Made by a program: the position numbers and the translations under genes
Notes under the pieces: model-generated
What the model was told of the DNA's origin: nothing
Database searches by the model: none
The model's input: the letters and a program-made list of their open reading frames with translations, nothing else
From: Spirochaetales bacterium
GTDB taxonomy: Bacteria; Spirochaetota; Spirochaetia; Treponematales; Treponemataceae
Direction of reading: 5' to 3'
Length of the DNA: 40,542 bases
NCBI GenBank assembly: GCA_003246765.1
Contig: QKDA01000045.1
Coordinates: 1 to 40,542, forward strand
Shown here: piece by piece, positions 1 through 40,542 of the stretch
Layout: each line of letters starts with the position of its first letter
Numbering within the stretch: the stretch's first letter is position 1

Positions 1-594
1 CCTAACCCCCGCTTCCTTCATGAGGGCCCGTTCCTTGGGGTCCAGGTCGCGCACGCCGATGTAGCACACGTTCGCGGGGTCTACCTTGCGCGCGGGGCCG
101 TAGAAGCCCGTGAGCTCGGGAATGCCGAAGCCGCAGGAGGCCGCCAGGATCATGCCGTGGATGTTGCCCGAGGGGGTGGTATCGGTGGTGTTGAAGTCGC
201 CGTGGGCGTCTACCCAGAGCACGCCGAGCTTTCTGTCCCCCGAGGCATGGGCCGTGGATACCCCCGCCAGGGAGCCCAGGGCGATGGAATGGTCTCCCCC
301 GAGGATCAGGGGGAAGTCTCCCGCCCGGATCACCTTCTCTACCCTGGTAGCGAGCTCGCTGCAGGCGTCGATGATGGGCCCCAGGTGCTTGGCGTTGTCC
401 ACCGAGAGCTCTGAGGCGGGGTCTATGTACTCCTGGGGCGGGATCGATATGGGGGGAAAGAAGTCGTCCGACTCTATGCCGAGCCGGCTGAGCTTTTCCC
501 TGAGCCCCGCGAGCCTGATGGCCGAGGGCCCCATGTCCGCGCCGCGGCGCGACGCCCCGTAATCCAGGGGAATCTCGATAATCTGCACTTTCAT
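1..594 (-). CDS. rocF: Arginase (3' part beyond the window)
   Basis: Arginase hydrolyses L-arginine to ornithine and urea with a two-Mn2+ centre in the cytoplasm. Only the first 198 residues are present because the gene runs off base 1; the family is usually about 300 residues. Visible metal-site motifs are GGDHSIALG (residues 99-107), DAHGD (129-133) and SGNIHGM (142-148), followed by IGVRDLDPKE. This set points to arginase rather than agmatinase. The second Asp-rich metal motif would lie outside the window. The ATG at 592-594 overlaps the TGA of the MATE gene (591-593), so the two are probably translationally coupled. It is the last visible gene of a minus-strand cluster with argA, carA and carB, which suggests linked arginine or urea metabolism. 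Family assignment is firm; the physiological role is inferred. Confidence 0.93.
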   Translation of the reverse strand, partial: MKVQIIEIPLDYGASRRGADMGPSAIRLAGLREKLSRLGIESDDFFPPISIPPQEYIDPASELSVDNAKHLGPIIDACSELATRVEKVIRAGDFPLILGGDHSIALGSLAGVSTAHASGDRKLGVLWVDAHGDFNTTDTTPSGNIHGMILAASCGFGIPELTGFYGPARKVDPANVCYIGVRDLDPKERALMKEAGVR

Positions 595-1958
595 TCCGTT
601 ACTGCCTCCTGGGCGTGCTCGAGGGCGATATTCCGCACCCAGCGCCCGGTTTTAAGCTGCCAATCGGCTATCGCTATTTTGACGAAATCGGTGGTCTTCA
701 CGACGGCGAACATCGCGATGGGCCCCAGGCCGGTAAACGCCGCCAGGAGAAAGATTCCCGGAAGGAAGAGGGAAAGGTTCACGCTCACGTCCACCCATAG
801 CCCGAATTTCGCGTCTCCCCCGGAGCGGGCGGTGGCGAACTGGGCGTTCAGGTAGGTCCAGGCGGGCATGTAGCAGGCGATTACCAGGAGCATGTTCCGG
901 GTCACCGCCCGGGACGCGTCGGAGAGGTTTCCGAAGACTACCGGGATGAGGGCTACCGAGAGGACTTCCAGGACGGCGACGCAGCGGGCCTCCCTCTGAG
1001 CCCGGTCAAGCTCGTCCCGGCCGAGGGTTCCGCCCACGGTCACGCCGATGGATGTGTGGATGCCGTTGAAGACCAGGAAGAAGAGGTTCGCTATCGCCCA
1101 TCCCGCGGACATGCCCGACACGATCTCCGAGCCCCCCCGTCCGTTGTACACCGCGGTCATGACGGTCTCCGTGAGCACCCAGGACATTTCCCCCGCGAAA
1201 AGGGCCCCGGACTTCCTCAGCATGGAGGCGAAGAGCTTGAGGTTCACCTTGAAAAGCTCCGCAAGGGGCACCCAGAAGTCGGGCTTCACCCGTTTCGCGT
1301 AGACGAGGAAGGCGGTCATCTCGACGAGCCGGGCTATCACCGTGGCGATGGCGGCGCCCCGCACCTCGAGCCTCGGGGCCCCCAGGTTTCCGTAGATGAG
1401 CACCCAGTTGAAGAAGGTGTTGACCAGGGTAGAGGCCACGGAGATGACCAGGGGCGGCCTCACCATCCCTATTTCCCGGAAGGAGGAGCCGATCATCATG
1501 GAGATGACCATGGGCACGAAGGTCCACACGATGATGGAGAGGTAGGCTTCCGCCTGGGCGCTGATGGCCGCCCGCTCGGTGTTCGAGTTGAGGAGGAGCC
1601 CGATCAGCTCCCGGGGAAAGGCCAGGCTCAGGAAGATCACGACGGCGGTGAGGGCAAGCCCCCCGAGGATCTTGAAGCGGAAGGTTTGCCTCATGCCCGC
1701 GGCGTCCTTGGACCCGTTAAACTGGGACATGAACATGGCCCCCGCCCCTGAAAGGGTCATGAGGGCCACGAAGAACACGAAGAGGAGCTGGTTGAGAACG
1801 TTCACGCCGGACATCTTCACGTCGCCGAGGCCGGCGACCATGAAGTTGTCGATGAGGGACACGAGGTTCTGGAGCAGGGACTGGAGCATCACCGGGATCG
1901 CCAGGGCCAGGGCCTGGCGGTAGAATCCCGGACTGCCTATGAGGGAGCGCTTTTCCAT
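591..1958 (-). CDS. MATE family efflux transporter
   Basis: A 455-residue integral membrane protein with about twelve hydrophobic segments, the usual size of MATE (NorM/DinF-type) drug or metabolite/cation antiporters. The N-terminus (IPVMLQSLLQNLVSLIDNFM) is the characteristic first MATE helix, and a second similar half begins around residue 240, giving the usual pseudo-twofold layout. The substrate cannot be read from sequence. It starts 32 bases after the carB stop and overlaps the arginase start by four bases, so it probably belongs to the same transcript. A TATAGT box just upstream (about 1969-1974 on the minus strand) could be a weak internal promoter. Its place between carB and arginase may mean it exports a product or intermediate of the pathway, but this is speculative. 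Confidence 0.9.
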   Translation of the reverse strand: MEKRSLIGSPGFYRQALALAIPVMLQSLLQNLVSLIDNFMVAGLGDVKMSGVNVLNQLLFVFFVALMTLSGAGAMFMSQFNGSKDAAGMRQTFRFKILGGLALTAVVIFLSLAFPRELIGLLLNSNTERAAISAQAEAYLSIIVWTFVPMVISMMIGSSFREIGMVRPPLVISVASTLVNTFFNWVLIYGNLGAPRLEVRGAAIATVIARLVEMTAFLVYAKRVKPDFWVPLAELFKVNLKLFASMLRKSGALFAGEMSWVLTETVMTAVYNGRGGSEIVSGMSAGWAIANLFFLVFNGIHTSIGVTVGGTLGRDELDRAQREARCVAVLEVLSVALIPVVFGNLSDASRAVTRNMLLVIACYMPAWTYLNAQFATARSGGDAKFGLWVDVSVNLSLFLPGIFLLAAFTGLGPIAMFAVVKTTDFVKIAIADWQLKTGRWVRNIALEHAQEAVTE

Positions 1959-1990
1959 ACCCTGACTATACGGAAAAACGCTTTCCTACG

Positions 1991-4900
1991 CTAGAGATAC
2001 TCCTCCCGGCTCTTTACCTCGAGGCCCCGCGTCTTGTACCACTCCAGGGCGTCGGTGAACTGCTTTGCGATCTTGATGTTGGTGATCAGGGGGATGCGGT
2101 AGTCCACGCTCATCCTGCGGATGAGGAAGTCGTTCTTGAGCTCCGTCTCGCGGTTGTTCTTGGGGATATTGATTACCAGGTCCACCTGCCGCTCCCGAAG
2201 GGCGTCGGCGATGTTCGGCTTCTTGTCTTCCAGGGGCCAGGCCAGGGCCGCGGCCTGGATTCCGTTGTTCTGGAGGAACCGGGCGGTGCCGCTGGAGGCG
2301 AGAAGCTCGTAGCCCATGTCGATGAGCTTTCGGGCGCTCTCGATGAAGTCGACCTTGTCCTCGATGGGGCCCGTGGAAAGGAGGATCTTGCCCTTGGGAA
2401 TCCGGAAGCCCGTGGAGAGCATGGCCTTCATGAAGGCGTCCCGGACGCCCCTCCCGATGCAGCCGACCTCGCCGGTGGAGGCCATTTCGAGGCCCGCCAC
2501 GGGGTCCGCCCCCCGGAGGCGGGAATAGCTGAATTGGGCAGCCCTGACGCCTACGTGGTCGAAGTCCAGGCGGGAACCGTCCACTCGCTCCACGGGGGCC
2601 CCGAGCTGGGCGCGGACCGCCATGTCCGCCATGTCTATCCTGAAGACCTTGGAGCAAAAGGGAAAGGACCGGCTGGCCCTCAGGTTGCATTCGATAACCT
2701 GGATGGCCGCGCTCTTGGCCAGGAAATGGATGTTGAAGGGGCCCGTAATCTCCAGGGCCTTGGCTATCTTCCGGGCGGTTTTCTTGATCGCCTGGGCGGT
2801 GGAAAGGTAGATCCTCTGGGCCGGCAGCACCACCGTGGCGTCTCCCGAGTGGACCCCCGCGTTCTCCAGGTGCTCGCTGATGGCGTACACGAGGATCTCC
2901 CCCTTGTTCGCCACCGCGTCGATCTCGATTTCCTTGGAGTTCTCCACGTACCGGGAAAGCACCGCGGGGTTCTCGAGGCTCACCTGGGCGTTTTTGGTAA
3001 GGAAGGCCTTGAGGCTGGCCTCGTCCCAGGCGACGCTCATGGCCGCCGCGGAGGCGGCCTGGCCCGGCCTGATGAGCACGGGGTAGCCCGCGGAATCCGC
3101 GAAGTCGTGGGCCTGGGGAAGGCTCGTCACCTCGGCCCATTCGGGCTGCCGGATTCCGAGCTCGTCCAGGAGGGCGCCGAATTTGTTCCGGTTCTCGGTC
3201 CTGTCGATATCCACCGCCTGGGTTCCGAGAATGGGGATTCCCGCCCGGGAGAGGGGCACCACCAGGTCCGTGGCGAGCTGGCCGCCGTAGGAAACGAGGG
3301 CCCCGTCGGGCCGTTCCGACTCCCAAATGTCCAGGATCCGTTCCAGGGATAGTTCCTCGAAATAGAGGCGGTCCGCCTGGCCGGGGTCCGTGGAAACCGC
3401 CTCGGGGTTGCAGTTCACCAGGATGGAATGGCGCGAGAGGGAACGCATGGTCTTGAGGGCGCTCACGCACAGCCAGTCGTGCTCGATGCTGCTTCCGATA
3501 TGGTAGGGCCCCGAGCCGATCACCAGGGCCCCCCGCTCGGAGGGCTTCACGTCGTCGGTGACCCCGTTGTAGGTCAGGTAAAGGGCTCCCGTCCGGGCGG
3601 GGAATTCCCCCGCCACGGAGTCGATGAGCTTGGTCACGGGCCGTAAGGCCAGCTCCTTGCGGAGGGCGCGGATCTTGTCGCCCCGGGTCTTAACGCAGGC
3701 GGCTACCTGGTCGTCGGAGAAGCCCGCTTTCTTGGCCCGCAGGAGGAGGTCCCTGCCCGGGAGCTCCTCCCCGTCCCGAAGGGCGGCCTCGATTTCCCTG
3801 ACCCGGTCCATGGCCACGATAAAGGCCCGGTCGATGCGGGCGTATTTCCTGATGCGGTCGGCGGTCCAGCCCTCCTGCAGGGCGGAGTAGACCGCGTAGA
3901 CCCGAAGGTCCGTGGGATTCCTCAGGGCGTCCTTCACGTCCCGGAAGGCGTGGCCGTGGCAGGCTAGTCCCGGCGAGGCGGGGTCCGCCATGCGCAGGGC
4001 CTTCTGGAGGGCTTCCTCGAAGGTGCGGCCGAAGGCGAGGGCCTCGCCGACGGACTTCATTTCCGCCCCGATATGGCGGTCCACGGCGCTGAATTTGCCG
4101 AGGTCCCAGCGGGGAACCTTGACCGCCACGTAGTCCATGGCGGGCTCGGTCCCGAGATGCGTGGTTCCCGTGAGGGGGTTCACCGTTTCCGAGAGGGAAA
4201 AGCCCAGGGCGGCGCGGGCGGCGAGCCAGGAAAGGGGAATGCCCGTGACCTTCGACGCGAGGGCCGTGCTCCGGGAGGAGCGCAGGGTGGCCTCAAAGAC
4301 CCTAAAACCGGAGCCCTCGGGGTCCACCGCGAAGCGCACGTTGGCCTCTCCCACGGCGCCCAGGGCGCGGACCGCGCGGAAGGCCGCCTCCCGGAGGGCT
4401 TGAAGCTCCCCGTCGGTAAGGGTTTGCACCGGGGCGGCCACGATGGATTCTCCCGCGTGGATGCCGATGGGATCCACGTTTTCCAGGGAACAGGCCGCCA
4501 TGCAGTTGTCCATGGCGTCCCGGAGCACCTCGAGCTCGATTTCCTTCCATCCCCCGAGCCATTCCTCCACCCGGAATCCCCCCGCCTCGGCCCCCATGCG
4601 CCCGCAGTACTCCTGGAGCTCTTCCCGGTTCTGGCAGACTGCCCCGCCGTCCTCGGTGTTCGGCCGTTCGGAACGGACCATGACCGGATACCCGGAGTCT
4701 TCCGCGGCCCTCAGGGTTTCCGCGGCGTCGGCGCAGGACCGGGAGCGGGGAACCGGAACCCCGGCTCCCTCCATGGCCTTCAGGAAGTCGCCCCGGCGGG
4801 CGGATCGGTCCATGGCGGCCAGGGACGTGCCGAGAACCTGCACGTTGTGGCGTTCCAGTATGCCCCGCTCCTCGAGTTCCAGGGCGCAGGCGAGGGCGGT

Positions 4901-5185
4901 TCGCCCCCCCACGCTGGCCAGGAGGGAGTCGGGCTTTTCCTTCTCGATCACCTTGGCGGCGAATTCCGCCGTTACCGGCAGGAAGTAGGTGGCGTCGGCG
5001 ACCCCTTCGGAGGTTTGGGGCCCCGTCATGTTGGGGTTGAGGAGGATGGTGCGGATTCCCTCGGCCTTGAGGGCTTTCAGGGCCTGATAGCCCGCCAGGT
5101 CCGACTCGCCGGACTGGCCGATTTTTTGCCCCCCGGCGCCGAGGACAAGGACGGTGCGGGGCGTTACGATGCGGTATTCGTTCAT
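1991..5185 (-). CDS. carB: Carbamoyl phosphate synthase large subunit, divergent, eukaryote CPS-I/III-like
   Basis: Predicted 1064 residues, normal for CarB, with N-terminal ATP-grasp half (about 1-400), oligomerisation region (400-550), second ATP-grasp half (550-935) and a C-terminal MGS-like regulatory domain. The family makes carbamoyl phosphate from bicarbonate, ammonia and two ATP. The C-terminal half reads like animal synthetases: AISEHLENAGVHSGDAT, IECNLRASRSFPF, EMASTGEV, KAMLSTGFRIP and DLVINIPKNN. Conserved catalytic positions are changed. In the first half Q285 is Arg284 and N301 is Thr300 (E. coli numbering first), and the glycine-rich loop after Arg171 is SERPNTEDGG. In the second half the Q829 position is His and the loop is GQAASAAA. 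The start at 5185 was chosen because its ATG overlaps the carA stop; the frame stays open 57 codons further but that part overlaps carA and looks non-coding. It may be a functional divergent enzyme or a repurposed paralogue. Confidence 0.9.
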   Translation of the reverse strand: MNEYRIVTPRTVLVLGAGGQKIGQSGESDLAGYQALKALKAEGIRTILLNPNMTGPQTSEGVADATYFLPVTAEFAAKVIEKEKPDSLLASVGGRTALACALELEERGILERHNVQVLGTSLAAMDRSARRGDFLKAMEGAGVPVPRSRSCADAAETLRAAEDSGYPVMVRSERPNTEDGGAVCQNREELQEYCGRMGAEAGGFRVEEWLGGWKEIELEVLRDAMDNCMAACSLENVDPIGIHAGESIVAAPVQTLTDGELQALREAAFRAVRALGAVGEANVRFAVDPEGSGFRVFEATLRSSRSTALASKVTGIPLSWLAARAALGFSLSETVNPLTGTTHLGTEPAMDYVAVKVPRWDLGKFSAVDRHIGAEMKSVGEALAFGRTFEEALQKALRMADPASPGLACHGHAFRDVKDALRNPTDLRVYAVYSALQEGWTADRIRKYARIDRAFIVAMDRVREIEAALRDGEELPGRDLLLRAKKAGFSDDQVAACVKTRGDKIRALRKELALRPVTKLIDSVAGEFPARTGALYLTYNGVTDDVKPSERGALVIGSGPYHIGSSIEHDWLCVSALKTMRSLSRHSILVNCNPEAVSTDPGQADRLYFEELSLERILDIWESERPDGALVSYGGQLATDLVVPLSRAGIPILGTQAVDIDRTENRNKFGALLDELGIRQPEWAEVTSLPQAHDFADSAGYPVLIRPGQAASAAAMSVAWDEASLKAFLTKNAQVSLENPAVLSRYVENSKEIEIDAVANKGEILVYAISEHLENAGVHSGDATVVLPAQRIYLSTAQAIKKTARKIAKALEITGPFNIHFLAKSAAIQVIECNLRASRSFPFCSKVFRIDMADMAVRAQLGAPVERVDGSRLDFDHVGVRAAQFSYSRLRGADPVAGLEMASTGEVGCIGRGVRDAFMKAMLSTGFRIPKGKILLSTGPIEDKVDFIESARKLIDMGYELLASSGTARFLQNNGIQAAALAWPLEDKKPNIADALRERQVDLVINIPKNNRETELKNDFLIRRMSVDYRIPLITNIKIAKQFTDALEWYKTRGLEVKSREEYL

Positions 5186-6279
5186 TCGGTTATCCCTCCG
5201 TTGCGCAGGAGCTTGAGAAAGTCGTCGTAGAGAAAGTCCGTGTCCCGGGGCCCCGGGTTTCCCTCGGGGTGAAAGAGAACCCCCGTGATGAGGCCCTTTT
5301 TGGCGGAGAAGCCTTCTATGGAACGGTCGTTGTCGTTCAGGAACAGGGGAGTCCACCCCGCCGGCAGGGAGTCGTCCCGGATGCCGTAGCCGTGGTTTTG
5401 GGCGGTCACGTAGCAGCGCCCGTTTTCCAGGTGCACGCAGGGAACCGCGGAGGATCGGTGCCCGTTGCTCATGCGGTAGGCCGCAGCCCCGCCGGCAATT
5501 GCGAGAATAACCGCTCCCTGTCCGGTGGCGAACACCGGTTTCCCGCTGTCGATCGCCTTTCGGAGGATCTGGACGGTCTTGTCGCAGGAGGTCGGGTCCC
5601 CGGGCCCCCCGGATACCATGACGGCGTCGAAGGGTTCGTCGTTAAAGTCGTGGGTACAGGGCACCCTGACTACCGTGGTGTCCTCTGCCGAAAGCCGCCT
5701 GACCGCGGAGAGCCGGGCGCCGCAGTCCACGAGGACAACCCGTTTGGGGCCCTTCCCGTAGGTAAGGGTCTTTTTTACCGAGACATGGGAGGGCTGATTG
5801 TGGGTTGAGGAGGAGCTGAAGGACACCTCCCGGGTGCCGCTCACGAGGATCTTCGCCCTCATGGTGCCCCGGAGCCTCAGGCGCTGGATGAGGGCCCGGG
5901 TGTCTATACCGTGGATGGCGGGAACCTGCTGTTTGCGCAGCCATTTCGAGAGGGTTCGGGAGGCGGAGTGGTGGGTGGTCAGGTCAGCGTAATCCGCCGT
6001 CACAAGCCCCGCCGCCTGGGCCGAGAGGGCCTCGTAGAGGGCGGGAAAGCCCCAGGGATCGGTTTTGTCCTCGCACACGCCGGTAGCCCCCGCGAGGGGC
6101 TGGGAAAGGACCAGGATGCATCCCTTCAGGGCGGGGTCCGTAAGCAGGGTCGGAAGCCCTGCGGCGCCGGTATAAAAGACGATCTCTCCGGAAACGGAGC
6201 TTTCGTGACCAAAGGATACTCCCTCGAATTCGGTACCGTCTTCAAGGATTATGCGCGCTGCGGGTGAGGTTTCCTGCAC
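5182..6279 (-). CDS. carA: Carbamoyl phosphate synthase small subunit lacking the glutaminase cysteine
   Basis: A 365-residue CarA with the N-terminal small-subunit domain (1-150) and a class I glutamine amidotransferase domain (about 178-358). The GTG start at 6279 has AGGAGG seven bases upstream. Classical CarA uses a Cys-His-Glu triad to release ammonia from glutamine. Here the segment aligned with FGICLGHQ is FATGQGAV, so the nucleophile is Gly253 and the His of GHQ is also lost; His337 and Glu339 (HPE) remain. The replacement resembles the GISTGN segment of vertebrate ammonia-dependent CPS I. Other stretches are also CPS I-like: ILEDGTEFEGVSFGHESSVS, TAQNHGY and LPAGWTPLF. Glutamine hydrolysis is therefore not expected, though the frame is intact and coupled to carB by a four-base overlap. 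The protein may act as a structural subunit. Confidence 0.93.
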   Translation of the reverse strand: MQETSPAARIILEDGTEFEGVSFGHESSVSGEIVFYTGAAGLPTLLTDPALKGCILVLSQPLAGATGVCEDKTDPWGFPALYEALSAQAAGLVTADYADLTTHHSASRTLSKWLRKQQVPAIHGIDTRALIQRLRLRGTMRAKILVSGTREVSFSSSSTHNQPSHVSVKKTLTYGKGPKRVVLVDCGARLSAVRRLSAEDTTVVRVPCTHDFNDEPFDAVMVSGGPGDPTSCDKTVQILRKAIDSGKPVFATGQGAVILAIAGGAAAYRMSNGHRSSAVPCVHLENGRCYVTAQNHGYGIRDDSLPAGWTPLFLNDNDRSIEGFSAKKGLITGVLFHPEGNPGPRDTDFLYDDFLKLLRNGGITE

Positions 6280-6292
6280 GTAGGGGCCTCCT

Positions 6293-6345
6293 GTTCAATA
6301 CATTGTTATTGAACAAATCATAGCTTGTCTGCGTGCAAAAAACAA
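6293..6345 (-). promoter_or_regulatory. Promoter and palindromic operator upstream of carA
   Basis: On the minus strand TTGTTT (6340-6345), 17 bases, and TATGAT (6317-6322) form a plausible sigma-70 promoter. The predicted start site runs directly into an inverted repeat, GTTCAATA (6293-6300) and TATTGAAC (6307-6314), separated by six bases. This palindrome ends just before the AGGAGG ribosome site of carA. It has no T-run, so it looks like a repressor operator rather than a terminator. The regulator is unknown; the half-site is AT-rich like ArgR boxes but does not clearly match one. Confidence 0.55.
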
Positions 6346-6354
6346 GAAAAATGG

Positions 6355-7677
6355 TCAGAAATTCCTGATCAACAGGCGCGACCCCCGCTTTTCGCTCCAT
6401 TTTTCCCTTCTTTTTGCGGGAAGGAGGCTTATTTCTGCGGGAATAAAGCCGAATCGCTCGAACCAGTCGGCGGTTTGGGTGGTGAGCACGAATACCGCCT
6501 TGTTTCCTGCCTCCCGGGCTTTCGCGATGAGCCGTTCCATGAGCTCCGGGCCGATCCCCATGTGGTTGTAGGCCTCGTCCACCGCGAGCCCCGCGATTTC
6601 CGCCATTCCCTCGGCGTAGCCGTGGAGGGCGGCGCAGGCCCGGATGCCCCCGTCAATCTCGTAGATGACGTAGTCGCGAAAGGTGAGCTCCAGCTCCTCC
6701 TGGCTGCGGGCCAGGAGAATGCCCCGTTCCACGAAGGGGTTCATCAGGGAAAGGACCGCCGGAATGTCGTCCCGGGTCATGGGCCGGTAGGCGCCGTAGT
6801 TGTCGAGGTAGATCATGGTGCCCGAGCCGAGGTCCGAGAAGATCTCCGCCGGGAGTACCCCGTCCACGTCGCCGTCGAGGATGTGGGTTCGGGTAACCCC
6901 CTGGCGGCAGGCTTCGCCCCCCCGCTCCAAAAGGTCCGCCAGCTCGTCGGGGGGGCAGTTGGGCTTGTCTACCTCCCGGTTGAGGCGTATGAAGTCGGGA
7001 ATCTCCCCGGCGGATATGGCGGCCATGCGGCCTTCCGGCGAAAGGGCAGCCCCGGGGGGCATGTTGTAGTCGTCCACGGAGATGGTGGAGCCGGAGCCCA
7101 GGAAAAAGAGCTTGTCCGCCTTGAGGGCCACCGCGGTCGCCACGGCGAGCTCCGTGGAGGAGATGTTGTAGGGCCGTCCCGCGGCGGTCCAGCCGACGCA
7201 GGGGAGTATGGGAATGAAGCCGTCTTCCAGCACCGCCAGGAGGGAGTCGAGCTGGATCTTGTCCACGACACCGGCGCTGCCGTAGTCCACCCCGTCGATG
7301 ACGCCCCGGCCCCGGGCGCGTACCCAGTTGCCGATCACGGCGGTAATCCGTTCCGCCGATAGCCGGGTCATTATGCGGTTGGACACGTCGAAGGCGGCCA
7401 TCTTCACGAGGTTCATGCCCTCCTCGCCGGTGACCCGTACCCCCGCTATCTTGCGCCATTCCACCTTCCAGGAGTCCAGCACCCGGTCTATGTGGTTGGC
7501 CGCCCCGGGCACGATGACGATGCGGATTCCCGTTTCCCGGATGAGGGCGAGGTCGTGCATGTGGCTCGCGAAAAGGGGAGAGTCCACCACGTCGTCGTCG
7601 ATGCGGACCACCAGGGTGGAACCCTTGAACTTTTTGATGTACCGGATAACGTCCCGGATCCGCTCGGTCTGTATCAT
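6355..7677 (-). CDS. argA: N-acetylglutamate synthase, ArgA type (kinase-like plus GNAT domains)
   Basis: Amino-acid N-acetyltransferase that makes N-acetylglutamate from acetyl-CoA and glutamate, the first step of ornithine/arginine synthesis. The length of 440 residues is close to E. coli ArgA. Residues about 20-280 form an amino-acid-kinase-like domain (VIVPGAANHIDRVL; ELAVATAVALKADKLFFL), which in this family usually binds feedback arginine. Residues about 290-425 are a GNAT domain (EIAGLAVDEAYNHMGIGPEL, FVLTTQTADWFERFGF). ATG at 7677 gives the full kinase-like domain. The gene lies upstream of and co-directional with carA/carB, separated by a promoter-like region. In animals the same product is the obligatory activator of CPS I, so its neighbourhood with a CPS I-like CarAB is notable. 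The family call is secure; the regulatory link is inferred. Confidence 0.92.
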   Translation of the reverse strand: MIQTERIRDVIRYIKKFKGSTLVVRIDDDVVDSPLFASHMHDLALIRETGIRIVIVPGAANHIDRVLDSWKVEWRKIAGVRVTGEEGMNLVKMAAFDVSNRIMTRLSAERITAVIGNWVRARGRGVIDGVDYGSAGVVDKIQLDSLLAVLEDGFIPILPCVGWTAAGRPYNISSTELAVATAVALKADKLFFLGSGSTISVDDYNMPPGAALSPEGRMAAISAGEIPDFIRLNREVDKPNCPPDELADLLERGGEACRQGVTRTHILDGDVDGVLPAEIFSDLGSGTMIYLDNYGAYRPMTRDDIPAVLSLMNPFVERGILLARSQEELELTFRDYVIYEIDGGIRACAALHGYAEGMAEIAGLAVDEAYNHMGIGPELMERLIAKAREAGNKAVFVLTTQTADWFERFGFIPAEISLLPAKRREKWSEKRGSRLLIRNF

Positions 7678-7759
7678 GGCTCATGGTACGGCAGGGCGAG
7701 CGGGGTTGTCAAATGGGGCGGGACGCGATTTCCCCGCCGTGCTATACTCGGGGAAAGCT

Positions 7760-9238
7760 ATGAACGTTTGGAAAGTACTGGTGGCGGACGGCGATGCGGA
7801 AGTGCACGCCGCCGCCTCCCTTGCCTTAAAGGGCCTCGAATTCCGGGGCCGCGAGATTCTCCTCTTCAACGCGCGGACCCTTTCCGACGCCCGGTCGGCG
7901 GTCTCGGTGCATCCCGACATCGCCTGCGTCCTCCTGGACTTCGCCCTGGAGGAGACCGCCTCTCCCCCGGGCTTCCTTCCCTGGCTGAGGGGCGAGCGGG
8001 GAAACGCGGACATGCAGGTGCTGGTCCGCTCGGAACGGCAGCTCCGGCCCGCGGAGATATCCAAAGCCCTTCAATACGGCATCAACGACTGGAGGCGCAA
8101 GTCGGAGCTCACGGTCTCCCTCATCCCGGTGATCGTGACGGCGGCCCTGCGGGCCTGGGACTCCCTGAGCGGCCTGAGGGAGCAGCACGAGGAGCTTCGC
8201 CGCATGGTGGACGCCTCCGCCCGGGCCTTCCGTTACGCGGGGCTGCCCGAGTTCGAGCGGGACTCCCTCTCGAGCCTCTCCCTGGTCCTGCACGGAAGCG
8301 AGGGGGAGGCCGGCGCCTTCGCCCTGTTCGCCAGCCGCGCCCCCCACGAGCTGGTCCCGCGGGTCACCACCGCCACGGGCCGGTTCCGGCACCTGGAAGG
8401 CCGCAAGCTCAAGGACGTGCTCGAGCCGGGCATGTACGAGCGGATCCTCAACCACAACTACGCCCGGGGCCACCTTTCCCTGGGAAAGCTCCGGGTATAC
8501 GGCTTTAAGGTACGGGACGGCTCCGAGGCCTTCATCGTCCTGGAGGACGCGGATGGCCTTTCCGAGTGGACCGAGGACCTGTTGGAGAGCTTCCGGCTTC
8601 ATCTGGGGGTGGCGGTGGAGAATTTCCACCTGCACCGGGGGGTCGAGAGCGCCCGGGACGACCTCGTGTTCGCCCTGGGCGAAATGGCCGAGTCCCGCTC
8701 GGAGGAAACCTGGAACCACGTTAAGCGGGTGGCGGAGATAGCCCGGATCATCGGGCAGGGGCTGGGAATGGGGGAATACGAGGCGGAACAGCTCCGCCTG
8801 GCGGCCTCCCTCCACGACCTGGGGAAGCTCAGCATCCCCGAGGGAATTCTCGCCAAGGACGGGAACCTCTCGGAAGACGAGTTCGAGTCCATGAAGAGCC
8901 ACGCTATCGTGGGCTTCGAGATGCTCAACACCTCGAACCGGGACCTCTTCCGCACCGCCGCCAGAATAGCCCTGGAGCACCACGAGAACTGGGACGGCAC
9001 GGGCTATCCCCGGGGGCTAAAGGGGGAGGAGATCGGCCTCTATTCCCGAATCGTCACCGTGGCGGACGTATTCGACGCCCTGGGAAACCGGCGCTCCTAC
9101 AAGAAGCCCTGGGAAGGGCCGGACATCATGGAGTTCATGTACCGGGAGACGGGCAAGAAATTCGACCCCCGGGTGATGGACGTCTTCTTCGAGCGGATCG
9201 ACGAGCTCAACGAGCTGAGGACCCTCTTCCCGGACTGA
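7760..9238 (+). CDS. Response regulator with DUF3369-like and HD-GYP domains
   Basis: A 492-residue signalling protein. Residues 1-125 form a receiver-like domain with acidic residues at 10-12, a probable phospho-acceptor Asp60 (VLLD) and Lys114 in YGINDWRRKSEL. Residues about 140-310 resemble the DUF3369 linker typical of this spirochaete/Vibrio protein type. Residues about 315-492 are an HD-GYP phosphodiesterase domain with LHDLGK and HHENWDGTGYP, the metal-binding and GYP motifs. HD-GYP enzymes usually hydrolyse cyclic di-GMP. The start at 7760 has GGGGAAAG just upstream and a TATACT box at 7743-7748; the longer open frame to its left overlaps argA on the other strand and was discarded. 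No partner histidine kinase is adjacent. It converges with the antiporter gene, leaving nine bases between stops. Confidence 0.9.
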   Translation: MNVWKVLVADGDAEVHAAASLALKGLEFRGREILLFNARTLSDARSAVSVHPDIACVLLDFALEETASPPGFLPWLRGERGNADMQVLVRSERQLRPAEISKALQYGINDWRRKSELTVSLIPVIVTAALRAWDSLSGLREQHEELRRMVDASARAFRYAGLPEFERDSLSSLSLVLHGSEGEAGAFALFASRAPHELVPRVTTATGRFRHLEGRKLKDVLEPGMYERILNHNYARGHLSLGKLRVYGFKVRDGSEAFIVLEDADGLSEWTEDLLESFRLHLGVAVENFHLHRGVESARDDLVFALGEMAESRSEETWNHVKRVAEIARIIGQGLGMGEYEAEQLRLAASLHDLGKLSIPEGILAKDGNLSEDEFESMKSHAIVGFEMLNTSNRDLFRTAARIALEHHENWDGTGYPRGLKGEEIGLYSRIVTVADVFDALGNRRSYKKPWEGPDIMEFMYRETGKKFDPRVMDVFFERIDELNELRTLFPD

Positions 9239-9247
9239 CCTCCCGCC

Positions 9248-10528
9248 TTATCTCCAAAGGGCCCACAGGAAGAGCGCCGCCGAGGCGGTGGTGATCACCG
9301 TGAAGGGGAGGCCGATCTTGAGCCAGCCCGCGAAGTTCATGGGATGCCCCTCCTTCTTGAGGATGCCCATGGCGACGATGTTCGCCGAGGCCCCGAAGGG
9401 GGTGAGGTTGCCGCCGAGGCAGGAGCCGATGAGCAGGGCGAACATGTAGAGCTCCGGCTTGAGGCCGAGCTGGTTTCCCAGGCTCGCCGCCACGGGAAGC
9501 ATGGCGATGATGTAGGGCACGTTGTCCACGAAGCCCGAGATGACCACCGAAACGGCGATGATGACCAGGAAGCCCAGGATCACGCTGTCGCCGATTACCC
9601 CCGAGAGCACTCCCGCGAACTGCGTGAGGAGTCCCACCTTCTCGATGGCCCCGATGACGATGAAGATGCCGATGAGGAAGAGTATGGTCTCCCAGTCGAG
9701 GCCCTTTACCATCTTGAGCGTGTCCGCGGCGCTTTCCTTCCGCACGAAGCGGTACCACAGGAGCCCCGCGACGCCGAGGCCGAGGACGAGGAGCCCCGCC
9801 GCCAGGGATACCCCGGAGCCGAAGAAGGAGCTCACCGCCAGGCCCGCGATCATGAGAAGGAGGAGGACCGTGGGCACCATGGAGAGGACGGGCTCCCGCC
9901 GGATCTCCACCTTGGCCCCACCGTGGCGGGCGAAATAGGCGTAGAAGTACACCGCCCCCGCGAGCATGCCCACCTGGACCACGAAGAAGATGGAGGGGGT
10001 GCCCTGGTAGAAGAAGAAGTCGTTGAAGCCGTACTTGGCGTAGCTCGCGAAGATCATTGAGGGGGGGTCGCCCACGAGGGTGGCGGTTCCCTGGAGGTTG
10101 GCCATTACCGCGAGGCCCACCATGAAGTAGGTGGGGTCCATCTTCATCTTCTTGGAGAGGGCCAGGGCGATGGGGGCCATGACGAGGACGGTGGCCACGT
10201 TTTCCACGAAGGCCGAGATGATGCCCGTCATCATGAGGATGGCGACCACCGCGAGGCCCACGTTGGGGGATCGGTCCACGATGTCGTCGGCGATGCGGGC
10301 GGGCACCCGGGAATAGATGAAGAGCTCCGCGATGGCGAGGCTTCCCACGTAGATCATGAGGACGTTCCAGTTCACCAGGTCGAAGAGGGCGTGGCCCGGG
10401 GAAACCACCCCGAGGACCACCGTGAGCAGGGCCGCGCCGAGGCTCGCCCAGGCCTTCTTGTTCGGGAAGGCGATGACGACGGCGTACATGAGGACGGCGA
10501 TCGCGAGAACGATCCATTTCATTTCCAT
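9248..10528 (-). CDS. ArsB/NhaD-superfamily ion transporter (putative Na+/H+ antiporter)
   Basis: A 426-residue inner-membrane protein with about 11-12 hydrophobic helices. Two symmetry-related motifs identify the ion transporter (IT) superfamily: SAFVENVATVLVMAPIALAL in the first half and SGFVDNVPYIIAMLPVAASL in the second, plus TATLVGDPPSMI and GGNLTPFGASANIVAMGI. These resemble NhaD/ArsB-type carriers, but exact substrate (sodium, arsenite or a dicarboxylate) cannot be read. ATG at 10528 was chosen because AAGGAG lies nine bases upstream; an in-frame start at 10555 falls inside the leader. The leader carries a strong intrinsic terminator before the coding region, suggesting control by attenuation. 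It is a single-gene unit. Confidence 0.85.
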   Translation of the reverse strand: MEMKWIVLAIAVLMYAVVIAFPNKKAWASLGAALLTVVLGVVSPGHALFDLVNWNVLMIYVGSLAIAELFIYSRVPARIADDIVDRSPNVGLAVVAILMMTGIISAFVENVATVLVMAPIALALSKKMKMDPTYFMVGLAVMANLQGTATLVGDPPSMIFASYAKYGFNDFFFYQGTPSIFFVVQVGMLAGAVYFYAYFARHGGAKVEIRREPVLSMVPTVLLLLMIAGLAVSSFFGSGVSLAAGLLVLGLGVAGLLWYRFVRKESAADTLKMVKGLDWETILFLIGIFIVIGAIEKVGLLTQFAGVLSGVIGDSVILGFLVIIAVSVVISGFVDNVPYIIAMLPVAASLGNQLGLKPELYMFALLIGSCLGGNLTPFGASANIVAMGILKKEGHPMNFAGWLKIGLPFTVITTASAALFLWALWR

Positions 10529-10569
10529 AGGTTCCACTCCTTGGGACTCGCGCATCCCGGGGGGCTCTT

Positions 10570-10624
10570 AAAAAAAAGACCCCTCGCGCCGACGGGCCGA
10601 CTGACGGCCATTCCGCGCGAAAGG
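10570..10624 (-). terminator. Leader terminator/attenuator of the antiporter gene
   Basis: Read on the minus strand, a 10-bp stem pairs the arms at 10615-10624 and 10580-10589. It encloses a second hairpin, GGCCG-TCAGT-CGGCC, and is followed by two bases and eight T residues (10570-10577). This is a canonical Rho-independent terminator. It lies about 40 bases upstream of the antiporter ATG and no minus-strand gene lies upstream to terminate. A TTGACG box sits about 50 bases upstream of it with a weak -10 (TAGTCT) 18 bases later. This arrangement is typical of a riboswitch or attenuator. No known aptamer class was recognised. Confidence 0.7.
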
Positions 10625-10760
10625 TCTGGTATCCCCGGGTCCGCCTAAGACTAGCCGAGGGGCCCTTCCCTCGTCAAGAAGGAGGGGCAGGACGCGGGGG
10701 GGATTCGTGCTATACTCCGGGGCATCGAAAAAGACACTAAATAAGGAGCGTTACTTCACA

Positions 10761-13640
10761 ATGAAATCACTAATCGCGCGAACCTCGCGGGGCCGCTTCC
10801 TGTCCTTGGGCTTGGCCGTCCTCCTGGGGGCCCTTCTGTCGGTCGTTGGCGCCGTATCCTGCGCCACTGCCCCGCAAGCTTCCTACCCCGAGGGCCTGTC
10901 GGCGAAAGCCGCCCTCCCCGCGGATCCCGCCGCGCTCTCGGGCCGGCTCGATAACGGCATGGCCTGGAAAATCCTCAAGAACGGGGAGCCCAAGAACCGT
11001 ATCGCCCTGAGGCTCGCGGTTAACGCGGGCTCCGTCCTGGAGGCGGAAGACCAGCGGGGCATCGCCCACCTGGTGGAGCACATGGCCTTCAACGGGAGCG
11101 AGCACTTCGCCAAGAACGAGCTTATCGACTACTTCGAGAGCATCGGCATGGCCTTCGGCCCCGAGGTGAACGCCTATACCTCCTTTGACGAGACCGTCTA
11201 CATGCTGGAAATTCCCGCGGACGATCCTGAAATTCTCGCCCAATCCCTCCTGGTCCTTAGGGACTGGGCGGCGGGGCTCTCCTTTGACCAGGAAGAGCTC
11301 GACAAGGAACGGGGAGTGGTCGTGGAGGAATGGAGGCTCGGCCGGGGCGCCTCGGGCCGGGCCAACGACAAGGTCTTCCCCTTCATATTCGCCGGTTCCC
11401 TCTACGCCGAACGCCTGCCCATCGGGGATCCCGAAATCGTGAAGACCGTGACCCGCGACCGGGTAGTCGACTTTTACCGCGACTGGTACCGGCCGGACCT
11501 CATGAGCGTGACCCTCGTAGGCGACGCCGATCCGGAGGCGCTTCTGAACGCCCTTGAGGGCAGCCTCGGCACGATTCCCCGGGCGAAGGGAAAGGCCCGC
11601 CGGCCCATTCCGGCGGGACCGAAGGGGGGAACTCCCGCCGTCCTGGTGTTCAAGGACCCGGAAATTCAGTACACCACCGTGGAAATCCTCGAGCCTTCCC
11701 CCACCCGGGTAGCCAGGACCGTCGCGGACCTGCGGGCTTCCCTGGTCCGGTCCCTGGCGGAATCGGCCTTCAACGCCCGGCTCGGGGAGAAAACCCTCGT
11801 CGCGAATCCCGTTATCCTGGGCGCCGGGGCCGGTTCCCAGCGCCTTTCCCGGGCCGCGGACTTCGCCTACCTCGCCATGGTTCCCCAGCCGGGAAAATTC
11901 GGCGAGGGCATGAAGGAGCTTCTCACGGAGTGGCTCCGGTACCGGCAGTTCGGCATTACCCCCCTCGAGCTCGACCGGGCCCGGGAGAGCGTGCTCGACT
12001 CCGTAAGGCAGGCCTGGCTCGACCGGGAGAAAATACCCTCCGCCTCCATTGCCGCTTCCCTCGTGAACGAGGCCCTCTACGGCGACGTGCGGCTCTCCCC
12101 CGACGACGAGCTCAAGTACGCGGAGGCCCTGCTTCCCCTTATCTCGAAGGAAGAGGTGGACGGCGCGATAGGGAAGTGGTTCGCCGATCGCGGCACCGCC
12201 CTGGTGGTTACTGCGAACGCCTCCGCGTCGGACATTCCCCCCGAAGCGGAGCTTCTCGGCCTCTGGCAGGACTGGACGGACGAAACCGCCCTCGTTCCCT
12301 ACGTCGAGGCGGGCCTGGAGCGGCCCCTCTTCGATCCCGGGCTCGCGGCCCCGGAAACCGGCGTCTCGGTCCTTTCCGAGCGAAAGCTCACCGCCGACGG
12401 GCTCCTGGAGTGGAAGCTCCCCAACGGGGTCACGGTGCTCGCCCTTCCCACCGACTACAAGAACAACGAGGTGCTCTTTTCCGCCTGGAGCAAGGGAGGC
12501 ACTTCCCTCGTTTCCGAAGCGGACTTTCCCTCCGCGGCGGTGGCCGCGTCCTGGGCCCAGATGTCGGGCCTGAACGGCTATTCCGCCCCGGACCTGCAAA
12601 AGAAGCTTTCCGGCATGACCGTGGGGGCCTCTCCCTGGATCGGCTCCACCTTCGAGGGCCTGTCGGGCTCCTCCTCGGTAAAGGACCTGGAAACGGCCTT
12701 TCAGCTTTTGAATCTCTATTTCACCCGGCCGAGCTTCACCGGCGACGCCTGGGGCTCCCTCATCGCCCAGCTGGAAACGGTGGCGGCGGCCCGGAAGAAC
12801 GAGCCCGCCCAGGCCTTCGAGGACCTCAAGTCGCGCCTCCTGTACGGGGACGACCTGCGCCACGCCCCCCTCACGCCGGAACTGGTGGCCCTCATGGACC
12901 GCTCCCGTTCCGAGGCGGCTTACCGGGAGCGCTTCGCCGGCGCCGGGGATTTCACCTTCGTTTTCGTGGGCAGCTTCGATCCCTCCTCGCTGAAGGCCCT
13001 CGCGCTCAAGTATCTCGCTTCCCTGCCGGCCTCCCCCTCCGCCGAGGAGGCCCGCGACCTGGATCCGCCCTTCCCGTCGGGGAGGGTGAGCGAAACCCTC
13101 AAGCGTGGGGTAGACCCAAAAAGCCGGGTTTTCCTGGCCTTCGGCGGGCCCGCGAAGGTGTCCGGAGAGGACCGGGAGCTCTATGGGGAACTGTGCTCGC
13201 TCCTGGAAATCCGCCTCCGGGAAATCATCCGGGAAGACATGAGCGGCTCCTACGGCGTTTCCGTGCGGGGAAGCCTCCAGTCCTATCCCGCCGGCCGCTT
13301 CGAGACGACCGTCGAGTTCGGCTGCGAGCCCGGGCGCGAAGAGGAGCTCGCCCAGGCGGCGCTCGATCAGATCCGCTGGATGCAGGGCGCCCCGATACCG
13401 GAAAAGTACGTGACCAAGCTCCGGGAGAACCTCAAGCGGAGCCGCGAGGAGAGCTACCGGAGCAACGGCTGGTGGCTGGGGCGCATCGTGTCCTTCGGCA
13501 CCGAGGGCCGCGATTACGGCCTCATGCGGGACGCGGACGCCCTCCTGCCGCTTCTCACGGGGGAAAACCTCCAGGCCCTGGCGAAACGCTGGTTCAATAC
13601 GGAGAACTTCGTGAGCGCCTATCTCAAGCCCGAAAAATAA
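10761..13640 (+). CDS. M16 family zinc metalloprotease lipoprotein (PqqL-like)
   Basis: A 959-residue insulinase-family protease. The N-terminus is a lipoprotein signal (hydrophobic 14-31, lipobox AVSC, Cys34), so it is probably membrane-anchored on the outside of the inner membrane or in the periplasm. The inverted zinc motif HLVEH is at 103-107 and the Glu-rich helix ERGVVVEEW follows about 80 residues later, as expected for a catalytic M16 half. A second, catalytically inactive M16-like half follows (from about residue 570: LEWKLPNGVTVLALP). Length and two-half layout match bacterial PqqL-type peptidases. ATG 10761 has AAGGAG at 10743-10748 (spacing 12, slightly long) and TATACT at 10711-10716. 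Substrate is unknown. It stands alone between divergent and convergent genes. Confidence 0.93.
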   Translation: MKSLIARTSRGRFLSLGLAVLLGALLSVVGAVSCATAPQASYPEGLSAKAALPADPAALSGRLDNGMAWKILKNGEPKNRIALRLAVNAGSVLEAEDQRGIAHLVEHMAFNGSEHFAKNELIDYFESIGMAFGPEVNAYTSFDETVYMLEIPADDPEILAQSLLVLRDWAAGLSFDQEELDKERGVVVEEWRLGRGASGRANDKVFPFIFAGSLYAERLPIGDPEIVKTVTRDRVVDFYRDWYRPDLMSVTLVGDADPEALLNALEGSLGTIPRAKGKARRPIPAGPKGGTPAVLVFKDPEIQYTTVEILEPSPTRVARTVADLRASLVRSLAESAFNARLGEKTLVANPVILGAGAGSQRLSRAADFAYLAMVPQPGKFGEGMKELLTEWLRYRQFGITPLELDRARESVLDSVRQAWLDREKIPSASIAASLVNEALYGDVRLSPDDELKYAEALLPLISKEEVDGAIGKWFADRGTALVVTANASASDIPPEAELLGLWQDWTDETALVPYVEAGLERPLFDPGLAAPETGVSVLSERKLTADGLLEWKLPNGVTVLALPTDYKNNEVLFSAWSKGGTSLVSEADFPSAAVAASWAQMSGLNGYSAPDLQKKLSGMTVGASPWIGSTFEGLSGSSSVKDLETAFQLLNLYFTRPSFTGDAWGSLIAQLETVAAARKNEPAQAFEDLKSRLLYGDDLRHAPLTPELVALMDRSRSEAAYRERFAGAGDFTFVFVGSFDPSSLKALALKYLASLPASPSAEEARDLDPPFPSGRVSETLKRGVDPKSRVFLAFGGPAKVSGEDRELYGELCSLLEIRLREIIREDMSGSYGVSVRGSLQSYPAGRFETTVEFGCEPGREEELAQAALDQIRWMQGAPIPEKYVTKLRENLKRSREESYRSNGWWLGRIVSFGTEGRDYGLMRDADALLPLLTGENLQALAKRWFNTENFVSAYLKPEK

Positions 13641-13670
13641 AAAAAAGGGCAGGGGGCGTATCCCCCTGCC
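13637..13670 (-). terminator. Rho-independent terminator for the ferredoxin gene
   Basis: The hairpin GGCAGGGGG (13648-13656), loop CGTAT, and CCCCCTGCC (13662-13670) is followed on the minus strand by a T-run (13637-13646). It lies downstream of the minus-strand ferredoxin-like gene and overlaps the end of the M16 gene. A second perfect hairpin, arms CCCGGCGGAC and GTCCGCCGGG at 13679-13701, sits just before it. Confidence 0.8.
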
Positions 13671-13757
13671 TCCGGTGTCCCGGCGGACGGAGTCCGCCGG
13701 GCGCCCCTCCGGCACCCCCCAAAGGGCGCCGGGCGGCTGCCCCCGTTCCGGGGCGGC

Positions 13758-14549
13758 TTACAGAATCTCCCCTTCCGCCGAGATCGTTACCACCTGCCAG
13801 GGAATGAATTTCCCGCTGGCCTTGAGGGCCTCCGTCGCCGCGTGGGAAAGCCCCCCGCAGCAGGGAACCTCCATGCGGACCACGGTGACGCTCTTGATGT
13901 CGTTCTCCGCGATGATGGCGGTAAGCTTCTCGGTATAATCGCCGGAATCGAGCTTGGGGCAGCCGATTACCGCCACCCTCCCGCGGATGAAGTCCTTGTG
14001 GAAGGCGGCGTAGGCGTAGGCCGCGCAGTCCGCGGCGATGAGAAGGTTCGCCCCTTGGAAGTAGGAAGCCCTCACGGGAACGAGCTTGATCTGGACGGGC
14101 CACTGCCTGAGCTCGGAGGCCGGGGCTCCGGAAGCGGGGCTCTCGCCCGCGGCGGAAGCCGGTTGCGCGGCCGGTATCGGGGCGGGGCCCGATGCCGCCA
14201 TATTGCCCGAGAGGCTCCTTGCGGCGGAGCCGGGGCAGCCAGAGAAGGGGGCAAAGGCAGCCCCCCGCGCATGCGCCGGCCTTGTCGCCCCTGAACCCTC
14301 TTTTCTCGCGCGTTCTTCCATATTCTTCTTTACCGCTTCCTCGTCGTAAGCCGCCGCTTCCCGTTCCTCGAAGGTAATGGCCCCGGTGGGGCAGGCGGGA
14401 AGGCAGTTGCCCAGGCCGTCGCAGTAGTCGTCCCGGATGAGGCGCGCCTTGCCCCCCTCCAGGGCGATGGCCCCCTCGTGGCAGGCGCTCACGCATACCC
14501 CGCAGCCGTTGCACTTTTCCGAATCTATCTTGATGATCTGCCGTTTCAT
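13758..14549 (-). CDS. 4Fe-4S ferredoxin-type protein with C-terminal thiol domain
   Basis: A 263-residue iron-sulfur protein. Residues 1-60 hold a complete CNGCGVCVSACH cluster motif and a second one, CDGLGNCLPACP, in which one of the four usual cysteines is absent (CX5CX3CP), as is common in this protein type. Residues about 75-150 are a low-complexity Ala/Pro/Gly linker. The C-terminal part (about 155-263) contains AADCAAYAYA, GCPKLD and VPCCGG, a conserved cysteine-rich domain seen in redox proteins of anaerobes. ATG 14549 has AAGGAG seven bases upstream and TATACT on the same strand near 14577-14582. It likely passes electrons in the cytoplasm, but no partner enzyme is adjacent. It ends at a strong terminator. 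Confidence 0.85.
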   Translation of the reverse strand: MKRQIIKIDSEKCNGCGVCVSACHEGAIALEGGKARLIRDDYCDGLGNCLPACPTGAITFEEREAAAYDEEAVKKNMEERARKEGSGATRPAHARGAAFAPFSGCPGSAARSLSGNMAASGPAPIPAAQPASAAGESPASGAPASELRQWPVQIKLVPVRASYFQGANLLIAADCAAYAYAAFHKDFIRGRVAVIGCPKLDSGDYTEKLTAIIAENDIKSVTVVRMEVPCCGGLSHAATEALKASGKFIPWQVVTISAEGEIL

Positions 14550-14707
14550 GGTAGTCTCCTTGGCTCTTGATACCTCGAGTATAGGGAATTCGCTGGGGGG
14601 AGTATGTTGCGGATGCGACAGGGGCGGTTTTTTTTGGGATTGGGTCGCCGATCGCCGGCTTATGCTTGCTCCCCCCCGCGGAATAACGGTAAGGTGGAAG
14701 GCACACT

Positions 14708-15355
14708 ATGAAACGGTACGACACGATTGTTTTTGACATGGACGGAACCCTCCTGGATACCCTGGAGGATTTGGCGGACGCGGTGAACTTCGCCCTCCGG
14801 GAAACGGGTATGGATGAGCGGACCCTTGAGGAGATCCGGCGCTTCGTGGGGAACGGGGTGCGAACCCTGATGGAGCGGGCCGTGGCGGGGGGAGCGGAGC
14901 ATCCCCTCTTCGAAAGGGCCTTCGCCCTCTTCAGGGAACGCTATGCCGATCATTCTGCGGACAAGACGAAGCCCTACGAGGGAATCCTTCCCCTTTTACG
15001 GGAGCTGAAAGAGCGCGGCTATGCCCTGGCGGTGGTCTCCAACAAGGTGGACGCCGCCGTGAAGGAGCTCGTTCCCCGGTATTTCGGCAGCCTTTTGGAC
15101 GCCGCCGTGGGCGAGCGGGAGGGCATGCCCCGTAAACCCGCCCCCGACGGGGTATTCGCGGCCCTGGAGGAGCTCGGGAAGGGCGCCGAAACCGCCCTCT
15201 TCGTCGGGGACTCCGAGGTGGACGCCCAAACCGCGAAGAACGCGGGGCTTCCCCTGGTGGCGGTGCTTTGGGGCTTCCGCGACGAGGCCTGCCTACGGGC
15301 GGAGGGAGCGACCCGCTTTGCCCGGCATCCCCGGGATATCCTCGCGTTTTTATGA
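14708..15355 (+). CDS. gph: HAD-superfamily phosphatase, phosphoglycolate phosphatase-like
   Basis: A 215-residue haloacid-dehalogenase-type hydrolase. Motif I is FDMDGTLLDT (residues 9-18) with the nucleophilic Asp, motif II VVSNK, the motif III lysine lies in the PRKPAPDG segment, and motif IV is FVGDSEVDAQTAKNAG. The cap between residues 18 and 80 matches Gph/PGMB-type enzymes. Phosphoglycolate is the usual substrate, but other sugar phosphates are possible, especially as the arabinose operon follows. The promoter of the next gene starts only two bases after the stop, so the two are separately controlled. GGAAGG lies upstream of the ATG. Confidence 0.85.
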   Translation: MKRYDTIVFDMDGTLLDTLEDLADAVNFALRETGMDERTLEEIRRFVGNGVRTLMERAVAGGAEHPLFERAFALFRERYADHSADKTKPYEGILPLLRELKERGYALAVVSNKVDAAVKELVPRYFGSLLDAAVGEREGMPRKPAPDGVFAALEELGKGAETALFVGDSEVDAQTAKNAGLPLVAVLWGFRDEACLRAEGATRFARHPRDILAFL

Positions 15356-15356
15356 G

Positions 15357-15385
15357 TTGACCGGAATCGGATTCCGGTTTACGAT
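15357..15385 (+). promoter_or_regulatory. Promoter of the arabinose operon with palindromic operator in the spacer
   Basis: TTGACC (15357-15362), a 17-bp spacer and TACGAT (15380-15385) form a sigma-70-type promoter. A perfect 17-bp palindrome, CCGGAATCGGATTCCGG (15361-15377), fills almost the whole spacer. This is where a LacI-family repressor would block RNA polymerase. The adjacent gene encodes such a regulator, so autorepression is likely. Confidence 0.7.
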
Positions 15386-15412
15386 GAGTGTAGGTACACG
15401 CAAGGGGGTTTT

Positions 15413-16429
15413 GTGACCGTAACGGAGATCGCCAGGCTGGCGGGGGTATCCATCGGCACCGTAGACCGGGTTCTTCACGACCGGGGCCGGGTATCCGCGG
15501 AAACGAGGGATAAGATCCGCCACATCATCGAGACCGAGGGCTTCCAGCCGAATCCTTTGGCCCGGCACCTCAAGCGGAACCGGGGCTATCTCATCGGCGT
15601 GCTTATGCCTTCCCTGGAAAGCGAAAGCGGTTACTGGAACCTCATGTACGAGGCTATCGGGCGGGCGGCGGCGGAATACGCGGTTTTTTCCCTGGAGGTC
15701 CGCCACTTTCCCTTCGAGCGCACGGACCGCCGTTCCCTGGACCGCGCCTGGAAGGCCATGCTCGACGCTTCCTGCGACGGCCTCGTCATCGCCCCGGTGA
15801 TGCAGGAGGAGACCCTCCTCCTCCTCGCCTCCGAGCCCCCCGCGGTGCCCTACTGCCTCATTGACTCCCCCCTTCCCGGCTCCGCTCCCGTTTCCACCGT
15901 GGCCCAGGACCCCTTTCAGGGGGGCTTTCTCGCGGGCCGCATGATGTCGCTCCTGTGTCCCGGGGAAGGGCCCTTTGCGGCGGTGCGCCCCTATACCGAG
16001 GCCTTCAACCTCAACGAGCGGGCCCGGGGCTTTCGCGCCTGGTTCGAGGCCGCCGGGGGGGGCGAGGTCGTGGACGTTCTGTGTCCCGACAGCCCGGCGG
16101 AGAGGCGGGACGCGGTCCTGGACGGCATTCTTGATTCCCGCCCGGACATCCGGGGCTTCTTCGCGGTTTCCTCCATCGGACACGCGGTGGCGGAAAGGCT
16201 CAAGCTCAGGGGGCTTGAGGGAAGCCGCAGGGTAATAGGCTACGACCTGGTGGCGGAAAACCGGGAATGCTTGCGTTCGGGCCTGATCGACTGCCTCATC
16301 TCCCAGCGCCCCGAGGAGCAGGGCCGTATCGCCGTGAGCCAGCTTTACCGGAGCATGGTGCTCGAAGAGGAAAGCGAAGGCGAAATCGCCATGCCGTTGG
16401 ACATATATTTCAAGGAGAACCTCGTATGA
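15413..16429 (+). CDS. LacI-family transcriptional regulator of the arabinose operon
   Basis: A 338-residue repressor. Residues 2-21 form the LacI helix-turn-helix (TVTEIARLAGVSIGTVDRVL), residues about 45-55 the hinge (PLARHLKRN), and from about 58 on a periplasmic-binding-protein-like sugar sensor. It starts with GTG at 15413 behind AAGGGGG. Its stop overlaps the araB start (ATGA at 16426-16429), placing it first in the operon regulator-araB-araA-araD. It probably senses arabinose or a pathway intermediate and binds the palindrome at 15361-15377. The name araR was avoided because that symbol is used for GntR/LacI hybrids in Bacillus. Family call firm, ligand inferred. Confidence 0.88.
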   Translation: MTVTEIARLAGVSIGTVDRVLHDRGRVSAETRDKIRHIIETEGFQPNPLARHLKRNRGYLIGVLMPSLESESGYWNLMYEAIGRAAAEYAVFSLEVRHFPFERTDRRSLDRAWKAMLDASCDGLVIAPVMQEETLLLLASEPPAVPYCLIDSPLPGSAPVSTVAQDPFQGGFLAGRMMSLLCPGEGPFAAVRPYTEAFNLNERARGFRAWFEAAGGGEVVDVLCPDSPAERRDAVLDGILDSRPDIRGFFAVSSIGHAVAERLKLRGLEGSRRVIGYDLVAENRECLRSGLIDCLISQRPEEQGRIAVSQLYRSMVLEEESEGEIAMPLDIYFKENLV

Positions 16430-18111
16430 TGAAGAAAGACGGGCATTACGTGCTGGGGGCCGACTTCGGCTCCGACTCGGTTCGGGTTGTCGTTCTCGAC
16501 GCCGCCGACGGCTCCGTGGCGGGCCAGGAAGTGGCCTATTATCCCCGCTGGAAAACCGGCGCCTACTGCGATCCCCGCTCCGACCGGTTCCGCCAGCACC
16601 CGAAGGACTATACGGAGAGCCTGACCCTGGCCGTTAAAGGGGCTCTTTCGCAGGCGTGCGTTAACGTTAACGCAGATGTAAGCGGCAAGGTTCGAGCCAT
16701 TTCGGTGGACACCACCGGGTCTACTCCCTGCTTTGCGGACCGGAACGGCACCCCCCTGGCCCTGCTTCCGGAGTTCGCCGGGGAAAGCGACGCCATGTTC
16801 ATCCTCTGGAAGGACCATTCCTCGGTCGCGGAAGCGGAGGAGATAAACCGCCTGTGCCGAACCTGGGGAGGCACGGACTTCACCAAGTACATGGGCGGGG
16901 TGTACTCCTCGGAATGGTTTTGGGCCAAGGCCCTCCATACCCTCAGGGGGAATCCCGCCGTGGCCGGCGCGGCCTACACCATGGTGGAGCACTGCGACTG
17001 GATCACCGCGGCCCTCACGGGCACTGAAAGCCCAGAGGCCATCAAGCGAAGCCGCTGCGCGGCGGGGCACAAGATCATGTGGCACCGGGAGTGGGGCGGG
17101 TATCCCCCCCGGGCCTTTTTCGACCTCCTGGATCCCCGGCTGGGGGCCATTCGGGACACCCTGGGAAGCGAAACCTGGACTACCGAAACCGTCGCGGGAA
17201 AGCTCACCCCCGAATGGGCGCGCGAATTGGGCCTAAGCGGCGAGACCCTGGTGTGCGTGGGGGCCTATGACGCCCATATCGGGGCCGTGGGGGGCGACGC
17301 CGCCCCGGGAACCCTGGTGAAGAGCATCGGCACCTCCACCTGCGACATCATAATCGCGGAAAAGCCCAAGGCCGGGGAGGCGGAACGCCTGGTGCCGGGA
17401 ATTTGCGGCCAGGTGGACGGCTCGGTGGTGGCGGACTGGATCGGCTACGAGGCGGGGCAGTCCGCCTACGGTGACTATTACGCCTGGTTCCGGAACCTGC
17501 TCGCGTGGCCCCTGAAAAACCTGAACGTCGGCGGACTGGACGTGGAGGCCCTGGAAAGGAGCCTCCTTAGGGAGCTCGAGAAGGCCGCGGAAGGGATTGA
17601 GCCCACCGAGACGGCCCCGGTGGCCCTGGACTGGGTCAACGGCCGCCGCACTCCCTTCGCGGACCAGCGGCTCGCGGCGGCAATCTCGGGAATCAAGCTC
17701 GGTACCGACGCCCCAACCCTCATGCGGGCCCTCCTGGAGTCCACGGCCTACGGCGCCCGCTCCATCATCGAGGCCTTCGAGGCGGGAGGGGTGAGGATCG
17801 AGCGGATCATGGCCATCGGCGGGGTGGCGAGGAAGAGCCTCCTGGGCATGCAGATCCTCGCGGACGTGACGAACCGGGAGATCCAGGTCACCGCCGGGGA
17901 CCAGTCCTGCGCCATCGGCGCCGCCGCCTTCGCCGCCGCCGCCGCGGGGCTCTACAGCGACGTATTCGCCGCCCAAAAGGCCCTCTCCGCGGGGACCGAG
18001 CGGGTCCATCGGCCGGACCCCGGCCGGGCGGCGGTTTACGACAAGCTCTATGCCAAATTCCGGCGCCTGGGCGCCTTTATCGAAGCGGAAACCAAAGGAG
18101 AAACGCGATGA
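16426..18111 (+). CDS. araB: Ribulokinase
   Basis: A 561-residue FGGY-family sugar kinase that phosphorylates L-ribulose to L-ribulose 5-phosphate. Length equals the AraB norm (about 565). Visible motifs are the N-terminal phosphate loop GADFGSDSVR, SVDTTGSTPCF, the substrate region DWITAALTG, and the C-terminal ATP-site segment IMAIGGVARKSLLGMQILAD. The FGGY-like signature includes GAYDAHIGAVGG. The start ATG 16426 overlaps the regulator stop and its TGA overlaps the araA start, giving tight translational coupling. The araA and araD neighbours confirm the pathway. A xylulokinase identity is unlikely given the length and context. Confidence 0.95.
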   Translation: MMKKDGHYVLGADFGSDSVRVVVLDAADGSVAGQEVAYYPRWKTGAYCDPRSDRFRQHPKDYTESLTLAVKGALSQACVNVNADVSGKVRAISVDTTGSTPCFADRNGTPLALLPEFAGESDAMFILWKDHSSVAEAEEINRLCRTWGGTDFTKYMGGVYSSEWFWAKALHTLRGNPAVAGAAYTMVEHCDWITAALTGTESPEAIKRSRCAAGHKIMWHREWGGYPPRAFFDLLDPRLGAIRDTLGSETWTTETVAGKLTPEWARELGLSGETLVCVGAYDAHIGAVGGDAAPGTLVKSIGTSTCDIIIAEKPKAGEAERLVPGICGQVDGSVVADWIGYEAGQSAYGDYYAWFRNLLAWPLKNLNVGGLDVEALERSLLRELEKAAEGIEPTETAPVALDWVNGRRTPFADQRLAAAISGIKLGTDAPTLMRALLESTAYGARSIIEAFEAGGVRIERIMAIGGVARKSLLGMQILADVTNREIQVTAGDQSCAIGAAAFAAAAAGLYSDVFAAQKALSAGTERVHRPDPGRAAVYDKLYAKFRRLGAFIEAETKGETR

Positions 18112-19610
18112 TCGACCTAAAGAAGTACGGAATATGGTTCCTCACGGGAAGCCAGGACCTTTACGGGGAAGGCACCCTCCGCCAGGTGGCGGAAGACTCG
18201 AAAAAGGTGGTGGAGGCCCTCAACGCCGACCCCGCCATGCCCTGTCCCATCATTTGGAAGCCCACCCTCCTCACCCCGGAGGCGATCCGGGCCGAGCTCG
18301 AGCGGGCCAACGCGGACCCCGTCTGCGCGGGGGTTATCGCCTGGATGCATACCTTCAGCCCCGCCAAGATGTGGATCCCCGGGCTCTCTTCCTATAAAAA
18401 GCCCCTGCTCCAGTTCAATACCCAGTTCAACCGGGACCTGCCCTACGATTCCATCGACATGGACTTCATGAACCTCAACCAGTCCGCCCACGGGGACCGG
18501 GAATTCGGCTTCATCACCGCCCGCATGGACCTCAGCCGGAAGGTGGTCGCCGGGCACTGGAGCGATCCCGGTACCCGAGGGCGCCTGGCACGCTGGATCC
18601 GCTGCGCCGCCGCGGCGGCGGACGGAAGGAGCCTGAAAATCGCCCGCTTCGGCGACAATATGCGGGAAGTGGCGGTTACCGACGGCGACAAGGTGGAGGC
18701 CATGATCCGCCTGGGTTGGTCCGTGCCCTACTACGGTATCGGCGACCTGGCCGCGGAAATGGGCCGGATTCCCGAGGCGGACATCGATGCCCTGGTAAAG
18801 CGGTACGGGGACGAATACGAGATAGTATGGGGGGCCGTCCGGGAACGGGCCCTCTCCCATATCCGGGAGCAGGCCCGCATCGAGCTGGGCCTTCGCTCCT
18901 TCCTCGAATCGGTGGGGGCCAGGGCCTTCACCACCAACTTCCAGGACCTCCACGGCATGAAGCAGCTTCCGGGGCTCGCGGTACAGCGCCTCATGGCCGA
19001 CGGCTACGGCTTCGCCGGCGAGGGGGACTGGAAGATCGCCGCCCTGGTGCGGGCCTTCAAGGTCATGGCCTCGGGGCTCGGCGGCCCGGGGAGCGGCTCG
19101 TCCTTCATGGAGGACTACACCTACCATTTCGGGACCAAAAAGGAAGAGGGCCTCATTCTGGGGGCCCATATGCTCGAGGTGTGCCCCTCCATCGCCTCCG
19201 GGAAGCCCCGGCTCGAGGTGCACCAGCTCGGCATCGGCGGCCGGGAAGATCCCGCCCGTCTCGTGTTCGACTCGAAGCCCGCTCAGGCGGTTTGCGCCTC
19301 CGTGGTGGACATGGGAAACCGCTTCCGCTGCGTCCTCAACGAGGTGGAGGTGGTGAAGCCCGCCGCTCCCTTCCCCAAGCTCCCCGTGGCCCGGGTGCTG
19401 TGGAAGCCCCTGCCGGACATGGTCACCTCCGCCGAGAGCTGGATTCTCGCTGGCGGCGGCCACCATACGGCCTTCTCGAACGTCCTTACCCAGGAGATGA
19501 TCCGGGACTGGGCCGAGATAGTCGGGATAGAGTTCGTCGCCATCGACGGAAGCACCTCGGTCCCCTCCTTCCGGAACGAGCTCCGGTGGAACGCCGCGGC
19601 GTGGAGGTAG
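18108..19610 (+). CDS. araA: L-arabinose isomerase
   Basis: A 500-residue enzyme converting L-arabinose to L-ribulose. The N-terminus IWFLTGSQDLYGE is diagnostic. The Mn2+ ligands of the family are visible as two Glu residues in SSFMEDYTYHF and GAHMLEVCPS, and two His residues in LEVHQLGIGG and GGGHHTAFS. Length equals E. coli AraA (500). The ATG at 18108 overlaps the araB stop by four bases. It is the first catabolic step of the operon even though the gene is third in order. Confidence 0.97.
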   Translation: MIDLKKYGIWFLTGSQDLYGEGTLRQVAEDSKKVVEALNADPAMPCPIIWKPTLLTPEAIRAELERANADPVCAGVIAWMHTFSPAKMWIPGLSSYKKPLLQFNTQFNRDLPYDSIDMDFMNLNQSAHGDREFGFITARMDLSRKVVAGHWSDPGTRGRLARWIRCAAAAADGRSLKIARFGDNMREVAVTDGDKVEAMIRLGWSVPYYGIGDLAAEMGRIPEADIDALVKRYGDEYEIVWGAVRERALSHIREQARIELGLRSFLESVGARAFTTNFQDLHGMKQLPGLAVQRLMADGYGFAGEGDWKIAALVRAFKVMASGLGGPGSGSSFMEDYTYHFGTKKEEGLILGAHMLEVCPSIASGKPRLEVHQLGIGGREDPARLVFDSKPAQAVCASVVDMGNRFRCVLNEVEVVKPAAPFPKLPVARVLWKPLPDMVTSAESWILAGGGHHTAFSNVLTQEMIRDWAEIVGIEFVAIDGSTSVPSFRNELRWNAAAWR

Positions 19611-19614
19611 GATC

Positions 19615-20337
19615 GTGTCGGTTTACGCCTCCCTGAAGGAGGAAGCCTGGGCCGCGAACATGGAAATACCCGCCCGTGCCCTCGCCCTCTACACCTGGGG
19701 CAACGTTTCCGCCTTCGACCCCGACCGGGGAGTGTTCGCCATCAAGCCCTCGGGGGTGCCCTACCCGGAACTCACCCCCGAGTCGATGGTGGTGGTGGAC
19801 CTGGACGGAAAGATCGCGGAGGGCAGCCTTAATCCCTCCTCGGACACCCCCACCCACCGCGCGCTCTACCGGGAGTTCGCCCCCGGGGGCATCGTGCACA
19901 CCCACTCGACCTACGCCGTCGCCTGGGCCCAGGCCCGCTGTCCCATCCCGCTTTTCGGTACCACCCACGCCGACCATATCCAGACCCCGGTTCCCTGCAC
20001 CCCCTACCTCTCCCGGGAGGCGGTGGAGGGAGACTACGAGCTGGAGACGGGGAACCTGATCGTGAGGACCTTCCGGGAGGGATTGCCGGGAATCCACGGC
20101 CCCCTGGACCCCCGGGAGGTGACCATGGTCCTGGTGGGGGGCCACGGTCCCTTCGCGTGGGGATCCACCGCGGCGAAGGCTGTGTACAACGCCGCGGTGC
20201 TCGAGGAGACCGCCCGGATGGCCCTCCTCACCCTGCAGATCGCCCCCGAGGCCGCGTCCTTGCCTGAATACATCGTGCACAAGCACTATGAGCGCAAGCA
20301 CGGCAGCGGGGCATACTACGGTCAGGGAAAGGGCTAA
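19615..20337 (+). CDS. araD: L-ribulose-5-phosphate 4-epimerase
   Basis: A 240-residue class II aldolase/epimerase that converts L-ribulose 5-phosphate to D-xylulose 5-phosphate, feeding the pentose phosphate pathway. The zinc ligands appear in VHTHSTYAVAWAQ and GGHGPFAWG, and SGVPY follows the phosphate-binding loop. Start is GTG at 19615 behind GGAGG, only four bases after araA. It closes the operon. No arabinose transporter is visible downstream; uptake must be encoded elsewhere. Confidence 0.95.
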   Translation: MSVYASLKEEAWAANMEIPARALALYTWGNVSAFDPDRGVFAIKPSGVPYPELTPESMVVVDLDGKIAEGSLNPSSDTPTHRALYREFAPGGIVHTHSTYAVAWAQARCPIPLFGTTHADHIQTPVPCTPYLSREAVEGDYELETGNLIVRTFREGLPGIHGPLDPREVTMVLVGGHGPFAWGSTAAKAVYNAAVLEETARMALLTLQIAPEAASLPEYIVHKHYERKHGSGAYYGQGKG

Positions 20338-20389
20338 AGCCCACCGGGCGACGGAAAAGCGCTAACCCTGGGGAAAAAAAACCACGGGA

Positions 20390-20436
20390 ACAAAAAAACC
20401 CCGAAGAGGCAATGCCTCTCCGGGGTTAGCTTTTAC
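20390..20436 (-). terminator. Terminator between araD and the laminarinase gene
   Basis: The stem AACCCCG...AGAGGC (20397-20410) pairs with GCCTCT...CGGGGTT (20414-20427) around the loop AAT. On the minus strand it is followed by seven T residues (20392-20398), so it is strong for the GH16 gene. On the plus strand only a short CTTTTA follows, so it may be a weaker bidirectional terminator for the arabinose operon. Confidence 0.8.
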
Positions 20437-20461
20437 TGGGCCCGCGGCGGGGAATCCGCCC

Positions 20462-22657
20462 TTAGGGCGCTACCGTCCACACGTGGGGAGCGCCGACGCT
20501 ATTCGCTTCCTGACCGTCCTTCCGCACCGTAAAGCGGTACTCCAGCTTGGTTCCCGCCGAGTAGCCCGGAAGCACCGCTTCCCAGCGGCCGCCGCCCATG
20601 TCCTTCATGGCGGTGAAGCCGGGGCTGTACAGCCACACCCACTCGAAGCCGGCGCCGCCGTTGAAGGTTATCCGGAGATCGGTCCCTTCCAGGACGGCCG
20701 TGGTGGTATAAGCCACGGGAGCCCCGTTGATGAGCCCGTTCGGCAGGGTGCCGGTGAAGGAATATCCCGAGGGGGTTTGGGGCTCTTCCGCCGCGGAGGA
20801 TTCCGCCACGGTCCACAGGTGGCTCGCGCCGACGTTGTTCGCTTCCTGCCCGTTTTTCCGCACCGTGAACCGGTAGTCAAGCTTGTCGCCGAGGGAGTAG
20901 CCCTCAAGCTCGGCCTTCCAGGTTCCGTTGCCCGCGTAGGTCATTGCCTGGAAGCCCGGGGTGAAAAGCCATACCCACTCGAATCCCTCCCCGCCCGAGA
21001 AGGTGACCGTAACGATCCCGTCCGCATAGGAAGCAGTGGTGGTATAGGCCACCTGCTGGCCGTCGATGTACCCGTTCGGCAGGGTGCCTGTGAAGCTGTA
21101 CCCCGCGGTTACGACGGGATCGTCGATAACGGGATCGTCGATAACGGGATCGTCGATGACGGGGTCGTCAATGACAGGGTCGTCGACAACCGGGTCATCG
21201 ACGACAGGGTCGTCGGTTCCCGTTTTCGGGTTGTCCGTCCAGAAGTGCACGTTGTCCAGGTAGAAGGTATCCCCCGCGCCGAAGCCGCCCGTCGAGACCA
21301 GCATGAACAGCTGGGAGAGCTGGGTGACGTTGAAGTATTGGTTTTGCGACATGAAGTCGGAAAGGGGGATCGAGATGTCCTTCCATGTTCCGTCGGGGTT
21401 GTACCCGTAGGAACCGTTGAGGGTAACCCACTGTTCCATGATCGGCCCGGATTTCATTCCCACCTTGAGGTTCGCTGCGGAGGTGGTCCTGATGGAGAAG
21501 CGGAGGTATCCGTCGGCGAAGTTCTCGAGGCTCTTGCCCGTGAGGGACGACATGCCCATCCCGAGCCAGCCCTGGGTTCCGGCGGTGAGCTTCAGGGCCT
21601 CGGAGCCCTCCCTGACGGGGGAGGAGACGCTCTCGAGGGTTACCGTGTCCGCCCATGCGTCGATGGCGTTCCAATCGTCCTCCGCGAGAAAGTCGTTCTC
21701 GGGACGGGTCTCGCTGAAGAGGTTCACGCTTGAGCCGCCCGGGGTCCAGGGCCGGTAAAGGGTGTCCGCCTTCTCGTACACCCTCACCCAGTCCACGAGC
21801 ATGGCCTGGGGGAAGGACGCGGTGATCATGGAGGGGGAGGTGAGGGCGGGATCGAAGAAGTTCCCCCCCACCGCGAGGTTGAAGAGGATGTACATGGGGA
21901 ACTGGAATTCGGTCTTCGCCTTGGGATCGGGGGTTCCCCCTTCCTCGCACCAGAAGTTGTCGAAAGTCCAGTAGACCTCGCCGTCCAGGCTGATCTTGAT
22001 GTACTGGGTATCCCACTCGATCATGTAGACGTGGTAGTCGGCGGAGAGCTTTTCCGACAGGGTGAGGCTTTCGGAGTACATGGCGTGCCCGACGCCGGGC
22101 TGGTCCCAGTGGGACGCGGCGCTGGCGGTGTAGTCCTGGCCCCCGCGCATCTCGAGGATGTCGAGCTCGCCGATGGCCGGCCAATTCTGCCCGTCAAAGT
22201 CCTGTCCGAGCATCCAGAAGGCGGGCCATACGCCCAGTCCCTCGGGGAGCTTCATGCGGGCGGCGATGCGGCCGTAATGGGCGCTGAATTTTCCCTGGCT
22301 GTGGATGCGCCCGGAGGTATAGGGCATGCCGCCGAAGTCCTCCCGGCGGGCGGTGATGACGAGGTTTCCCCCGGTTACCTGGACGTTGTCGGTGCGGTCG
22401 GTGTAGTACTGCAGCTCGTTGTTTCCCCAGCCCCACGAGCCGGTTCCGGTGTCGTAGGACCATTTCGAGGAGTCCAGCCCCGTGCCGTTGAATTCGTCGC
22501 TCCAGGCGAGGGTCCATTCCCCGTTGTTCGAGGGATCAAAGAGCGCCCTCCCCGCGGGGCCTTCCGTTCTCGACCCGCTCTGGAGTCCCTGGTAGCATCC
22601 GGACAGGACTGCGGCGCAGGCCGCTGCCCAGACGAGTGTACTTAGCCGTCCCTTCAC
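20462..22657 (-). CDS. GH16 endo-beta-1,3-glucanase (laminarinase) lipoprotein, multi-domain
   Basis: A 731-residue secreted glycosidase. GTG start at 22657 with CGGAGGT six bases upstream. Signal peptide with lipobox LSGC (Cys21). Residues about 45-295 are a GH16 domain with the catalytic ELDILE motif (Glu164 nucleophile, Asp166, Glu169 acid/base), WPAFWML and SGRIHSQGKF, matching laminarinase subfamily 3. Residues about 300-475 form a beta-sandwich-like module. A linker of seven DDPVV/DDPVI units (about 482-515) follows, then two tandem near-identical modules of about 95-105 residues (GYSFTGTLPNG..., each ending VGA-H-WTVA). The modules probably bind polysaccharide but match no family I can name. 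The enzyme would cut laminarin or fungal/algal beta-glucan outside the cell. Confidence 0.93.
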   Translation of the reverse strand: MKGRLSTLVWAAACAAVLSGCYQGLQSGSRTEGPAGRALFDPSNNGEWTLAWSDEFNGTGLDSSKWSYDTGTGSWGWGNNELQYYTDRTDNVQVTGGNLVITARREDFGGMPYTSGRIHSQGKFSAHYGRIAARMKLPEGLGVWPAFWMLGQDFDGQNWPAIGELDILEMRGGQDYTASAASHWDQPGVGHAMYSESLTLSEKLSADYHVYMIEWDTQYIKISLDGEVYWTFDNFWCEEGGTPDPKAKTEFQFPMYILFNLAVGGNFFDPALTSPSMITASFPQAMLVDWVRVYEKADTLYRPWTPGGSSVNLFSETRPENDFLAEDDWNAIDAWADTVTLESVSSPVREGSEALKLTAGTQGWLGMGMSSLTGKSLENFADGYLRFSIRTTSAANLKVGMKSGPIMEQWVTLNGSYGYNPDGTWKDISIPLSDFMSQNQYFNVTQLSQLFMLVSTGGFGAGDTFYLDNVHFWTDNPKTGTDDPVVDDPVVDDPVIDDPVIDDPVIDDPVIDDPVVTAGYSFTGTLPNGYIDGQQVAYTTTASYADGIVTVTFSGGEGFEWVWLFTPGFQAMTYAGNGTWKAELEGYSLGDKLDYRFTVRKNGQEANNVGASHLWTVAESSAAEEPQTPSGYSFTGTLPNGLINGAPVAYTTTAVLEGTDLRITFNGGAGFEWVWLYSPGFTAMKDMGGGRWEAVLPGYSAGTKLEYRFTVRKDGQEANSVGAPHVWTVAP
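21115..21210 (-). repeat. Tandem 15-bp repeats encoding the DDPVV/DDPVI linker
   Basis: Seven copies of a 15-bp unit (consensus on the plus strand ATCGTCGATAACGGG) run through the linker of the laminarinase gene. The copies differ mainly at third codon positions, which shows selection on the acidic Asp-Asp-Pro-Val-Val/Ile protein repeat rather than on the DNA. The copy number could vary between strains. Confidence 0.85.
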
Positions 22658-22936
22658 TGATTACCTCCGAAAGTATACGTATACATTAAAGGCTTTGTAA
22701 TAAGCCTTAAATAAAGCCACTGGTTGATGCAAAGAAACCCTGGGGTGATTGGTTGTCGGGTGTTTGTATCTTCCACGGGGTTGGTTGGTTTTGTCAATTT
22801 AATTCGTAATAAATTTTCTGACCGTATAGCATGATTGCGTATACATAGATTTTTCGCCCTTAAAAAGGGGAGGCCGGACAAGCCGATGCCCGATGGATTA
22901 TGCTTATGGAATGCCAATGAAAATGTGGAGGTGATT
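22658..22936. promoter_or_regulatory. Divergent AT-rich regulatory region
   Basis: This 279-bp region separates the laminarinase gene from the CPKCAK-motif gene and is much richer in AT than its surroundings. It holds a perfect 12-bp palindrome, GTATACGTATAC (22673-22684), and a related CGTATACATA at about 22840. An inverted repeat, AAGGCTT (22689-22695) and AAGCCTT (22702-22708), lies between the palindrome and the rest of the region. The palindromes are candidate operators or overlapping -10 elements. No gene was seen. Confidence 0.45.
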
Positions 22937-23443
22937 ATGGCCGACTCTCTTCCCGTCATGGATATGACCGACAACCCCACGGGGTGCTGCCCCCGCTTTG
23001 ACCCGGCACCCTGGAACGACCGGGAATTCTCCCTTGAGGGACTTACCTTCGCTCCCGTCGAGACCCGGAGCTTCTTTTACGTTCCCCTGAACATGTCGGG
23101 GGTAATGGCGCGCGCCATGAAGACCATCGCCGCCGCCGGACAGCAGAGCCGGGACCGGTATCTCATGCTTTCCCGGGAGGAATCCCCGTGGCGCGCCCGG
23201 CACTATATCCTCGTCAACGGGCCGGTTGCCGGGTTTGAAGCCGCGGAGCTTCCGGGAACCTGGTACGCCAGGGTTTTCGAGGGATCCTACGGGAAGATGG
23301 GGGCATGGTTCAAGGAAATGAACTCCGTCCTCGAGGAGCGCGGAACCCCCTCGCGGGAGTTCCTCTCCTTCTACACGACCTGCCCCAAATGCGCGAAGGC
23401 CTACGGAAAGAACTACGTCGTCCTTTTCGCGAGGGTAAGGTAG
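22937..23443 (+). CDS. Conserved small protein with C-terminal CPKCAKAYGKNYVV motif
   Basis: A 168-residue soluble protein. ATG 22937 has GGAGGTG directly upstream; the frame is open further left but without a ribosome site. It has TGCCPRFDPAPWND near the start, SFFYVPLNM at about 44-52, and the C-terminal CPKCAKAYGKNYVVLFA. Proteins with this layout are widespread and often loosely annotated as hydrolases, and the fold may be GyrI-like, but I know of no proven function. The two Cys pairs could bind metal. Its TAG stop (23441-23443) abuts the TAG of the convergent YgiQ gene with no base between. Confidence 0.75.
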   Translation: MADSLPVMDMTDNPTGCCPRFDPAPWNDREFSLEGLTFAPVETRSFFYVPLNMSGVMARAMKTIAAAGQQSRDRYLMLSREESPWRARHYILVNGPVAGFEAAELPGTWYARVFEGSYGKMGAWFKEMNSVLEERGTPSREFLSFYTTCPKCAKAYGKNYVVLFARVR

Positions 23444-25324
23444 CTACCGCTCCCGGCGCGGCCCTTTCCGGGGGCCGCTTGCGTTCCGTCCCAGCAAAAC
23501 CGGCGCCAGATCCCTTCGCCCCAGCCTTTCCAGGGCCTCAAGCACGAGGGCACGGTTCTCCGGGCGGTTGAACTGGAGCAGGGCCCTCTGCAGGGATCGC
23601 TCCCTGCCTCCCCGGGCCACGTAGACGGCTTCCCCGGTTTCCGGGTTGAGGCCTGTGTGGTACATGCAGGTGGAGAGGGTTCCCGGAGTAGGGTAGAAAT
23701 CCTGCACCTGGTCGGGCACGAAGCCCCGCTCCTTCAGGAAGAGGGCCGTATCCAGGGCGTCTTCCAGGGTCGCGCCGGGATGGCTCGCGATGTAATAGGG
23801 CACCAGGTACTGCTTTTTCCCGAGGGCCCTGTTCGTTTCCGCGTAGGCGGACTCGAATTCCTCATACACCCTTCTGGAACTCTTTCTCATAAGGGCGAGC
23901 ACCCGGTCGGAGGTATGCTCCGGGGCAACCTTCAATTGCCCCGACACGTGGTGCTCGCACAGCTCCCGGAGGAACTCCCGGTTTTCGTCCAGCATGACGT
24001 AGTCGTACCGGATTCCCGAGCGTATAAACACCTTTTTTATTCCCGGGAGGGAACGGAGCTTTCGGAGGAGGGAGACGTAGTCCCGGTGATCCGCCTTGAG
24101 GGCGGGACAGGGCTCGGTTCCCAGGCACTGGCGGTCCGGACAGGATCCCGCGCGTTCCTGCTTGGGGCAGGAGGGAAGCCGGAAATTGGCCGTGGGCCCG
24201 CCGATGTCGTGTATGTACCCCTTGAAATCGGCGTCGCGGGCAAGGGTCTGGGCCTCCCGGAGGAGGGAATCGTGGCTCCGGGCCTGGATATGCCTCCCTT
24301 GGTGGAAGGTGATGGCGCAAAAGGAACAGGCCCCAAAGCAGCCCCGGGAGCTCACCAGGGAAAATTTTACCTCTTCCAGGGCCGGAATCCCGCCGGCCGC
24401 GTCGTACATGGGGTGCCATCGCCGGGTGAAGGGCAGTTCGTGCACCGCGTCGAGCTCTTCCGCCGACAGGGGGAAGGAGGGGGGCTCCTGCACGACGAAG
24501 CGGTCCTCGCTCCGTTCCGCGAGCACTGCCCCGTTGAAGGGGTCCGTGTTCCGTTCCTGGAGGAGATAGTGGCGGCAGTAGGCCTGCGGGTCTGCCTTTA
24601 CCTCGGCGAAATCCGGGAGTCGTACATGCTCCGGGGGGAGCTCTGTCTCCCGGCCGGTCCGCCAGGCGGTTCCCCGGATTCCCCTGAGAAGGGGCGCATG
24701 AGCCCCTGCCGCGGGAGAATCGGATTCCGGGCCCCCGGCAGGCCCTTCCCCCGCCGCCTTCGCTAATCTTTCGGCGATCTCGAGAATCGGCCTTTCTCCC
24801 ATGCCGTAGACGAGCAGGTCCGCCTTGGAGTCAAGGAGGATCGAGCGGCGAACCGTGTTGGACCAGTAGTCGTAGTGGGCCAGGCGCCTCAGGGAGGCCT
24901 CGATGCCGCCGATTATTACGGGGGCCCCGGGGCCCAGCTCCCGGAGTTTCGACACGTAGGCCAGGATGGCTCGGTCGGGGCGGAAACCGGTCTTTCCCCC
25001 GGGGGAGTATGCGTCTTCTGAACGGGGCTTGTTGTTGGCGGTGTAGCGGGCCACCATGGAATCCATGGCCCCGGCGCTCACGAGCCAGGCGAGGCGGGGA
25101 CGGCCCAGGGCGAAAAAGTCCTTCCCGTCGCCCTTGCAGTCGGGCTGGGGAACGATTCCGACCGAGTAGCCCCGGGACTCTAAAAGCCGCCCCAGGAGGG
25201 CGGCCGCGAAGGACGGGTGATCCACGTAGGCGTCGCCCGAAAGGATCACGAAGTCGCAAGAGTCGAGGCCCCGCCCTTCCAGGTCCTCGCGGGATACCGG
25301 AAGGAAGGGGGTGCTATCGCTCAA
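23444..25324 (-). CDS. YgiQ family (UPF0313) radical SAM protein
   Basis: A 626-residue protein of the YgiQ type. The 4Fe-4S cluster motif CX3CX2C is in SSRGCFGACSFCAIT at about residues 320-333. An N-terminal domain precedes it (DFVILSGDAYVDHPSF at about 24-39), as in B12-fold-related radical SAM proteins. The family keeps PVIIGGIEASLRR and HDIGGPTANFR, both visible. The exact reaction is unknown. The start is TTG at 25324, five bases after the nfu stop, so it shares a transcript with nfu. An Ala/Gly-rich insertion (about 195-215) looks lineage-specific. The NifU-like neighbour may help supply its iron-sulfur cluster. Confidence 0.9.
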   Translation of the reverse strand: MSDSTPFLPVSREDLEGRGLDSCDFVILSGDAYVDHPSFAAALLGRLLESRGYSVGIVPQPDCKGDGKDFFALGRPRLAWLVSAGAMDSMVARYTANNKPRSEDAYSPGGKTGFRPDRAILAYVSKLRELGPGAPVIIGGIEASLRRLAHYDYWSNTVRRSILLDSKADLLVYGMGERPILEIAERLAKAAGEGPAGGPESDSPAAGAHAPLLRGIRGTAWRTGRETELPPEHVRLPDFAEVKADPQAYCRHYLLQERNTDPFNGAVLAERSEDRFVVQEPPSFPLSAEELDAVHELPFTRRWHPMYDAAGGIPALEEVKFSLVSSRGCFGACSFCAITFHQGRHIQARSHDSLLREAQTLARDADFKGYIHDIGGPTANFRLPSCPKQERAGSCPDRQCLGTEPCPALKADHRDYVSLLRKLRSLPGIKKVFIRSGIRYDYVMLDENREFLRELCEHHVSGQLKVAPEHTSDRVLALMRKSSRRVYEEFESAYAETNRALGKKQYLVPYYIASHPGATLEDALDTALFLKERGFVPDQVQDFYPTPGTLSTCMYHTGLNPETGEAVYVARGGRERSLQRALLQFNRPENRALVLEALERLGRRDLAPVLLGRNASGPRKGPRRER

Positions 25325-25329
25325 GGGTC

Positions 25330-25560
25330 TCAGGCCGGCGCCTGTATGACTTCTTTAACGCCGGGTACGGTCTTGAGAAGGTGCGCCTCAACCCCCATCT
25401 TCAGGGTCATGGTCGCCATGGGACAGGAGCCGCAGGCCCCCGTGAGCTTCACGTAGACCTTTCCGTCGTCGGAAACCGAAATAAGTTCGAGATCTCCCCC
25501 GTCAGCCTGGAGCTGGGGACGAATATCTTCAAGCGCCGTTTTTACCGCGTCTTTCAACAT
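25330..25560 (-). CDS. NifU-like iron-sulfur scaffold protein
   Basis: A 76-residue single-domain NifU C-terminal-type protein. The LQADGGDLELISV segment and the cluster-binding CGSC (in GACGSCPMATMTLK) are diagnostic. Such proteins hold and deliver 4Fe-4S clusters. ATG 25560 is preceded by AGGAGG at normal spacing; an upstream in-frame start would add 23 residues without a ribosome site. It is followed after five bases by the YgiQ radical SAM gene, which needs such a cluster. Confidence 0.9.
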   Translation of the reverse strand: MLKDAVKTALEDIRPQLQADGGDLELISVSDDGKVYVKLTGACGSCPMATMTLKMGVEAHLLKTVPGVKEVIQAPA

Positions 25561-25637
25561 AAGAACTGCCTCCTGGATTCCCTGAGGGAACCCAGGTGAA
25601 AGATACTCGGTATGCCTATGACCGGTCAAGTTACGTA

Positions 25638-25667
25638 TTGTTTCGCTCCCCGTAAACCCACTATACT
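25638..25667 (+). promoter_or_regulatory. Promoter of the phosphofructokinase gene
   Basis: TTGTTT (25638-25643), an 18-bp spacer and TATACT (25662-25667) precede the gene by about 42 bases. TATACT is the -10 form seen at several genes of this window. Confidence 0.6.
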
Positions 25668-25709
25668 CAAGGGAAAAGATGCCGCTTCACGACGCCGAAG
25701 GAGCCAACC

Positions 25710-27086
25710 ATGAGCGAGACCAAGTATGATTTCACGATCCCCACTCTCGGACCCTGCAAGGTGCAGTCCCCGATCCAGCTTTCGAAGGTCGAGGGAGACT
25801 TTATAGCGAACTACGTCGAAGACGACGATTTCATTCGCTACAAGATGGACGCCCGCATGGAGGACGTGCTGGGGCCCTGCGAGCGGGGAGACCTTCTGGA
25901 GAAGGCCGGCCCCCGGGAGAAGATCTTCTTTAATCCCAGCCACGTGCACGCCGCCATCGTAACCTGCGGCGGGCTGTGCCCGGGACTGAACGACGTCATC
26001 CGCGCGGTTACCCGCTCTCTCTGGCACCGCTACGGGGTCAGGCGGATATCGGGAATCCGCTTCGGCTTCAAGGGGTTCCTGCCGGAATACGGCTACGACA
26101 TAATGCCCCTCAATCCCGCCGTGGTGGACGACTGCCACAAGACCGGCGGCTCGATTCTCGGCACCTCCCGCGGGGGCGGCGACCGGGTGGTAGAGATCGC
26201 CGACGCCATCGAGAACCTCAACATCAACGTGATCTTCATTATCGGTGGCGACGGAACCCAGCGGGGCGCCCTGGACGTGGCGGACGAGATCGAGCGGAGG
26301 GGCCTCAAGATCGGCGTTGTCGGAATCCCCAAAACCGTGGACAACGACCTCTCCTTCATCCAGAAATCCTTCGGCTTCGACACCGCGGTGGTGAAGGCCG
26401 CGGAGTCCGTGGCGGCGGCCCACATGGAGGCCCATTCACAGATCAACGGCATCGGCCTCGTGAAGCTCATGGGCCGGGAGTCGGGCTTTATCGCCACCCA
26501 TACGGCCATCGCGAGCCACGAGGCGAACTTCGTGCTCATTCCCGAGGTGCCCTTCGAGCTCGACGGGCCCCACGGCTTTCTCCATCACCTGGAGGAGCGC
26601 CTCCGGAGCCGGCACCACGCGGTCATCGTTTGCGCCGAGGGGGCCGGACAGGACCTTCTCGACTCCGTTGCGGGCGCCGACGACTCGGGCAACAAGAAGC
26701 TCGCGGACGTGGGGGCCTTCCTCAAGGACAAGATCGCCGAGTACTTCAAGTCCATCGGCATGCACATCAACCTCAAGTACATCGACCCGAGCTACCAGAT
26801 CCGCTCGGCCCCCGCTGCCCCCATCGACTCGATCTACTGCGAGCGCCTGGGGAACAACGCCGTGCACGCGGCCATGGCGGGCAAGACGAAGCTCATAATC
26901 GGCCTCGTGCACAACAAGTTCGTGCACCTGCCGATCAAGGTAGCCACGAGCAAGAGGAACTACGTGGATCCCGAGGGCTCCCTCTGGAGGGACTGCCTGG
27001 ACGCCACGAGCCAGCCCATCCTCATGGTCAACGACAAGGAGTCGTACCTGAGGAGTAGCAAGAAGCGCCGGGCCCAGGAAAAGTAA
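25710..27086 (+). CDS. pfk: 6-phosphofructokinase, group II ATP-type
   Basis: A 458-residue glycolytic enzyme that phosphorylates fructose 6-phosphate. It carries [13 protein letters not shown] at about 86-98, GGDGT at 179-183 and PKTVDND at 207-213. Gly in GGDG at the position equivalent to E. coli Gly104 favours ATP over pyrophosphate as donor, while Lys in PKTVDND is shared with plant/spirochaete-type enzymes; pyrophosphate enzymes usually have GGDD. This is the long family found in Treponema and plants rather than the 320-residue E. coli type. AAGGAG lies upstream of the ATG. It is a single-gene unit with its own promoter. Biochemistry would be needed to prove the phosphoryl donor. Confidence 0.9.
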
Positions 27087-27104
27087 CCCTCCCGGGGCCT
27101 TGCC

Positions 27105-27629
27105 TCATTCCGCTTGGGGGGGCTTCAGGAACACGAAGGAGAGCCGCTTGACGCCGCCTGAGTCGGATAGGTCCAGGACGTCCTTCCCCGGCGCGAGGGC
27201 GGCGCTCTTGGTGAGGTCCTCGATAAAGGTGAGCTCGAAGCGGGCGGCGATCTCGTTTATCGCCGCCTTGCGGGTCATGCCCCCGAGGTTAACCGCCAGG
27301 GGGTAGGTTCCCTTGGCGGTCTTTCCCCCGAGTTTCCAGGTTCCGGTGAAGTTGTTGGTGCCCGTGTATCCCGCGAGGGTTCCGTCGGAGGCGAAGCGCA
27401 CCCAGGCGTCGCTGCCGTGGCCCGGTTCCAGGGGGACGAACTGGGAACCAGTGTTGAACCCCGAGACCGTCCAAATCCTGTCCGTGAACCCCGCAGGCAG
27501 GCCTTTTTCGGGCCTCGCCCCGGCGACGGCCGCTTCCGCGCGTCCGGGAAGGGGTTTTGAAGGGCTCGCGCACCCAAAGATGAACGCCGCCCCCGCCAGG
27601 GAGAGAAATGCGATTTTCGCGTGTTTCAT
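27105..27629 (-). CDS. META/HslJ-type domain lipoprotein
   Basis: A 174-residue lipoprotein. The N-terminus has a short signal with lipobox IFGC (Cys20). The mature part contains GSDAWVRFASDGTLAGYTGTNNFTGTWK, where the GTNNFTG pattern is typical of META domains (HslJ heat-shock-type lipoproteins). The start at 27629 was chosen because it gives a proper signal peptide; the frame extends 14 codons upstream. Function is unknown; related proteins are linked to stress or novobiocin tolerance. It converges with pfk. Confidence 0.8.
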   Translation of the reverse strand: MKHAKIAFLSLAGAAFIFGCASPSKPLPGRAEAAVAGARPEKGLPAGFTDRIWTVSGFNTGSQFVPLEPGHGSDAWVRFASDGTLAGYTGTNNFTGTWKLGGKTAKGTYPLAVNLGGMTRKAAINEIAARFELTFIEDLTKSAALAPGKDVLDLSDSGGVKRLSFVFLKPPQAE

Positions 27630-27655
27630 ACCCCTATAGTACTCGCCAAAGGTGC

Positions 27656-27684
27656 TTGATTTCAAATTCATTTTCGGTTATAGT
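27656..27684 (+). promoter_or_regulatory. Promoter of tRNA-Ala
   Basis: TTGATT (27656-27661), a 17-bp spacer and TATAGT (27679-27684) lie just upstream of the tRNA gene, with the expected start about six bases before its 5' end. Confidence 0.7.
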
Positions 27685-27696
27685 GCCCCTATCAGC

Positions 27697-27769
27697 GGGG
27701 AATTAGCTCAGTTGGTAGAGCGATTGGTTCGCAATCAATAGGCCAGGGGTTCGAATCCCCTATTCTCCA
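27697..27769 (+). tRNA. tRNA-Ala (anticodon CGC)
   Basis: A 73-nt cloverleaf with acceptor stem GGGGAAT/ATTCTCC, D arm, anticodon stem ATTGG/TCAAT with loop TTCGCAA, and T arm AGGGG-TTCGAAT-CCCCT. The anticodon CGC (27730-27732) reads GCG, and the G3-U70 pair is the alanine identity element. The 3' CCA is not encoded beyond the discriminator base. The accessory island begins directly downstream. Confidence 0.95.
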
Positions 27770-27782
27770 GGAAGAAATGAAG

Positions 27783-27810
27783 AAAACCGCCCAAAAGGGC
27801 GGTTTTTTTT
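27783..27810 (+). terminator. Rho-independent terminator of tRNA-Ala
   Basis: The stem AAAACCGCCC pairs with GGGCGGTTTT around the loop AAAA and runs into eight T residues (27803-27810), 14 bases after the tRNA. Confidence 0.9.
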
Positions 27811-27821
27811 GTTTCTGACGA

Positions 27822-27992
27822 TAGGGAGAATAGGGGGATTCGCAGTGAAGCTTCGAGCGTTCGAAGGGTCGAACGGCCCGGAGCCGCAAGCCGGCGCAGC
27901 GGCGAAGGGAGAACCGGACAGGAAGTTCGGTTCAGTGAGACCAGCGGGCTGGAGGGAGCCGCAGGAAGCGGCGACTGGAAGCCGAATCCCCG
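27822..27992. repeat. Multi-hairpin structured element with an inverted copy of the tRNA 3' end
   Basis: Bases 27823-27842 are an imperfect inverted copy of the tRNA-Ala 3' end (CGAATCCCC-TATTCTCC with one extra C). A 9-bp closing stem, GGGGATTCG (27834-27842) and CGAATCCCC (27983-27991), encloses six small hairpins: CTTCGA/TCGAAG, GGGTC/GGCCC, GCCGC/GCGGC, GAACCG/CGGTTC, CCAG/CTGG and GCCGC/GCGGC. This could be a non-coding RNA or a compound repeat. It is not a gene: the open frame across it has no support. A shortened copy lies at 29233-29254. Confidence 0.55.
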
Positions 27993-28030
27993 CGCACACA
28001 GTACCCGCTCCAGCCGCCCTAAAATTTCCC

Positions 28031-29107
28031 TTACTCTGAACGATTCTTCATGAGGATCTCAACGAGACGGCTGTTGATGTAGTAATTGAAGCGACCAGCC
28101 TTTTCCTTACGAAGGAAACCCGAGTCCGCGAGCGCGTCAAGGTATTTGGCGGCCGTGAGGCGGGAAACGCCGAGGTCTCTTTCCACGAATTCGATCTTTG
28201 TGTAGGGGTGGAAGAAGAGGTTTTCGACGAGCTCCTGACTGTAGAAGCGATGACCGTTCTTGATGCGGAGCCTGTAATCCTCTAGGGCCGACGAAATGGA
28301 GTCAACCAGCTCCAAGGTACCGCGCGAAGTCGTCTCCACCGCATCGAGGACGTAGAGAATCCAGGCCTCCCAGTCCCCCGTATCCCGGACAGAGCGCAAT
28401 CCCCGGTAGTACTGATCCTTGCTGCGGATGAAGTGGCGGCTCAGGTACAACACCGGAATATCCAGGAGTCCCTTCAGCACGAGGTACAGGACATTGAGAA
28501 TGCGCCCCGTCCGCCCGTTGCCGTCGTAGAAGGGATGGATGCTCTCGAACTGATAGTGGATGACCGCCATCTTCACGAGGGGATCAGCGTCGAGAAGGGA
28601 ATCCTCGTTGATGAAGCGTTCGAGATTGGCCATGAGATCGACGATGGCGTCGTACTCCTGAGGCGGTGTGTAGACCACTTCGCCCGTGCGGTCATTGACG
28701 AGGTTGGTCCCGGGCAGACGCCGGAAGCCGGCCCGGTTGCGCTCGAGTTCTTCCTGTACCCGGACCAGGTCGTTCGTCGTGAGAATGCCGCGATCGCGGA
28801 CGATCTCGAAGCCGATACGAAGGGCTTGGGCATAATTCCTGACCTCTTTGGCCGCGAGGCCGGCGGCGGGAGATGTTTCAAGGTCTACCCGAAAAAGCTC
28901 GTCCTGCGTCGTTACTATGTTCTCAATTTCTGAGCTGTCCTTGGCTTCTTGGAGCGCAAGGGTGGAAATGAGGATGCCCTGATTCGGAATCGCACGGCAA
29001 CGTCCTTTCAACTCGGCCAAGAAGCGATGCGCCCTCGCCGTTTTCTTGAGCACCGCAGGCGTCTCAAGGGACACTGCAGGAGGAAGTTTGGGTAAATCAT
29101 CAGCCAT
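28031..29107 (-). CDS. Fic family protein (putative AMP-transferase), class II
   Basis: A 358-residue Fic protein. The catalytic motif HPFYDGNGRTGR is intact at residues 191-202, so it can probably transfer AMP (or another nucleotide) to target proteins. The N-terminal inhibitory helix motif S58-SEI-E62-N63 matches the (S/T)xxxE(G/N) signature of class II Fic proteins that hold their own inhibitor. The C-terminal part (about 280-355) is a winged-helix-like domain (LGVSRLTAAKYLDALADSGFL). GGAG precedes the ATG. It is divergent from the type ISP restriction enzyme, and a damaged copy of its 3' end lies at 38183-38352. It may act in the island as a toxin or in defence; targets are unknown. Confidence 0.9.
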   Translation of the reverse strand: MADDLPKLPPAVSLETPAVLKKTARAHRFLAELKGRCRAIPNQGILISTLALQEAKDSSEIENIVTTQDELFRVDLETSPAAGLAAKEVRNYAQALRIGFEIVRDRGILTTNDLVRVQEELERNRAGFRRLPGTNLVNDRTGEVVYTPPQEYDAIVDLMANLERFINEDSLLDADPLVKMAVIHYQFESIHPFYDGNGRTGRILNVLYLVLKGLLDIPVLYLSRHFIRSKDQYYRGLRSVRDTGDWEAWILYVLDAVETTSRGTLELVDSISSALEDYRLRIKNGHRFYSQELVENLFFHPYTKIEFVERDLGVSRLTAAKYLDALADSGFLRKEKAGRFNYYINSRLVEILMKNRSE

Positions 29108-29232
29108 AGTTCTCCGCCCTTCTGTATAAAAACAGGCTACCTACTATGCACAAAACTCTGACATGTATACATTATGGCATATTTCTATACACGTCAAGGT
29201 TGATAAACCCCTGTTGCCGTTGGCGTTGCCGA

Positions 29233-29254
29233 GGGCTGGAGGGCGAATCCCCGC
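29233..29254. repeat. Shortened copy of the structured element
   Basis: GGGCTGGAGGG followed directly by CGAATCCCCGC matches two blocks of the structured element (27946-27956 and 27983-27993) with the 26 bases between them removed. The fic gene is therefore bracketed by two copies of related sequence. Confidence 0.5.
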
Positions 29255-29289
29255 TGCTTAAAGTACCGTGAAAGCAACTCTTTACAAAA

Positions 29290-29318
29290 TTGCGTGACCC
29301 CCGTGTACCTGATATACT
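29290..29318 (+). promoter_or_regulatory. Promoter of the type ISP enzyme gene
   Basis: TTGCGT (29290-29295), 17 bases, TATACT (29313-29318), 34 bases before the ATG. A copy of this promoter segment occurs at about 38370-38443, where the -10 has drifted to TATGCT. Confidence 0.6.
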
Positions 29319-29351
29319 ACCGGTATTCACATAAATAACGGAGAGTATAAA

Positions 29352-32300
29352 ATGACCGCCCTTCAACGCATTCTCAGCCAGTATCGCGACGTATCGCTCT
29401 CGGAACGGGAAAAGGGCACCTATTTTGAGCGCCTGATGCAGGATTACCTGACCGTTGAGCCCGCCTACGCCGATTTATACGACCAGGTCTGGATGTACTC
29501 CGACTGGGCGCGGGAACAGGGCTTTGACGCCCGCGACACCGGAATAGACCTCGTGGCCCGCACCTTTGAGGGCGAGTTCCACGCGATACAATGCAAGCTC
29601 TACGACGAGGGGTATACCCTCCAGAAGGGCGATATCGACAGCTTTTTTACCGCTTCCGGTAAAAAACCCTTCACCCGCAGGATTATCGTCAGCACCACCA
29701 ACCGCTGGAGCGTGCACGCGGAAGCGGCCCTAGAAGACCAGCAGCCGCCGGTCACCAAGATAGACCTTCGCTCCCTCGAGGACTCGGTCATCGACTGGAG
29801 CCGGTACGAGACCGGGCGCGCCGTGGCGAAAAAGGCGAAAAAGACCCTGCGGCCGCACCAGACGAAGGCGATAACGGAGGTCCTGAAGGGCTTCGAGACC
29901 GCCGACCGGGGCAAGCTCCTCATGGCCTGCGGCACGGGGAAAACCTTCACGAGCCTCAAGCTCGCCGAGCGAATGGTAGGGAAGGGCGGGCGCGTCCTCT
30001 TCTTGGTTCCCAGCCTCAACCTCCTTTCCCAAACCCTTACCGAGTGGACCCAGGAAAGCGCCATTCCGCTCCATAGTTTCGCCGTCTGCTCCGACTCCGA
30101 CGTGGGCAAGAAAAGGCTCGACGACGACATAGTCCCCACTTTAATTCACGAACTTCAGTACCCCGCCACCACCGACGCCAAATCCTTGGCCCGGGAAATC
30201 GCCGCCCGCGCCGACGGAGAACACCTCACCGTGGTCTACTCCACCTATCACTCCATCGCGACGGTGAGCGACGCGCAACTCCTTTATGACCTCCCCGCTT
30301 TCGACCTCGTCGTCTGCGACGAGGCCCACCGAACCACGGGAGCGACCTTCGGCGACGACGACGAAAGCGCCTTCGTCCGCGTGCACGACGATTCGTATAT
30401 CCGGGCGAAAAAGCGGCTCTACATGACCGCCACGCCCCGCATTTACGGCAACGCCGCCAAGGCCAAGGCCGAGCAAGACAGCATCGCGCTTTGCTCCATG
30501 GACGACGAAAGCCTCTACGGCAAGGAACTGCACGTCATCACCTTTTCCGAAGCCGTCCGGCAGGACCTTCTGGTGGACTACAAGGTTCTCGTGCTCGCGG
30601 TGGAGGAAAGCCACGTGAGCCGCCGCCTGCAGGACCTCCTCGCCGGCGAGGACAACAACCTGAAGGTAGACGACGCCGCGAAGATCGTGGGCTGTTGGAA
30701 GGCCCTCGCCAAGCAGGGTCTCGCGGAGGAACTGAACGGCGACGAAGAGCCCATGAAACGCGCGGTCGCCTTTTGCCAGGTGATCGAACCGGGTAATACC
30801 CGCGCCAAAACCCACAAGGTAAGTTCCAAGAACATCGCGGGCATTTTCCAGCGCGTGGTGGAAGCCTACCAGGAAGCGGAAGAGATCGAACCCGCGGCTC
30901 GCCTCCGCTGCCAGGCTCGGCACGTGGACGGCTCCATGAACGCCAGCGAAAAGCAGGAAAAACTCGATTGGCTCAAGGCCGAACCGGGGCCGGAATCCGA
31001 AGCCTACCCCGACCGCGATACCGGAGCCGACCGTGATCCCGCCGCCCCCGGCGAGGACCTGCTCGCCGCCTCCCCGCACCCCGGCGCGGCTAACCAGCAA
31101 CATGCCGACTCTACGCCGCAGCCCACCTGCCGCATCCTCTCGAACGTGCGTTGCCTTTCCGAGGGCGTGGACGTTCCCGCCCTGGACGCGGTGCTCTTCC
31201 TCACCCCGCGCAATTCCCAGGTGGACGTGGTGCAGTCCGTGGGACGCGTCATGCGCAAGGCCCCCGGCAAAAAGCGGGGCTACGTGATCCTTCCGGTCGT
31301 GATCCCGGCGGGCGTGGAGCCCCACGACGCGCTCAACGACAACAAAACCTACGCCGTGGTCTGGCAGGTGCTGCAGGCCCTCCGCTCCCACGACGACCGC
31401 TTCGACGCCATGATCAACAAGATGGACCTGGAGCTCAACCGCTCAATCCTTTCCAAAATGGAAATAGTCGCCGTGAGCGACAAGGCCCCCAAAAAGCGCG
31501 AGCGCTCCTACGCGGACAAGCGCGATGGCCTCTCCGGCCCCGGCGGCCGCTCGGGCTTCACCATCGGCACGACCGCCCCCGGCCGCCCGGACTCGGAAGC
31601 CCAGGGCGAGCTCCAGTTCGAGATCGGCGAGATAGAGCGGGCCATTTACGCCAAGGTCGTCCAGAAATGCGGCAACCGCCACCACTGGGAAGACTGGGCC
31701 AACGACATCGCCAAGATCGCCCGCACCCATATCGACCGCATTACGGGCATTCTCGAAAACCCCGAAAACATACGCGAGCGCGAGGCCTTCGCCTCCTTCG
31801 CCAACGAGCTCCGCGACGACCTCAATGACAGCATTACCGATTCCGAAGTCATCGAGATGCTCGCCCAGCACCTCATCACCAAGCCGGTCTTCGACTCCCT
31901 CTTCGCGAGCTACAGCTTCGCGAGTCACAACCCCATCAGCCGCGCCATGCAGAAGGTCCTGGACACCCTCCACGAGCACCGCCTGGAAAAGGAGGCGGAT
32001 ACCCTCGAATCCTTCTACGCCTCGGTGCGGGAGCGGGCGGCGGGAATCGAGAACGCCGCGGGCAAGCAGCGCATCGTGGTGGAGCTCTACGACAAGTTTT
32101 TCCGCAACGCCTTCCCCCGCATGACCGAGCGCCTCGGCATCGTCTACACCCCGGTGGAGGTGGTGGACTTTATCCTCCATAGCGTGAACCGGCTCCTCTC
32201 CCGCCATTTCGGCCAAACCCTCGCGAGCGAGGGCGTGCATATCCTGGACCCCTTCACGGGCACGGGCACCTTCATCACCCGCCTCCTCCAGAGCGGCCTC

Positions 32301-34448
32301 ATTCCGCCCTCCGACCTTCCGCGCAAGTACCAAAACGAGATTCACGCCAACGAGATCGTCCTCCTCGCCTACTACATCGCCGCCATCAATATCGAGGCGG
32401 TGTATCACGATTTGGTGGGGGGAAGTCTCCCCCTTGAAGAAAGCCGCGGCCCTGCGGGTCCGGGTCTTTCTTCATCCCCCTCTGCGGGGGACACCCCCGC
32501 AACGCCCCCGGCCTACGTTCCCTTTCCGGGCATCCTCCTCACGGATACCTTCCAGCTCTACGAAAAGGAAGACCTCGTGAGCGCCCTCATGGTAGACAAT
32601 TCCGAGCGCCGCAAGCGTCAGAAAGCCCTGGACATCCGCGTAATCATCGGCAACCCGCCGTATTCGGCGGGTCAGGAAAGCGCCAACGACAACAACGCCA
32701 ACGTCGCCTATCCGAGCCTCGACGAGCGCATCCGTGACACCTACGCCAACCGTTCCAAGGCGACTAACAAGAACGCCCTTTACGACAGCTATATCCGCGC
32801 CATCCGCTGGGCCTCGGACCGGGTAGGCACGAGCGGCATCGTCGGCTTCGTAACCAACGCCGGCTTCGTGGAAGCCAACACCGCCGACGGCCTCCGCCAA
32901 TGCCTGGCGGAAGAATTCTCGAGTCTCTACATCTTCCACTTGCGGGGGAATCAGCGCACCCAGGGCGAAACCTCGCGTAAAGAAGGTGGCAAAATTTTCG
33001 GCTCCGGCAGCCGCGCCCCAATCGCCATTTCCTTTTTCGTCAAAGACCCTGCCTCCGCAGAGAAAGGGCAGATTCATTTTTACGACATCGGCGACTACCT
33101 GTCCCGGGAAGAAAAGCTTGCCAAGATCGCGGAGCTCGGAAGCGTCGCGGCAATCGAGGCTGTTGCCGGTTGGCAAAAGATAATCCCCGATTCCCACGGC
33201 GACTGGCTCCGCCAGCGCGACGACTCCTTCAGCGAGTTCATCGTGCTTGGCGACAAGGGCGGGGATGAAAAGAAGGTTCTGTTTGAGAATTACTCGAATG
33301 GTGTCAAAACAAATGCAGATGTCTGGATGTATAATTCAAGCAAAGAATTGCTCTCATCGAATATGAGGACGTATATAGCAACGTATTGTCAGGAAGTAGA
33401 GAGATATAAAAATGCAGATTCAAATGAAACATTTGAAAATTTTGTTTCAATGGATTCCACAAAAATTAAATGGCACAGTGGTATAATACCCAAAGGAATT
33501 TCAGGAAAAACATCTCCGTTTAATCCAAATGCATTTCAAAAAAGCATCTACCGGCCTTTTGAAAAAGAATGGTTATACTTTGATAATTTCTACGTACAGA
33601 GGGTTGCACAAATGCCTCGCATATTCCCCGACGCTGCTGCGGAAAACCGGGTTATTTGCGTAACCGGTGTTGGTGCCCGCTCTTTCTCGACTCTTATTAC
33701 TGACACACTGCCGTGTCTTGATAACATCGAAAAAGGTCAATGCTTCCCGCTCTATCTCTATGACGAGAGTGCTGCCGGTTCGGAGCAGGGGGGATTGTTT
33801 GACGAGGCGCCGGCGGAGCGGAGGCGGAGGCCGGCGATTACAGAAGCGGGGCTTGCGCACTTCCGCGCCGCGTATCCGGGAGAGAAGATTGAGCGCGAGG
33901 ATATCTTCTACTACATCTATGGACTGCTCCACTCCCCGGATTACCGCGAACGCTATGGCGACAACCTTTCCAAAGAGCTTCCCCGCATCCCCTGCGTAAA
34001 AAAGGCGGGCGACTTTTGGGCCTTCAGCACGGCCGGAAGAAAACTCGCCGAACTGCACATCGGCTACGAAAAAGCCGCGCCCTGCCCGCTTATCACCGTG
34101 GCCATTGGCCCGGGAGCGCCAGAGGAGCCGGAACAACGGTACCGCGTGGAAAAAATGCGCTACGGCAAAACCAAAGAGACACTTGCCTACAATAGCTGGA
34201 TCACCCTCTCGGGCATCCCGCTCGACGCCTACGATTACGTCGTCAACGGCAAAGCCGCCCTTGACTGGGTGGTGGAACGCCAGTGCGTCAAAACCGACAA
34301 GGACTCCGGAATCGAAAGCGACGCCAATCGCTGGGCAACCGAAACCGTCGGCGACCCGCGCTACCCCCTCGACCTTTTTTTGAGAGTCGCCACCGTCAGC
34401 CTTGAAACCAATAGGATTGTGGCGGGATTGCCGGGGATGGAGATATAG
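29352..34448 (+). CDS. Type ISP restriction-modification enzyme (LlaGI-like single polypeptide)
   Basis: A 1698-residue fused nuclease-helicase-methyltransferase. Residues 1-150 form an Mrr-type nuclease (Asp66 in DTGIDLVA, QCK at 80-82). A superfamily 2 helicase follows, with Walker A ACGTGKT at about 192-198 and CDEAH at about 324. An adenine methyltransferase follows, with motif I DPFTGTGTF at about 966 and NPPYSAGQ at about 1100. The C-terminal part is the target-recognition region. These enzymes cut foreign DNA after head-on translocation between two sites. Two insertions lengthen it relative to LlaGI (about 1570): an acidic Pro-rich stretch near residues 545-595 and a palindrome-derived one near 1023-1055. 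DNA at 33270-33640 (residues 1307-1430) falls to about one third GC, which suggests an exchanged recognition module. GGAG precedes the ATG. The BRO-N gene follows after three bases. Confidence 0.93.
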   Translation: MTALQRILSQYRDVSLSEREKGTYFERLMQDYLTVEPAYADLYDQVWMYSDWAREQGFDARDTGIDLVARTFEGEFHAIQCKLYDEGYTLQKGDIDSFFTASGKKPFTRRIIVSTTNRWSVHAEAALEDQQPPVTKIDLRSLEDSVIDWSRYETGRAVAKKAKKTLRPHQTKAITEVLKGFETADRGKLLMACGTGKTFTSLKLAERMVGKGGRVLFLVPSLNLLSQTLTEWTQESAIPLHSFAVCSDSDVGKKRLDDDIVPTLIHELQYPATTDAKSLAREIAARADGEHLTVVYSTYHSIATVSDAQLLYDLPAFDLVVCDEAHRTTGATFGDDDESAFVRVHDDSYIRAKKRLYMTATPRIYGNAAKAKAEQDSIALCSMDDESLYGKELHVITFSEAVRQDLLVDYKVLVLAVEESHVSRRLQDLLAGEDNNLKVDDAAKIVGCWKALAKQGLAEELNGDEEPMKRAVAFCQVIEPGNTRAKTHKVSSKNIAGIFQRVVEAYQEAEEIEPAARLRCQARHVDGSMNASEKQEKLDWLKAEPGPESEAYPDRDTGADRDPAAPGEDLLAASPHPGAANQQHADSTPQPTCRILSNVRCLSEGVDVPALDAVLFLTPRNSQVDVVQSVGRVMRKAPGKKRGYVILPVVIPAGVEPHDALNDNKTYAVVWQVLQALRSHDDRFDAMINKMDLELNRSILSKMEIVAVSDKAPKKRERSYADKRDGLSGPGGRSGFTIGTTAPGRPDSEAQGELQFEIGEIERAIYAKVVQKCGNRHHWEDWANDIAKIARTHIDRITGILENPENIREREAFASFANELRDDLNDSITDSEVIEMLAQHLITKPVFDSLFASYSFASHNPISRAMQKVLDTLHEHRLEKEADTLESFYASVRERAAGIENAAGKQRIVVELYDKFFRNAFPRMTERLGIVYTPVEVVDFILHSVNRLLSRHFGQTLASEGVHILDPFTGTGTFITRLLQSGLIPPSDLPRKYQNEIHANEIVLLAYYIAAINIEAVYHDLVGGSLPLEESRGPAGPGLSSSPSAGDTPATPPAYVPFPGILLTDTFQLYEKEDLVSALMVDNSERRKRQKALDIRVIIGNPPYSAGQESANDNNANVAYPSLDERIRDTYANRSKATNKNALYDSYIRAIRWASDRVGTSGIVGFVTNAGFVEANTADGLRQCLAEEFSSLYIFHLRGNQRTQGETSRKEGGKIFGSGSRAPIAISFFVKDPASAEKGQIHFYDIGDYLSREEKLAKIAELGSVAAIEAVAGWQKIIPDSHGDWLRQRDDSFSEFIVLGDKGGDEKKVLFENYSNGVKTNADVWMYNSSKELLSSNMRTYIATYCQEVERYKNADSNETFENFVSMDSTKIKWHSGIIPKGISGKTSPFNPNAFQKSIYRPFEKEWLYFDNFYVQRVAQMPRIFPDAAAENRVICVTGVGARSFSTLITDTLPCLDNIEKGQCFPLYLYDESAAGSEQGGLFDEAPAERRRRPAITEAGLAHFRAAYPGEKIEREDIFYYIYGLLHSPDYRERYGDNLSKELPRIPCVKKAGDFWAFSTAGRKLAELHIGYEKAAPCPLITVAIGPGAPEEPEQRYRVEKMRYGKTKETLAYNSWITLSGIPLDAYDYVVNGKAALDWVVERQCVKTDKDSGIESDANRWATETVGDPRYPLDLFLRVATVSLETNRIVAGLPGMEI
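32418..32501 (+). repeat. In-frame palindromic element inside the restriction gene
   Basis: Three consecutive hairpins occur in about 85 bases: GGGGGA/TCCCCC (32418-32433), GAAGAAAG (32436-32443) with CTTTCTTC (32466-32473), and TGCGGGGG/CCCCCGCA (32483-32501). They encode the low-complexity stretch between YHDLVGG and YVPFPGILLTD, a junction that is short in the related enzymes I recall. This looks like an inserted palindromic repeat that kept the reading frame. Similar G5/C5 hairpins lie at 38113-38154. Confidence 0.5.
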
Positions 34449-34451
34449 GAA

Positions 34452-35288
34452 ATGGCAAACGAAATCAACCCGGTAGACTTTGAAAACCAACCCGTACGGC
34501 GGTTCTTCGACGAAACCGAAGAAAAATGGTACTTCTCGGTGATTGACGTGGTAGCCGCCCTCACCGCGAGCGTCAACCCCCGCGACTACTGGTTTAAAAT
34601 GAAAATTCGCGTAAAAAGCGAAGATGGAATTGAGTTGTCGACAATTTGTCGACAACTGAAATTGCCTTCTTCCGACGGAAAAAAGTATGCTACCGATTGC
34701 GCAGACGTACAGGGCCTGTTACGGATCGTCCAGTCCATACCGTCCCCAAAAGCGGAGCCATTCAAGCAATGGCTTGCCAAAGTCGGTTATGAACGCATAC
34801 AGGATATGAGCGATCCCGAGCGATCGCTTGATCGTGCTCGGGAATACTGGCAAAAGCACGGGAGAAGCGAAAAGTGGATCCAGCAGCGCATGATGGGGCA
34901 AGAAACCCGGAATAAGCTTACCGATTACTGGAAAGAACACGACATTACCAAAGAAAGCGAATACGCCATCCTGACCAATATCATCCATCAGGAATGGAGC
35001 GGGCTTACCGTAAAGGGGCATAAAGACCTGAAGGGACTCAAGACCCAAAATCTGCGCGACCACATGAATGAGGCGGAGCTCATTTTTACCGCACTGGCAG
35101 AACTTTCCACCAGGCAAATAGCCGAAAGCGTCGACGCTACCGGCATGGCGGAAAACGCGGAAGCCGGGACAAAAGGCGGAAAGATCGCCAGAAGGGCGCG
35201 TACGGAACTCGAACAAAAAACGGGTAAAAGCGTGGTAACCGGCGAGAATTTCCTGCCGCCCAAGGAACGTAAAAAGAAAATAGAGTGA
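34452..35288 (+). CDS. BRO-N/phage antirepressor-like protein
   Basis: A 278-residue protein with an N-terminal BRO-N domain (residues about 10-120: RRFFDETEEKWYFSVIDVVAALT; PSPKAEPFKQWLAKVGYERI) and a C-terminal region rich in charged residues (KGHKDLKGLKTQNLRDHMNEAEL). Proteins of this layout are frequent in phages and mobile islands, where BRO-N domains bind DNA; there is some similarity to DinD. It starts three bases after the restriction enzyme stop, so it is co-transcribed and may regulate that gene. A 23-bp palindrome lies inside its coding region (34634-34656). GC is near 50%, lower than the core genes. Confidence 0.8.
   Translation: MANEINPVDFENQPVRRFFDETEEKWYFSVIDVVAALTASVNPRDYWFKMKIRVKSEDGIELSTICRQLKLPSSDGKKYATDCADVQGLLRIVQSIPSPKAEPFKQWLAKVGYERIQDMSDPERSLDRAREYWQKHGRSEKWIQQRMMGQETRNKLTDYWKEHDITKESEYAILTNIIHQEWSGLTVKGHKDLKGLKTQNLRDHMNEAELIFTALAELSTRQIAESVDATGMAENAEAGTKGGKIARRARTELEQKTGKSVVTGENFLPPKERKKKIE
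34634..34656. repeat. 23-bp perfect palindrome inside the BRO-N gene
   Basis: An 11-bp arm GTTGTCGACAA, one central T, and its exact reverse complement. Each arm contains the 10-bp palindrome TTGTCGACAA, so two dyads are nested. It may be a protein binding site; its place in a coding region argues for caution. Confidence 0.6.
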
Positions 35289-35355
35289 AGACAGTATGTG
35301 AGCGATACCTGTGCTAAACTGTAATTACTGATCAAAAAGCGATAAGCTTTTTATG

Positions 35356-35403
35356 GGGATGGATCTCGCCGTTTCGGACGGACGGATTCATCCCGTTTTT
35401 TTT
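35356..35403 (+). terminator. Terminator, copy 1 of a repeated element
   Basis: GGGATG pairs with CATCCC over an inner CCGT/ACGG hairpin and runs into eight T residues. It ends the restriction enzyme/BRO-N operon. The same 40-base core recurs exactly at 37713-37752. Confidence 0.85.
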
Positions 35404-35450
35404 CCCTTGAACTCAAAACCCTCTCAAATAAACCGTAACCATTATCCTTC

Positions 35451-35479
35451 TTGTTAACTTGTAAAGTACGGTGTAAAGT
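35451..35479 (+). promoter_or_regulatory. Promoter of the TIGR04255-type operon
   Basis: TTGTTA (35451-35456), 17 bases, TAAAGT (35474-35479), 22 bases before the ATG at 35502. AGAGGAG lies just upstream of that ATG. Confidence 0.6.
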
Positions 35480-35501
35480 AAAGGCAAGAGGAGAATTCTA
35501 T

Positions 35502-36329
35502 ATGTGCGCAACTAGGAACTGCCCTTCAGTTCCACTTTCAAAGAAACCGCTTGCATTAGTTCTGATACAGGTGCGCTACTCCCCAATAGCGAAAATAGCC
35601 GAATTTATCCCCGAAATACAGGAAACTTTCAGGCGAAATGGCTATCCCATCCAGGGAAACCTGAAAGCCGTCTCTTTTGAACTTGGCCCGGAAGGTTTAC
35701 GAGCTAAGGATGAAACGCCCCAATGGCGATTTGAGACGCCCGACAAAGAAACGGTAGTGTTGCTTGATCAAGGTCAAATCCTGCTCCAGACGACAAAGTA
35801 TTCCAGCTTCGAGATTTTCTTTGCCGAATACCTCAAACTGCTTTCATTATTCATGACAATTACCGAACATGACGAATATGGCCTCTGTACCCGGTTGGGC
35901 CTTAGATACGTCGATCAAATACGCAAGCAATCGGAGGATGATACAATTGAATCATATCTCCGGCCGCAGCTACGGGGAATGGAATGTCGCGAGTACGTCG
36001 ATTCCCGTAAGCAGTACACCCTGTCTACGATCGGTAAGACTTCTTTGGCCCCGGATATAAACGGTACCTTGGCGATCCGCATCATTCGCGGAGAACGGGG
36101 ATTAGATTTACCGCCTGACCTACTCGCCGCGGCTCCGGCGGGCCGCCTCAGGGTATCGCCCGAAGAAGACATGGCTTTGATCGATATGGATCATTATTGG
36201 GAGGGCTCTCTCGGGCCGGGCTTTGACGAGGCAAGGATTGAGGAACTCTTTTACCGTTTGCATGACTCGATTATCAGGGGTTTTCACGGTTCTGTCGTAT
36301 CCGAGGAAGGGATTGAAAAATGGAAATGA
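35502..36329 (+). CDS. TIGR04255 family protein
   Basis: A 275-residue protein of the sporadically distributed TIGR04255 type, recognised by PLALVLIQVRYSPI near the N-terminus (about 16-29), the RFETPDKETVVLLDQGQILLQTTKY stretch (about 76-101) and the GLRYVDQI segment. Function is unknown; the family is patchy and often found in islands next to a second small gene. ATG 35502 was chosen because the promoter overlaps the longer frame. It overlaps the next gene by ten bases, and GC is about 48%. It is the first gene of a three-gene unit between two copies of one terminator. Confidence 0.75.
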   Translation: MCATRNCPSVPLSKKPLALVLIQVRYSPIAKIAEFIPEIQETFRRNGYPIQGNLKAVSFELGPEGLRAKDETPQWRFETPDKETVVLLDQGQILLQTTKYSSFEIFFAEYLKLLSLFMTITEHDEYGLCTRLGLRYVDQIRKQSEDDTIESYLRPQLRGMECREYVDSRKQYTLSTIGKTSLAPDINGTLAIRIIRGERGLDLPPDLLAAAPAGRLRVSPEEDMALIDMDHYWEGSLGPGFDEARIEELFYRLHDSIIRGFHGSVVSEEGIEKWK

Positions 36330-36889
36330 CGTGCAAGAATTCGCTTGGAATTTTTGAAGAAGTTACGGGACCTACGCTGTATGGATGGATGAACAGACCG
36401 GATACGTACTCAACGACCAGTTATATCATCATAGTCCGCAATGAACCGGTATATTTCACCTTGTCACCTCCCGAACAGGTGCGTTTGATTCTCGCGTTTT
36501 ACGGCTTTACGAAAACCCAACTCGCACAAATAATTGGAATATCGCGTCCTGCGTTGTATGCGTGGCTCGACGGTACGAGCGAACCCGAAAGCGCTAACCA
36601 TGATAAGCTTGCTGCGCTGGCGCAACTTGCCCATGATGTCGGCGCAGAGCAATCGATTACGCTCTTTCACGGATACGTAACCCGTCCGATTCCCGGATAT
36701 GAAAAAAGCCTGATTGACTATATGACCGGCGCGCTCGCCGACGGAGATTTCCTCGCGCGCCTCATTAAAAAGATCGTGGCCATGACCGTTGAGCGTCGAG
36801 ATCGCCTACAGGCAATCCCGAAGCCTATGTTTCCCGTAGATGAATCCACGTTGGATGAAAATCTTACCTCTTTGAGCAATGGAGCGTAG
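36320..36889 (+). CDS. Helix-turn-helix protein, second gene of the operon
   Basis: A 189-residue protein with a clear XRE/Cro-like helix-turn-helix at about residues 60-85 (FYGFTKTQLAQIIGISRPALYAWLDGT). The rest (to 189) has no domain I recognise. The ATG overlaps the end of the TIGR04255 gene by ten bases, so the two are translationally coupled. It may be the DNA-binding regulator or a target-sensing part of the module. AT-rich relative to the core genes. Confidence 0.75.
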   Translation: MEMTCKNSLGIFEEVTGPTLYGWMNRPDTYSTTSYIIIVRNEPVYFTLSPPEQVRLILAFYGFTKTQLAQIIGISRPALYAWLDGTSEPESANHDKLAALAQLAHDVGAEQSITLFHGYVTRPIPGYEKSLIDYMTGALADGDFLARLIKKIVAMTVERRDRLQAIPKPMFPVDESTLDENLTSLSNGA

Positions 36890-36894
36890 ATCCG

Positions 36895-37703
36895 TTGAAG
36901 ACGGTTCAGGAGAAGATTAGGCAGGCTGGATGGCGCCAAGGAGATATTATTATAGGCCACTGCGTTGAGCCACTCCTGAATTCCACCGTGGATTGTCGCC
37001 CTGCCGCAGTCAATAAACTCGATGTACTCCTGTTGCTCTCCCAAGATTGCGACCTTGTCTCGGATCATCTGGATAAAGAACCGTATGTCGAATTTCTCGC
37101 CGGATGCTCAATCGAGAATTGCAATAATTCCTTCCAAAACGGAAGGAATTATTGCACCTATCAACCGGATCCCTAACCGTTGAATTTTCCATCCAGAACC
37201 GGTTTCGCGTACGAAAAGAGTGCCTGGCTGAGTATGGTATCAGAACCGTCGGTTCCTCGCTCCCGATGGCGGATTTACGTTTGGTGCTTCGCTGGTTCCT
37301 TAAGCGGTATACCCGACCTGCCTTTCCCGACTCGTTCAATGGCCGTTTGGAGCTGAAAAGAAAGGAACAAGAGCGTCTGGCAAAAAGCGAACTCAGCAAG
37401 CATGTAAGCATCGTCTTATTCGATGTGAGTACTGACGAATACCCCCCAGATCGACCCTATGAATTACAGATTATCATTGGCGTTTCCGTAGGCACCACGA
37501 ACGAGATGCAGGAGCGAATGGAAAGAGCATTTGAAGCCGCATTTTCGGTCGATGGTATCGAAATCCATGATATAGCCGTGCGTGATGAAGATGACATAAC
37601 TCTGCGCATTTTGCGCTCGTATAAACGCTGGGACCAGGATTTTCGCAGTTATCCGGAATCGACTGACGCCGCGTTACCGCCGGCCGAAGTGGATGTCCTG
37701 TGA
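36895..37703 (+). pseudogene. Third gene of the operon, interrupted by a -1 frameshift
   Basis: Two open frames together form one protein of about 265-270 residues. The first runs from TTG 36895 (MKTVQEKIRQAGWRQGDIII...) to a stop shortly after 37150. The second, in the -1 frame, resumes with LHLSTGSLTVEFSIQNRF near 37152 and runs to 37703. The break lies at about 37150-37154 in a perfect inverted repeat. Restoring one base near AATTATTGCA would join the frames. No known family was recognised; the first part contains DVLLLLSQDCDLV. The gene follows the HTH gene after five bases. It may be a true pseudogene or a sequencing error. Confidence 0.65.
37120..37156. repeat. Perfect 16-bp inverted repeat at the frameshift
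   Basis: TGCAATAATTCCTTCC (37120-37135), a 5-base loop AAAAC, and GGAAGGAATTATTGCA (37141-37156). It sits exactly where the reading frame breaks. Confidence 0.9.
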
Positions 37704-37712
37704 CCCATCTTA

Positions 37713-37761
37713 GGGATGGATCTCGCCGTTTCGGACGGACGGATTCATCCCGTTTTTTTTT
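37713..37761 (+). terminator. Terminator, copy 2 of the repeated element
   Basis: An exact copy of the 40-base core at 35356-35395, followed by nine T residues. It ends the TIGR04255-type operon, so the operon lies between direct repeats about 2.36 kb apart. Confidence 0.85.
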
Positions 37762-37769
37762 GACCCCTT

Positions 37770-37975
37770 TACCCCAGCTCCTTCCGCATGACCAGGGCGG
37801 CGCGGGTAGGTTCCGTTTTCCCCCGAAAAAGCGCGGGTATTCGGCGATGACGGCGTAGCCGTTCCGTTCGTAGATGCCCCGGGCGAAGGCCTCTCTTTCG
37901 GGTTTTTCCCGGTAGGCCCAGAGCTCGGAGGTTATGAACCCCGCGAGGCCTCCTCAATGGCCATGACCGCGCGTA
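37770..37975 (-). pseudogene. Remnant of a GNAT-type acetyltransferase
   Basis: Reading the minus strand in shifting frames gives GLAGFITSELWAYREKP, GIYERNGYAVIAEYPRFF and, after another shift, ALVMRKELG then a stop. This is the C-terminal end of a GNAT acetyltransferase. At least two frameshifts and the missing N-terminus show it is not functional. GC is high, like the core genes, which suggests a core gene broken by the island's arrival. Confidence 0.6.
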
Positions 37976-37981
37976 AATCCT

Positions 37982-38160
37982 CCCTTCGCGCGGAGCGAAG
38001 GATCGGGGGGACGGGGCGGTGGCTTTGGGGCTCAGGGAAATGTATCATGGCGGCGGCTTGCGTATAGCAGATTCGCCCCATCTCCGCTTGAGGGTTGCGA
38101 GAAGAAGGGGGTGGGGCGCAACCGCGTGCGCCCCAGGGGGAAGGCTTTCCCCCCTCCGCG
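37982..38160. repeat. Non-coding stretch with REP-like hairpins
   Basis: No gene is visible. It contains hairpins CCTTCG/CGAAGG (37983-38001), GGGGCGCA/TGCGCCCC (38113-38134) and GGGGGAA/TTCCCCC (38136-38153). The last two resemble the G5/C5 hairpins inside the restriction gene. Confidence 0.5.
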
Positions 38161-38182
38161 AATCACCGCTCTTACAACACCC

Positions 38183-38352
38183 TTACTCTGCGCGATTATT
38201 CATGAGTAGTTCAACGAGACGGCTGTTGATGTAGTAATTGAAACGACCAGCCTTCTCCTTCCGAACGAAACGCCGAGGTCTCTTTCCACGAATTCGATCT
38301 TTGTGTAGGGGTGGAAGAACAGGTTATCGACGAGCTCCTGACTGTAGAAGCG
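38183..38352 (-). pseudogene. Broken copy of the 3' end of fic
   Basis: The minus strand matches the end of the Fic gene (28031-28253) closely, including FYSQELVDNLFFHPYTKIEFVE split by changed bases. About 50 bases (the winged-helix segment) are deleted. The stop codon position matches. There is no start or catalytic part. It is followed directly by a copy of the restriction-enzyme promoter, which shows an old duplication of the fic/promoter block. Confidence 0.8.
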
Positions 38353-38369
38353 GAAACTACGAGCGTAAT

Positions 38370-38443
38370 GTACGGTGAAAGCCCCTCTTCCCAAAATTGC
38401 GTGACCCCCGACTACCCGATATGCTACCGGTATTCGCACCAAT
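38370..38443 (+). repeat. Copy of the restriction-enzyme promoter region
   Basis: About 74 bases match 29262-29336 with scattered differences, sharing CAAAATTGCGTGACCCCCG and CTACCGGTATTC. Here no restriction gene follows. The -10 is TATGCT instead of TATACT. Confidence 0.8.
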
Positions 38444-38524
38444 ACCTCTGTTACGTCAAAAGCCGTAAGGAAGCGGCATATCGGTTTTAAGTCGGAATTG
38501 GCCTTTGAACCGGTATACGATGGT

Positions 38525-39040
38525 TTACATTTCCACGGATGACGATTCTTTTGCCTGTCGAATAGTGGCGAGGGGTAAAAACAGTGTGAGCGGATGGTTA
38601 TCCATTGGGATAAACCCGTAACGGAGATAAAACCCTTTCGCCTTTTCATTGACCGCGTCGACCAAGACGGCGAATATCCCAACCGACGCGGAAACATCGA
38701 GAGCCTTTTGGAGCGCCATTTTCAGAAGCCAGGAACCGACTCCCTCGCCTTGAAAGCGAGTATCAACTGCTAATTTTCCGATACGGAAAGCGGGTACCGG
38801 ATAGCGAGGCAGTTTTCGCGTAACCGATTCCGGCAGGTCAGCTGCTTCAATCTGGGCATTTGAAAAAGTCATGTATCCAGCCACATTCTCCGAATCGTCT
38901 ACAGCGACGAAAGTCTTCCCGATCATGAGGTTATCGTTCTTTAGCGCGTAATGCTTGAAGTACGAGTTCAAGTCCGGATTGCCGCAATCAAAGGGGAACT
39001 TTTGTAGCTCTTTGGTTATGGGTAGAAGCGAAAACGTCAC
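38525..39040 (-). CDS. GNAT acetyltransferase toxin, TacT-like
   Basis: A 171-residue GNAT protein of the size and layout of TacT-type toxins, which acetylate aminoacyl-tRNA and stop translation. The FDCGNPDLNSYF start, the KLAVDTRFQGEGVGSWLL acetyl-CoA loop (residues about 89-106) and AKGFYLRYGFIP near the C-terminus are all visible. It lies 12 bases downstream of a ribbon-helix-helix antitoxin gene, as in tacAT. Target is inferred from family. Confidence 0.88.
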   Translation of the reverse strand: MTFSLLPITKELQKFPFDCGNPDLNSYFKHYALKNDNLMIGKTFVAVDDSENVAGYMTFSNAQIEAADLPESVTRKLPRYPVPAFRIGKLAVDTRFQGEGVGSWLLKMALQKALDVSASVGIFAVLVDAVNEKAKGFYLRYGFIPMDNHPLTLFLPLATIRQAKESSSVEM

Positions 39041-39052
39041 GCCAACAAATCC

Positions 39053-39319
39053 TCAAGAATTGGTAAAGAGCGACTTTAGCGCCTCGTTGGGTGCCGGGGG
39101 ATTCATAAGTGCTGAAAAGAAGGACTCCCGTTCGGCCTCCGTGAGGCGAATGCTCTCGGTTTCTCGAATATCTTCACGTGCCCTTTGCAGCGCTGATTCA
39201 AGGATATACGCGGAAATGGATTTATGGTTCAACTGGGCGGCACGTTCGATAATCGACTTTACTTCCGGATTGGTTCGTACGTCGATTCGATCAGACCTGA
39301 TAGAAGCGGATGTGGGCAT
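39053..39319 (-). CDS. DUF1778 ribbon-helix-helix antitoxin, TacA-like
   Basis: An 88-residue antitoxin. ATG 39319 has GGAGG at normal spacing. The N-terminal half (about 9-45) is a ribbon-helix-helix DNA-binding domain (DRIDVRTNPEVKSIIERAA). The C-terminal half (about 60-88) would bind and neutralise the GNAT toxin, and includes LTEAERESFFSAL. It sits directly upstream of the toxin gene. A palindrome overlaps its promoter, fitting autorepression. Confidence 0.88.
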   Translation of the reverse strand: MPTSASIRSDRIDVRTNPEVKSIIERAAQLNHKSISAYILESALQRAREDIRETESIRLTEAERESFFSALMNPPAPNEALKSLFTNS

Positions 39320-39330
39320 AGGGAACCTCC

Positions 39331-39351
39331 ACAATAATTATATCTTATTGT
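39331..39351 (-). promoter_or_regulatory. Operator and -10 of the toxin-antitoxin operon
   Basis: ACAATAA (39331-39337), seven bases, TTATTGT (39345-39351) is a perfect dyad that covers the minus-strand TATAAT (39337-39342). It lies 12 bases before the antitoxin ATG. This is the normal place for autorepression by the antitoxin. Confidence 0.6.
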
Positions 39352-39440
39352 ACGGAAAAAGTACACACGAAATCTTAAATGAGTCAGCCCCCGATTGAGG
39401 AAGCCCGATGATATCATTGGGTTGTGTGCGGTGATACTAC

Positions 39441-39453
39441 AGTCTGACCCCCT
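39441..39453. repeat. REP-like GTCTGACCCCCT motif, left copy
   Basis: AGTCTGACCCCCT. A similar GGGTCAGACCCCC is at 40099-40111 on the other side of the Lys/Ala-rich gene. Such motifs are often the mobile REP repeats of tyrosine-type transposases, none of which is seen here. Confidence 0.4.
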
Positions 39454-39472
39454 GGGAAAGGAGACGCGCGGG

Positions 39473-40036
39473 TTACCTGCTTTTAGGGAGCGTATTTCCC
39501 GGTTGTGCGGCTTTAGTCTTTACCTGAGCCGCTTTAGCCGGTTTATCAGCTTTTGCCCTTTTCGGCGCCGCCTCGTCTTTTTTTATCGGCACGATCTTTT
39601 TTGACGCTGCCGCTTTTTTTGCCGGGGCGGCTTTATCCTGCTTGACGGGTTTGACCGATTCCTGGGGGGGCTTGAAGAACGTCGTGTGGAGTTTGCGCTT
39701 TTTAAGGGAAAGCAGGGTGCGGGTAACGAGGTCTTCGATGCCGATCTGACTGTATTGGGACTCGATATAGTCGTAATTGAGATGGGCCAGCCCGCATCGG
39801 AGATACCCGGTCAGTTTTTCCTGGGACGCGCCTTGCTTATGAAGCGTTAAAAGCCATTTCCTGAGGGCTTCATTGCCGGTATCGAATATCTCGTCGGAAA
39901 GGACGGCGCCCGTTTTCTTGAGGATCGAGTTCATCTTCCGGTGAACGAGGGGCAGATCCCCGCGTAGGAACTCCGGTATGATTCCGGTCTCAATCAACTT
40001 CTCGTCGAGCTTTTGGATTCCTTTTTTATCGGCCAT
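39473..40036 (-). CDS. Hypothetical protein with Lys/Ala/Pro-rich histone H1-like tail
   Basis: A 187-residue protein. ATG 40036 was chosen because GGAGGA lies just upstream; the frame extends 12 codons further without one. Residues 1-123 form a folded helical domain with no family I recognise (IPEFLRGDLPLVHRKMNSIL; NYDYIESQYSQIGIEDLVTRT). Residues about 124-187 are a basic low-complexity tail of Lys, Ala and Pro (KAAPAKKAAASKK) like histone H1 or H1-like bacterial DNA-binding proteins. It may bind DNA or RNA. It is flanked by REP-like motifs and has no partner gene. Confidence 0.65.
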   Translation of the reverse strand: MADKKGIQKLDEKLIETGIIPEFLRGDLPLVHRKMNSILKKTGAVLSDEIFDTGNEALRKWLLTLHKQGASQEKLTGYLRCGLAHLNYDYIESQYSQIGIEDLVTRTLLSLKKRKLHTTFFKPPQESVKPVKQDKAAPAKKAAASKKIVPIKKDEAAPKRAKADKPAKAAQVKTKAAQPGNTLPKSR

Positions 40037-40072
40037 GAAATTCCTCCTCCGACAGGGGGAAAGGTAGATCAT

Positions 40073-40348
40073 CCGGGGGATTATTTCAGGGGAGTGGAGG
40101 GTCAGACCCCCTTTCTATAGAGCCCTCGTACCGAGCCCCTCTCCCCGCATAACAAGCATTCTGTTCACCTCGAGGAATCAGGTTATTTCAATCCGGTTAT
40201 ATTTTTCCGCTTTTATCCGGTGATTTTCAGATTACAGGACGTAAGAATCCTCACCCGGAAGCGTTATCGGGTTTGCCCCTACCGAAGGCGAACATGTTCG
40301 ACCGGGAACCGGACGGCTTTAGGTCCCTCCGGTTTAGGTAGAGAACCC
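40073..40348. other. Intergenic stretch without a gene
   Basis: Only the right-hand REP-like motif GGGTCAGACCCCC (40099-40111) is seen. The minus-strand open frame at 40279-40494 overlaps the next gene and its promoter and has no support. Confidence 0.5.
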
Positions 40349-40397
40349 TTTACAAAGGCAATTTTGAGAAGTATACTTGCATAGTGGGATATCCCAC
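40349..40397 (+). promoter_or_regulatory. Promoter and palindromic operator of the last gene
   Basis: TTTACA (40349-40354), 17 bases, TATACT (40372-40377), then the perfect palindrome GTGGGATATCCCAC (40384-40397) at the expected transcription start. GGAGGC follows before the ATG. The layout fits autorepression. Confidence 0.7.
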
Positions 40398-40410
40398 CGG
40401 AGGCAAGGAT

Positions 40411-40542
40411 ATGCAAGCAGTCAAAGAATATGACGCCCGGATGGACGTGAAAAAGCGCGTTACCCTTCGGGGAGCACAATATAGCAACTACCACGTAAAG
40501 GAGTACCCGAACGGACAGATCGTCCTTGAACCGAGGGAGTTG
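40411..40542 (+). CDS. Putative antitoxin-like protein (3' part beyond the window)
   Basis: Forty-four residues are visible (MQAVKEYDARMDVKKRVTLR...). The pattern RVTLRGAQYSNYHVKEY followed by GQIVLEPREL resembles small AbrB-like antitoxins found next to RelE/ParE-like toxins in Treponema and Firmicutes. The toxin gene would lie to the right. ATG 40411 has GGAGGC eight bases upstream and a strong promoter with a palindrome. The family call is tentative because the protein is cut. Confidence 0.6.
   Translation, partial: MQAVKEYDARMDVKKRVTLRGAQYSNYHVKEYPNGQIVLEPREL

Follow-up and report, generated by a model that had tools for sequence, protein, structure and literature searches.

Analysis of a 40,542-nt stretch of DNA (contig QKDA01000045.1 of assembly GCA_003246765.1, Spirochaetales bacterium, Treponemataceae; here called the window) revealed a second pair of carbamoyl phosphate synthetase (CPS) genes, here named carA2 and carB2, which we regard with moderate confidence as a pseudo-CPS that is retained for its allosteric module and probably serves arginine synthesis as a regulatory partner. 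The host genome harbors two CarA and two CarB genes, and an intact carAB, with the CLGHQ motif and intact ATP sites, lies on another contig (C48), which makes the pair in the window the second copy. From the sequence, we infer that CarAB2 would lack CPS activity and may have a regulatory role. Its ancestor would have been a glutamine-type CPS of the human-CPS1-like bacterial clade; CarA2-CarB2 would no longer be able to produce ammonia from glutamine or to phosphorylate bicarbonate, and selection would keep the allosteric module of CarB2, which comprises the C-terminal domain together with the C-half core. CarB2 putatively binds an effector of the arginine pathway, and CarAB2 may act on ArgA, whose gene would be co-transcribed, or on the live CarAB in the same cell. 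We consider the locus of moderate-to-high interest because of the inverted conservation of CarB2, the link to N-acetylglutamate (NAG) synthase, and the parallel losses described below. A search of the open-licence literature, partly with narrow queries, turned up no account of a pseudo-CPS or of a spirochaete CarA without the Cys.

The carA2 gene (5182..6279, minus strand) is an open frame for a CarA-like protein of 365 amino acids with the Pfam domains CPSase_sm_chain and GATase. Its product scored 295.3 bits against TIGR01368, below the cut-off of 307.35, and passed NF009475. A first-pass annotation of the window had reported a Gly codon in place of the glutaminase nucleophile Cys. This was confirmed: codon 253 reads GGA (5521..5523, minus strand), the frame stays open on either side, and in our alignment the residue falls on the Cys of CLGHQ or CLGNQ in all active relatives compared (23/23). 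All 12 CarA2 orthologues carry Gly at this position. A sequencing error is ruled out since these orthologues come from independent assemblies, one of them of an isolate. The same annotation had pointed to a substitute Cys elsewhere in the domain as a possible objection. None was found across CarA2; four columns (186, 232, 281, and 289) have Cys in at least half of the CarA2 proteins, most of the 23 active relatives share these Cys, and none of these residues is therefore a replacement.

Two further motifs are retained in the window's CarA2, as had been claimed: GGPGDP of the amidotransferase fold (5593..5610, minus strand), read in the translation, and HPE (5263..5271, minus strand), which contributes the His and Glu of the catalytic triad. 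Among the orthologues, the triad Glu is found in 12/12 (in G006 read from fragment L098) and the triad His in only 5, being absent from the other 7. The His of GHQ, whose absence had also been noted, is not the triad His and not catalytic, and most of the 23 active relatives have Asn there. With Gly in 12/12 CarA2, the Cys-His-Glu triad of glutamine-dependent CPS (CPS II) is incomplete, and the usual hydrolysis of glutamine is excluded, as stated earlier, because the nucleophile is gone. CarA2 thus has an inactive glutaminase domain, which is a trait of CPS I. In human CPS1, the Ser of GISTGN aligns with Gly253 of CarA2, and Ser is described as the replacement of the nucleophile Cys in PMC4655335 (section 8). 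Ala256 is fixed in all 12 CarA2, and the elbow G-x-G-A shows 69% conservation among them versus 48% in the stretch of the GATase domain before it.

The adjoining carB2 (1991..5185, minus strand) overlaps carA2 by 4 bases and encodes a CarB-like protein of 1064 amino acids that passes TIGR01369 (1150 bits; cut-off, 1027) despite damage at both ATP sites. For comparison, 23 active CarB from three groups were used (CPS1-like proteins, intact CarB from the genus itself, and the lone third CarB described below); the catalytic roles of the loop, Gln, Glu, and Asn positions are presumably those of the E. coli enzyme, from which we assigned them. In the N-half, the glycine loop of the ATP site (4640..4675, minus strand) is degenerate, reading RSERPNTEDGGA versus RVAYALGGAGSG in active relatives, with the Gly pair 177-178 lost in 12/12 CarB2. 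The metal-ligand Gln at residue 284 (4334..4336, minus strand) is Arg in 12/12 CarB2 and Gln in 23/23 active CarB, and the Asn metal ligand is also lost in the window's copy. In the C-half, alignment showed RPGQAASAAAM (3038..3070, minus strand) at the ATP loop, where active relatives have RPSYVLSGAAM, and His at residue 820 (2726..2728, minus strand) in place of the metal-ligand Gln. Among the 11 CarB2 that cover the C-half loop, PSYV-x-SG-x-AM is retained in four (G007, G008, G009, and G011) and missing in the window, G001, G003, G004, G005, G006, and G028. The carbamate-phosphorylating half is eroded in the window and most relatives. Only G007, G008, and G009 combine an intact loop, Gln, and ExNxR, and the retention of every checked C-half motif in these three is a counterpoint to the pseudo-CPS reading. 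By class, CarB2 lacks the N-half ATP site of a CPS II and the window's copy also the C-half one; the two intact ATP sites of a CPS I are likewise not found. An AlphaFold2 model of CarB2 retained the CPS fold (mean pLDDT, 86.9; pTM, 0.89), with the two former ATP loops, residues 176-178 and 710-714, among six stretches of pLDDT <50. Since the input alignment held active relatives, the predicted fold says little on ATP binding.

Of the 12 genomes of the genus, 11 carry orthologues of carA2-carB2, as does a sister genus (Brucepastera parasyntrophica RmG11, a complete genome of an isolate); as the genome sample was centred on relatives, such counts are not phylum frequencies. An intact carAB coexists with carAB2 in the window's genome and at least eight others of the 12-genome genus. 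In G011 (99% complete, 160 contigs), an intact carAB was searched for and only carAB2 was found; this genome has argG, argJ, and two genes of the ATCase/OTCase family, and the N-half of its CarB2 shows the same losses as the others. Either the intact carAB is unassembled in G011 or carAB2 still works there; if the gap is not assembly-related, carAB2 would be catalytic in this species, or carbamoyl phosphate would be obtained otherwise. In Brucepastera, the intact-type carAB (L046, G028:C1:897000-908000) is interrupted in both genes as deposited, and the uninterrupted pair is the dead-looking carAB2. The interruptions may be assembly errors, as the one-contig genome is rated 88% complete. Four genomes of the genus (G001, G010, G007, and G008; loci L097, L099, L100, and L101) harbor a third, lone CarB with intact motifs. 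Where its flank lies on the contig, no CarA was found beside it, and in G010 no other CPS gene was found.

The gene order at the locus is argA-carA2-carB2. The argA gene (6355..7677, minus strand), which encodes NAG synthase (TIGR01890, 290.0 bits; cut-off, 202.85), lies 75 bases upstream of carA2, and the adjacency that the first-pass annotation had proposed to check holds in 12/12 CarA2 loci. Downstream of carB2, a MATE transporter gene (591..1958, minus strand; Pfam MatE) is present in the window and follows carB2 in all seven genus loci checked that extend that far, and is missing after carB2 in Brucepastera. ArgA scored above the cut-off in 75 of 100 genomes of the family. At 13 argA loci in other genera, no carA or carB homologue was detected directly beside argA; at one of them (L136), a partial CarB-like frame lies at a distance of 2.6 kb. 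In G010, which belongs to the same genus, argA directly precedes the MATE gene, as it also does in G015 of another genus. This indicates that carAB2 is absent from G010 and, with argA present there, that the pair is not essential to ArgA. The motifs of the window's ArgA resemble those of unlinked ArgA in the family, and the lack of a clear change between the two is a counterpoint to a partnership with ArgA. Seven positions that split linked from unlinked ArgA were considered as a sign of such a partnership and rejected; G010 has the linked state at all seven without carAB2, so they track ancestry. Elsewhere in the window, inspection by eye showed a 1698-aa restriction-modification/helicase-like ORF (29352-34448), preceded by a Fic-like ORF (28031-29107) and followed by a KilA/Bro-like ORF (34452-35288), perhaps a defence island.

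We then compared CarAB2 with known systems. The allosteric (MGS-like) domain of CarB2 (1994..2470, minus strand) has 7/7 universally invariant residues in all nine CarB2, and its best PDB match is the corresponding domain of human CPS1. Vertebrate CPS1 (PDB 5dou, 5dot, and 6uel) is the nearest solved sequence of both subunits, with 968 bits for CarB2 (709 to E. coli CarB) and 292 bits for CarA2 (142 to E. coli). It is also the nearest fold: the top PDB match of the CarB2 model was ligand-bound human CPS1 (TM 0.94 over the query), with a similar TM for E. coli CPS. Both systems have lost the glutaminase nucleophile Cys, and NAG synthase, the partner enzyme of CPS1, is also the putative partner of CarAB2. 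Of the NAG pocket, the Trp, Asn, Pro, and one Thr position are conserved in CarB2. In an alignment to human CPS1, using its numbering and the pocket residues named in PMC4655335, Trp1410, Asn1437, Pro1439, Thr1394, and Arg1453 are kept, Thr1391, Thr1443, and Asn1449 are altered to Ser, Arg, and Asp, respectively, and Arg1371 has no clear counterpart. Conservation of this site is not taken as proof of a NAG sensor, since specific residues differ. In contrast to CPS1, CarA2 and CarB2 are encoded by two unfused genes, have Gly instead of Ser, and have lost the two ATP sites with which CPS1 is active. With bacterial CarAB (CPS II; E. coli, PDB 1bxr and 1c30), CarAB2 shares subunit make-up, gene order, and fold (TM 0.94), but its glutaminase and carboxyphosphate half lack the catalytic residues. 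The closest full-length relatives are the intact CPS1-like CarAB of Spirochaetota, Bacteroidota, and others (L061-L064 and L074-L083). The spirochaete ones (L061-L064) have C-terminal allosteric motifs in common with CarB2; unlike CarAB2, the whole set has an intact Cys and ATP sites, and no argA was found adjoining. At another locus (L047, G114:C29), a carA broken over several frames adjoins a CPS1-like carB that is intact. For an inactive paralogue maintained as the partner of an enzyme in its own pathway, there is a precedent in Pseudomonas putida, where, according to a title cited in PMC6022934, an inactive dihydroorotase is needed for aspartate transcarbamoylase assembly; protein and pathway differ, and a physical partner of CarAB2 is only inferred.

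A more specific proposal, which we hold to be possible but doubtful, is that the CPS1-like allosteric domain of CarB2 senses NAG or arginine and controls ArgA, and that ammonia-dependent CPSs of the same order arose at least twice by Cys-to-Gly changes. If CarB2 does control ArgA, this would be the reverse of the vertebrate urea switch, in which NAG synthase controls CPS1.

Alternatively, carAB2 could be a decaying, functionless relic that is redundant beside a carAB that replaced it and bound to be lost, which is unlikely in view of its conservation. Such a relic would agree with the clean absence of the pair between argA and the MATE gene in G010 and with dN/dS values above those of the intact copy: 0.14-0.17 for carA2 and 0.13-0.20 for carB2, compared with 0.05-0.10 for intact carA and 0.05-0.08 for intact carB (NG86, three pairs each). 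These values are nevertheless well below 1, frames are open in every copy read, down to 50% identity, and the new residues Gly253, Ala256, and Arg284 are fixed in all. Thus, both carA2 and carB2 are under purifying selection. Moreover, compared with the intact CarB encoded in the same genomes, CarB2 shows an inverted pattern of conservation across its domains, as seen from mean pairwise identities among nine CarB2 that could be read as a single piece (out of 12 species; G002, G009, and G011, in which CarB2 is split, were omitted) and eight intact CarB. The allosteric domain is more conserved in CarB2 (79%) than in the intact paralogue (70%), and the C-half core is similar (79% versus 83%), whereas the lids have diverged, with 33% versus 92% in the N-half and 48% versus 80% in the C-half. 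Likewise, dN/dS of carB2 between the window and G004 was ~0.06 for the allosteric domain and C-half core and 0.19-0.29 for the lids (NG86). The pair has thus lost catalytic residues with fold and gene kept by selection, as in a pseudoenzyme.

The conserved C-half core, kept as well as the allosteric domain, would also fit a half-enzyme, in which the C-half alone acted in the manner of a carbamate kinase, phosphorylating carbamate or generating ATP from carbamoyl phosphate, and later lost this activity in several species. Although the intact C-half loop, Gln, and ExNxR in G007, G008, and G009, beside an N-half that is dead in all, point in this direction, we judge it decidedly unlikely: the window, G001, G003, G004, G005, G006, and G028 are without the C-half loop, and the copies in the window and G004 are under purifying selection. 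The AA_kinase family is too broad to identify a carbamate kinase by itself. There is little probability, too, that the pair was re-purposed as an ATP-grasp or amidotransferase enzyme for a new substrate, with Arg284 in place of the metal site. Arg284 and the G-x-G-A elbow are indeed fixed in all CarB2 and CarA2, respectively, but the lids that close over ATP are the least conserved parts and vary between species, and a new enzyme should conserve them.

Finally, an ammonia-dependent CPS like vertebrate CPS I, in which the glutaminase is dead and CarB2 makes carbamoyl phosphate from free ammonia, is very improbable despite human CPS1 being the nearest solved relative, carAB2 being the sole CPS found in G011, and two other spirochaete lineages with the same Cys-to-Gly change keeping an intact CarB, as the N-half Gly pair and metal-ligand Gln are lost in 12/12 CarB2, which blocks ammonia-dependent synthesis too, the C-half loop and Gln are lost in the window, and an intact carAB exists in the window's genome and at least eight others of the genus. 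It had been the leading view of the window's copy and was set aside once CarB2 was read. The CPS I analogy of the first-pass annotation, which had considered CarA only, holds for the lost nucleophile and for human CPS1 as the nearest solved relative of both subunits, and fails for a working ammonia-using enzyme, given the loss of the CarB2 N-half ATP loop and metal ligand in 12/12; it misfits the window's copy and fits two other spirochaete lineages.

These lineages emerged from a survey of 129 distinct CarA rows, in which the nucleophile position was Cys in 104, Gly in 21, and a gap in 4. A CarA tree was built from the 122 rows of >250 residues that hold the nucleophile column, with the trait columns removed (a quick tree with SH-aLRT support only). 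The 20 Gly rows on it require three changes, and well-supported branches force all three: one in the CarA2 clade, one in the genus g4 (G033, G053, G059, G065, G071, G077, and G083), and one in G130 of another family (f5). In g4, CarA has lost the triad His in 7/7 and has Lys for the triad Glu in 5/7; in G130, the triad His is Tyr. CarB of g4 keeps the N-half loop in 7/7 and further N-half motifs in the six that extend over them, and CarB of G130 keeps all checked motifs. No second CarA was found in the g4 genomes or G130, each of which gave a single CarA match (L145, L146, L147, L152, L156, L158, and L160 in g4; L144 in G130). Judged by their sequences, the CarAB of g4 and G130 are predicted to be ammonia-dependent CPSs like vertebrate CPS I, and they are better candidates for this than CarAB2 of the window. 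The independent losses of the same Cys are a bacterial parallel to the change behind vertebrate CPS I.

For the window's pair, CarB2 passes curated annotation rules as a functional CPS, and metabolic models of these bacteria would consequently count a probably dead enzyme. If CarAB2 is regulatory, a CPS would here have become a control protein next to NAG synthase, which would offer a natural means to probe the extent to which the CPS1 allosteric module can function by itself.

As a minor observation, CarB reaches a length of about 1410-1440 amino acids in the genus g4 and in G012 (g2) (L145, L146, L176, L177, L179, L059, and L058; by length and a shared C-terminal end). A scan of one of these, L145 (1864-6189), showed a fusion of a diaminopimelate epimerase (DapF) domain to the C terminus of CarB.
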